Shown one piece after another: positions 1 to 33,327 of a DNA stretch of 33,327 nucleotides; positions within the stretch are counted from its first letter, which is position 1, and each line of letters begins with the position of its first letter. The notes under the pieces are model-generated. The model was not told the origin of the DNA. It ran no database searches and saw nothing but the letters and a program-made list of their open reading frames with translations. The position numbers and the translations under genes were made by a program. Source of the DNA: Candidatus Aminicenantota bacterium (GTDB lineage: Bacteria; Acidobacteriota; Aminicenantia; UBA2199). The DNA lies in the NCBI GenBank assembly GCA_027318645.1, contig DAHVOV010000076.1, positions 1-33,327 on the forward strand, read 5' to 3'.

Positions 1-200
1 CCACTTTGTTTTCCCTCTGCCTTTCCCTCGCTCTTCCCTTTCTCTTCCCTGGAGCCTGTAGCAGCTCAGGGAAAGCAGTGGGAAGAGAGAGGGAAGAATG
101 AGAGAAGAGAGAGTGGGAAAAGCCCTGTCAGAACCTTTTTCCCACTCTGTTTTCCCTCTGCCTTTCCCTTTGTTTTCCCTCTCTCTTCCCTGAAGTTCTT
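1..200. repeat. Degenerate low-complexity TTCCCTCT/AGGGAAGA repeat region with self-complementary segments
   Basis: 'tttccctctgcctttccctcgctcttccctttctcttccct' followed by 'agggaaagcagtgggaagagagagggaag' and then again 'tttttcccactctgttttccctctgcctttccc'. Confidence 0.75.
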
Positions 201-201
201 A

Positions 202-230
202 GAACAATTAGGGCCAAAACATAGTATAAT
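202..230 (+). promoter_or_regulatory. Candidate sigma70-like promoter upstream of sppA (perfect TATAAT at 225-230, weak -35)
   Basis: 'agaacaattagggccaaaacatagTATAATgtaac'; the -35 match is only partial. Confidence 0.4.
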
Positions 231-267
231 GTAACTTGCGAAAGGTGGAAATCCAAGGAGATACACT

Positions 268-1956
268 ATGAAACGAGGCGCGCTGATCGCCCTGCTCGTG
301 ATCGTCGTCATCCTGCTGGGCCTGTTCATCCTGGGCGGGTTCATCTACCTGCAGTTCACCCAGGAGCCGTACGTCCCCCAGAAGGCCTACCTGAAGATCG
401 AGATGAGCGGCACCATCCATGAGACCGCCCCGGCGCGGCTGTTCTCGATGGGCGGCGGCGAGCTGACCATCCACGACCTGTGGTACCACCTGGAGCGGGC
501 CGCCCGCGACCCGCGCATCCGCGGCGTCCTGGTGCGCATCGGCTACCTGGACTGCGGCTTCGCCAAGGTCGAGGAGATCGGCCGCCTGCTGCAGCGCTTC
601 GCCGCCAGCAAGAAGCCGGTGGCGGCCTTCATCGTCGATGGCGGGCTGAAGGAGTGCTACCTGGCCTCGTTCGCCGGCAAGGCCGTGATGTTCAAGGGCG
701 GCGCCCTCTCGGTCAGCGGCATCGGCGCCGAGGCCCTGTTCCTCAAGAACACCCTCTCCAAGCTGGGGGTGCAGGCCGACATGTTCCACATCGGCGACTA
801 CAAGACCGCCAGCAACACCTTCACCGAGGAGCGCATGACCCCGGCGCACCGCGAGTCCACCCAGGCGCTCATCGACGACCTGTACCAGGCCGTGATCGCC
901 GGGCTGGCCGCCAACCGCAAGCTCGACGCCGCGAAGGTCCGCGACCTCGTCGACCGCTCGCCCCTGCCCCAGGAGGAGTACGTCAAGGCCGGGCTGGTCG
1001 ACTCGCTGGGCTACGAGGACGACCTGTTCAAGCTGATGCCGGCCACCTTCCCCGAGGTCGATTTCCGCACCTATGCCAAGACCCGCTCGCCGCTGCCGTT
1101 CAGCGGCAGCAAGAAGATCGCCGTCATCTTCGCCGCCGGCGAGATCAACCTGGGCCGCAGCGGCGGCAGCTCGCTGTTCGGCGGCGAGGTCCTGGGCGCC
1201 GACACGCTGGCCGAGCAGCTGCGCAGCGCGCGCAACAACTCGGCGGTGAAGGCGGTGGTGCTGCGCGTAGACAGCCCGGGCGGCTCGGCCGTGGCCTCCG
1301 ACATCATCCTGCGCGAGGCCGAGCTGCTGGCCGCCAAGAAGCCCCTGGTCATCTCCATGTCCGACATGGCCGCCTCGGGCGGATACTGGATCTCGCTGTC
1401 GGCCAGCCGCATCCTCGCCCTGCCCGAGACCATCACCGCCTCGATCGGCGTCATCTCCGGCAAGCTCGTGCTCAAGGGCCTCTACGACAAGATCGGCGTC
1501 ACCAAGGAGATCCTGCGCACCTCGCCGTACGCCGCCATGTACTCCGACTACGAGCCGTTCAGCGAGGCGGAGCGGCAGAAGGTGGTCGCCGACATGCGGC
1601 GCATCTACGACGAGTTCCTGGCCAAGGTGGCGCGCAACCGCAAGATGGACAAGGCGGCGGTGGACCGCATCGCCCAGGGCCGCGTCTGGAGCGGCAGCGC
1701 GGCGCTGCGCCTGAAGCTGGTCGACGCCATGGGCGGCCTGAGCGCGGCCGTGGACGAGGCGCGCAAGCTGGCCCGCATCCCGGCCGGCGAGCGCTACGGC
1801 ATCCGCGTATACCCGCAGAAGAAGTCCTTCTTCGAGATGATCTTCGACATGGCCGGCGCCAGGGCGCGGAACCCCCTCGACGTCAGGGAGCAGCTGCGGG
1901 CCTACCAGAACTATTTTCCGGCGCTGGCATTGCCTTTTGCCCTCAGGTGCTTTTAA
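268..1956 (+). CDS. sppA: Signal peptide peptidase SppA, 67K-type (two-domain S49 protease)
   Basis: 562-aa ORF with N-terminal TM segment; Lys region 'MFHIGDYKTASNTFTEE' and Ser region 'VDSPGGSAVAS...MSDMAASGGYWIS' typical of SppA; strong Shine-Dalgarno 'aaggagatacactATG'. Confidence 0.95.
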   Translation: MKRGALIALLVIVVILLGLFILGGFIYLQFTQEPYVPQKAYLKIEMSGTIHETAPARLFSMGGGELTIHDLWYHLERAARDPRIRGVLVRIGYLDCGFAKVEEIGRLLQRFAASKKPVAAFIVDGGLKECYLASFAGKAVMFKGGALSVSGIGAEALFLKNTLSKLGVQADMFHIGDYKTASNTFTEERMTPAHRESTQALIDDLYQAVIAGLAANRKLDAAKVRDLVDRSPLPQEEYVKAGLVDSLGYEDDLFKLMPATFPEVDFRTYAKTRSPLPFSGSKKIAVIFAAGEINLGRSGGSSLFGGEVLGADTLAEQLRSARNNSAVKAVVLRVDSPGGSAVASDIILREAELLAAKKPLVISMSDMAASGGYWISLSASRILALPETITASIGVISGKLVLKGLYDKIGVTKEILRTSPYAAMYSDYEPFSEAERQKVVADMRRIYDEFLAKVARNRKMDKAAVDRIAQGRVWSGSAALRLKLVDAMGGLSAAVDEARKLARIPAGERYGIRVYPQKKSFFEMIFDMAGARARNPLDVREQLRAYQNYFPALALPFALRCF

Positions 1957-2001
1957 AAACGATCACCTGAACGAGTCCCGGCCGGAACAAATCGAGTTAT
2001 A

Positions 2002-2046
2002 ACTAGTCAGCGGCTTACAGTCCGACGGTCCTTCAAGGTTCCACCA
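2002..2046 (-). repeat. Dispersed repeat family 1, copy A1 (core only)
   Basis: Reverse complement 'ggtggaaccttgaaggaccgtcggactgtaagccgctgactag' closely matches 16672-16715 'ggtggaacctcgatggaccgtcggtctgcaagccgctggccag'. Confidence 0.85.
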
Positions 2047-2067
2047 GAAAAGAAAATAGCTCTAGAA

Positions 2068-2136
2068 CTGTTCGGTGGCTTTCAGTACGACGGTCCTTCG
2101 AGGTTCCACGTTCCATGTACCACGTTCCATGTTAAA
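2068..2136 (-). repeat. Dispersed repeat family 1, copy A2 (core plus ACGTGG tract)
   Basis: Reverse complement 'ctttaacatggaacgtggtacatggaacgtggaacctcgaaggaccgtcgtactgaaagccaccg'. Confidence 0.85.
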
Positions 2137-2153
2137 GCACTTCTCTCTGTTAG

Positions 2154-2202
2154 GCTTTCAACGTGGCACTTGGTACGTGGTACGTGGAACCTCGACGGAC
2201 TG
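2154..2202 (+). repeat. Dispersed repeat family 1, copy A3, inverted relative to A2
   Basis: 'ggctttcaacgtggcacttggtacgtggtacgtggaacctcgacggactg'. Confidence 0.8.
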
Positions 2203-2226
2203 TGAGATTTTTTACTTCTGCGAGCC

Positions 2227-2790
2227 CTAGTCCCAGCGCAGGTCGTACTCCGACAGCGGCTGGAAGTTGGTCAGCGACTTGACGATATCCACCTTCACGT
2301 TCTTGCCGCCGGCGATCTCCAGCGAGCGCTCCATCCAGCCGCAGATGCGGAACTCGGTGGTCTTGTCCAGCTCGGGGAAATGGGAGATGCGCACGATGCA
2401 GTGGTTGGTGTCGCTCAGCGGCACGCTGATGGCGCAGGGGCGGTAGTAGGAGCCGAGGTACTCGCCGGCCTTCTCGACCAGGGTGCTGGTCTTGGGGATC
2501 TTGACCAGGATCTTCAGCAGGCCGTGGAAGCGGTTGTCGGCGCTCATGCGGCCGAACTCCCAGGAGGCCTTCTTCAGGTCCCAGTCGTAGAACAGCTGGG
2601 CGATGTTGGCCATGGGCTCGATCAGTATCTCCTTCAGCGGGAACCAGGCCTCGGGGTTGATCTCGGAGCCGTAGACCCGGCGCGCGGCCGGCGAGATCAG
2701 CTCCAGCCACTTCTTCAGCCCGTACTGGCCGAACTTCTCCAGAATCATCTTCGGTGTCGACGCGATGATCACGCCCTTGACTTCGGTCAT
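2227..2790 (-). CDS. Hypothetical protein, possibly DUF2378/TIGR02265-like (Myxococcus-type family)
   Basis: Begins MTEVKGVIIASTPKMILEKFGQYG... (start codon at 2788-2790, internal to the listed ORF); pattern 'VKG...FG..G...WL..ISP..R......INPEAWFPL...GWMERSLEIAGG' resembles that family by eye. Confidence 0.6.
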   Translation of the reverse strand: MTEVKGVIIASTPKMILEKFGQYGLKKWLELISPAARRVYGSEINPEAWFPLKEILIEPMANIAQLFYDWDLKKASWEFGRMSADNRFHGLLKILVKIPKTSTLVEKAGEYLGSYYRPCAISVPLSDTNHCIVRISHFPELDKTTEFRICGWMERSLEIAGGKNVKVDIVKSLTNFQPLSEYDLRWD

Positions 2791-2831
2791 GCCTCCTCCT
2801 CCACGATCGTTTCCGTACGCATGGGACCCGC

Positions 2832-3410
2832 TCAGCGGCTTTCCGGGTTCATCAGCAGCGACATGGCCTCCTGGCGCGGCCCGAGGTTCTCGCGGAACAC
2901 GCCGCGCACCGCCGAGGTGATCGTCAGCGAGCCCGGCTTCTTGGCGCCGCGCATGCTCATGCACAGGTGCTCGGCCTTGATCACCACCATCACGCCCATG
3001 GGGTCGAGGGCCTGCACCAGGTAGTCGGCGATCTGCTTGGTCAGGCGCTCCTGCAGCTGCAGGCGCCTGGCCAGGTAGTCGACCAGGTGGGCCAGGTTGT
3101 TCAGGCCGATGATGCGCCCCTTGCGCGGGATGTAGGCGATGCTGGCCTTGCCCGAGAAGGGGAGCAGGTGATGCTCGCACATGGAATAGATGGGGATGTC
3201 CTTCAGGATCACCATCTCGTCGTGCTTTTCCTCGGTGAGGCAGCGGAGGAAGTCGGCCGGCTCCTGGCCGGTGCCGGCCAGGACCTCGGCGAACATCTCC
3301 GCCGCCCGGCGCGGCGTCTCGCGCAGCCGCTCGGACGCCGGGTCCTCGCCGATGCCCTCGAGGATCGCCGCCACGCCGCGCTTAATCTTTTCCAGGTCCA
3401 TGTTCCTCAT
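2832..3410 (-). CDS. folE: GTP cyclohydrolase I
   Basis: 'YSMCEHHLLPFSGKASIAYIPRKGRIIGLNNLAHLVDYLARRLQLQERLTKQIAD' and 'AEHLCMSMRGAKKPGSLTITSAVRGVF' are FolE signatures including zinc/active-site residues. Confidence 0.97.
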   Translation of the reverse strand: MRNMDLEKIKRGVAAILEGIGEDPASERLRETPRRAAEMFAEVLAGTGQEPADFLRCLTEEKHDEMVILKDIPIYSMCEHHLLPFSGKASIAYIPRKGRIIGLNNLAHLVDYLARRLQLQERLTKQIADYLVQALDPMGVMVVIKAEHLCMSMRGAKKPGSLTITSAVRGVFRENLGPRQEAMSLLMNPESR

Positions 3411-4566
3411 GAATGACCCCCAGCACCATGCGCAGGGCCTCCTTGGCCGGCAGCCCCAGGGCGTCGGCCAGGCGGCGGACGTCGTCGAACTCGGGCTTGA
3501 CGTTGGCCGTGCGCCCCTGGAAGGCGGCCGTCTTGAAGCGCACGTCGACGCCGGCCAAGCGCACGCTGCGCGTCTCGCGCGGCAGCACGACGCGGTCGGA
3601 CAGGCGCTGGCGCAGGCCGATGGCCGAGGTCTCGGCGAAGACGGCCCCGACCACCGCCTCGCGCGCCTCGGGTGCGCAGAGCGCCGTCAGCTGGAACCCC
3701 GGGCGCCCCTTCTTCATCAGCCCCGGGGCGACGAACACGTCCAGGGCGCCGGCCTGGACGATGCGCTCGGCGGCGTGGGCGAGCAGCTCGGGGCTGAGGT
3801 CGTCCAGGAAGCACTCCAGCACCCACACGCCGTCGGCGGCCGGCGCCGCGTCGCGCTCCTCCAGGACGGCGCGCAGCAGGTTGGGGATAGCGGGGAACGT
3901 CTTGTGGCCGCAGCCGCTTCCCGTGCGCAGCGGGCGGGCGGTGCGCCCGGGGCCGGCCTGGCGGCCGAAGGTGGTCAGGATGGCCGCCGCCGTCGGCGTG
4001 AGCAACTCGTCCTCGATCTCGCCGGCGCGGCAGGCCAGCCCCTGGACCATGCGCAGCACGGCCGGCGGCGGCACCGGCAGCACGCCGTGGCGGGTGCGCA
4101 CGCTGCCGAAGCCGGTCACCAGGGTGGTGAACACGATGGGGCAGCGCTCCAGCTTCTCCCACAGCCAGCAGAAGCCCAGGATGTCGACCAGCGAGTCGGC
4201 GGCGCCCACCTCGTGCAGGTGGACGTGGCGCAGCTCCTCGCCGTGCACGGCGGCCTCGGCGGAGAAGATGGTCTGGAAGACGAGGGCGGCGTCGGCGCGC
4301 ACGCGCGGCGACAGCGGGACGGCGGCGAGGAAGGCCTCGATCTCGGGCCAGGTGACGGCCTGGGCCGCCGGCGGCGCCTCGACGGTGACCTGCCGGCAGC
4401 GCAGGTGGCTGCGCTCGACGTCGGCGACCGTCACGCGCACGTCCAGGCCGATGGCCTCGAAGGTCCGCTTGAACTCGGCGCCGCAGTCGAGCAGGTCGAT
4501 GAGCGAGGCCAGGATCATGTCCCCCGATGCCCCGCATTCGGTCTGGAAGAGCAGCTCGCGCGCCAT
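3382..4566 (-). CDS. larC: Nickel-pincer cofactor biosynthesis protein LarC (DUF111 family)
   Basis: 'ECGASGDMILASLIDL', 'HLHEVGAADSLVDILGFCWLWEKL', C-terminal 'LECFLDDLSPELLAHAAERIVQAGALDVFVAPGLMKKGRPGFQLTALC' are characteristic. Start set at MARELLFQTECG (4564-4566). Confidence 0.92.
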   Translation of the reverse strand: MARELLFQTECGASGDMILASLIDLLDCGAEFKRTFEAIGLDVRVTVADVERSHLRCRQVTVEAPPAAQAVTWPEIEAFLAAVPLSPRVRADAALVFQTIFSAEAAVHGEELRHVHLHEVGAADSLVDILGFCWLWEKLERCPIVFTTLVTGFGSVRTRHGVLPVPPPAVLRMVQGLACRAGEIEDELLTPTAAAILTTFGRQAGPGRTARPLRTGSGCGHKTFPAIPNLLRAVLEERDAAPAADGVWVLECFLDDLSPELLAHAAERIVQAGALDVFVAPGLMKKGRPGFQLTALCAPEAREAVVGAVFAETSAIGLRQRLSDRVVLPRETRSVRLAGVDVRFKTAAFQGRTANVKPEFDDVRRLADALGLPAKEALRMVLGVIHEEHGPGKD

Positions 4567-4657
4567 GGCGCCGTTATACCCGATTGCGCCCGGGCCGTCA
4601 AGCGCCCGGCTTGACGGCGGCGGAGCGCTTCGTGTATAACCCTGGCGGAGGAAGCGC

Positions 4658-6304
4658 ATGAACCGCCAGCCCCGGCCGACCCTGCCCGAGTGGCAGGCCC
4701 TGGAACGCCACGCGGCCGAGCTGCACCCGCGCCGCCTGCGCGACCTGTTCGCCGCCGATCCCGGCCGCGGCGCCCGGCTGGCGCTGCGCGCCGAGGGCTT
4801 CTACGCCGATTATTCCAAGAACCGGGTCACCGACGAGACCCTGGCCCTGCTGTTCCGGCTGGCCGCCGCCTGCGGCCTGGCGGCCGAGACGCGGCGCCTC
4901 TTCGCCGGCGAGGCGGTCAACGAGACCGAGGGGCGGCCGGCGCTGCACTGGGCCCTGCGCGACCTCTCCGCGGCGGCGCTGCCGGTCGCCGGCGAGGACG
5001 TCATGCCGCGCATCCGCGACGTGCGCGAGCGCATGGCCGCCGCCGCCGGCCGCCTGCGCGCGGGCCAGTGGCTCGGCCACTCGGGCCGGCCCATCCGCCG
5101 CCTGGTGCATGTCGGCATCGGCGGCTCCGACCTGGGCCCGCGCATGGCCTGCGCGGCGCTGCGCTTCTTCTCCCAGGGCGGGCCGCGGATCGACTTCGTC
5201 TCCAACCTCGATCCCGGCCAGATGGGGGAGACGCTGCGCCCGCTGGCGCCGGAGGAGACGCTGTTCATCCTGGCCTCCAAGACCTTCACCACCCAGGAGA
5301 CCCTGGCCAACGCCGCCTGCGCCCGCGACTGGCTACTGGGGCGCTTCCCGGACCGGGCGGCGCTGGCGCGCCATGTCGTCACCGTGACCGCCAATCCCCA
5401 GGCGGCCCGCGACTGGGGTGTCGCCGCCGAGAACGTGTTCGAGTTCTGGGACTGGGTGGGCGGGCGCTTCTCGCTGCCCTCGGCGGTCGGCCTGCCGCTG
5501 ATGGCGGCCATCGGCGCCGAGCGTTTCCTGGAGCTGCTGCGCGGCTACGAGTCGATGGACCGCCACTTCCGCAGCGCGCCGCCGGAGGCCAACCTGCCGC
5601 TGCTGCTGGCCCTGCTCGGCGTCTGGAACGCCGTCTTCCTGGGGCTTCCCGCCCACGCCGTGCTGCCGTACAGCTATGCCCTGCGCCTGCTGCCCGCCTT
5701 CCTGCAGCAGCTGGAGATGGAGTCCAACGGCAAGGGCGTCGACCGCCAGGGCCGGGCCGTCGGCTACGCCACGGCGCCGGTGCTGTGGGGCGGGCCCGGG
5801 ACCGACGGGCAGCACGCCTTCTTCCAGCTGCTGCACCAGGGGACGCCGGCGGTCTCCTGCGACTTCATCGGCTTCCGCCGCTCGCTGGACCCCTTCGCCG
5901 ACCACCACGAGCAGCTCCTGGCCAACCTGTTCGCCCAGTCGCAGGCGCTGGCGTTCGGCCGCGACCGCGAGGAGCTGGCCCGCGACAAGGTCCCTGCGGC
6001 GCAGCGCCCGTTCCGCGCCTTCCCCGGCGACCGCATCAGCACCACCATCCTGGCCGACGAGCTCACCCCCGGGACGCTGGGCCGGCTGATCGCCCTCTAC
6101 GAGCACAAGGTCTTCGCCCAGGGGGTGATCTGGAACATCGACTCCTTCGACCAGTGGGGCGTGGAGCTGGGCAAGACGATCGCCGCCCGCCTGCTGCCCA
6201 AGGTCAAGGGCGAGGCGGACCCGGGCGACGAGGACAGCTCGACGCAGGCCCTGATCCAGTTCTGCCGCGAACCAGGCGGCAGTGAAAGAGACCGAGGAAA
6301 GTGA
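4658..6304 (+). CDS. pgi: Glucose-6-phosphate isomerase
   Basis: 'FYADYSKNRVTDETLALL', 'HVGIGGSDLGPRMACAALR', 'ASKTFTTQETLANA', 'LPAFLQQLEMESNGKGVDRQG', 'GTDGQHAFFQLLHQGT'. Confidence 0.97.
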   Translation: MNRQPRPTLPEWQALERHAAELHPRRLRDLFAADPGRGARLALRAEGFYADYSKNRVTDETLALLFRLAAACGLAAETRRLFAGEAVNETEGRPALHWALRDLSAAALPVAGEDVMPRIRDVRERMAAAAGRLRAGQWLGHSGRPIRRLVHVGIGGSDLGPRMACAALRFFSQGGPRIDFVSNLDPGQMGETLRPLAPEETLFILASKTFTTQETLANAACARDWLLGRFPDRAALARHVVTVTANPQAARDWGVAAENVFEFWDWVGGRFSLPSAVGLPLMAAIGAERFLELLRGYESMDRHFRSAPPEANLPLLLALLGVWNAVFLGLPAHAVLPYSYALRLLPAFLQQLEMESNGKGVDRQGRAVGYATAPVLWGGPGTDGQHAFFQLLHQGTPAVSCDFIGFRRSLDPFADHHEQLLANLFAQSQALAFGRDREELARDKVPAAQRPFRAFPGDRISTTILADELTPGTLGRLIALYEHKVFAQGVIWNIDSFDQWGVELGKTIAARLLPKVKGEADPGDEDSSTQALIQFCREPGGSERDRGK

Positions 6305-6359
6305 AAAGTGAAAGAGTCTTGCCGATAAAAGTGAAAGAGGCTGAGGAGCGTGAAAGAGC
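6281..6359 (+). repeat. Degenerate AGTGAAAAGTGAAAGAG repeat tract overlapping the 3' end of pgi
   Basis: 'agtgaaagagaccgaggaaagtgaaaagtgaaagagtcttgccgataaaagtgaaagaggctgaggagcgtgaaagagcc'; reverse complement at 6806-6890. Confidence 0.8.
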
Positions 6360-6450
6360 CGCATGGCGGGCATTAGCAGCAGAAGTTTTACTTTTGGGCG
6401 TTTGCAGATCTGTCCAAAATAACTTTTAAGAAGACGGTTGCAGCGGGTAG

Positions 6451-6676
6451 GACTAAAGCACCAATTTCCAAGCACCAAATTCCAAATAAGCTCCAAATTC
6501 CAATAATCAAATGACCCAAACCAAGAGCAAACGCAATCGTGAATGAAATTACGGCACTGGAATCGTACTCGATCCTGGGAAGGTATGATTTCGGTTGAAT
6601 GCTTTGGTTTAGGTCATTGGAATTTGGAACTTGGGATTTGTTTGGGATTTGGTGCTTGGAGCTTGGTATTTTAGTC
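6451..6676. repeat. Imperfect long inverted repeat (arms about 75-85 nt), CCAATTTCCAAGCACCAAATTCC vocabulary
   Basis: Left arm 'gactaaagcaccaatttccaagcaccaaattccaaataagctccaaattccaataatcaaatgacccaaacc'; right arm reverse complement 'gactaaaataccaagctccaagcaccaaatcccaaacaaatcccaagttccaaattccaatgacctaaacc'. Confidence 0.85.
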
Positions 6677-6745
6677 TTACGAGCACCAGACCTCGTTTGA
6701 AAAACCGGAGGGAATGGCCTCGAAACCTTTTACGGATCAAGCTGT

Positions 6746-6774
6746 CTGTCCAAAAAGCGATTTATTTTGGACAG
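6746..6774. repeat. Perfect 10-bp inverted repeat with 9-nt loop
   Basis: ctgtccaaaa-agcgattta-ttttggacag. Confidence 0.7.
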
Positions 6775-6805
6775 CAATGGGGCGTTTGATATTCTGACAG
6801 GCCAG

Positions 6806-6890
6806 GCTCTTTCACTATTCACTTTTCACTCTTCACCATTCTTTTCCTGACATGCCAGACTCTTTCACTTTTCACTATTCACTTTTTCTT
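6806..6890 (-). repeat. TTCACTATTCACTTTTCAC repeat tract, inverted relative to 6281-6359
   Basis: 'ctctttcactattcacttttcactcttcaccattcttttcctgacatgccagactctttcacttttcactattcacttttt'. Confidence 0.8.
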
Positions 6891-6917
6891 TTGGCCGCGT
6901 CTTGCTATAATGCTTCA

Positions 6918-7799
6918 ATGGCGATGCTGAAATACTTCCTGGTCTCCCTGCGGCCCAAGCAATGGGTGAAGAACGTCTTCATCTTCGCGCCGATGATCTT
7001 CTCCCTGCACATGTTCCAGCCGGCCTACATCTGGCGCAGCCTGCTGGCCTTCCTGCTCTTCAGCCTGGTCACCGGCGCCATCTACGTCCTCAACGACATC
7101 CTCGACCGCGAGAAGGACCGCCTGCACCCGGTGAAGAAGGAGCGGCCCATCGCCGCTGGCCGGCTGCGACCGGGCACGGCGCTGGCCGGGGCGGCGGTGC
7201 TCCTCGCCGTCGTGCTGGCCGTCATCCTCCGCTTCGACCGCGGCTTCTTCCTCATCACCGCCTTCTACGCCGGGCTCAACGTCCTCTACTCGCTCCTGCT
7301 GAAGCGGGTGGTCATCATCGACATCATGATCATCGCCCTGGGCTTCGTGCTGCGGGTCATGATCGGCGGCGCCGTCAACGACATCCTCCTCTACCCCTGG
7401 ATCCTCATCTCCACCTTCCTGCTGGCCGTCTTCCTGGCCCTGATCAAGCGCCGCCAGGAGCTGCTGAAGGTGCAGGAGCTGCACCCCGAGCCGGTCACGC
7501 GCAAGACGCTGGAGAGCTACACCGTCGCCCTGCTCGACCAGATGATCAGCATCGCCACCGCCACCACCCTCATCTCCTACATCATCTACGTCCTGTCCCC
7601 CGACGTGCAGCAGAAGTTCGGCACCAACAACCTGTACTTCACGGTCCCCTTCGTCATCTTCGGCATCTTCCGCTACCTGTACCTGGCCTACGCCCGCGGC
7701 GAGGGGGAAAGCCCGTCCGACATCGTCATCGGCGACCTGCCCTTCGCCCTCAACCTGGTCCTCTGGGTCGGCGTCTTCATCCTGCTGGTGATCCACTGA
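6918..7799 (+). CDS. UbiA-family prenyltransferase, decaprenyl-phosphate phosphoribosyltransferase-like
   Basis: 'SLRPKQWVKNVFIFAPMIFS', 'AIYVLNDILDREKDRLHPVKKERPIAAGRL' (NDxxDxxxD) and multiple TM segments. Start taken at MAMLKYF, since the upstream ORF extension is translated repeat. Confidence 0.88.
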   Translation: MAMLKYFLVSLRPKQWVKNVFIFAPMIFSLHMFQPAYIWRSLLAFLLFSLVTGAIYVLNDILDREKDRLHPVKKERPIAAGRLRPGTALAGAAVLLAVVLAVILRFDRGFFLITAFYAGLNVLYSLLLKRVVIIDIMIIALGFVLRVMIGGAVNDILLYPWILISTFLLAVFLALIKRRQELLKVQELHPEPVTRKTLESYTVALLDQMISIATATTLISYIIYVLSPDVQQKFGTNNLYFTVPFVIFGIFRYLYLAYARGEGESPSDIVIGDLPFALNLVLWVGVFILLVIH

Positions 7800-7806
7800 G
7801 GCGCCG

Positions 7807-8442
7807 ATGGCCGACCTGGCCGTCATGCGCAGGCTGCAGTCCTCGGCCCTCAGCGCCGAGGAGCTGGAGGAGATCCACCGCCGCTATCCCGACGACACCC
7901 GCGTGCAGCTGGGCCTGGTGCAGCACCCGCGCTTCCCGCAGGCCACCGCCCTGGGGATCCTGAGCAAGCTGTTCGCCGCCGACCTGGTGCGCGTCATCAA
8001 GAACGTCAAGGCCAACCCCTACGTGCGCAAGAAGGCCGAGCTGGAGTTCCTGCAGCGCTACCGCCGCCTGGCGCTCGGCGAGAAGGTCTCGCTGGTCAAG
8101 TCGGCGCCGAACTCGCTCCTGCTCGCCCTGACCGACGAGGACCAGCCGCCGCTGCTGCAGGCCATCCTGCAGAACCCCAGCTGCAGCGAGGAGGTGGTGC
8201 TGCGCTTCGTGAACCGCGCCGCCGACCGCGGCCGCTTCTACCAGGCCTTCGCCGACACCGCCTGGCACCAGAGCGCCGCCGTGGCTGAGGCGGTGGCTCA
8301 CGATCCCGAGGCGCCGGTCCGCGCGCTGCTGCAGATCATTCCCCACCTGGGGCTGACGGGGCTGCAGCGCCTCTACCGCGACGCCGCCACCCATCCGTCC
8401 GTCCGCGAGCGCATCCGCGCCTATCTCGACCAGCGCGAATAG
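7807..8442 (+). CDS. Hypothetical alpha-helical (HEAT/leucine-rich-variant-like) protein
   Basis: 211-aa ORF immediately after the prenyltransferase; repeated helical units such as 'LGLVQHPRFPQATALGILSKL...VRVIKNVKANPYVR...LLQAILQNPSCSEEVVLRFV'. Confidence 0.7.
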   Translation: MADLAVMRRLQSSALSAEELEEIHRRYPDDTRVQLGLVQHPRFPQATALGILSKLFAADLVRVIKNVKANPYVRKKAELEFLQRYRRLALGEKVSLVKSAPNSLLLALTDEDQPPLLQAILQNPSCSEEVVLRFVNRAADRGRFYQAFADTAWHQSAAVAEAVAHDPEAPVRALLQIIPHLGLTGLQRLYRDAATHPSVRERIRAYLDQRE

Positions 8443-8524
8443 TGTGTCGGCGGCAACACCGGCCGGGGAGGTGCCGCCGGCGGCACTTGCCTCGGAGCGG
8501 CCGCGGCGGTACAATCGCCCTCTC

Positions 8525-10513
8525 ATGAAGGCCGCGCGCATCATTCTCACGCTCCTGCTGCTCCCGGCAACGGCGCTCTCCCCGCAGCAGGGGGAGCCCA
8601 GGCTGGCATGGCCGCTGACCATCGACGACGGCGTCAGCTCGGGCTTCCAGGAGTTCCGCTCCAACCATTTCCACGCCGGCATCGACCTGCGCACGCTGCA
8701 GCGCACGGGCTTCCCGGTGCTGGCCGTGGACGACGGCGTGGTCGAGCGGCTGACCGTCAGCCGCCGCGGCTACGGTTTGAGCCTGCTGCTGCGCCACGCC
8801 GGCGGCGCCACCTCGCTGTACTCGCACCTGGAGCGCTTTCGCCCCGACCTCGAGGCCCTCGTCGCCAGGGTGCGGGTGCGCACGGGACAGCGCTTCTTCG
8901 GCGACCACGTCCTGGCCAGCCCGGTGGCCGTGCGCCGCGGCGAGGTGATCGCCTTCAGCGGCGAGAGCGGCGCCGGCTTCGCCCACCTGCACGTGGAGCT
9001 ACGCGACGGCGAGGGGCGCGCCGTTAACCCGCTGCTGCGGCTGGAAATGCCCGCCCCAGACCTGCACCCGCCGCGGATGCGCGGGCTGCTGCTGCGCAGC
9101 CGCGAGGGGACGCTGATCGACGGCGACTGCGGGGAGCTCTACCTCCGGCTGCGCCTGGCGGACGGCGTCTATGCCCCCGAGGAGGCGGTGACGATCAACG
9201 GCCCCTGCGACGTCGTGCTGGACGCCTACGACCTCGGCGCCACCGGCCACGTGCTGGCGCCGTACGCGCTGGCGGCCAGTCTGGACGGCCGGCCGGTCTT
9301 CCGCGAGGAGTTCGACCGCCTGACCCGCGACGACAACAACCAGCTGGGCATGATCTACGACATGGCCTATTCGACGCCCTCGACCTATTTTTTCAACCTC
9401 TGCTCCCAGGAGGGATTCGCCCTGGAGGGGACCGGGGCGCGCCTGGCCGAGGAGCTGCGCCGCCTGCCCCCAGGGCGCCACGAGCTGCGCCTGACGGTCC
9501 GCGACTGCCAGGGGAACGGCGCCCAGGCCGTTTTGCCGCTGGTCAAGGACCCCGAGGGCGAGCCGCGCTCCTTTCCCCGCCGCCTGCGCGCCGTCGGCGG
9601 CGAGGGCGGCGTGCTGGGCCGCAGCGAGTTCTCCCTCTTCGTCAACCGCGGCGACGTGGTGGTCAAGCTCCGCGACGTCCCGGCGGACGCCGCCGACGTG
9701 CGCCTGCGGCTGATCCAGGGAAGCGACGAGCGGGTCGTCCCGGCGCGGGAATATGCCCACGGACTCTTCTTCCGCTTCCAGCCGCTCAACCACGAGCCGC
9801 GGCTGCAGCTGCGCTTCGAGGTCTCGGCGCAGGGCATGGTGGTCGAGGCGCGGCAGAAGCTGCTGCAGCTCGCCTGGCTGAAGAACGGGATGGAGCAGAC
9901 CGCCCGCCTGGGCGACTTCGCCGCCGACTTCGGCCCGACCACCGTGCGCGATCCCCACGTGCTGCTGCTGGAGCCGGTGGCGCTGCAGCCGGCGCTGCCG
10001 CTGCTGGGAACGCCGGTGCGCACGCTGCCCAACCATTTCGCCTTCCTGGACGCGGTGTACTTCCGCTTCCGCGTCCCTGCCGGCACGCCGCAGCCCGCCC
10101 AGCTGGGGATATTCCGCTACCGGCCGCCCTCCCGTGACTGGGTCTACGTCCCCACCCAGGCCGGCGGCGAGCCGGGCTTCGTGCGCTGCCGCGTGCTCAC
10201 CGCCGGCACCTTCGCTCTCCTGCGCGACGACGCGCCCCCCGCCATTTCCTTGCGCCGGCCGCACACCCGCCACCTGCGGCATCTCGACGCGCTGGTCGTA
10301 CGCCTGAGCGACCGGGGGAAGGGGATCGACGACGAGAGCCTGGCCGTCAGCGTGAACAACGTCCCGGTGATCGCCGATTTCGACCCCGACTGGGGGTGGG
10401 CCAAGCTCACCGACCTGTCCGCGCTGAACCGGGGCAGGAACATCCTGCGCGTACGCGTGGCGGACCTGGCGGGCAACGTCAGCGAGCGGGAATTTTACGT
10501 TTCCCTGAAGTAA
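8525..10513 (+). CDS. M23-family metallopeptidase (LytM domain) with long C-terminal extension
   Basis: Signal-like N-terminus MKAARIILTLLLLPATAL; 'SSGFQEFRSNHFHAGIDLRT', 'GGATSLYSHLERF' and 'FAHLHVELRDG' match M23 zinc motifs. Confidence 0.88.
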   Translation: MKAARIILTLLLLPATALSPQQGEPRLAWPLTIDDGVSSGFQEFRSNHFHAGIDLRTLQRTGFPVLAVDDGVVERLTVSRRGYGLSLLLRHAGGATSLYSHLERFRPDLEALVARVRVRTGQRFFGDHVLASPVAVRRGEVIAFSGESGAGFAHLHVELRDGEGRAVNPLLRLEMPAPDLHPPRMRGLLLRSREGTLIDGDCGELYLRLRLADGVYAPEEAVTINGPCDVVLDAYDLGATGHVLAPYALAASLDGRPVFREEFDRLTRDDNNQLGMIYDMAYSTPSTYFFNLCSQEGFALEGTGARLAEELRRLPPGRHELRLTVRDCQGNGAQAVLPLVKDPEGEPRSFPRRLRAVGGEGGVLGRSEFSLFVNRGDVVVKLRDVPADAADVRLRLIQGSDERVVPAREYAHGLFFRFQPLNHEPRLQLRFEVSAQGMVVEARQKLLQLAWLKNGMEQTARLGDFAADFGPTTVRDPHVLLLEPVALQPALPLLGTPVRTLPNHFAFLDAVYFRFRVPAGTPQPAQLGIFRYRPPSRDWVYVPTQAGGEPGFVRCRVLTAGTFALLRDDAPPAISLRRPHTRHLRHLDALVVRLSDRGKGIDDESLAVSVNNVPVIADFDPDWGWAKLTDLSALNRGRNILRVRVADLAGNVSEREFYVSLK

Positions 10514-10784
10514 AGGAAGGCCGATCCGTCCCCCTGCTTCCACCTGTTCCCACGATTTCTCCATTGGCTGTGGAAATCTGCCGTTTCCGGCCTTGAGAAC
10601 TAAGCAGGACGCGGATTTCCCTGATTTGCATACAATTTACCTACGGAAATTGCCTATAACAAATGATATATCCTGAAAGGGCCATGGCGCAAAGGTCCGC
10701 GAGAAGCAACCGTTGCGCTCCAGAATCCTGGCCGATTGACTTGGGCCCGGTTTGTATGGGAAAATATTCGCGGATCTTTGGCTG

Positions 10785-10790
10785 TATAAT
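10785..10790 (+). promoter_or_regulatory. Candidate -10 box (TATAAT) upstream of the glycosyltransferase cluster
   Basis: 'tttggctgTATAATccttacac', 48 nt upstream of the TTG start; no convincing -35. Confidence 0.3.
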
Positions 10791-10837
10791 CCTTACACAA
10801 TCTAAGGGCAAATGATCGACTTTCAGGAGCGCAAATC

Positions 10838-11860
10838 TTGAACGACGCCAGCGAACCCGGGGTGAAGGGGGAAGCCCTCTTTCTCCGCCTGCGCCTGCTC
10901 GGCGACATCGTGTTCACCATTCCCGCCGTGGCCCGCTTCAAGGAGCGCCTTCCCGAAACCCGGCTGTACTACGCGGTGGAGGAGCGCTTCGCCGAGGCGG
11001 CCGGGCTGATCCCGGGGATCGACGGCGTCGTCACCGTGCCGTCCCGCCCGGGACCCGGCGACGTGCTGTCCTTCCGCCGCCGCCTGCGCCGCCTGGGCGT
11101 GGGCACGGTCATCGACCTCCATTCCGGCCCGACGGCCGCCCTGCTGACCCGGGCCAGCGGCGCCGCCCTGCGCGCCGGCTTTCGCACGGCGAACCGCAAC
11201 TGGGCCTACAACCGCCTGGTCGAGCGCTTCGACCCCACGCGGCCGGCGCACTCGGTGCACAACCAGGCCCGCCTGCTGGAAGCGGTCGGCATCGACGGCG
11301 CGGACCCTCCGCCGTACCCGCCGCTGCCCGCGTCGGCGTACGCCGTCACCCCGCGCCTGGAGCCGCTCATCGCCGTCCGCCCCAAGGCCGTGCTGCACCT
11401 GGGCGCTGGGAACCGCTTCCGCGACTGGGGGGAGGACCATTTCGCCGAGCTGGCGCAGCGGCTGACCGCGGAGGGGGTGGCGGTGGTGTTGGTCGGCGGC
11501 TCCGAGGCCGAGAAACGACGCGGGGAGCGCCTGGGACGGCTGGAAAACGTGCATGACCTGACCGGCCCGCTGTCGCTGCGGGAGCTCCTGGCCCTGGTCG
11601 CCTCGGCCGCGGTCTATGTCGGCGCCGATTCGGGGCCCCTGCACGTGGCCTCGCTTACCTCGACGCCGCTGGTCGCCCTGTACGGGCCCAACCTCACGGC
11701 GGTCAGCGGCCCCTGGCGGCGCGCGGGGCTGGCCGTCGTCGAGACGGCGCTGCCCTGCCGCCCGTGCTCGCAACGGCGCTGCAAGTATGGTACAATCCCC
11801 TGCATGAGGGACATCAGCACGGACAGGGTCCATGAAGCGGTTAGACAGTTCATCCGCTAA
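10838..11860 (+). CDS. Glycosyltransferase family 9 (ADP-heptose:LPS heptosyltransferase-like)
   Basis: 'LFLRLRLLGDIVFTIPAVARFKERLPET', 'VVLVGGSEAEKRRGERL', 'YVGADSGPLHVASLTSTPLVALYGP'; TTG start. Confidence 0.92.
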   Translation: MNDASEPGVKGEALFLRLRLLGDIVFTIPAVARFKERLPETRLYYAVEERFAEAAGLIPGIDGVVTVPSRPGPGDVLSFRRRLRRLGVGTVIDLHSGPTAALLTRASGAALRAGFRTANRNWAYNRLVERFDPTRPAHSVHNQARLLEAVGIDGADPPPYPPLPASAYAVTPRLEPLIAVRPKAVLHLGAGNRFRDWGEDHFAELAQRLTAEGVAVVLVGGSEAEKRRGERLGRLENVHDLTGPLSLRELLALVASAAVYVGADSGPLHVASLTSTPLVALYGPNLTAVSGPWRRAGLAVVETALPCRPCSQRRCKYGTIPCMRDISTDRVHEAVRQFIR

Positions 11861-13037
11861 GCCCGCCTTCTACCTGCTCCTGGCTTTCCTCTTCCTGATC
11901 GACGTCTCCATCGCCGCCTGCTATATCCTGGGAACGCTGCTGCTTCTGCTATTCGCCCTGCACCTGGCCCGCGGCGGCCCGTTCCCGCGCCTGCCGTCCT
12001 ACAACGCCTTCTTCGTCGCCTTCATCGCCTTCACGCTGCTGGCCACCGTGTTCTCGGTCGACCGCGCCGCCAGCCTGCGCGACAACAAGGAGCTGCTGAT
12101 CTTCCTGCTGATCCCCATCTACCACTGGCTTCTCGACAGCCGTGAGCGCCTGGAGCTTTCCCAGTGGGCCGTGCTGGCCGCGGCGGCCTTCTCGGCGCTG
12201 GCCGGCCTGTTCTCGGTCTGGAGCCGGGGCATCGCCCGCGGCGTCGTCCTTTCCGACCGCCTGAAGGGGTTCACCTCGCACTGGATGACCTACTCGGGGC
12301 TGCTGATGCTGCCCTTCGTCTTCTTCGCCGTGCGCCTGCTGCTGCGCCGCGGCCGGCGCCGGGAGACCGCCGCCGTCGCCGCCGGCCTGGCGCTCATGCT
12401 GGCGGCCATCGCCTTCTCGCTGACGCGCAACGTCTGGCTGGGCGCGGCGGCCGGCCTGGGGCTGGCCGTCGCCTTCCTGCGTCCGAAGGTCCTGCTCTTC
12501 GCCGCGCCGCTGCTGCTGGCCCTGGTTCTGCTGGCGCCGCCGGCCGTGCGCAGCCGCGCCCTCTCCATCGTCGACCTGCGCGACAGCTCCAACCGCGACC
12601 GCCTCTACATGGCCTGGTCCGGGGTGCGCCTGTTCCAGGACCGCCCCTGGACCGGGGTGGGCAGCCACAACGTCGAGAAGGTCATCCGCGCCAATGAGGC
12701 GCGCTACCGCCATCCCGACGCCCAGCAGGTCAACCCCCACCTGCACAACAACTTCCTGCAGATCCTGGCCGAGCGCGGCGTCTTCGCCCTGGCCAGCTTC
12801 CTCCTGGCCTGCCTGTTCTTCATCCTGCAGGCGGCGCGGCGGCTGCGGGCGGGGGAGGGCGAGGCGCGGGCCGTGGCCGCCGGCGCCCTCTTTGCCTTCG
12901 TCGCCTTCCTCGTCGCCGGCATGTTCGAGTACAACTTCGGCGACAGCGAGATCAAGTTCCTGCTCTTCTATTTCATGAGCCTGCCGTTCCTCGTCCTGAA
13001 GGAGCCCGCCCATGCGCAAGCTGCAGCGCTTCGCTGA
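11832..13037 (+). CDS. O-antigen ligase family protein (Wzy/WaaL-like)
   Basis: Polytopic membrane protein; 'RPWTGVGSHNVEKVIRANEARYRHPDAQQVNPHLHNNFLQILAERGVFALASFLL' matches the O-antigen ligase/polymerase signature; overlaps the upstream gene. Confidence 0.9.
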   Translation: MKRLDSSSAKPAFYLLLAFLFLIDVSIAACYILGTLLLLLFALHLARGGPFPRLPSYNAFFVAFIAFTLLATVFSVDRAASLRDNKELLIFLLIPIYHWLLDSRERLELSQWAVLAAAAFSALAGLFSVWSRGIARGVVLSDRLKGFTSHWMTYSGLLMLPFVFFAVRLLLRRGRRRETAAVAAGLALMLAAIAFSLTRNVWLGAAAGLGLAVAFLRPKVLLFAAPLLLALVLLAPPAVRSRALSIVDLRDSSNRDRLYMAWSGVRLFQDRPWTGVGSHNVEKVIRANEARYRHPDAQQVNPHLHNNFLQILAERGVFALASFLLACLFFILQAARRLRAGEGEARAVAAGALFAFVAFLVAGMFEYNFGDSEIKFLLFYFMSLPFLVLKEPAHAQAAALR

Positions 13038-13989
13038 GATCTGCGGCCGGTTCGCCGGCAAGAGCATCCTGGTGTACGGGGACGTGATCCTCGACCGCTA
13101 CATCTTCGGCCAGGTCGAGCGCATCTCGCCCGAGGCGCCGGTGCCGGTGCTCTCGGTCGAGCTCGAGGAGTCGCGGCTGGGCGGCGCCGGCAACGTGGCG
13201 GCCAACATCGACCGCCTGGGCGCGCGCGGCCTGCTGCTGGGCGTGGCCGGCCGCGACGCCTACGCCGACGAGGTCGCCCGCCTGAAGGGCGAGGGCGACC
13301 GGGTGCTGCGCGACGCCGCCAGCCGCACCATCGTCAAGACGCGCGTCATCGCCCAGCGCCAGCAGGTCGTGCGCATCGACCGCGACGGCCTCATCCGCCT
13401 GGAGGCTGACATGCTGGAGCGGCTCGGCGCCGCCATCGCCGAGGCCAGGGCCGACGGCATCATCGTCTCCGACTACGCCAAGGGCACGGTCAACGCCGCC
13501 GTGATGGCGCTGCTCAAGGAGCGCGCCGCCGCCGCCGGCATCCCCCTCGTCGTCGACCCCAAGCCGTCCCACGCCGCCCTCTACGAGGGGGTGACCGGCA
13601 TGACCCCCAACCTGAAGGAGGCCGCGGAGCTGGCCGGCCGCCCGATCGCCGGCGACGACGGCCTGGCCTGGGCCCTGGCCCGCATCCGCCGCCGCTTCCG
13701 CTCGCGCTTCGCCCTCATCACCCGCGGCAGCCAGGGGATCTCGGCCGCTGCGCAGGGAAGGAAGATGTTCCACCTGCCGGCCTACAGCCGCGAGGTGTTC
13801 GACGTGACCGGCGCCGGCGACACCGTCGTCGCCGTGCTGACCCTGGCCCTGGCCGCCGGCGCCGACCTGCGCGAGGCGGTGGCCCTGGCCAACGCCGCCG
13901 CCTCGGTGGTGGTGGAGAAGGTCGGCACCTCGCAGGTCTCGCGCGAGGAGCTGCTGGAGCGCATGGCCTCCATCCTGCGCCGGCATTGA
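13012..13989 (+). CDS. D-glycero-beta-D-manno-heptose-7-phosphate kinase (RfaE domain I, PfkB fold)
   Basis: 'GDVILDRYIFGQVERISPEAPVPVL...ESRLGGAGNVAANIDRLG', 'VVDPKPSHAALYEGVTGMTPNLKEA', 'FDVTGAGDTVVAVLTLALAAGADLREAVALANAAASVVVEKVGTSQV'; the nucleotidyltransferase domain is absent. Confidence 0.93.
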   Translation: MRKLQRFAEICGRFAGKSILVYGDVILDRYIFGQVERISPEAPVPVLSVELEESRLGGAGNVAANIDRLGARGLLLGVAGRDAYADEVARLKGEGDRVLRDAASRTIVKTRVIAQRQQVVRIDRDGLIRLEADMLERLGAAIAEARADGIIVSDYAKGTVNAAVMALLKERAAAAGIPLVVDPKPSHAALYEGVTGMTPNLKEAAELAGRPIAGDDGLAWALARIRRRFRSRFALITRGSQGISAAAQGRKMFHLPAYSREVFDVTGAGDTVVAVLTLALAAGADLREAVALANAAASVVVEKVGTSQVSREELLERMASILRRH

Positions 13990-15101
13990 ACCGCCTGCAG
14001 CTCCTCAAGGTCCTCGCCCCCGGCTTCCTGCCGCTGCTGGTCTTCATCGCCGCCGACGCCCTGTGGTGGACGACTGTCGGGCTGGCCGTGGCCGTCGCCT
14101 CGGGGATCGTCGAGCTGGGCGTCTCCCGCGTCCGCGAGAAGAGCTGGGACCGCTTCGTGCTTCTCGATACGCTGCTGATCACGGCCATGGGCGGCATCTC
14201 GCTGCTGCTGGCCAACGACATCTTCTTCCGCCTGAAGCCGGCGGTGGTGGAGCTCATCTTCTGCCTGGTCCTCGGCGTCTCGGTCTACACGCCGGCGAAC
14301 GTCATGCTGGCCATGACCCGCCGCTACCTGCGCGGCATGGAGATCACCGCGGAACAGGCGCGGGCCATGACCCGCAGCATGAAGGGGCTTTTTTACCTCT
14401 TCCTGGCGCACACGGCGCTGATCGTCTACGCGGCCTTCGCCATGTCGGCCGCGGCCTGGGGCTTCATCTCCGGCGGCCTGTTCTACATCCTGTTCGCCGC
14501 CTATTTCCTGGTCGAATGGCTGGGCAGCCGCCGCCGTGCCCGGGGCGCCGAGGCGGCCATGGCGCAGTACGCCGGCGAGGAGTGGTTCGACCTGGTCGAC
14601 GCCGAGGGACGGGTGACCGGCCGGGCGCCGCGCAGCGTCTGCCACTCGCGCCCGGGGCTCCTGCACCCGGTTGTGCACCTGCACATCCTCGATGACAAGG
14701 ACCGGCTCTTCCTGCAGAAGCGCTCGCCGGCCAAGGAGATCCAGCCGGACAGATGGGACACCGCCGTCGGCGGCCATGTGCTCAGCGGCGAGACGGTCGA
14801 GCGGGCGCTGGCGAGGGAGACGGCCGAGGAGACCGGGCTGGAGGGGCTGAAGGCGCAGCCGCTGGCGCGCTACGTCTGGCAGAGCGAGGTCGAGTCGGAG
14901 CTGGTCTTCATGTTCGCGGCCCGCAGCCGCCGGGAGCCGCGCGTCGACCCGGCCGAGAGCAGCGAGGGCCGCTTCTGGAAGATCGCCAAGGTGCGCGAGG
15001 CGATCGGCAAGGGTGTCCTCACCCCCAATTTGGAGTTCGAGTTCCCCATCCTGATGCAGCTGGTCTTCGGCGAGAAGAAGAAACAAAACAACGAACTATG
15101 A
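13986..15101 (+). CDS. Integral-membrane domain fused to a NUDIX hydrolase
   Basis: N-terminal about 170 aa polytopic and YciB/septation-protein-A-like by eye; C-terminal 'LFLQKRSPAKEIQPDRWDTAVGGHVLSGETVERALARETAEETGLEG' fits the Nudix box Gx5Ex7REUxEExGU. TTG start overlaps the upstream stop. Confidence 0.85.
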   Translation: MNRLQLLKVLAPGFLPLLVFIAADALWWTTVGLAVAVASGIVELGVSRVREKSWDRFVLLDTLLITAMGGISLLLANDIFFRLKPAVVELIFCLVLGVSVYTPANVMLAMTRRYLRGMEITAEQARAMTRSMKGLFYLFLAHTALIVYAAFAMSAAAWGFISGGLFYILFAAYFLVEWLGSRRRARGAEAAMAQYAGEEWFDLVDAEGRVTGRAPRSVCHSRPGLLHPVVHLHILDDKDRLFLQKRSPAKEIQPDRWDTAVGGHVLSGETVERALARETAEETGLEGLKAQPLARYVWQSEVESELVFMFAARSRREPRVDPAESSEGRFWKIAKVREAIGKGVLTPNLEFEFPILMQLVFGEKKKQNNEL

Positions 15102-15103
15102 GT

Positions 15104-15187
15104 GATGAGTGATAGTGGTAGTGGTAGGAACAGCCAGGGACGAGCCAAATCTGGTGATTAGTAATTAGTGATTAGTGATTGGAACAG
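15104..15187 (+). repeat. Dispersed repeat family 2 copy (GTGATGAGTGAT ... GTGATTAGTAATTAGTGATTAGTGATTGGAACAGC)
   Basis: 'gtgatgagtgatagtggtagtgg...ggtgattagtaattagtgattagtgattggaacagc'; reverse complement recurs at 22025-22114. Confidence 0.85.
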
Positions 15188-15228
15188 CAATGTTGGACGT
15201 CGAACCTTGAAGCAAAATTGAATTTTCT

Positions 15229-15918
15229 TCAGCAAGTCCTGTCCGAACCTTGTCTTTTTCCGTAGTTGGTGAACATGGTTTGGTCATGGTCGGCCGGGTA
15301 CCAGTCGATGGGGACGTCTCCCGACAGCTCGACCCGCGCCCAGGTGTTGACCTCCCAGGGCACGTTCCGGGTGGACGTAAGGCAGCGCAGCGTTTCCGCT
15401 CTCACCGCCTGTTCAAGCTGGTGCAACTGACGGCGCGGGGATATCAGGACGGCGCCGCAAAAGCGCCAGCAGGGGAACGCGTCCGCGACCGGCCCCATGT
15501 TCCAGCAGCCGGGCATCGTGATGCGCGCCGGCGGGTCAGCGGCGACGGCACGGGCGAAATCCTCGATGAACGAGGCATTGAGGGACGGCAGGTGCAGGAT
15601 GCCATAGTCGATCCAGACGAAGATGTCCGGCTCGGGGTCCTCGAGCGCCGCCGCCAGCAGCCATGCCGTCTTCTGATGGTTGACGATGTGGTAGGACAGG
15701 CTGTTCTTCGCGGGATTGTCGCCCTGCGAGTGTGTCACCGCGAACGGCAGGTCCGCCAGCATGGCGTGGAGCCAGCAGTCGGACAATCGGGAATGGAACA
15801 CGCGCAAAGAGACCCTCGCCTCCGAAAGCGCGGCGCCCAATCGCGCATACTCCGACGCCGTGCGCGGGTGATCGCGGATGGGCACGAACCCCGAAACGAA
15901 GCAAACCTTTCCTTCCAT
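15229..15918 (-). CDS. Hypothetical protein, possibly HtrL/YibB-like (glycosyltransferase-like)
   Basis: 229-aa ORF with 'MEGKVCFVSGFVPI', 'FVWIDYGILHLPS', 'PWEVNTWARVE', 'DHDQTMFTNY'; family resemblance is by eye only. Confidence 0.65.
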   Translation of the reverse strand: MEGKVCFVSGFVPIRDHPRTASEYARLGAALSEARVSLRVFHSRLSDCWLHAMLADLPFAVTHSQGDNPAKNSLSYHIVNHQKTAWLLAAALEDPEPDIFVWIDYGILHLPSLNASFIEDFARAVAADPPARITMPGCWNMGPVADAFPCWRFCGAVLISPRRQLHQLEQAVRAETLRCLTSTRNVPWEVNTWARVELSGDVPIDWYPADHDQTMFTNYGKRQGSDRTC

Positions 15919-16104
15919 CCTGCGATCATAGCCGATGGCCCCCCCGGGTTCAACTCCAGCCGGTGAAAAGCGGGGACCGCCCCCAGCGGGGCCGGCAGCA
16001 CCTCTCGGAGGTGATCCTCCTCGGGTACGCCGCCCCAGGCGGTGCCGGCAGCGTCGGACCTCGAACGTCGAACCTTAATGCAAAATCGTGCTTTTAAGGC
16101 AGTT

Positions 16105-16176
16105 TCTTAACGTGGAACCTGGTACGTGGCACGTGGAACCTCGATGGACCGTCGGTCTGTAAGCCGCTGACTAGTC
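16105..16176 (+). repeat. Dispersed repeat family 1, copy B
   Basis: 'aacgtggaacctggtacgtggcacgtggaacctcgatggaccgtcggtctgtaagccgctgactagt'. Confidence 0.9.
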
Positions 16177-16224
16177 CCATTCCCTGTTCGCTTTGCTCGA
16201 AATGGTTCTTGATGCCAGATGATG

Positions 16225-16296
16225 CAGCCCGTAGGGGAGTCGAACCCCTCTTCCAAGAATGAAAATCTTGTGTCCTAACCGATAGACGAACGGGCC
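16225..16296 (-). tRNA. tRNA-Glu (anticodon TTC)
   Basis: Reverse complement GGCCCGT TCGTCTATCGGTTAGGACAC AAGATTTTCATTCTTGGAAGAGGGGTTCGACTCCCCTACGGGCTG; cloverleaf with anticodon loop TTTTCAT and TPsiC arm AGGGG-TTCGACT-CCCCT. Confidence 0.96.
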
Positions 16297-16302
16297 TCCA
16301 TC

Positions 16303-16375
16303 TGAGCCGTGTTGGATTCGAACCAACGACACCCGCCTTAAAAGGGCGGTGCTCTGCCAACTGAGCTAACGGCCC
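16303..16375 (-). tRNA. tRNA-Lys (anticodon TTT)
   Basis: Reverse complement GGGCCGTTAGCTCAGTTGGCAGAGCACCGCCCTTTTAAGGCGGGTGTCGTTGGTTCGAATCCAACACGGCTCA; anticodon arm CCGCC-CTTTTAA-GGCGG. Confidence 0.97.
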
Positions 16376-16449
16376 AAGCCGGTCGCAACAAATTTAACAC
16401 AATCGGCCAGGGCTGTCAATCGCAGGGGCCGGCGCGGCCAGGGCAAAAT

Positions 16450-16530
16450 CCAGTGTCAGTGACAGTGTCAGTGTCAGCAAGAACCTAGACGTGCAATCGT
16501 GACGCGTAACGCGTAACGCGTGACGAGTAA
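16450..16530. repeat. Two short tandem vocabularies in tandem: GTCAGTGTCAGTGACAGTG and CGTAACGCGTAACGCGTGACG
   Basis: 'ccagtgtcagtgacagtgtcagtgtcagc' then 'gtgacgcgtaacgcgtaacgcgtgacgagtaac'. Confidence 0.75.
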
Positions 16531-16577
16531 CAGCAACAACAGATTTCTCAACTATTCTTGCTTGCAGCCTTATTTAT

Positions 16578-16652
16578 GGCTTTCAACGTGGAACGTGGTA
16601 CGTGGTACGTGGAACCTCGATGGACCGTCGGTCTGCAAGCCGCTGGCTAGTT
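16578..16652 (+). repeat. Dispersed repeat family 1, copy C1
   Basis: 'ggctttcaacgtggaacgtggtacgtggtacgtggaacctcgatggaccgtcggtctgcaagccgctggctagttcc'. Confidence 0.9.
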
Positions 16653-16671
16653 CCAGATCGCTTTATTCTGC

Positions 16672-16716
16672 TGGTGGAACCTCGATGGACCGTCGGTCTG
16701 CAAGCCGCTGGCCAGT
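16672..16716 (+). repeat. Dispersed repeat family 1, copy C2 (core only), tandem with C1
   Basis: 'ggtggaacctcgatggaccgtcggtctgcaagccgctggccagt'. Confidence 0.9.
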
Positions 16717-16739
16717 TCCGAGTCCCTTTGTCCTGGTGT

Positions 16740-17408
16740 TCAGTTGAAGAAGAACATGATGCCGGCGCCGACGGAGAAGCCGCTCATGTCGAGGGGCGCG
16801 AACTCCTCGAAGTCGCCGGAGAGGCGGCTCTTGAGGTACAGGTACTTTCCCTCCAGCGAGACGGCGAGCCGCTGCTGGAAGCGAAAGACGACGCCCAGCC
16901 GGCCGTTGAGCCCGAAGCCGAAGCGCTTGGACTCGGCGAAGCCCTTCTGAACGCTGAAGTCCTCGAAGTTGATGAACTCGCCCCACTGCTGGTAGGTCCA
17001 GGCATAGACCCCGCCGCCGAAGCCCAGGAAGGGGTTGACGCGGCCGCGATGGCCCATCGGGTAATACTTGAACCCGGCCTCGATGGGCACGATGCGCAGC
17101 GACACGTTCTGGCTGATGGGCGAGCCGTCCTCGTATTCGTAGTCGCGGTACTTGGCGTAGTGCGTCTTGCCGTAGCTTCCAACCTCGAGGGTGAAGGAAA
17201 GGTCGCGGTTGAGGTAGGCCTCGTACTCGGCGGCATAGAACTCCTTCATCATGTCCGCGCGGTCCAGGGTCAGGTTCTCGATGTTGATCTCCCAGAGATC
17301 GGAGCGCATGCTCGGCACGAACAGGCCGATCTTCAGGTTCACGCTCTGCGCGAGCAGGGCGCCCGAAGCCAGGCCGAAAACGGCGAACCACAGTGCGATG
17401 CGTTTCAT
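16740..17408 (-). CDS. Outer-membrane beta-barrel protein (putative)
   Basis: Signal peptide MKRIALWFAVFGLASGALLAQS; alternating hydrophobic strands, 'PFLGFGGGVYAWTY', terminal 'GFSVGAGIMFFFN' ending in aromatic residues. Confidence 0.8.
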   Translation of the reverse strand: MKRIALWFAVFGLASGALLAQSVNLKIGLFVPSMRSDLWEINIENLTLDRADMMKEFYAAEYEAYLNRDLSFTLEVGSYGKTHYAKYRDYEYEDGSPISQNVSLRIVPIEAGFKYYPMGHRGRVNPFLGFGGGVYAWTYQQWGEFINFEDFSVQKGFAESKRFGFGLNGRLGVVFRFQQRLAVSLEGKYLYLKSRLSGDFEEFAPLDMSGFSVGAGIMFFFN

Positions 17409-17484
17409 GTTGAACCTCCATAGATCGGAATGCATGCGTCGTGCCAAGTCAAGACCAGGGAAAAAGGGAAAGAGTGTCCCGTTT

Positions 17485-17805
17485 TCAGGACAGGAGATGC
17501 CTGAGCTTATCGGCCTTTGGCAGGGAGTTGAAGCGGCCGGCCTCCTTGCCTTCCTTGAAGACGATGAGGGCCGGCACGCCCATCACCATGAAGCGGGCGG
17601 CCAGGCCGGGCTCGACGGTGATATCGACCTCGTAGGCGGCCACAGCCAGGGGCGGGTCCCCGGAGAGCAGCTCGTCCAGCAGCGCGGGCAGTGACTGGGC
17701 GATCTTCTTGCAGGGCGCGCAGCCGGGGGATGAGAAATCGAGGATCAGGAGCGGCTCGGCCTTGAGGCGCGCGTCGAGTTCGGACTGGATGATCCTTTCC
17801 ATCAT
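17485..17805 (-). CDS. Thioredoxin-like protein
   Basis: 'LILDFSSPGCAPCKKIAQSLPALLDELL...YEVDITVEPGLAARFMVMGVPALIVFKEGKEAGRF' (CAPC motif, cis-Pro loop). ATGA overlap with the upstream gene. Confidence 0.9.
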   Translation of the reverse strand: MMERIIQSELDARLKAEPLLILDFSSPGCAPCKKIAQSLPALLDELLSGDPPLAVAAYEVDITVEPGLAARFMVMGVPALIVFKEGKEAGRFNSLPKADKLRHLLS

Positions 17806-19028
17806 TCCTCCGCCAGCAGGGCCGCGATCCGGGCGGCGATCTGCTCCAGGGTCCCCGACCCGGTCTTGAAATAGGCGATCTTCCCCTTGCGGTTGATGAA
17901 GGCCATGGTGGGGATGGCGGTCACGGCGTAGCTGTCGAACGCCCGCCCCTCGGTGGAGACGGCCACGGGGTAGCCGATGCGCTGGCGGTCGACGAAGCGG
18001 CGGATAAGCGACAGCTCTTCCGTCGCGGTGACCTGAGGCTTCTTCTCGATCTCGTCGGCGTAGCGGCCGTAGAGCCGGGTGTAGCCGATGACCACCAGCC
18101 CGTCGCCCTTGTGCTTGCGGTACTGCTCCTGCAGCATCGGCATCACCTGGCGGCAGGGGGCGCACCAGGGGGCCCAGAAGTCGACGACCACCACCTTGCC
18201 GCGCAGGGCCGCGAAGGGCTGCGGCAGGGCGTTGAGCCAGGACTCGGCGTCCAGCGCCGGCGGGTCCTGCCCCAGCAGCGTCAGCTGCCTGCGCTCGCTC
18301 TCCCAGGACGCCTTGAGCGCCGGCTCGGGATGGAGGGCCAGGGCCTTGTCCAGCTGGGCCTGGGCCTCGGCGACCCGGCCGCTCTCCTTGGCCAGCATGG
18401 CCAGGTTGGCGTGCACCCGGGGCAGCAGGGCGCGGACGTGGGCGGGCAGGCCCGGGTCGTCGATCAGGGCCTGCAAGAACTCGGCCCGCGCGGCGGGGTC
18501 GGGATGGGAGAAGGCGAGGGCCAGGCAGACGTTGTAGAACTGGTTGTCGCGGTTCAGCCGGGGCAGGAGCGAGCGGAACAGGCCGGCCGCCTGCGGGTAC
18601 TCGCGGCGGACCAGGTGCAGGACCACCTTCTGCAGCCGGGCCTCGTCGCCGAGGGCGCCCTCGGCCCTGGCGAGGCGTTCGACGATCCCCGCCGCGTCGT
18701 CGAGGCGGTCGAGCTCGATCATGATCTTGCTGCGCACCAGGTCGAGGGCGTCGCTGCCGCGGAGGCCCTCGCCCCGCTTCAGCAGGGCTTCCAGCTGCTG
18801 GCGGCGCTCGCCCTGCAGGCGGGAGTACTCCTCGACGAACGGCGTCGTCTCGCTCCCCGGGGCCGCGTTCCGCATCCGGGCGTTCAGCTCGTCGCGCTTC
18901 TGGTCGAAGCTGCGCGTCAGGTCGCCGTAGGAGCGGGCCAGGTCGCGCGCCCGCTTCTCGGCCGAGCCGCCGGAGCAGGCGGCGAACGACGCCGCGATGA
19001 ACAGGACCAGCACATGCTTCCGTACCAT
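17802..19028 (-). CDS. Lipoprotein with helical repeat region and C-terminal TlpA/ResA-like thioredoxin domain
   Basis: Lipobox-like 'FIAASFAACSGG'; C-terminal 'VVVDFWAPWCAPCRQVMPMLQEQYRKH' plus 'YAVTAIPTMAFINRKGKIAYFKTG'. Confidence 0.9.
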   Translation of the reverse strand: MVRKHVLVLFIAASFAACSGGSAEKRARDLARSYGDLTRSFDQKRDELNARMRNAAPGSETTPFVEEYSRLQGERRQQLEALLKRGEGLRGSDALDLVRSKIMIELDRLDDAAGIVERLARAEGALGDEARLQKVVLHLVRREYPQAAGLFRSLLPRLNRDNQFYNVCLALAFSHPDPAARAEFLQALIDDPGLPAHVRALLPRVHANLAMLAKESGRVAEAQAQLDKALALHPEPALKASWESERRQLTLLGQDPPALDAESWLNALPQPFAALRGKVVVVDFWAPWCAPCRQVMPMLQEQYRKHKGDGLVVIGYTRLYGRYADEIEKKPQVTATEELSLIRRFVDRQRIGYPVAVSTEGRAFDSYAVTAIPTMAFINRKGKIAYFKTGSGTLEQIAARIAALLAEE

Positions 19029-19159
19029 TCGTCCTCCTTCCGGGGTTCCGCCTGGGCCCGACCCGGCGATTCTAGCATAGCCGCGGCGGGTTTTCAAACC
19101 CGCTGCCGCCGCCCCTTCGCGGCCGGGGCCGGCGGCGGCGAAAAAAAATCCCGCCCCTA

Positions 19160-19188
19160 TTGAATTTTTGTTTTTTGTTGACTATAGT
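19160..19188 (+). promoter_or_regulatory. Candidate sigma70-like promoter: TTGAAT-17-TATAGT
   Basis: 'TTGAATttttgttttttgttgacTATAGT' directly upstream of the pseudokinase gene at 19221. Confidence 0.55.
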
Positions 19189-19220
19189 GCAGGGCATGCC
19201 AAAAAAAGTGAGGTAACAAC

Positions 19221-21041
19221 ATGAAAGAATACAAGGTAATGAACGACTTCGTTTACTACCGCGACCTGTTCTCCGACACCATGGGCATCAACTACCGGGT
19301 GTCGCCGCTGCAGAATCGCAAGCCCAGCGGGCACAAGCTGCTGTGCGAGGTCAGCCCGGCGATCTCGGGCAACGCCGACATGTGGAAGCGGGTCCGGCTC
19401 CTGCTCGAGGGCATCCGCAAGTCGAACATCCCCTTCCTATACTCGCCGGAGAAGATCAACGTCGGCGACAAGGGCGCCCAGCTGGTCTTCGAGTACTTCA
19501 AGGGCCGCAACGCCGAGCAGATCCTGATCGACGCCGAGAAGAAGGGCATGCCGATCAACTTCGACCTGGCCATGTCCCTGAGCATCGCCATCGCCGACAT
19601 CATCGAGGTCGGCTCGTCGATCATCGTCAGCGGCGAGAGGTCCTACCACGGCTTCCTCACGCCCGACAACATCCTCATCCACTACGACGGCAAGATCTTC
19701 CTCAAGAACTACGGCATCTTCCAGTACCTGGAGAAGAGCGAGCCGTTCTTCTCCGAGACCGAGAAGCGCTACGGCTCCTGGCTCACCCCCGAGTTCATGC
19801 GCAAGGAGCGCATCGTCGCCCAGTCCGACATCTACCACCTGGGCTACCTGATCTACCGCATCCTGACCGGCAAGTACTTCTCCTGCGGCGCCGGCGACGA
19901 CTTCGACGCCAAGTTCGCCAACCTCACCTTCAAGCAGTACATGCCCTCCACCGACAAGAACTTCCTGACCAACGTCATCACCTTCTTCAAGAAGACGCTG
20001 AACCCCGACCCGCTGAAGCGCTTCCTGACGATCAAGGAGTTCAAGGACTTCATCGCCACCTACTTCCACATCGAGGAGCTCTCCTCCATCACCTTCAACC
20101 TGGCCTATTTCATGAACTCGCTCTACGGCGAGGCGGTCGAGGAGGAGGACAAGGTCCTCAAGCAGGAGCTGGCCTACGTCGTGCCCGAGCCCAAGAAGGA
20201 GGCGCCGGCGACCGCCGCTTCCAAGGAGGACCTGGTCAGCGGCATCCTCGAGGGGCTGGACGAGCGCAAGAAGGCGCCGGGCTGGCTCTGGCCCGTGTTG
20301 GGCGGCGTGGCCCTGGCCGCCGTGGTGGGCATCTACTTCGCCGTGTCCTCGGGCAAGAAGGCCAGCGAGCTCTCGGCGCAGCAGCAGGCCGAGGCGGCCG
20401 TGCGCCTCAAGCAGCAGCAGGAGCAGCAGGCGCAGATCCAGGCCATGAACGAGAAGATCAAGGAGCTGGAGACGCTGAAGGCCACGGCGGACGAGGCCCA
20501 GAAGAAGGCCCTGGAGCTCGAGAAGCAGCGCATGGAAGAGCTGCGGCGCAAGGCCCAGGAGGACCTGGACCGCAAGAAGGCCGAGGACGAGAAGCGCAAA
20601 CAGGACGAGGCCGCCGCCCAGCAGAAGGCCGACGAGGAGCGCAAGGCCCAGTAGGAGCTGGAACGCAAGAAGGCCGACGAGGAGAAGGCCCGCCAGGCCG
20701 AGCTGGAGAAGAAACGCGTCGAGGCCGCCAAGGTCAAGCCCGGGGACCAGGTGGCGCTGGCCGAGGTCACGGTCCAGCCCGCCAAGATCACCGGAGAGGC
20801 CCCGGCCATCCCCGGCTCGATGCGCACCAAATACAAGGGCAAGACCATGACCATCCCCACCACCATCCTGGTCGACGAGAACGGCCGGGTGGCCAAGGTC
20901 AAGATCCTGACCGGCAACGTACCCAGCGACATCAAGGCGCTGATCGAGGAGACCCTCAACGGCTGGAAATATTCGCCGGCCCAGAAGGACAACGTCAACG
21001 TCAAGGTCTGGCTCTCCGTCCCCTTCAAGTTCGCCTTCTAA
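19221..21041 (+). pseudogene. Pseudokinase-like domain - TM - coiled coil - TonB C-terminal domain protein, interrupted by in-frame TAG at 20652-20654
   Basis: ORF 19221-20654 and ORF 20751-21041 share a frame; translation continues after the TAG as 'ELERKKADEEKARQAELEKKRVEAAKVKPGDQVALAEVTVQPAKITGEAPAIPGSMRTKYKGKTMTIPTTILVDENGRVAKVKILTGNVPSDIKALIEETLNGWKYSPAQ...' (TonB-like). Confidence 0.8.
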
Positions 21042-21056
21042 GGGAACGGGGCCGCT

Positions 21057-21797
21057 TCAGGGCCGGGCCAGGGCGCAGAAGACGGGGAACAGCACCATCC
21101 GCTCATTGCGGGCGATGGCGCTTTTCTCCTGCCGCAGGATCCGTCGCAGCGTCCCCTCGCTGAAGCCCGCCAGGTCCTTCCAGAAGCGCCACTCCCGCTC
21201 CCACGCGGCGCCGGTCTCCGGGCGCGGGAAGTCGAGGATGCTGGCCAGCTCGACCTGGGCGCGGAAGCCGGCCCGCCGCAGCAGCGACGCCAGCCGGCGG
21301 CCGACGCAGGGATCGCCGCCCTGGCGGCGGATGTGCCCGGCGAAGAGTTCCCCCAGGAAGGCCAGGCCGTCCGGCTGGTCGACGCGACAGCCGTAATCGG
21401 GCTCGGCCAGCACCAGCAGCGCGCCGCCCTCGTCCAGCAGACCGCGCAGCCGCTTCAGGAAGGGGAGGGGGCGGCGCTGCCAGAGCAGCACGAAGGAGAT
21501 CACCACCAGGTCGAAGCGCCGCTCCTCGCGCAACAGCCGGCGCTCGTCGCCGGCGAGGTACTCGTTGCCGGGATAGAGCCGGCGGGCGAGCTCCGTCAGC
21601 TCCGGGTCGCGGTCCACGGCCAGCACCGGGCGGCTGCAGGCCTGGCGCAGCTCCTCGGCGATGACGCCGCTGCCGCAGCCGAGATCGAGCACGCGGCGGC
21701 GGTTGGCCACTCCCGCCTTGCGGAACAGGTAGCGCCGGGACGGCGCCAGCCATGATGCCTGCAGGAGGTAGTGCTCGTGGAATCGTTCCGCGTCCAT
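21057..21797 (-). CDS. Class I SAM-dependent methyltransferase
   Basis: 'RRVLDLGCGSGVIAEELRQ' motif I, 'FDLVVISFVLLW', 'LLDEGGALLVLAEPDYG'. Confidence 0.92.
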   Translation of the reverse strand: MDAERFHEHYLLQASWLAPSRRYLFRKAGVANRRRVLDLGCGSGVIAEELRQACSRPVLAVDRDPELTELARRLYPGNEYLAGDERRLLREERRFDLVVISFVLLWQRRPLPFLKRLRGLLDEGGALLVLAEPDYGCRVDQPDGLAFLGELFAGHIRRQGGDPCVGRRLASLLRRAGFRAQVELASILDFPRPETGAAWEREWRFWKDLAGFSEGTLRRILRQEKSAIARNERMVLFPVFCALARP

Positions 21798-21893
21798 GCG
21801 GCGAAATATAGGCCAGCAAAGGCGAGGCTGTCAACAGGGAACTCCCGGAACTCGGCTGACGGCCGAGGGCTTTCGGAAAAAAAACCTATCAGG

Positions 21894-21942
21894 CCATCGA
21901 GGTTCCACGTGCCACGTACCACGTTCCACGTTAAGAAACTTG
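21894..21942 (-). repeat. Dispersed repeat family 1, copy D
   Basis: Reverse complement 'gtttcttaacgtggaacgtggtacgtggcacgtggaacctcgatgg'. Confidence 0.88.
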
Positions 21943-21975
21943 CCGGAATCGGCATACGGCGGTTGTTGAAGCAGC

Positions 21976-22114
21976 GATGCGTGATTCGTGATTATTGATT
22001 GGTAAACGCAATGGATCGGTCTGCGCTGTTCCAATCACGAATCACTAATTACTAATCACTCAGATAAATTCATCCTCATTGTTGCCTCTCATCACTCATC
22101 ACTTATCACTCATC
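21976..22114 (-). repeat. Dispersed repeat family 2 copy with internal inverted arm
   Basis: 'tgcgtgattcgtgattattgattgg ... gctgttccaatcacgaatcactaattactaatcactc ... catcactcatcacttatcactcatcac'. Confidence 0.85.
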
Positions 22115-22183
22115 ACATTGCCCGCAAAGGCCGATCGTGGTATGATGGCGTTCCCGCCCAGCGGCGGCCGGAGGCGACGCCCC

Positions 22184-22438
22184 ATGATCCGCTTGTTCCG
22201 TCACGACGGCCTGGAAATCATGCTCAACGCCGACATGATCCGCGAGATCCGTCCCGGCCCGCCCACGGTGCTGCTCCTCGCCGGCGGCGAGGAGATGCAG
22301 GTCAAGAACACGCCGCGGGACATCATGATCAAGGTCCGCGCCGAGCGCAAGGGCCGCGAGGGCGAGGAACGCGAGATCGCCCCGGCCCCCCCGCGCAAGG
22401 AACCGCCGCCGCAGGAGCCCGGCACGCCGGCCCCGTGA
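22184..22438 (+). CDS. FlbD-like small protein with Pro/Glu-rich C-terminal tail
   Basis: 'MIRLFRHDGLEIMLNADMIREIRPGPPTVLLLAGGEEMQVKNTPRDIMIKV' resembles FlbD (MI.LTR.NG.E..LNADLIE.IE..PDTVI.L.NG....V.E....V). Confidence 0.75.
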   Translation: MIRLFRHDGLEIMLNADMIREIRPGPPTVLLLAGGEEMQVKNTPRDIMIKVRAERKGREGEEREIAPAPPRKEPPPQEPGTPAP

Positions 22439-22490
22439 CCCGCGCCGCCGTTACCCCGCGTCCCGCCCCGAAACCAAGGAGAGAAACCCC

Positions 22491-23894
22491 ATGAGCCCTG
22501 AGATCGAACGCGCCCCGCTCAAGCCCTATTTCCGCTGGCTGGTGCTGGCCATCATGTCGCTGATCTGCTTCGCCCAATACTTCATCTACGACTCCATCAC
22601 GCCGCTGGGCACCCTGATCAAGTCGACCATCGCCCAGGGGGGGCTCGGCTTCACGGGCTCCGAGTACGGGCTGCTCTTCTCGGCCTATGCCGTGGCCAAC
22701 GTCTTCCTGCTGATGCTGCTGGTGGCCGGCGTGCTGGTCGACAAGCTCGGCCTGAAGATCTCGGGCATCCTGTACGGGTTCCTGTGCTTCCTGGGCGCGG
22801 CGCTGACCGCCGTGGGCGCGATGTCGGCGCTGCCCGGCCTGCTGGGGCCGGCCTACCACTGGCTGGACAAGGGCTTCCTGCCGCAGTGGGGCGCCGGGCT
22901 GAAGGTCATGCTCCTGGGCCGCGCCATCTACGGCGTCGGCGCCGAGGCCATCCTGGTGGTGAACAACAAGGTCCTGGCGCGCTGGTTCAAGGGCAAGGAA
23001 CTGGCCTTCGCCTACGGCCTGAACCTGACGATCATGCGCCTGGGCACGTTCCTGGCGCTCAACATCCAGGCGCCGATCGCCAAGCACTGGGGACTGCGCA
23101 ACGCCCTCTGGTTCGCCGCCGTGCTCATGCTGAGCGGCTTCTCGACCTACTTCATCTACCTCTGGCTGGAGCGCAGGGCGCGCGGACGCGCCGGCGCGCC
23201 GGCGGCCGAAGGCGCCGTCGCCGGGAGCGAGGAGAAGTTCCGCCTCAAGGAGGTCTTCTCCTTCAGCCCCTCGTTCTGGTTCATCTCGCTGCTGTGCGTC
23301 ACCTTCTACTCGGCGGTCTTCCCCTTCCAGGCCTACGCCCCCGACATCCTGGTCCAGAAGTTCGGCTACAGCGTCCCCCTGGCCGGCTCCATCGCCTCGG
23401 CGCTGATCTTCGGCACCATGATCTTCACCCCGATCTTCGGCTGGCTGGTGGACCGCTACGGCAAGCGCGCCACGCTGATGATGATCGGCTCGCTGCTGCT
23501 CATTCCCTGCCACCTGCTGATCGGCTTCACGCGCGTCCTGCCCATCCTGCCGATCTTCGCGGTCGGCATCGCCCTGTCGCTCGTGCCCGCCGCCCTCTGG
23601 GCCGCCATCCCCATGATGGTGCCGGAGAAGCGGCTGGGGACGGCGTTCGGCGTGATCGGCTACATCCAGAACGTCGGCCTGATGCTCTTCCCCTACGTCG
23701 CCGGCCGCATCTCCGACGCCCACACCGTCCAGAAGGTGATCAACGGCCAGGGCGTGGCCGTCGTCGACTACCGCGCCACCATGCTCATGTTCGCGCTGCT
23801 GGGGGCGGTGGGCTTCGTGTTCTCGGTCCTGCTCAAGCGCGCCGACACGCGCCGCAAGGAGGGGCAGAGCATCGAGTCGGTGATGCACGGCTAG
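22491..23894 (+). CDS. Major facilitator superfamily transporter
   Basis: 467-aa polytopic protein; 'VLVDKLGLKISGILYGFLCFLGA', 'GRAIYGVGAEAILVVNNKVLARWFKGKELAFAYG', 'FGWLVDRYGKRATLMMIGSLLL'. Confidence 0.92.
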   Translation: MSPEIERAPLKPYFRWLVLAIMSLICFAQYFIYDSITPLGTLIKSTIAQGGLGFTGSEYGLLFSAYAVANVFLLMLLVAGVLVDKLGLKISGILYGFLCFLGAALTAVGAMSALPGLLGPAYHWLDKGFLPQWGAGLKVMLLGRAIYGVGAEAILVVNNKVLARWFKGKELAFAYGLNLTIMRLGTFLALNIQAPIAKHWGLRNALWFAAVLMLSGFSTYFIYLWLERRARGRAGAPAAEGAVAGSEEKFRLKEVFSFSPSFWFISLLCVTFYSAVFPFQAYAPDILVQKFGYSVPLAGSIASALIFGTMIFTPIFGWLVDRYGKRATLMMIGSLLLIPCHLLIGFTRVLPILPIFAVGIALSLVPAALWAAIPMMVPEKRLGTAFGVIGYIQNVGLMLFPYVAGRISDAHTVQKVINGQGVAVVDYRATMLMFALLGAVGFVFSVLLKRADTRRKEGQSIESVMHG

Positions 23895-23916
23895 CCGCCT
23901 CTCCGCCCCCGCCGGC

Positions 23917-25119
23917 ATGGAATCCATCCGCGAGATCTTTCGCACCGGCCACGGCCCCTCGAGCAGCCACACCATGGGGCCGCGCTCGGCCGCCGAGGCC
24001 TTCCTGGAGAAGGCCCCCGCCGCTGCCTCCTTCCAGGTCACGCTGTTCGGCAGCCTGGCCGCCACCGGCAAGGGCCACCTGACCGAGGAAACGCTGCGCG
24101 AGGCCTTCCGCGGCCGCAGGCTGGAGATCGCCTTCCGGCCGGACACCTTCCTGCCGCGCCACCCGAACGCCATGACCTTCTCCGCCCGGGACGCCGCCGG
24201 CGGCGAAACGGCCTCCTGGACGGCCTACAGCGTCGGCGGCGGCAAGGTGATCGACGACGGCTACTCGCCCGACGCGGGCCGCGTCTACCCCTTCGCCGCC
24301 ATGGACGCCGTGCTGGCGCACTGCGAGAAGAACGGCCGGCAGCTCTGGGAGGTGGTCGAGGAGCACGAAGGCGCGGGAATCCGCGACTACTTGCGCGACG
24401 CCTGGCAGGTGATGCGCGACGCCGTCCGCCGCGGCAAGGCCAACGAGGGGGTCCTGCCGGGAGCGCTCAAGCTGCCGCGCAAGGCCCGCTCCTACTGCCT
24501 GAAGGCCCGGTCGTTCGCCGGCTCCCTGAAGCGCCGCTCCCGGCTCTTCGCCTACGCCCTGGCCGTGGCCGAGGAGAACGCCGCCGGCGGGCTCATCGTC
24601 ACCGCGCCCACCTGCGGCTCGGCCGGGGTGGTGCCGGCCGTCCTCACCCTGCTGGCCAAGGACCGCCACCTCACCGAGGCCGACATCGTCAAGTCCCTGG
24701 AGACCGCCGGGCTGTTCGGCGCCATGGCCAAGGCCAACGCCTCCATCTCCGGGGCCGAGGTCGGCTGCCAGGGCGAGATCGGCGTCGCCTGCGCCATGGC
24801 CGGCGCCGCCGCCGCGCAGCTGTCGGGAGCGACCGTCGCCCAGATCGAGTACGCGGCCGAGATGGGCATCGAGCACCACCTGGGCCTGACCTGCGACCCG
24901 GTCGCCGGCCTGGTGCAGATCCCCTGCATCGAGCGCAATGCCTTCGCCGCCGCCCGCGCGCTCGACCACCGCGCCTTCGCCCTGCTGTCCGACGGCCGCC
25001 ACCGCATCAGCTTCGACGAGGTCGTCGAGGTGATGAGGATGACCGGCCGCGACCTGTCGTGGCGCTACAAGGAGACGGCGCGCGGCGGCCTGGCGGTAGT
25101 CGAAAAAACAAGTGAATAG
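23917..25119 (+). CDS. sdaA: L-serine ammonia-lyase (single-chain, Fe-S type)
   Basis: 'FRTGHGPSSSHTMGPRSAAEAFL', 'VTAPTCGSAGVVPAVLTLL', 'GAEVGCQGEIGVACAMAGAAAAQL', 'MGIEHHLGLTCDPVAGLVQIPCIERNAFAAARAL'. Confidence 0.95.
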   Translation: MESIREIFRTGHGPSSSHTMGPRSAAEAFLEKAPAAASFQVTLFGSLAATGKGHLTEETLREAFRGRRLEIAFRPDTFLPRHPNAMTFSARDAAGGETASWTAYSVGGGKVIDDGYSPDAGRVYPFAAMDAVLAHCEKNGRQLWEVVEEHEGAGIRDYLRDAWQVMRDAVRRGKANEGVLPGALKLPRKARSYCLKARSFAGSLKRRSRLFAYALAVAEENAAGGLIVTAPTCGSAGVVPAVLTLLAKDRHLTEADIVKSLETAGLFGAMAKANASISGAEVGCQGEIGVACAMAGAAAAQLSGATVAQIEYAAEMGIEHHLGLTCDPVAGLVQIPCIERNAFAAARALDHRAFALLSDGRHRISFDEVVEVMRMTGRDLSWRYKETARGGLAVVEKTSE

Positions 25120-25150
25120 TGAATAGTGAATAGTGAAAAGTGAAGAGTGA
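25108..25150 (+). repeat. AGTGAATAGTGAATAGTGAAAAGTGAAGAGTGAG tandem tract containing the sdaA stop codon
   Basis: 'acaagtgaatagtgaatagtgaatagtgaaaagtgaagagtgagg'; same vocabulary as 6281-6359 and 6806-6890. Confidence 0.85.
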
Positions 25151-25162
25151 GGGGCGCTATCT

Positions 25163-25205
25163 GAAATAAAAAGAGCAATCAGCGAAAGCGGCTTTCGCTG
25201 ATTGC
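25163..25205 (-). terminator. Rho-independent terminator for the minus-strand FKBP gene
   Basis: Perfect 15-bp inverted repeat gcaatcagcgaaagc-g-gctttcgctgattgc (25175-25205), followed on the minus strand by TCTTTTTATTTC. Confidence 0.8.
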
Positions 25206-25213
25206 CCGCTGCG

Positions 25214-25233
25214 GATCACGAATCACGAATTAC
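25214..25233 (-). repeat. Short family-2-like fragment
   Basis: 'ggatcacgaatcacgaattacg' is the reverse complement of CGTAATTCGTGATTCGTGATCC. Confidence 0.6.
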
Positions 25234-25239
25234 GTCTCG

Positions 25240-25989
25240 CTATTTCTTCGCCTCGGGCTTGGGCGCTTCGGCCGGCTTCTCGATGCCCAGCAGCTCGACC
25301 TCGAACACCAGGGTGGCGTTGGGGCCGATGACCTGGCCGGCGCCGTTTTCGCCGTAGGCCAGGCGGCTGGGGAGGAAGAACTGGTACTTGGAGCCGACCT
25401 TCATCAGCTGCAGGGCCTCGGTCCAGCCGGGGATGACGCCCTTGAGCGGGAACACGGCCGGCTGATTGCGCTTGTAGGACGAGTCGAACTCGGTGCCGTC
25501 GAGCAGGGTGCCGCGGTAGTGCACCTTGACGGTGTCGCTCTCCTTGGGCAGCGGGCCGGGGCCCTCGCTGATCACGCGGTACTGCAGGCCGCTGGCCGTG
25601 ACCTTGACGCCGGGCTTCTGGGCGTTCTCCTTCAGGAACGCCTCCTCCTTGGCCTGGTTCTCCTTGCCCTGCGCCAGGCGCTTCTCCTGCTCGGCCTTCA
25701 TCATGTCGTCGCGGAACTGGGTCATGATCTTCTGGATCTCGTCGTCCTTGAACAGCGGCGCGGTGCCCTGCTTGCCGTCCTGCAGTCCCTTCAGCATCGC
25801 GTCCAGGTCGATGTCCATCGAGCGGGCCTTGAAGTTCTTGCCGATGTCGAGGCCGATGGCGTAGCTGACTTTCTTCATCTGCGTGTCCAGGTCCTCTTTT
25901 TTCGTGACCTGGGCGGCGCTGCCGGCCTTCTGGCAGGCGACGAACCCGAGCAGCGCGAACACGATCGCGACGGAGACGATTTTTTTCAT
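25240..25989 (-). CDS. Lipoprotein FKBP-type peptidyl-prolyl cis-trans isomerase (FkpA/Mip-like)
   Basis: Lipobox-like 'VFALLGFVACQK'; N-terminal dimerisation helix region; 'DTVKVHYRGTLLDGTEFDSSYKRNQPAVFPLKGVIPGWTEALQLMKVGSKYQFFLPSRLAYGENGAGQVIGPNATLVFEVELL'. Confidence 0.95.
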   Translation of the reverse strand: MKKIVSVAIVFALLGFVACQKAGSAAQVTKKEDLDTQMKKVSYAIGLDIGKNFKARSMDIDLDAMLKGLQDGKQGTAPLFKDDEIQKIMTQFRDDMMKAEQEKRLAQGKENQAKEEAFLKENAQKPGVKVTASGLQYRVISEGPGPLPKESDTVKVHYRGTLLDGTEFDSSYKRNQPAVFPLKGVIPGWTEALQLMKVGSKYQFFLPSRLAYGENGAGQVIGPNATLVFEVELLGIEKPAEAPKPEAKK

Positions 25990-26079
25990 TGGGGGCTCCT
26001 TTTTGGCTGAAGCGCCACTATAGCAGAATCGCCGCTGGTTGACAACCGCTGGCCTGGGTTCCGGTTCTTGTTTCTTTTC

Positions 26080-26128
26080 TTGTCCGTGTCGGTCCGTATC
26101 CGTCCGTGTTTTAATTTCTTGTCCGTGC
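26080..26128. repeat. Short degenerate GTCCGTGTCGGTCCGTATCCGTCCGTG tract
   Basis: 'ttgtccgtgtcggtccgtatccgtccgtgttttaatttcttgtccgtg'. Confidence 0.6.
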
Positions 26129-26141
26129 GCCAGTGCCAGAT

Positions 26142-27425
26142 CTAATCCTTGCGCTTCGCAAGCAGAAACTCCAGGTAGCGGGACTTCATCTGGCGGCTGG
26201 CCAGGGCCTGCTGGAGAGGCGGCAGCTTCAGGATCACCCCCAGGACGGCGGCCATGGCCCGGTGGTTCCAGCTGGCCTGGACGTCGATGACCAGGTTCTG
26301 CAGCTTGCCGCGCTCGATGGCCATGACCACGGCGCGGTGGGTGGAGTTCAGCGGCGTGATCACCCGCTGCGGCCGCCGGCGCAGGGAGACGGCCTGCTGC
26401 GGGCAGGCGGCGACGCAGACGCCGCATCCCAGGCAGCGCTCCTCGTCCACGAGCGCCTTCCGCCGCTTCGGCCGCCGCGGGTCGTTGGCCGAGACCAGCG
26501 CCATGGCCTCGACCGGGCAGGCGTCGGCGCAGCGGCCGCAGCCCGAGCACGCCGCCCCGTCCACGACGGGCAGGAAGGGGCTGGTGTGCACCGGGTGCAG
26601 GAAGCCGAAGCGGCGCGCGGCGATCATCGCCTCGCAGCAGCAGCCGCAGCAGTTGCAGATGAAGTTGACCGACTCGCGCACGTTCTCGCCGAACTGCACC
26701 AGCTGGCGCTCGCGCGCCTGCTGCAGTAGGTCCAGGGCCTCGGCGGCGTCGATGCGCCGGGCGATGCCGTGGCGGGCGAGGGAGTCGGCGGTGGAGTTGA
26801 AGGTCAGGCAGATGTCGCGCGGCGCGGCGCAGGCCCGCCCGAGGTGCTCCATCTTGTGGCGGCAGTAGCAGACGCCGACGGCGATGTGCCGCGCCGTGCG
26901 CGCCACCTGCGAGGCGCGCTCGTGGTCCAGGACGTGCAGCGAGCCTTCCGTCCCCAGCGCCGGCTCGTGGACGAACACCCGGCCCAGCTGGGTCTCGCCG
27001 CGGCAGAACAGCTGGCGGATGAACTCCTCCTCAACGTTGAGGTACTGGTAGAAAAGCTCGGCCAGCAGGCGCTGGTCGATGTCGCCGCGCACGCGCATCA
27101 TGGAGAACTCGAAGAAGCCGGCCATGGGCGGAGGCAGGCAATAGACCATCGCCCCGTCGGGGCCCGGAGAGTCGACCAGGATGCCGCGCCCGGCCAGCTC
27201 CTCCAGCGTCCGTCGCGCCGCGGCCTCGTCGGTCTTCCAGACCCTGGCCGCCCTCCTGGCGGTGAAGGGGCGGATGGGGAGGCTGGCGACCCGCTCGGCC
27301 TCGGCCTCGGAAAACAGCATTTCCAGGATGCGGAAGAGGGTCTGGGAGGGGGGCGCTCCCTGCGGGTAGAGGTTCAGGCGCCGGGTCAGCCGCTGGTACG
27401 CCGCGCGCGAGGTCAGGTGCGCCAT
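26142..27425 (-). CDS. 4Fe-4S ferredoxin-domain protein with cysteine-cluster motif and N-terminal winged-helix-like region
   Basis: Two ferredoxin motifs 'CSGCGRCADACPVEA' and 'CLGCGVCVAACPQQA'; 'VCYCRHKMEHLGRAC' and 'FICNCCGCCCEAM'. Confidence 0.88.
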   Translation of the reverse strand: MAHLTSRAAYQRLTRRLNLYPQGAPPSQTLFRILEMLFSEAEAERVASLPIRPFTARRAARVWKTDEAAARRTLEELAGRGILVDSPGPDGAMVYCLPPPMAGFFEFSMMRVRGDIDQRLLAELFYQYLNVEEEFIRQLFCRGETQLGRVFVHEPALGTEGSLHVLDHERASQVARTARHIAVGVCYCRHKMEHLGRACAAPRDICLTFNSTADSLARHGIARRIDAAEALDLLQQARERQLVQFGENVRESVNFICNCCGCCCEAMIAARRFGFLHPVHTSPFLPVVDGAACSGCGRCADACPVEAMALVSANDPRRPKRRKALVDEERCLGCGVCVAACPQQAVSLRRRPQRVITPLNSTHRAVVMAIERGKLQNLVIDVQASWNHRAMAAVLGVILKLPPLQQALASRQMKSRYLEFLLAKRKD

Positions 27426-27474
27426 GTATCCTCCGCCGCCACTGTACCATGACGGCGGCAGGGAAGCAATTCCT

Positions 27475-27538
27475 GTCAGGCCGGTCCGACCTGTCCGACA
27501 GGTCCGACCGGTCCGACCCGTCTGACCGGTCCGACCTC
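27475..27538. repeat. CCGACCTGTCCGACAGGTCCGACCGGT self-complementary tandem repeat
   Basis: 'gtcaggccggtccgacctgtccgacaggtccgaccggtccgacccgtctgaccggtccgacc'. Confidence 0.85.
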
Positions 27539-27543
27539 TTGGT

Positions 27544-27572
27544 TTGACTATCGGAATGAAGTGTGCTAGCAT
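27544..27572 (+). promoter_or_regulatory. Candidate sigma70-like promoter of the cold-shock gene: TTGACT-17-TAGCAT
   Basis: 'TTGACTatcggaatgaagtgtgcTAGCATgacc' upstream of ATG at 27605. Confidence 0.6.
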
Positions 27573-27604
27573 GACCGCAATTCAGTTTGCGAGGAACGAA
27601 CACC

Positions 27605-27811
27605 ATGCTTAAAGGCAAAGTCAAATGGTTCGACGCGAAGAAGGGGTACGGCTTCATCCACGGTGAGGACGGCAAGGACATCTTCGTCCACCACACCGCC
27701 ATCGTCTCCCAGGAAGGGTTCAAGACCCTGGAAGAGGGACAGGAAGTCACCTTCGAGGTCATCCAGGAAGATAAGGGCCCCAAGGCCACCAACGTCAAGG
27801 TAGCGGAATAG
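27605..27811 (+). CDS. Cold-shock domain protein (CspA family)
   Basis: '[52 protein letters not shown]' with RNP1 (KGYGFI) and RNP2 (DIFVHH). Confidence 0.97.
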
Positions 27812-27827
27812 CCCGCACCCTCCCGTC

Positions 27828-27846
27828 CGTGCCGGTTCCCGGCACG
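27828..27846 (+). terminator. Possible terminator hairpin downstream of the cold-shock gene (no clear U-tract)
   Basis: Perfect 8-bp inverted repeat cgtgccgg-ttc-ccggcacg. Confidence 0.35.
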
Positions 27847-27883
27847 CTGCCGCGCCCGCGGCCTGGCAGGAATCTCCTCCCCG

Positions 27884-28678
27884 CTATTTTCCCCCGCCCG
27901 TCCTCAGCAGCCGGGAAAGGGAGCGCAGCTTCGCCTGCAGGCGCGCCGCGTTCGCCGGTCCCAGCCGCAGCAGGTGCTTCTGGGCGGCACTGAGCCCCTC
28001 CAGCCCCGGATCGGCGAAGGCGTAGCTCATCATCTTCCTTTCCAGCACGATATCGCCGGCGATCGGCGGCGCCAGCAGCAGGTGCCCGATCGCCTGCTGC
28101 AGCCGCTCGGCGAAGGTGACGTCGGGGTAGCCCAGCTCGCGGAACGCCTTCTCCAGGGTCGGCCGCAGCGTCGCGTACCAGCGGACCCAGGTCGTATCCG
28201 GGACGGCCGCGAAGGCGGCCACCAGCGGGTCGTAGCGCCGAAAGCCCTTCGGGTCGATGACCATCCTCCCGCCTCGCTCCAGCACGGCGAAACGCTCCGC
28301 CGGCGAAAGGAACGGCAGGAGCGGCGCCGGGCTCTCGCCGCGGGCGATGGCGTCCACCGCGGCGACGGCGGTGCGCACGAGGTCTTTCTGCTTCAGCCAG
28401 GCGCGCATCGCCTCCGGCGGCTGCTGGTCCATGACCAGCCGGCGCACGGCGTCGTCGCTCGCGTCCAGGTCGAGATCGAGCGGCGTGACCGGCGCTTCGG
28501 GCCCGGCAACGGCCGGCGCCCGCTCCTCCGCCGCCGGGGCGGGAAGGGACGACGGCTCCGGCCGGGCGGCGGCGCTTTTTTCATTGGCCGGGGCCAGGAA
28601 CAGGAAATAGCCGAGACCGATGATGGCCACGGCGACAACGGCGATGGCGATCCACGTCAGTCGCTGGCTGGACAGCAT
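27884..28678 (-). CDS. Membrane-anchored DUF3014-like protein
   Basis: N-terminal TM 'WIAIAVVAVAIIGLGYFLFLA', Pro/Ala linker; 'VIDPKGFRRYDPLVAAFAAVP...WYATLRPTLEKAFRELGYPDVTFAERLQQAIGHLL' recalls DUF3014. Confidence 0.75.
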   Translation of the reverse strand: MLSSQRLTWIAIAVVAVAIIGLGYFLFLAPANEKSAAARPEPSSLPAPAAEERAPAVAGPEAPVTPLDLDLDASDDAVRRLVMDQQPPEAMRAWLKQKDLVRTAVAAVDAIARGESPAPLLPFLSPAERFAVLERGGRMVIDPKGFRRYDPLVAAFAAVPDTTWVRWYATLRPTLEKAFRELGYPDVTFAERLQQAIGHLLLAPPIAGDIVLERKMMSYAFADPGLEGLSAAQKHLLRLGPANAARLQAKLRSLSRLLRTGGGK

Positions 28679-28719
28679 GAGGCACCTCTCCGGGGGATCC
28701 CCCCCGCGGACATTCTATT

Positions 28720-30273
28720 TCAAGAGCCGCCGGCTGTCAAAAGCGGGCGCGGGGCCAGCGCCGCCCAGGCCAGCTCGGCATTGGCGCGGTCGCGGCCGAC
28801 GCTGCGCGCGGCGGCCCGGACCAGCGGGTGATCCCGCCGCAGCCACAGGACGGGGCGCTCCGTTCCGGCGCGCCAGGAGGAGGGGAAGAGTCCGCGGCCG
28901 GCGGCCATGGCCACGCGGACGGCGGGCGGGAGCGGGACGGCGGCGCGCTCCCGCAGCAGGGCCTCCATCTCCCGGCACAGCCGCTCCTCGTCGGGCCGGA
29001 GCGCGGGCGCTTCCTGCAGGCGCCTGTGCGGCAAGCGGGCGAGGCGGCGCACGGCGGCCCGCCGCAGGGCCGCCATGATCCGCCCGGGCAGGCCCCGGCC
29101 GTCGGCCGCCGCCGGAGGCACGCTCAGGGGAACGCCGGCGTCGTTGGCCAGGAAATCGATCTGCCGCGGCGTCAGCAGCAGCGCCTCCTGGAGCGGGTCG
29201 AGGAAACGCCCGGGATCGCTGCCCGCGGGAAGAACGGTCAGCGGGCCGGCCTGCGCCCGGCGGCGCACATCGTCGAGGCTCAGCCGGCGCGGCGAGCCCA
29301 GCAGCCGGAACGGGGCGAAGGTGGAGGACAGGCGCGGGTCGTTGGCGGCGCGGATGCGGCGGAAGACCAGCTCCTCGACCCGCTCCTGCCAGGGGGGCGG
29401 GAAGGAGGGATAGCGTTCGCACAGCCAGGCGTACAGCCCGGCGGCGGCGTCGACCAGGGCGGTGAACTCGGCCGCGGTCGCCGGCACGCGGGATTCCAGC
29501 GCGGCGTCGAAGACGAGCCCGGCGCAGGAGGCGCTGGTGAACAGCTGCCAGGGGATCTGGCGGTCGAGCAGCCAGATACGGCAGATCTCGCCGCGCGCCG
29601 GCACCGACACCGCGCTGCGCGGAGCGCCGGCCGTCGGCCCCGGCTCCAGCGCCTGGCGCACCAGCGCCCGCCGCAGGATCGGCTTCTTCTCGATCGCCCG
29701 GCCGTTGAGCGAGATGGCGGCGTCGACCCCGGCGCACAGCTCGGCCAGGAGCCTCCTTTCCGCGTCGGCGTCGCCATGGCGCCGGCGGACGACGATGCGC
29801 GTGCCCGGCCGCGGCCCGGCCAAGGGGACGAGGCGCAGCGTGCCACCGGCGAGGCGCAGGCCCGGCCGCGAGCCCGCGCCGGGGCTGGCGATGAGGATGT
29901 CCAGCGCCCCGGGCAGCAGGGCGGCCAGCGGGCCGATGCCGGGCCGGGCCGACTCGTGCAGGGCGGCGATGGCCTGCTCGCGCTCCAGGGCGGGCCGGCT
30001 TCCGTCGAGGGCGCAGCCGAGCGCGCGCCACTCCGCCTCGGCGATCGCCGCGCCGTCGTCCGCAACCTCCAGGAGGCGGCGGCGGACCTCCACCGCGACC
30101 GTGCCGGCGCCGCGGCCCAGGGCGGCGCGCACCAGCTCGACGGGAAGCTGGGCCGGCGTGGGGAACATGCTGGCGGCGAGCTTGCGCAGGTGGGCGTCGG
30201 CGTCGACGGAGAACAGGCCGGAAAGGCTCGCCGCGCCGGGGGCGGCGTTCGCACCCGGAAGCTGCTCACTCAT
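28720..30273 (-). CDS. Hypothetical protein with degenerate Hsp90/GHKL-like N-terminal region
   Basis: MSEQLPG...; 'LPVELVRAALGRGAGTVAVEVRRRLLEVADDGAAI' aligns with the ELxxNxxDAGA...DxGxG pattern but lacks the catalytic Asn and G1 Gly. The 5' end overlaps the upstream gene by 8 bp. Confidence 0.7.
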   Translation of the reverse strand: MSEQLPGANAAPGAASLSGLFSVDADAHLRKLAASMFPTPAQLPVELVRAALGRGAGTVAVEVRRRLLEVADDGAAIAEAEWRALGCALDGSRPALEREQAIAALHESARPGIGPLAALLPGALDILIASPGAGSRPGLRLAGGTLRLVPLAGPRPGTRIVVRRRHGDADAERRLLAELCAGVDAAISLNGRAIEKKPILRRALVRQALEPGPTAGAPRSAVSVPARGEICRIWLLDRQIPWQLFTSASCAGLVFDAALESRVPATAAEFTALVDAAAGLYAWLCERYPSFPPPWQERVEELVFRRIRAANDPRLSSTFAPFRLLGSPRRLSLDDVRRRAQAGPLTVLPAGSDPGRFLDPLQEALLLTPRQIDFLANDAGVPLSVPPAAADGRGLPGRIMAALRRAAVRRLARLPHRRLQEAPALRPDEERLCREMEALLRERAAVPLPPAVRVAMAAGRGLFPSSWRAGTERPVLWLRRDHPLVRAAARSVGRDRANAELAWAALAPRPLLTAGGS

Positions 30274-33076
30274 GACCTTCCTCCAGGAGGCGGCGCGCCG
30301 CGCGGCGCAGCAGGGACGGCAGGGAGCCCTGGGGCAGCGCTCCCTCCTCGCCCAGCAGGCGCAGGAAGCGCAGGACCGCCAGGCCGGGGTTGTCGCGAAA
30401 CAGGACCGTGGCGTCAAGAAATCCCTGAGCCCGGGGCGAGACGGCGATGAAGCGCCTGGGGAAATGGAAGGGGGGATTCAGCGGCGCAACGGGCAGGTCG
30501 ACGGCGAGGATCCCCGGCTCCGGCGTTCCCGCCGCCAGGAGGCAGGGAGCGGGCCGGGTGCGCCGCCTGCCGGCGAACCACGGCCGCGCTCCCGTCCTGC
30601 CCCCGGCCGCCTGGGGAACGAGAAAGGCGTTGACCGCGGCCAGCAGCCCGTCCTGTCCCGGCGGTTTCGGCCGCAGGCGGCACAGCATGTCGGCGTCGAT
30701 CGCCTCCTCCAGGACGGCATGCAGCGGGGCGTACGCGGGCTGGCTCAGGTCCAGCACGGCCGCGCCCGCGGCGGCCAGGGAGAGCGCCAGGGGGTTGCGG
30801 TTGGCCGTGACGAGGAGCCGCTGCCGGCGCGAGAGGGACTCCGCCCGCAGGAGCGAGATCCGCCCGCCGTTCACCAGCGGCAGCAGGGGATGGCGGCGTA
30901 GGGGGTTGTCGGCGCCCCACGCGTCGGGGCGCAGCAGCGACTGGCGCGCGATCTGCAGCAGCGGCCCGCGGATCTCGTCGGCGGCGGCCGCGACGGGCTC
31001 GGCGCGGTCGCGGCCGGCCAGCGCGAGCCGGACGGCGAAGGAAACGAGCGCAACCGTCCCCAGCACGGCCAGCAGGAGCGGCAGGGCTCGGTTCCGCTTC
31101 GGGAGCGTGGACGCCGGGCCCGGGGCCGGCGCGGGCGCCGCAGCAGCGGCCGTTGCGGCCGGGAAGGGAACCCCGGACCGTGACAGCGGCGTGGCGTCGC
31201 TCACCTGCCAGTCGCCGTCGAGATACTCGGCCCAGGCGTGCAGGCGGGGGAGGGCAGCGCCGTTGTCGCCGACCAGGCCGATGACCAGGCGGGCGGGGAC
31301 GCCCAGGCGCCGGAGCAGCAGCACCTGGAAGCCGTTGATGACATCGCAGTCGCCGGCGCCGATGCGCAGCACGCGCTCGAGCCAGCGGCCGCGGCCGGCC
31401 TCGCTGCGGAAGCGCCTGGCGGTCTCCGCGGCGGCGGAGTAGGCCAGACGGTCGCGCGTCAGCGCCAGGGCCAGCGCCGCGCGTTGGCCGGCGCCAACGG
31501 GCCGGTTCGCGGCGATCTCCGCCTCCAGGTCCGCGGGAAGGGCGAATCCGGACGGCAGGGAGAGGAACAGGCCGGCATCTTCCCTGGGGGGAGCGTCGGC
31601 GCCAGGGGCGGGGCAGGCGGCATACGCGACCATGCCCCCGGCGGGGAGGCGGGCCATGGCCTCGCCCTGGGCGGTGGCGCTCACCTCGGCAACGGCCCGG
31701 CCGTCGAGCGCCAGGGTGCCGCGCACGAGGGACCATCCCGGGGGCAGCGGCAGGATTGCGTTCCCTGCCCCGGCCTCGAGGCGCAGGTGCAGGCGTTTCT
31801 CCTCCGTGCAGGGCGGGGCAAAGGCCAGAGGCCGCAGGGCGCGGCGCGGGCCGCGGATGAATCCCCGCTCCGCGTCATAGAGGTCGGCCGTGAACAGGCG
31901 CAGCAGCAGGGGGCGCGGCGGCGAATAGGCCAGGGGCGGCACGCCCGGAACGGCGTCGGCGGCCACTGCCGCGCCGGGATAGGAGCGCGGCGCGTCGTCC
32001 AGGCTGAACCAGTCGGGAGCGGCGGCGGCCGCCCCCGGCCGCAGCACCAGGAGCTCCAGCGCCAGCAGCGCCAGGGCGACGAGCGGCAGCCAGAGCCAGC
32101 CCGGGCGGAGCAGGACGCCTGCGACGGCGCGCAGGCGGTCGAGCAGCCGGCCCGGCCAGCGCCGGGGGAAGACCTTCTGCAGCGAGATCTCGAGCAGGCG
32201 CCGCAGCGCTGCCTCCGCCCGGCGGCGCACGAGCGCCAGGGCGCGGTTCTCCACGGCCAGGTCCCGGGAGAAGGTCACGTCGAGGTGGTTGCCGTTGAGC
32301 AGGTACACCGGCGCCAGCCCCCCGCCCACGTCGGTGCGGCCGGCGGCGTCGACGTTCAGCACCGACATCTGGTCCAGGGCCGCGCCGCGCCATACCGGCA
32401 GGCCGCGGGCGTACAGGCTCACCTCCGGGTTTTCCGCCAGCCCCACCGCCCCCTCGACCGGGCCGCTGCGGAAGCGCAGGCTGAGCGGCCCGGGAAGCGC
32501 CATGGGCTCGGTCAGCTCGCGGCCGCCGTAGACCAGGGACAGCGGCGAGCCGCGGCGGTCGTTGCGCCGGAGATAGCGGCAGTAGGCGCGCAGGCCTTCC
32601 CCGACCTGGCGCGCGAACTCCTCCGGCGAGGCGCTGCGCGCGGGGCGGACGAGGGTGACCGTCGTGCCGGGAGCGTTGCGCCGGCAGTCGGACGCGCGGG
32701 CGGCGAGCCCGGCGTCGAGCTCGACGGCCCAGGCCTCGCCGCCGCTTCGCGACTCGATGCGGATGAGGGACGGCCCGAAGCGCAGCACGGTCCAGAAGCC
32801 GACGCCGTAGCGGCCGGCGGCGGCGGGATCGCCGCCCTTGTCCGAGGCATGAAGGCGGAAGAGGAAGCGCCGGGCGTGGGCCAGGGTCATGCCCCGGCCG
32901 TCGTCGGCGAAGACGATCGTCTCGCTCCCGCCGGAGGCGGCCTGTGCCTCAACGCGGATGGCCCGGGCGCCGGCGTCGCGGCTGTTCTGCGCCAGCTCGC
33001 GCAGGAAGTACCAGGGGTCGTCTCCGTACGCCCGCGTGACCGCCTCGGCCAGGCCGCGGAATTCGCTTCCCTGCAT
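30266..33076 (-). CDS. Hsp90/GHKL-type ATPase domain fused through a TM helix to a transglutaminase-like domain
   Basis: 'FLRELAQNSRDAGARAIRV' (N box), 'FADDGRGM' (G1), 'GRYGVGFWTVLRFG' (G2); TM 'WLWLPLVALALLALELLVL'; transglutaminase-like 'GAGDCDVINGFQVLLLRRLGVPARLVIGLVGDNG...LHAWAEYLDGDWQVSDATP' (Cys-His-Asp); second TM 'ALPLLLAVLGTVALVSFAVRLAL'. Confidence 0.88.
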   Translation of the reverse strand: MQGSEFRGLAEAVTRAYGDDPWYFLRELAQNSRDAGARAIRVEAQAASGGSETIVFADDGRGMTLAHARRFLFRLHASDKGGDPAAAGRYGVGFWTVLRFGPSLIRIESRSGGEAWAVELDAGLAARASDCRRNAPGTTVTLVRPARSASPEEFARQVGEGLRAYCRYLRRNDRRGSPLSLVYGGRELTEPMALPGPLSLRFRSGPVEGAVGLAENPEVSLYARGLPVWRGAALDQMSVLNVDAAGRTDVGGGLAPVYLLNGNHLDVTFSRDLAVENRALALVRRRAEAALRRLLEISLQKVFPRRWPGRLLDRLRAVAGVLLRPGWLWLPLVALALLALELLVLRPGAAAAAPDWFSLDDAPRSYPGAAVAADAVPGVPPLAYSPPRPLLLRLFTADLYDAERGFIRGPRRALRPLAFAPPCTEEKRLHLRLEAGAGNAILPLPPGWSLVRGTLALDGRAVAEVSATAQGEAMARLPAGGMVAYAACPAPGADAPPREDAGLFLSLPSGFALPADLEAEIAANRPVGAGQRAALALALTRDRLAYSAAAETARRFRSEAGRGRWLERVLRIGAGDCDVINGFQVLLLRRLGVPARLVIGLVGDNGAALPRLHAWAEYLDGDWQVSDATPLSRSGVPFPAATAAAAAPAPAPGPASTLPKRNRALPLLLAVLGTVALVSFAVRLALAGRDRAEPVAAAADEIRGPLLQIARQSLLRPDAWGADNPLRRHPLLPLVNGGRISLLRAESLSRRQRLLVTANRNPLALSLAAAGAAVLDLSQPAYAPLHAVLEEAIDADMLCRLRPKPPGQDGLLAAVNAFLVPQAAGGRTGARPWFAGRRRTRPAPCLLAAGTPEPGILAVDLPVAPLNPPFHFPRRFIAVSPRAQGFLDATVLFRDNPGLAVLRFLRLLGEEGALPQGSLPSLLRRAARRLLEEGHE

Positions 33077-33089
33077 GGCCCCGGGGGTT

Positions 33090-33284
33090 TCAGTTCATCC
33101 GGCGGACGCGCACCTCGATGGCGGGATCGCCGCCGAGCAGCTCGACCAGGCGCCGCGGGTCGCTGGCCGAATAGTGGTAGGGATAGAGGATGCGCGGGCG
33201 GAACGAGCGGGCGGCGCGGGCCGTCATCTCCGGCGTCATGGTGTAGGGCAGGTTCATCGGCAGGAAGGCGACGTAGCGTTGCAT
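33090..33284 (-). pseudogene. C-terminal fragment of an MBL-fold (UlaG-like) metallo-hydrolase; upstream frame has TAG stops within the window
   Basis: 'VAFLPMNLPYTMTPEMTARAARSFRPRILYPYHYSASDPRRLVELLGGDPAIEVRVRRMN' resembles the C-terminus of UlaG-like hydrolases; in-frame TAG at 33294-33296. The window ends at 33327. Confidence 0.55.
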
Positions 33285-33327
33285 CGTGCAAGCCTAGGGG
33301 CCAATGGCCGCGGACTACACCGCCCTA

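Follow-up and report, generated by a model that had tools for sequence, protein, structure and literature searches.

What would a bacterium gain from joining an Hsp90-like ATPase to a transglutaminase-like enzyme across a membrane in one protein chain? This question is raised by a gene that we call P1, located at 30266-33076 on the minus strand of the window, which is an entire contig (C51, 33,327 bp) from the 2.8 Mb draft genome of an Aminicenantes-type acidobacterium. A preliminary description made from the sequence alone had reported a 936-aa open reading frame at this position, without its strand; we recovered it with an ATG start. The Hsp90-like GHKL motifs it had named are found as quoted (ELAQNSRDAG, residues 27-36; DDGRGM, 58-63; GRYGVGF, 88-94), as is the Cys/His/Asp signature of a transglutaminase-like domain (GDCDVINGF from residue 575, LHAWAEYLDGDW from 612 and SDATP from 626). 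Here, we examine whether the two parts belong together, what accompanies them, and what the combination may do.

Domain organization of P1

The features of P1, all on the minus strand, are as follows.

30266..33076, P1 whole gene, 936 aa: Hsp90-like ATPase, TM, transglutaminase-like domain, TM, Hsp90-frame C-terminal domain
32567..33076, residues 1-170: GHKL (Bergerat) ATP-binding domain, Hsp90-like (HATPase_c_3, Hsp90 N-domain profile, AlphaFold with Foldseek)
32969..32998, N-box ELAQNSRDAG (27-36): E27 and N31 in 68/68 homologues
32888..32905, G1 box DDGRGM (58-63): D58, G60 and G62 in 68/68
32792..32815, G2 box GRYGVGFW (88-95): glycines, F94 and W95 in 68/68
32162..32566, residues 171-305: Hsp90 middle-domain-like (AlphaFold secondary structure, second HMM segment of GRP94, Foldseek to TRAP1/HtpG)
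32264..32266, Arg271 of the LDVTFSRD segment: aligns with the catalytic-loop arginine of Hsp90 ('LNxSRE'), 68/68
32042..32128, TM1: hydrophobic ~317-345, model helix 329-344
31607..31939, residues 380-490: predicted beta-rich extracytoplasmic domain preceding the transglutaminase core (AlphaFold model)
31187..31441, residues 546-630: transglutaminase core (Pfam Transglut_core; TgpA 6g49, E 3e-6)
31346..31348, Cys577: position of the catalytic nucleophile, first residue of helix 577-590, 68/68
31238..31240, His613: triad, 68/68
31196..31198, Asp627: triad, 68/68
31016..31087, TM2: helix 664-687
30269..31003, residues 692-936: C-terminal frame domain (homology to the C-terminal half of soluble Hsp90-like proteins and to P2)

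Pfam placed HATPase_c_3 on residues 25-124 (E 6.8e-12, 46 bits against a cut-off of 25) and Transglut_core (PF01841) on residues 561-627 (E 7.4e-9, 36.3 bits against a cut-off of 23), and both models matched all 15 of 15 divergent P1 members. A single-sequence phmmer search of P1 against the PDB returned no match, and matches came only with a profile, which aligned to Hsp90 N-domains (E 2.6e-9). Among NCBIfam models, the ATPase is nearest to sacsin/Hsp90-type domains (NF047352, E 1.5e-11, slightly under its cut-off), and Pfam SACS matched 11 of the 15 divergent members. Further along the chain, R271 lies in an LxVxxSR motif that the profile alignment sets against the LPLNVSRE segment of GRP94, and by this alignment it occupies the position of the Hsp90 middle-domain catalytic-loop arginine. 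The same arginine of Hsp90 has also been located in sacsin, where it is single and downstream (PMC9880540). By its N, G1 and G2 boxes and R271, P1 is a GHKL/Hsp90-like ATPase that is predicted to be active. The Hsp90-type arginine and the lack of a HisKA match in P1 agree with the earlier view of the ATPase as Hsp90-like and not histidine-kinase-like; with the ATPase at the N-terminus as well, we rejected a sensor histidine kinase. P1 also falls far from true Hsp90/HtpG proteins, as its best equivalog model (NF010683) scored 27.5 bits against a cut-off of 455 and the chain is interrupted by the membrane cassette.

The AlphaFold model of P1 has a mean pLDDT of 86.6 and a pTM of 0.65, so its domains are credible and their relative arrangement is not reliable. 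Its best Foldseek matches were HtpG and TRAP1 chains (350-390 columns, E about 1e-12). The top 50 matches of the whole protein were Hsp90 chains only, and the transglutaminase fold claimed for the central region is instead supported by the Pfam score, a profile match to the TgpA structure 6g49 (E 3e-6) and the positions of the triad residues in the AlphaFold model. There, the triad has the usual transglutaminase arrangement, with Cys577 at the start of helix 577-590, His613 within strand 607-620 and Asp627 after strand 622-626. With its PF01841 score and a triad present in 68/68 homologues, P1 belongs to the transglutaminase-like superfamily. Membership of the TgpA family itself was rejected, as P1 has no DUF3488 match and two TM segments.

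Two TM segments bracket the transglutaminase region in 64 of the 68 homologues, as had been claimed for the single sequence, and TM1 of the window protein is only moderately hydrophobic. Positively charged residues per 20 aa average 4.75 before TM1 and 2.0 after it, then 2.55 before TM2 and 4.95 after it. This bias predicts that the transglutaminase domain is outside and both Hsp90-like halves are inside, which supports the topology first proposed.

Distribution and conservation of P1

Scanning genome contigs with the single P1 sequence gave no matches; with a profile, named genomes yielded 161 relatives, and 80 of these were retained. These come from Candidatus Aminicenantes, from Holophagae, Thermoanaerobaculales and Vicinamibacteria (Acidobacteriota), and from Myxococcota including Nannocystis exedens DSM 71 and N. 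poenicansa (complete genome), together with a few MAGs carrying other taxonomic labels. Full-length relatives occur in 17 of 396 Acidobacteriota genomes, spread over four family-level groups at 27-61% identity and separated by a wide gap from the next, partial matches. The full membrane module is present in about 4 of 189 Myxococcota genomes.

The conservation alignment consists of 68 full-length proteins with a median pairwise identity of 28% after dereplication. Invariant in all 68 are E27, N31, R33, D34, D58, G60, G62, G88, G91, G93, F94 and W95 of the ATP domain, and likewise R271, G575, D576, C577, D578, H613 and D627. Twelve catalytic positions invariant at such identity argue that the motifs are not due to chance. 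Median pairwise identity is 0.42 in the ATP domain and 0.44 in the transglutaminase core, compared to 0.16-0.33 in other regions of P1. The invariance of the ATP site, Arg271 and the Cys-His-Asp triad suggests that both active sites, judged intact from their residues, are kept by selection in the same chain. A chance fusion or an assembly artefact with no joint function had the draft state of the genome in its favour and nothing further; it is refuted by 68 homologues in two phyla, cultivated Nannocystis included, that share the architecture with both sites invariant.

A degenerate Hsp90-like partner gene

Directly following P1 on the same strand is a second gene, P2.

28720..30273, minus strand: P2, degenerate Hsp90-like partner, 517 aa, translationally coupled to P1
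30266..30273, minus strand: overlap of P1 stop and P2 start, 8 bp

The preliminary description had suggested examining neighbourhood conservation. A P1 gene was called at 72 loci, nine of which stop at a contig edge; at 62 of the 63 loci with room, P2 comes immediately after P1 in the same orientation, and the two genes mostly overlap by 4-8 bp. At the one remaining locus (L065), a 78-aa open reading frame lies past a 415 bp gap, possibly owing to an assembly error or a true loss of P2. Among the 396 Acidobacteriota genomes, full-length P2 occurs in exactly the same 17 as full-length P1 and in none else.

The P2 protein of the window has no Pfam or NCBIfam match, and HATPase_c_3 matches 8 of 59 P2 members on their own. 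Profile comparison of P2 with P1 by hhalign gave a probability of 98.7% (E 1.9e-16), and the P2 model (pLDDT 88.4) matched full-length TRAP1/Hsp90 in Foldseek (TRAP1, E 3.4e-17). By these profile and model comparisons, P2 is a predicted GHKL-fold, Hsp90-like paralogue of P1. Its ATP site is wrecked: the N-box Asn is present in 0/59 members, the G1 Asp (D72) in 33/59 and the second G1 Gly (G76) in 18/59. Because of this lost Asn and these eroded G1 residues, we read P2 as a predicted pseudo-ATPase. Despite the lost ATP site, all 59 members keep Asp24, which precedes the GHKL domain, and 57 of 59 keep Arg298; both are candidate partner contacts. Contact between P1 and P2 is suggested by linkage and paralogy; their divergence is correlated (r 0.937), as shared descent alone would predict.

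Soluble Hsp90-like pairs and the origin of the membrane cassette

The preliminary description had left the part of P1 at about 690-936 undefined. In Nannocystis and Paraliomyxa, we found soluble proteins of 522-575 aa in which the same ATP domain runs straight on into a homologue of P1 690-936. The C-terminal region of P1 aligned to the C-terminal half of these soluble proteins (hhalign 97.6%, E 3.1e-12), and the C-terminal part of P2 is related too (95.0%, E 4e-8). The homology between the P1 and P2 C-terminal parts was undetected with 17 sequences (probability 3%) and emerged only with larger alignments, and the C-terminal profile had chance-level matches only against the PDB. The domains first described for P1 thus stand, and the Hsp90-like C-terminal region and the P2 partner gene, both missed then, complete the architecture. 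Homology to the soluble proteins places the TM-transglutaminase-TM cassette inside an Hsp90-like frame. Judged by sequence homology, P1 is such a frame with an insert of ~380 residues (TM, beta domain, transglutaminase, TM), and our inference is an insertion into P1, not a loss in the soluble forms.

Soluble Hsp90-like proteins of this kind occur in 37 of 189 Myxococcota genomes, with up to seven copies, and are more widespread there than the membrane module. At 15 of 18 loci examined, a gene of 950-1800 aa whose N-terminal GHKL part is degenerate comes after the soluble gene, and the two usually overlap by an ATGA. The P1-P2 module is therefore one branch of a wider class of active/degenerate Hsp90-like pairs. 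The large partners at several Myxococcota loci (L133-L138, L164-L183) carry repeated domains of the C-terminal type, and these pairs have no full-length match in NCBIfam or PADLOC.

Proposed mechanism

The reading we prefer, with a probability of roughly 0.5, is that P1 and P2 together make up an Hsp90-like machine, encoded by two genes and spanning the membrane, in which an ATP cycle gates an outer transglutaminase-like site. P1 would pair with P2 via Hsp90-style N-domain contacts, and ATP binding and hydrolysis by P1 would close and open the cytoplasmic clamp. As both TM helices are spliced directly into the clamp, its movement would be carried through the membrane, where it would open, close or present the periplasmic Cys577-His613-Asp627 site. 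The outer enzyme would then cleave, deamidate or crosslink an envelope substrate. A fuller version, in which an asymmetric clamp with one active and one dead Hsp90-like subunit drives the outer cysteine enzyme by ATP, as a branch of a wider paired class in Acidobacteriota and Myxococcota, is put forward more tentatively. ATP-driven conformational signalling across the membrane, which the preliminary description had suggested for P1, remains the best inference, and the direction of coupling could be reversed.

Such a reversal defines an outside-in sensor, in which an envelope ligand is bound or processed by the periplasmic domain, whose occupancy then switches the cytoplasmic ATPase; the ATPase in turn relays the signal to P2 or another client. 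This would use the same topology and coupling, and fits a soluble P2 as the sole conserved partner. We consider it unlikely, as the triad is intact in 68/68 homologues, which argues for outer catalysis beyond mere binding, and no regulator or effector gene is linked to the pair.

Genomic neighbourhood of the pair

The genes on either side of the pair in the window are kept in close relatives only, where the neighbours are ordinary and syntenic.

27884..28678, minus strand: DUF3014 membrane protein
33090..33284, minus strand: 3' part of an upstream gene, truncated by the contig end

A relative of the truncated upstream gene (L038:7074-7805) encodes a metallo-beta-lactamase-fold protein. Outside close relatives, no third gene is conserved beside P1-P2 at the loci examined, and no substrate gene is linked. 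In one Acidobacteriota family (L046:1924-9293, L047, L052), the pair lies between genes for a putative neutral zinc metallopeptidase (PF04298) and a Peptidase_C69.

This peptidase setting, together with the Hsp90-like folds of both P1 and P2, would suit a machine for envelope-protein maturation, in which clients that end up in the membrane or are secreted are first handled by cytoplasmic P1/P2 as an Hsp90-type chaperone and, once exported, are trimmed or crosslinked by the outer domain. The peptidases are neighbours in that single family, however, and genes for chaperones or secretion do not accompany the pair, so that this explanation appears slightly less probable again than a sensor. A role in anti-phage or stress defence, with the GHKL ATPase sensing infection and the outer or membrane part acting on the envelope, is quite improbable. 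The distribution is patchy in both phyla and the ATPase domain alone resembles the TmtA ATPases of PADLOC (E 4e-10), but only 89 residues match of a 1486-position model, covering the generic ATP site only; P2 has no PADLOC match, no defence genes are nearby, and the neighbours in close relatives are the ordinary ones described above.

Elsewhere in the window, three further features were observed.

13986-15101, plus strand: IspA (intracellular septation protein A) membrane domain fused to NUDIX, 371 aa
19221-20654, plus strand: protein-kinase-like protein, with a Pfam Pkinase match mainly to the C-lobe (profile 121-253), then a hydrophobic segment and a tail that is charged and coiled-coil-like; it may be a pseudokinase
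27481-27536: 9 bp tandem repeat of about 6 copies, CCGGTCCGA, between an Fe-S protein gene and a cold-shock-like gene

Comparison with known systems

Searching open-licence full texts for a GHKL/Hsp90-like ATPase with a transglutaminase yielded nothing relevant, in line with the first impression that this is not a standard named family; an earlier description may exist elsewhere. The passages of a paper on HEPN domains name GHKL and transglutaminase fusions each, never together. To our knowledge, an Hsp90-type ATPase operates as a dimer encoded by a single gene and stays in a single compartment, and we know of no other system of the P1/P2 plan. On these grounds, and since P1 as a whole chain falls outside Hsp90, we consider P1/P2 new as a system; its domains are known. 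A stricter view could regard it as a variant among Hsp90-like proteins.

With Hsp90, HtpG and TRAP1, the pair shares a GHKL N-domain, a middle segment with the catalytic-loop arginine and, by Foldseek, the overall frame of P1 and P2. It differs from them in the TM-transglutaminase-TM cassette of P1, in the missing ATP-site Asn of P2, in being made by two different genes in place of one homodimer gene, and in a P1 C-terminal domain that matches no solved structure by sequence. Sacsin-type proteins (NF047352, Pfam SACS) provide the closest models to the P1 ATP domain and share the single downstream arginine, whereas P1 is membrane-embedded with a transglutaminase core, and no sacsin repeats, DnaJ or HEPN were found in it. 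TgpA of Pseudomonas (6g49) resembles P1 in its membrane-anchored extracytoplasmic transglutaminase core, to which P1 has a profile match. Its chain includes DUF3488 and crosses the membrane with six TM helices, and its periplasmic domain has transglutaminase activity in vitro (PMC3507681). TgpA lacks an ATPase, and in P1 there are only two TMs, set into an Hsp90-like frame.

The nearest functional analogy is LapD-LapG, where a transglutaminase-like cysteine protease in the periplasm is controlled from the cytoplasm (PMC3032545, PMC4359373). The logic would be alike and the parts are not, as LapD-LapG consists of a c-di-GMP receptor and a separate protease, with no ATPase and no cytoplasmic domain in common with P1. 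If the coupling proposed for P1/P2 is real, it would provide a direct ATP-driven path from the cytoplasm to covalent modification outside. It would also represent a natural, obligate pair of active and inactive Hsp90-like proteins. Asymmetry in the Hsp90 cycle is debated, and here an evolved asymmetry could be tested, now that the parts are available in cultivated Nannocystis.

The closest relatives of the arrangement are the soluble Myxococcota pairs, which combine an active-motif GHKL domain and the same C-terminal domain with a following degenerate GHKL gene. They differ from P1/P2 in having no TM and no transglutaminase, and in a partner of 950-1800 aa instead of about 500. Their frequency and copy number in Myxococcota suggest a larger unexplored family, to which P1 and P2 would add a branch that reaches across the membrane.
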